Shown piece after piece: positions 1 to 6,695 of a stretch of DNA of 6,695 bases (the stretch's first letter is position 1; each line of letters starts with the position of its first letter). The notes beneath the pieces were generated by a model. The model searched no databases. It had not been told where the DNA came from and worked only from the letters and a program-made list of their open reading frames with translations. A program made the translations under genes and the position numbers. The DNA comes from Candidatus Eiseniibacteriota bacterium (lineage in GTDB: Bacteria; JAFGKV01): assembly GCA_025453925.1 (NCBI GenBank), contig JALOPK010000183.1, forward strand, positions 1-6,695. Direction: 5' to 3'.

Positions 1-2120
1 GTCTCCAGGCGCCGGTCTCGATCCTGAGCGGCACGCTCCAGCGAGGGGACGATCGCCAGCAGCGACACCACCGGACCCGTGCCGACCAGAAGCAGAAGCG
101 GCAGGAGGCGGTCGCGATACCGATAGAAGAGCTCGTGCCGGGATGAAACCATCCACAGCCGCCCCAGCCCGAGGGCCCCCGCAGCCGTGAGACAAAGCAT
201 GCCGGCCACCGCAAGGAAGGAGGCAGCGCGGGCAGGCAAATTGCTGCGGAGAAGCGCCAGGTCCGCTACATGTGGTCCATCAGCAAGCTCCCGTTGGAAG
301 CGAAACACCTCTCCCGCGGACTCCCGCCTCCACCCCATGGCCGGCCCTTCGGGATTCTGGAGCGAGAGCAGCCCACGGTCGGCAAAGCGGACCGCCCCGG
401 GCCACGGCGTTCCGTCGGCCAGACACCCTGACCCCCCTGCCGATACCGGCGCCAGCAGGTCCGCCACCAATGACACCACGACCGTATTCCCGGCACATGC
501 GGCCGACGCGTTCACGACGACACGGGGCGGCGGGATCTCCTCGGTGACATCCTCCCATTGCGCGCCACCGCCGGCGGTGGCGGGCTCGAAAGCGGGTTGG
601 TGGCGCAAGCCGAAAGTGAGACGATCTACTACCTGGCCCGACTGGTTGAGTTCCAGCAACTGCCCGGTCGCAGGGAAACGACCGAGAGGCCCACGCCTCC
701 ACACCTCGTCAAGACAGATCCCCGATCTCACACAGGGTCCCAACGCCTCACGTGCCAGGAAACGGAACCAGGGCCGCTCATCGAATGAGAGTCGCGCAGC
801 GAGCCGCTCCACCTCGACGCGGTGAACCGCGGCAACCAGACGCTCCGCACGAGGCAGGAGCATGCAGCATGCGGCGAGCACCATGCCCGTGCTCTGCACG
901 ACGGTCCAGAGATGGCGCTGCCTGACCAGGAATACTGAGAACAAGAGAAACGGAACGGCCCGAAGCCAGCCTGCGGGGACGCCTGAGCCCGCGGCGAGCC
1001 AGACGATGGATCCGAGACCCAGGATGGGTGGAGGAGCCCAGGCCACCAGCAGGGCAAACCCGGCGAAGACCGCGGCCGACGCGCCGATCATCGCCCAGGT
1101 CCCGGGCATGGTAGCGATGAGCTCGAGAGGGCTCAACGGTATGGTGCAGAAGGGCGCTGCAATCCCCCACAAATGCCCGAGCGCCGATGCTGCCGCAAGC
1201 GATCCGAGGGCGATGGCGACGACCCGGGGAACACGGTGTGCATCGTCGGCTTCTCGACGTCGCAACAGACTGGCCAGGAGCAGAAACGCAATGCCGGTCG
1301 CGAACAGGTCTCCCGGACTCCGCAGCAGTGGGATGGAAGTGGCGAAGAGGTCAGACCCGAAAAGCGTTCCCTTCGGTTTGGAGAGCGCCAGGCTGAGACG
1401 CCCGGCCCCGATGAGCAACAGAGCCAACCCAGGTTGGTTCTTCCCCCGACGTTCAAGAATCTCCAGTACCAGAACCAACATCAGAGCGGCATAGATCCAC
1501 TCAGTGGAAGAGCCGTGATCTTCGGGAGCGAGAAGATGGAGGGGAAAGGGATTCTGATCGAGTGCCACCACCGTGTCCGCCCGAGACGCGAGTTTGACGG
1601 GACACGAGGCGAGGAAGGTCAGGGGGCCTGCATCTGCCATCTCCGCGAGGCGCGTTTGGGTGCGCGTTCCGATGACCCACACCCCCTTCGGGATGGCCGA
1701 CCACCCATCCGGCACATCGCCGCTCCAGGCCACAGGCGTTTCCCCAACAAACAAGACGACGCCCGCCCCTCCCTCGCGGGCGATGGCCGTATCGATGGCA
1801 GCCCATCCACCTTCAAACAGTGGAGTCTCCAGTGTTGCGGTCTTCTCGAGACCCTGAACCGCCACCCGGACCCTGGCCAGTCCTTCGCGGGCCGCGTCCA
1901 GTTCACGGCGGACCGCCCCGGAGCCGCCCATCATTGCAACGTGGTCCGCGACGACAAGGAGGCCCAGGAGGACCAGCGTGACGTAGGCCGCGCGCCTCCT
2001 GCTCGCCATCGCGGCGATGAGCGCACCAAGCCAGAGGGCAAGGAGGACCCAACAACGGACGGGCTCAGGTCCGGCGCGGAGGCAGAGTGCCGTCGCGACC
2101 AGGAAGCCTGCCACGTTCAA
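1..2120 (-). CDS. Large polytopic membrane protein, sensor-like (partial, 3' end beyond window)
   Basis: A continuous frame of 706 codons runs off the left edge without a stop. The predicted protein has membrane helices near residues 24-38 and 44-62, then a soluble domain of about 140 residues (65-205). Seven or so further hydrophobic segments follow between about 208 and 421, then a second soluble domain (about 440-625) and two more helices (about 630-655 and 666-692). The visible end, containing RYRDRLLPLLLLVGTG, looks like the membrane segment that precedes a further loop or HAMP domain in sensor kinases. No kinase, cyclase or other catalytic motif lies inside the window, so a receptor or histidine kinase role is inference. 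The frame opens directly after the TGA of the upstream gene. The start is TTG 2120 or GTG 2114, with no clear Shine-Dalgarno sequence, which fits translational coupling. The first ATG is only at codon 38. It is the last visible gene of the operon. Confidence 0.85.
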   Translation of the reverse strand, partial: MNVAGFLVATALCLRAGPEPVRCWVLLALWLGALIAAMASRRRAAYVTLVLLGLLVVADHVAMMGGSGAVRRELDAAREGLARVRVAVQGLEKTATLETPLFEGGWAAIDTAIAREGGAGVVLFVGETPVAWSGDVPDGWSAIPKGVWVIGTRTQTRLAEMADAGPLTFLASCPVKLASRADTVVALDQNPFPLHLLAPEDHGSSTEWIYAALMLVLVLEILERRGKNQPGLALLLIGAGRLSLALSKPKGTLFGSDLFATSIPLLRSPGDLFATGIAFLLLASLLRRREADDAHRVPRVVAIALGSLAAASALGHLWGIAAPFCTIPLSPLELIATMPGTWAMIGASAAVFAGFALLVAWAPPPILGLGSIVWLAAGSGVPAGWLRAVPFLLFSVFLVRQRHLWTVVQSTGMVLAACCMLLPRAERLVAAVHRVEVERLAARLSFDERPWFRFLAREALGPCVRSGICLDEVWRRGPLGRFPATGQLLELNQSGQVVDRLTFGLRHQPAFEPATAGGGAQWEDVTEEIPPPRVVVNASAACAGNTVVVSLVADLLAPVSAGGSGCLADGTPWPGAVRFADRGLLSLQNPEGPAMGWRRESAGEVFRFQRELADGPHVADLALLRSNLPARAASFLAVAGMLCLTAAGALGLGRLWMVSSRHELFYRYRDRLLPLLLLVGTGPVVSLLAIVPSLERAAQDRDRRLE
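563..582. repeat. 20-bp perfect palindrome inside the large membrane-protein gene
   Basis: CGCCACCGCCGGCGGTGGCG is its own reverse complement over all 20 bases. It lies within coding sequence for the Ala/Gly-rich stretch PATAGGGAQ (about residues 513-520), in the second soluble domain. The low-complexity GCC/GGC codons may create it by chance. Confidence 0.7.
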
Positions 2121-2735
2121 TCAGCGAACCAGGTGGAGCCAGTCTCTCAGGAGGAAAAGGAACCTGCCGATGAGGAGCGTGAACCTGCTCATTGCGGCGT
2201 AACCGAAGGAGGCGCCGAAGGAAATCATGAGCGTGTAGAGGCCGGTAAGGGCCGCCACACCGCGGATTCCCCTCGGCTCGCGCGTGAAAGAGAAGTACGC
2301 CATCGTGGACAATACGCCGATCGCGACGACCAGAGAATCGAATCCCGCATCGGACGACAGCCCGATGGGGACCATCGTTGCGCGCATCTGCTCCAGGATG
2401 AGATTCTCCACGATCCCCGGTAGCGCGAGCCCGGCGGCGATGGAGGCCGCAACGGAGATCCCGACGGTTCCAAGGGTGTTCCGGCGCCACGAGGAAACGG
2501 CGATCCCGACACAGGCAGGGATCGCGAGCGCCATGGTCACCAGCGCAACGGGATCGGCAGCGGCGGACAGAATCCGCGGGATCAGTCCCGTGCGGATGAT
2601 CATCGCCAGGGCGTAGCCGGCAGCCAGACCCACCCCCACGTGCTCGATGATCCGATACACCAGGTTCTCGCGGTAAAGAATAGAGAAGACGCCAAGAGTG
2701 AGGAGCGCCGGCACGAGAACAGCGGGGTCGAACAT
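2121..2735 (-). CDS. Conserved polytopic membrane protein, 204 aa, function unknown
   Basis: The 204-residue protein is strongly hydrophobic, with about six membrane helices. The clearest are near residues 5-20, 31-48, 62-80, 90-106, 128-148 and 160-180. Recognisable blocks are YRENLVYRIIEHVGVGLAAGY near the N-terminus, GLALPGIVEN in the middle and GASFGYAAMSRFTLLIGRFLF near the C-terminus. From memory, these match a widespread uncharacterised family that ends just as this protein does, in a short amphipathic tail of the FLLRDWLH type. No catalytic motif is visible. The start ATG lies 1 nt after the stop of the 281-residue gene, and there is no strong Shine-Dalgarno sequence, so expression is probably coupled. 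Its TGA is followed in the same frame by the next gene. The protein is probably a membrane subunit of a complex with its neighbours, inferred from gene order only. Confidence 0.88.
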   Translation of the reverse strand: MFDPAVLVPALLTLGVFSILYRENLVYRIIEHVGVGLAAGYALAMIIRTGLIPRILSAAADPVALVTMALAIPACVGIAVSSWRRNTLGTVGISVAASIAAGLALPGIVENLILEQMRATMVPIGLSSDAGFDSLVVAIGVLSTMAYFSFTREPRGIRGVAALTGLYTLMISFGASFGYAAMSRFTLLIGRFLFLLRDWLHLVR

Positions 2736-2736
2736 C

Positions 2737-3582
2737 CTACACCGGTGGCCTGTCGCGCCACTTGGCCGCGAAGAACGCCGCGTTGCCGAGGATTATGAGG
2801 GCAATCAGGAGAAGATGGGCCATTGCTTGCGCCGACAGGGCTCGCAGGGCTTCACCCGGTCGCCCGGTCAGCTGTTCATACTCGGCTGCGCCGCGGAGTC
2901 CGGCAATCAGTCCGGCGATGGCATGGGTGTCGAGGAATCCCTGGAACGTAGGCCCCAGGCCGCCTCCCAATCCGATCACGATGGGAGCCCGGTACCGCGC
3001 ATGCCCGTAGATCACCCAATCCTGGGCAGCAGGGCCTGAGGCCACAACGGCAACCAATTGGTAGTCCGAGTGTCCTGACAGACCAGCCGCGAGCGGGAGC
3101 GCGCGCAGCGAGGTGCCTCGGTGGTCCCTGGGGAAGACCGTGTACGGCGCAGACGCCAGCGACATGATAACGCCGGGCGCGGAGGGCCGATACCCGAGAA
3201 ACACCCAGTCGGTGCCATAGGTCTTCCCCGCGGCGTCTGCCAGCATCTGAACCTTGGCTTCCACGAGGCCGATTCCTTGTGGATCGAGGCACACGAGAAC
3301 GAGCCGGGCGCCGCGGGAGAACACTTCTTGCACCAGAGTCGTCACCATGGGCTCCAGCTCAAACGCGGTCGCGCCATTGTAGTCGGCGGCCAGCAGGACG
3401 GTCTGCCCCTCGCTCACGCGCTGCACGGCGCGGAAGAATCCTTCGCTCTCCGCGGCAGGTGTGACTCTGGTCCCTGAGGCAGCCAGCAATGGGATGACAA
3501 TGGCGAGCGCAACCAGGAGATAGAGAATCCTGCGATCGATCCGGGTGAGAGACGCCAGGAGAGCGAGGTAATCCAGTCTCAT
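2737..3582 (-). CDS. Membrane-anchored globular-domain protein, 281 aa, function unknown
   Basis: The start ATG at 3582 overlaps the TGA of the preceding gene by 4 nt (ATGA), with GGAG about 10 nt upstream. The frame remains open upstream of 3582, but that part runs antiphase through the previous gene and is spurious. The protein has a membrane helix at about 18-35, an alpha/beta globular domain at about 45-250 and a second helix at about 254-273. The domain includes a strand-like TVLLAADYNG, the helix ELEPMVTTLVQEVF, a second strand LVLVCLD, YGTDWVFLGYRP and GLIAGLRGAAEYEQL. The last two blocks recall, from memory, a conserved uncharacterised family. Arg14, Arg17 and Arg18 before helix 1, and Lys274, Arg276 and Arg278 after helix 2, predict that both ends are cytoplasmic and the domain is extracytoplasmic. 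No enzyme signature is recognised. It is probably a partner of the adjacent membrane proteins. Confidence 0.88.
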   Translation of the reverse strand: MRLDYLALLASLTRIDRRILYLLVALAIVIPLLAASGTRVTPAAESEGFFRAVQRVSEGQTVLLAADYNGATAFELEPMVTTLVQEVFSRGARLVLVCLDPQGIGLVEAKVQMLADAAGKTYGTDWVFLGYRPSAPGVIMSLASAPYTVFPRDHRGTSLRALPLAAGLSGHSDYQLVAVVASGPAAQDWVIYGHARYRAPIVIGLGGGLGPTFQGFLDTHAIAGLIAGLRGAAEYEQLTGRPGEALRALSAQAMAHLLLIALIILGNAAFFAAKWRDRPPV

Positions 3583-4205
3583 GAGCGCTTTGCTCCGGTG
3601 GGACCCTGGATGCCGAGGATTACCCGGAACCCCGTGGCGCAGGCCGCGAGCCCGATGCCGATCCATAGACCTCTCGTGGCGGCGACGTTCGGCCCTCGGA
3701 TGATCCAGGTCGAGAACATGGAGATCCGTGGCACGAGATGTTCGCCCAGCGGCACCCGTGCCAGAAGGACGGTCAGAGCGGAGACCAACAGGATCGTCGC
3801 CGGTGCAGAGGTCAGCCGGAAGCTTCGAAACACCGCAGATGCCATGAAGAAACCGAGAAGGCTCATCATCGATGCCTGGATGGGCTGGAGCACCGATAAG
3901 TAGATGGCGCCAAAGGCGCTGCCCGGTCCCGTGCCCAATGCCAGGCCAGTCGCCAGCATGAAGGCCATAGCACCCAGCGTAACCGCTGCCAGCGCGCGCT
4001 CCGGACCCTCGCCACGCGAGATCCTCGCGGCATGTCGACGCGCCAGCGCAAGAATCCCCGCCACCAATGCTGCAGACTCCAGCAACACCAGCCAATCAAG
4101 CAGCCGTGCTTCAACCCAGCGGCTGGCCTGATGGGGCACGAAGAACTGTGCGATCGCAAGGCTCCCGAGGATGATCACCAGCGGCCGGCTCAGTCTGCGG
4201 ATCAT
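3579..4205 (-). CDS. Conserved polytopic membrane protein, 208 aa, function unknown
   Basis: This 208-residue protein has about six predicted membrane helices, near residues 8-24, 36-55, 71-90, 100-126, 135-150 and 177-197. Notable blocks are FFVPHQASRWVEARLLDW after helix 1, LQPIQASMMSLLGFFMASAVFR in the middle, RVPLG after helix 5 and a C-terminal GFRVILGIQ. From memory, this pattern belongs to a recurrent uncharacterised family found next to DUF6754-like proteins. There is no known catalytic motif. The ATG directly abuts the TAG of the upstream gene (4206), with a GGTGA ribosome-binding-like sequence 4 nt before the start. The TGA overlaps the next gene's ATG. Polar and charged residues inside or next to the helices (Glu43, Gln107, Gln110, Arg127) may be packing or interaction sites, which is inference. 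Confidence 0.88.
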   Translation of the reverse strand: MIRRLSRPLVIILGSLAIAQFFVPHQASRWVEARLLDWLVLLESAALVAGILALARRHAARISRGEGPERALAAVTLGAMAFMLATGLALGTGPGSAFGAIYLSVLQPIQASMMSLLGFFMASAVFRSFRLTSAPATILLVSALTVLLARVPLGEHLVPRISMFSTWIIRGPNVAATRGLWIGIGLAACATGFRVILGIQGPTGAKRS

Positions 4206-5393
4206 CTAGTCACCGCCCCCCGAGAATGCTCGAAGATACCAGGTCACGCCCAGTTTCGCGGCGGCCACTCCCACGAGAATCAGCACCCATGCCAGCACTT
4301 TGAGCCGGTCGTGAACAAGCGCCGCCGCACGGCACCCCCCGGGTGACAGCAGGGGCCCCGCAAGGAGCAGTTCCTCCCCGATGAGCGTGAGATCGCAACT
4401 CGCAACGAGAAACGGCGTCTCGCCGACATCCGTGGTTCCGCCGACCGCGATGGCCCCGCTGCGCCGGAGCGCTTCGGACAGGAGAAATGCCTCCGCCCCA
4501 AGCGCCCCCGCGACCACCCCGAGAGCCGGAGGTGAGCGCAACGCCTCACCGGTGAACGCGAGGCTGAATGTGGGACGATCAGGACTGACATAGCGCACAT
4601 CTTGGTCCGGCAAAGCGTTGACTACAAGGACATGCGCCAACGGGTCCGACGTGCACACCACGACGTCGGCCGTCTCACCCTCCGACCCCGGCATTCGCGT
4701 GATCTCTTCCAGCAGCGTCACCGAGGCGATGGTCCCCATGTCGCCGAGACCACCGGTTCCCGGAACGAATACCAAGGACCCTCGATGCGTGCGCCCGAGT
4801 ATCTCCGAGAGAGTGCGGACGGCGGGCAGCATCCATTCCTGATCCACGGGAAGCCGCTTGGTGGCCAGCAACATCAGCAGAACGACGAGCAGGCCGACCA
4901 GCACGGAGACTCGCCTGGTGTCAAACCATTGGCCGCGACTGGCCACCGGGCCGATAATCCTTGAGTCGGAAGCGGACCCGCCCAGGGACCTGGTGCGGAT
5001 CATGTAGTAGAAACGGTTTCCCACCGTGGCGAATCGATCCCGGAAACGATCCGTTCCGGGGCCCAGCACGACCATCGGCGCGAATGGCCCGTCCGGTGAT
5101 GCGGACCTCAGCACCTCATACCCCGCGAAGGCCCCCGACTCGATGCCGTCGTCCGAAGACAGGGTCCAATACAAGTCCAGTGATCCACCTGCGTCATTGG
5201 GTGAATCCAGGACGACCAGGCTGTCGATCGCTTGAGGACCAGAGGAGTCCGGGCGCGCAGCCAGGAGACTCTCCGCGGGAGTTGACAATGCAGAGTCGTC
5301 GGATGCGATGAGGGGAACAGGGGAAGCTGAGGGTACCTGGGCGAAGGCCAGCGACGTGAGCAGCAGCAGGCAAGCGAGAGTTGCTCCCATCAT
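4206..5393 (-). CDS. FN3-like ectodomain protein with DUF6754-like membrane-anchored domain, 395 aa
   Basis: A signal peptide (residues 1-18, ending AFA before Gln19) is followed by a Ser/Pro/Ala-rich linker to about residue 52. A fibronectin type III-like beta domain (about 53-150) follows, with the typical GYEVLRS strand, an RFRD turn and a YYMIRT strand. A membrane helix at 162-178 is followed by Lys-Arg, so the next domain (about 180-360) is probably cytoplasmic. A second helix lies at about 365-387. The cytoplasmic part has a strand, SLVFVPG, running into the glycine-rich GTGGLGDMGT, then a helix, and later PFLVASCDLTLIGEELLLAG. I associate these blocks with DUF6754 from memory, and its function is unknown to me. 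Two starts are possible: ATG 5393 overlaps the upstream stop, and GGAGG at 5395-5399 is better spaced for ATG 5390, which would shorten the protein by one residue. The gene abuts the next one directly. Confidence 0.88.
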   Translation of the reverse strand: MMGATLACLLLLTSLAFAQVPSASPVPLIASDDSALSTPAESLLAARPDSSGPQAIDSLVVLDSPNDAGGSLDLYWTLSSDDGIESGAFAGYEVLRSASPDGPFAPMVVLGPGTDRFRDRFATVGNRFYYMIRTRSLGGSASDSRIIGPVASRGQWFDTRRVSVLVGLLVVLLMLLATKRLPVDQEWMLPAVRTLSEILGRTHRGSLVFVPGTGGLGDMGTIASVTLLEEITRMPGSEGETADVVVCTSDPLAHVLVVNALPDQDVRYVSPDRPTFSLAFTGEALRSPPALGVVAGALGAEAFLLSEALRRSGAIAVGGTTDVGETPFLVASCDLTLIGEELLLAGPLLSPGGCRAAALVHDRLKVLAWVLILVGVAAAKLGVTWYLRAFSGGGD

Positions 5394-6097
5394 GCCTCCG
5401 GCCGCTCGCCTCGGCGCTTCGTCTTGTAAACTCTGGCCATTATCCGCATGACGTCTTCGTCTCCGAGCGAGAGAACGGTCTGCAGCTTCCGGAAGCTGGC
5501 CTTCTCCTTCTCGGTGAGCTTCTGATGGCTACTCGACACTCTGTACCGGTCGAGATACGTTTGGCGAGCGATGGATCGTGCCGCGCGGTCGCCGATGCCG
5601 AAGGCCTTAGTCAGCCGCACGACGTCATCCCGGCCGACACTGTCTATGTAGGCTGAACTCGTCATTCGATCCAGCCGGCCCGCATAGTCGAAAAGCCTCT
5701 GGTTTCTCGAGAGATACCAATACACTCCCGCCGTGCCCGAGACTCCGCAGAGCAGAAGAATGGGGGCATACACCCAGTCTCTCGAAGACGGGATGGGCTC
5801 ATCGCCAAGGATCGATTCGCCTTCGGGAGCGGCAGTGGGGCCCTGTAACCGAACCAGGTCGTGGAAAACCCACCCTGAGTTGTGTTCATCAACTCGGATT
5901 CTGATCCACTCACCCTTGACTTCCAGGACGTCGAACTCCTCCCCCTCATACACCCTGCGCAGCACATTGCTCGATGTACTCGCGCCCACGCGCACGTTGG
6001 CCCAACGTCGTGCGACGAAGGCCTTTCCCGGCGTCGATTCCTGTGCTGGAGCGGAGGACATCATGAAGAGCAGGAGAGCAAGACTGAACTGCCACAC
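5390..6097 (-). CDS. SH3b-domain protein with signal peptide, one membrane helix and cytoplasmic helical tail, 235 aa
   Basis: The start is GTG 6097, the first usable start after an in-frame stop, with AGGAG 9 nt upstream. Residues 1-18 form a signal peptide (cleavage near APA/QE). Residues 27-84 are a bacterial SH3 (SH3b, SH3_3-type) domain with the hallmark ANVRVGAS start, a VLEVKGEWIRIRV core and a GWVFHDLV end. Such domains bind cell-wall or periplasmic ligands. A short linker leads to a membrane helix at about 109-129. The remaining 105 residues are charged, predicted helical and probably cytoplasmic, with a basic C-terminus (KTKRRGERPEA). I do not recognise this tail. It is the first gene of the operon, so the protein could link envelope state to the membrane partners encoded downstream. 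That role is inference. Its stop overlaps the next gene's start. Confidence 0.88.
   Translation of the reverse strand: MWQFSLALLLFMMSSAPAQESTPGKAFVARRWANVRVGASTSSNVLRRVYEGEEFDVLEVKGEWIRIRVDEHNSGWVFHDLVRLQGPTAAPEGESILGDEPIPSSRDWVYAPILLLCGVSGTAGVYWYLSRNQRLFDYAGRLDRMTSSAYIDSVGRDDVVRLTKAFGIGDRAARSIARQTYLDRYRVSSSHQKLTEKEKASFRKLQTVLSLGDEDVMRIMARVYKTKRRGERPEA
5395..5399 (-). promoter_or_regulatory. Shine-Dalgarno sequence of the FN3/DUF6754-like gene, inside the SH3b gene end
   Basis: GGAGG on the - strand is 1 nt from ATG 5393 and 4 nt from ATG 5390. The spacing favours the second ATG, although both are close. Its position inside the last codons of the upstream gene fits coupled translation. Confidence 0.5.
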
Positions 6098-6106
6098 GGA
6101 CGAGGG

Positions 6107-6111
6107 CTCCT
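6107..6111 (-). promoter_or_regulatory. Shine-Dalgarno sequence of the SH3b gene
   Basis: On the - strand AGGAG lies 9 nt before GTG 6097. It supports this non-ATG start as the beginning of the operon's first gene. The nearby ATG at 6114 is in another frame and encodes nothing convincing. Confidence 0.65.
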
Positions 6112-6240
6112 CATGGTGAAGGGCGAGCGATCAGTAGGACATTCGGCGGGAAAGAAACCGTCGGCGCCGGGCGAAGGCAACCGTTTCCCCCGGGAACACG
6201 CCGAGCCTGGCGCCGCACTTCCGCGTACGACGTCCCCGGG

Positions 6241-6246
6241 TATATT
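6241..6246 (+). promoter_or_regulatory. Candidate -10 element for aspS
   Basis: TATATT is the best -10-like hexamer in the intergenic region and lies about 45 bp upstream of the chosen aspS start. There is no good -35 match at the usual spacing (CTTCCG or TTCCGC only), so this is a tentative call based on one hexamer in a GC-rich background. Confidence 0.35.
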
Positions 6247-6281
6247 CAACCGCTCCGATGAAAACATCAGGCTTCAGGCGT

Positions 6282-6287
6282 GGAGGA
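6282..6287 (+). promoter_or_regulatory. Shine-Dalgarno sequence deciding the aspS start
   Basis: GGAGGA ends four bases before GTG 6292, and its GGAGG core ends five bases before it. The competing in-frame GTG at 6280 overlaps this region and has no Shine-Dalgarno sequence of its own, so 6292 is the better start. Confidence 0.75.
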
Positions 6288-6291
6288 CCCC

Positions 6292-6695
6292 GTGGGAACA
6301 TTTCGAACGCATTTGATTGGAGAACTCCGTTCGGCCCATGCCGGCGAGACCGTGTGCCTGTGCGGCTGGGTGCACACCACCAGAGAGCACGGCGACCTGC
6401 TGTTCGTGCTTGTCCGCGATCGATCCGGTGTCGCCCAGGTCCGGGTCCAGAGGTCAGACACGACGGAACACGCGACGGAGTTGTGGACAACCGCGAACCG
6501 GCTTGGGTTGGAGTTCTGCGTGAGGATCGTTGGCCAAGTGAGTCTCCGGCCCCAGGAGGCAATCAACACCGAAATGGAGACTGGCGAAGTAGAGATCCTC
6601 CCAAGCGAGATCACAATCCTCAATCAGAGTGAGCCGCTCCCCTTCCCCATACACCGTGAGTCGGAGGTCTCCGAGACTCTTGCGCTGAAGTACCG
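6292..6695 (+). CDS. aspS: Aspartyl-tRNA synthetase, N-terminal part (partial, 3' end beyond window)
   Basis: AspRS charges tRNA-Asp with aspartate using ATP in the cytoplasm. The visible 134 codons encode the N-terminal OB-fold that binds the anticodon and the start of the linker to the catalytic domain. Recognisable family blocks are HLIGELRSAHAGETVCLCGWV, REHGDLLFVLVRDRSGVAQV, METGEVEILPSEITILN, the LPFPI segment and the closing ETLALKY, which in the family precedes RYLDLR. Homologues are about 590 residues, so roughly three quarters of the gene lies outside the window, including the class II catalytic motifs. GTG 6292 is preferred over the in-frame GTG 6280 because GGAGGA (6282-6287) sits just upstream of 6292, and because the resulting N-terminus matches E. 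coli AspRS in length. The gene is divergent from the membrane operon. Discriminating versus non-discriminating type cannot be judged from this fragment. Confidence 0.95.
   Translation, partial: MGTFRTHLIGELRSAHAGETVCLCGWVHTTREHGDLLFVLVRDRSGVAQVRVQRSDTTEHATELWTTANRLGLEFCVRIVGQVSLRPQEAINTEMETGEVEILPSEITILNQSEPLPFPIHRESEVSETLALKY

Follow-up and report, generated by a model that had tools for sequence, protein, structure and literature searches.

A recurring four-gene membrane cassette with a DUF6754 protein, and its diverged copy beside a putative histidine kinase gene in Candidatus Eiseniibacteriota

The described families that come closest to the locus analysed here and to its partners are Pfam DUF6754 (PF20539), the GlmL/MutL family (PF13941; NF040745, TIGR01319) and the two-component sensor histidine kinases. 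Pfam lists DUF6754 as a domain of unknown function only, and the four-gene module reported below is absent from the family description. The DUF6754 protein of the window (the whole 6,695-nt stretch of DNA that was analysed) lies above the family cut-off but is divergent, with 94-96 bits where most copies reach about 350-410, and it lacks the motif GRATEMG. The GlmL/MutL-like protein c1, which is absent from the window itself and accompanies the module in other places, matches PF13941 and keeps the ASKHA motifs; however, it is longer than the described family (mostly 590-660 aa versus about 455-503), reaches only half the cut-off of the NCBIfam GlmL equivalog (229 versus 475 bits), and goes with a membrane module rather than with glutamate mutase. 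Full-length orthologues of the last gene in the window, g6, carry HisKA and HATPase_c like two-component sensor histidine kinases, but differ from these in an N-terminal multi-transmembrane (TM) region of ~900 aa that has no family match, in having cassette proteins as neighbours, and in the absence of an adjacent response regulator (none at locus L036, which holds the orthologue with sequence beyond g6). The window contains the following genes.

5390..6097, minus strand: g1, a 235-aa SH3b protein
4206..5393, minus strand: g2, a 395-aa divergent DUF6754 protein
3579..4205, minus strand: g3, a 208-aa polytopic membrane protein with about 6 TM segments, part of the module core
2737..3582, minus strand: g4, 281 aa, a Rossmann-like globular domain between two TM segments, part of the module core
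2121..2735, minus strand: g5, a 204-aa polytopic membrane protein with at least 5 TM peaks, part of the module core
3..2114, minus strand: g6, the N-terminal part of a large multi-TM protein, truncated where the contig ends

The initial annotation described a compact run of five genes at 2121-6097, and the reading frames, all on the minus strand, and the junctions bear this out: g1 and g2 overlap by 4 nt, g2 and g3 abut, g3 and g4 overlap by 4 nt, and a 1-nt gap separates g4 from g5 (the start of g4 is the ATG at 3582, and the mechanical ORF extends further upstream). The operon does not end with these five genes, since g6 has a probable GTG start at 2114, 6 nt past the end of g5. The aspS gene runs in the direction opposite to g1-g6 from about 6280. 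When compared with the nearest relative, all six genes appear to be under purifying selection (pN/pS 0.24-0.52). A search for a plasmid found none.

The assignment of SH3b and FN3/DUF6754 domains was correct. The g1 protein scores 44.4 bits against SH3_3 (PF08239; gathering score 27) over residues 33-82. It had been taken for a periplasmic protein, which agrees with its signal peptide and SH3b domain, but a single TM segment lies near residue 120 and is followed by a charged tail of ~100 aa that is presumably cytosolic. The g2 protein scores 95.9 bits against DUF6754 (gathering score 27) over residues 153-387, and its layout is a signal peptide, a periplasmic FN3 domain (about 50-156), a TM segment (159-179), the alpha/beta DUF6754 domain and a C-terminal TM segment; charge bias suggests that the alpha/beta domain is cytosolic. 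The predicted structure of g2 has a mean pLDDT of 83, its FN3 fold matches many FN3 structures with Z about 13 in agreement with the sequence profile, and the FN3 domain fills the list of PDB matches for the model. For g4, the predicted structure (pLDDT 95) shows a TM segment, a Rossmann-like domain and a second TM segment, so the earlier description of a membrane-anchored globular protein is right about the globular domain, which is flanked by two TM segments. Charge bias predicts that the domain is periplasmic. The best fold match of g4 is 1kjn (Z 10.5, rmsd 3.7, 139 residues aligned), the matches being to generic Rossmann-like folds only, and Foldseek gave no match below 0.001, with no specific relative standing out. 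No catalytic signature was seen in g2 or g4. Homology between g3 and g5 was looked for and none was seen. The alpha/beta domains of g2 and g4 share the same predicted secondary-structure order and are both flanked by TM segments, yet profile comparison gave no support for their homology.

What is conserved is a set of four genes, g2-g3-g4-g5, and not of five. The window carries these genes in this order and tightly packed, as do 103 complete cassettes from about ten phyla of the FCB type or candidate status; a genome often has more than one of them, sometimes in tandem, and several loci hold two or three cassettes in a row. Median gaps between successive genes are 10, 1 and 0 nt, with starts and some gaps being approximate in the other loci because the gene caller was simple (longest ORF or GC3). 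The initial annotation mentioned related sets from diverse bacteria. This is true of g2-g3-g4-g5, which recurs across phyla, but the SH3b gene falls outside the recurring set: full-length g1 was found only in the three genomes of the window phylum, with one copy each, and the other matches span only the SH3 part, so SH3b was rejected as a general member. The three genomes of the window phylum have 4-7 DUF6754 genes each, and every one of them has a single cassette of the type that is preceded by g1 and followed by the kinase. A scan of public genomes returned at least 577 DUF6754 loci, the best 80 of which belong to Zixibacteria, WOR-3/Stahlbacteria, Eisenbacteria, Latescibacteria, Fermentibacteria, Cloacimonadota, Coatesbacteria, TA06, Edwardsbacteria, Poribacteria and a 'Deltaproteobacteria' bin.

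Homologues of g2-g5 are found mostly together, as all four genes share the same order at 78 of 97 loci (many of the others are cut by contig ends) and they occur in the same genomes. In a sample of 98 genomes from 96 families, DUF6754 is carried by 23 genomes, g4 by 24 and g5 by 25, and the sets are nested; the two additional genomes carry a strongly diverged version (L140) and a g5 match only (L141), respectively. Fisher values for the co-occurrence of g2, g4 and g5 are about 1e-18 to 1e-21, which overstates the association because phylogeny is ignored. The adjacency of the cassette genes in distant genomes is independent support. Moreover, pairwise distances of the four genes correlate over the 103 cassettes (Mantel r 0.75-0.84, with a permutation maximum of 0.23). 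The recurring gene order supports, for g2-g5, the earlier suggestion of one co-transcribed and probably physically associated envelope set, and it is strongly suggested by these comparisons that the four genes encode one complex. Outside the window phylum, 20 of 95 sampled families (about one in five) have the module, with up to seven copies per genome.

The recurring set also has cytosolic partners, namely the MutL-like ATPase c1, the protein c2 and the small protein c5. The c1 protein is a MutL/GlmL-family ASKHA ATPase with a strong match to PF13941, and it recurs beside the cassette together with c2, a protein of ~375 aa with a weak barrel-sandwich match; neither c1 nor c2 has a PDB sequence match. 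Of 40 MutL sequences, 36 keep their ATPase motifs intact. All 20 of the 98 genomes with c2 are module-positive, including those where c2 is unlinked to the cassette (it is often adjacent), and nearly all c2-carrying genomes have a long MutL. Long forms of MutL thus go with the module as c2 does, and above the cut-off, four module-negative genomes have a short MutL only. The genes are arranged as an operon c5-MutL-c2-g2-g3-g4-g5 at L135, L136, L138 and L139, and as g2-g3-g4-g5-MutL-c2 at L132. The genome of the window has a MutL-like ATPase and c2 on another contig (G000:C314), unlinked to the window contig. MutL-c2 also occurs as fused proteins of ~1,000 aa (G000:C148, L159:3597-6686; L160:5132-8089; L161:894-3932) on contigs with no cassette in view, the first being from the window's own genome; these fusions probably represent another, diverged form of MutL-c2. 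In each of the three genomes of the window phylum, a PAS histidine kinase and an apparent sigma-54 response regulator come after the MutL-c2 pair (L122:7918-10604, L123:8196-11519 and L124:8195-11361), with a carbamoyltransferase-like gene after the regulator and glycine-cleavage genes before MutL-c2.

The GRATEMG motif, which follows the first TM segment of g2, is missing from the window copy and from both of its orthologues (L035 and L036). The motif is near-universal in the other g2 copies, although it is not known as a defining trait of the cassette. Among the few exceptions is genome G060, which is module-positive and has neither MutL nor c2. Genome G079 is likewise module-positive without MutL and c2, yet apparently keeps GRATEMG; unless this 90%-complete genome simply misses MutL and c2, it weakens the idea that the ATPase and c2 dock on the complex.

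The other distinguishing feature of the window copy is g6, which over 707 aa shares 47% identity with the N-terminal half of a protein of 1,314 aa from the nearest relative. The full-length orthologues at L035 and L036 are multi-TM proteins of ~1,320 aa with HisKA and HATPase_c at the C-terminal end, to which the orthologue of the second relative adds a weak HAMP match. The window g6 stops at the contig end before the kinase region, and HisKA/HATPase_c are known from these two orthologues; judged by them, g6 is presumably a multi-TM histidine kinase. The kinase orthologues adjoin the cassette in both relatives, and in genome G002 the kinase gene lies 417 nt downstream of the cassette.

Other cassettes of the window phylum have a HAMP-SpoIIE phosphatase or an STPK-FGE protein as a neighbour. 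Outside this phylum, signalling neighbours are rare (1 in about 100), and cassettes lie beside metabolic, TonB or housekeeping genes; thus, signalling is not the ancestral association of the cassette. A general signalling role for the module finds no support beyond the window phylum, where such neighbours occur almost nowhere. Downstream of one cassette type of the window phylum lie genes for a UlaG-like metallohydrolase and for a fusion of a Ser/Thr kinase with an FGE-sulfatase domain (L024:9912-14561, L025:1-3969 and L026:1281-5945). TonB/ExbBD-type genes come after the cassette in Fermentibacteria and WOR-3 (L073:11247-16835 and L068:11153-16274).

What might such a module do? Starting from the observed gene content, order, conservation and co-occurrence, the loss of the motif and the kinase domains of the full-length orthologues, the explanation that we favour is that g2-g5 form a single inner-membrane complex in which g3 and g5 would be the membrane core, g2 would place an FN3 domain in the periplasm and an alpha/beta domain in the cytosol, and g4 would add a periplasmic Rossmann-like domain. 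In most carriers, the complex would work with the cytosolic GlmL/MutL-like ASKHA ATPase, the adaptor c2 and the small c5, with the ATPase and c2 probably contacting g2 on its cytosolic face. The window copy would be a derived paralogue that lost GRATEMG and was extended by two proteins, a membrane-anchored SH3b protein that faces the envelope and a large sensor histidine kinase that serves as the output, and it most likely would report the state of the envelope to that kinase. The physical association of the subunits, the topology and the docking of the ATPase and c2, as well as the sensing role, the coupling to the kinase, the direction of signalling and a ligand, are steps that we infer. Taken as a whole, the explanation of a g2-g5 complex acting with MutL-c2, one copy of which diverged and was wired to a histidine kinase, has in our estimate not quite an even chance of being right. 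We are slightly more hesitant about its broadest form, a widespread and previously undescribed envelope machine of seven families. Four of these would make up the inner-membrane complex, present as several paralogues per genome, and the ASKHA ATPase would act on it together with a barrel-sandwich adaptor and a small protein at the membrane surface; one copy would have been rewired in the window phylum into an envelope sensor that controls a histidine kinase.

An alternative is that the module is an ATPase-energised transporter or flippase, in which g3 and g5 would form the path, g2 and g4 would bind substrate on the two sides of the membrane, and the MutL-like ATPase with c2 would drive the process; the window copy would then be a substrate-specific paralogue that the kinase only regulates. 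The two polytopic subunits, the close co-occurrence of a conserved ASKHA ATPase, the many paralogous cassettes per genome and the frequent TonB/ExbBD neighbours in some phyla are consistent with transport. However, no ATPase is linked to the window copy, the cassettes of different phyla share no recurrent substrate-linked neighbour, and powering transport is not a known function of GlmL-type ASKHA ATPases, which leaves this reading rather unlikely. It is less probable still that a cytosolic assembly of actin-like c1 and c2 on the membrane module is a structural or positioning scaffold that organises envelope machinery, with SH3b tying one copy to the cell wall. Membership of c1 in the ASKHA/actin superfamily, the binding-type FN3 and SH3b domains and the number of paralogues would fit a scaffold, but cell-shape or division genes were not seen to recur beside the cassettes and filaments are not in evidence.

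The family membership of c1, together with the Rossmann-like model of g4, could also be read as pointing to a membrane enzyme that depends on a cofactor. The cofactor would be bound by g4 and the DUF6754 domain, and c1 would be the reactivase, a role like the one proposed for GlmL with glutamate mutase. We consider this improbable, as c1 scores well below the GlmL equivalog cut-off, and neither a catalytic signature in g2 or g4 nor a specific fold match speaks for an enzyme. That a conserved ATPase so closely accompanies the module offers a practical way into it, and the link to a histidine kinase in the window copy would provide a measurable output.

One of the module's seven families is a DUF, and five (g3, g4, g5, c2 and c5) match no Pfam family above the cut-off. 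A search of the open-access PMC literature found no paper that mentions DUF6754 or PF13941, and within that scope the function is undescribed, as the initial annotation had supposed; the module would thus be a new kind of system. Literature searches on GlmL gave nothing relevant.

DUF6754 genes and parts of the module also occur outside complete cassettes. The very diverged g3-g4-g5 of genome G095 (L140:5148-10659) is preceded by proteins that, by eye, resemble a degraded g2, MutL and c5, and is followed by a CtpA-like protease, also identified by eye. DUF6754 genes are found alone at L038 and L040. Stand-alone DUF6754 genes without g3-g5, one per genome, are present at L021:7146-8321, L022:7211-8380 and L023:2383-3420, and at L021 and L022 the gene lies beside a polytopic, glycosyltransferase-like membrane protein.
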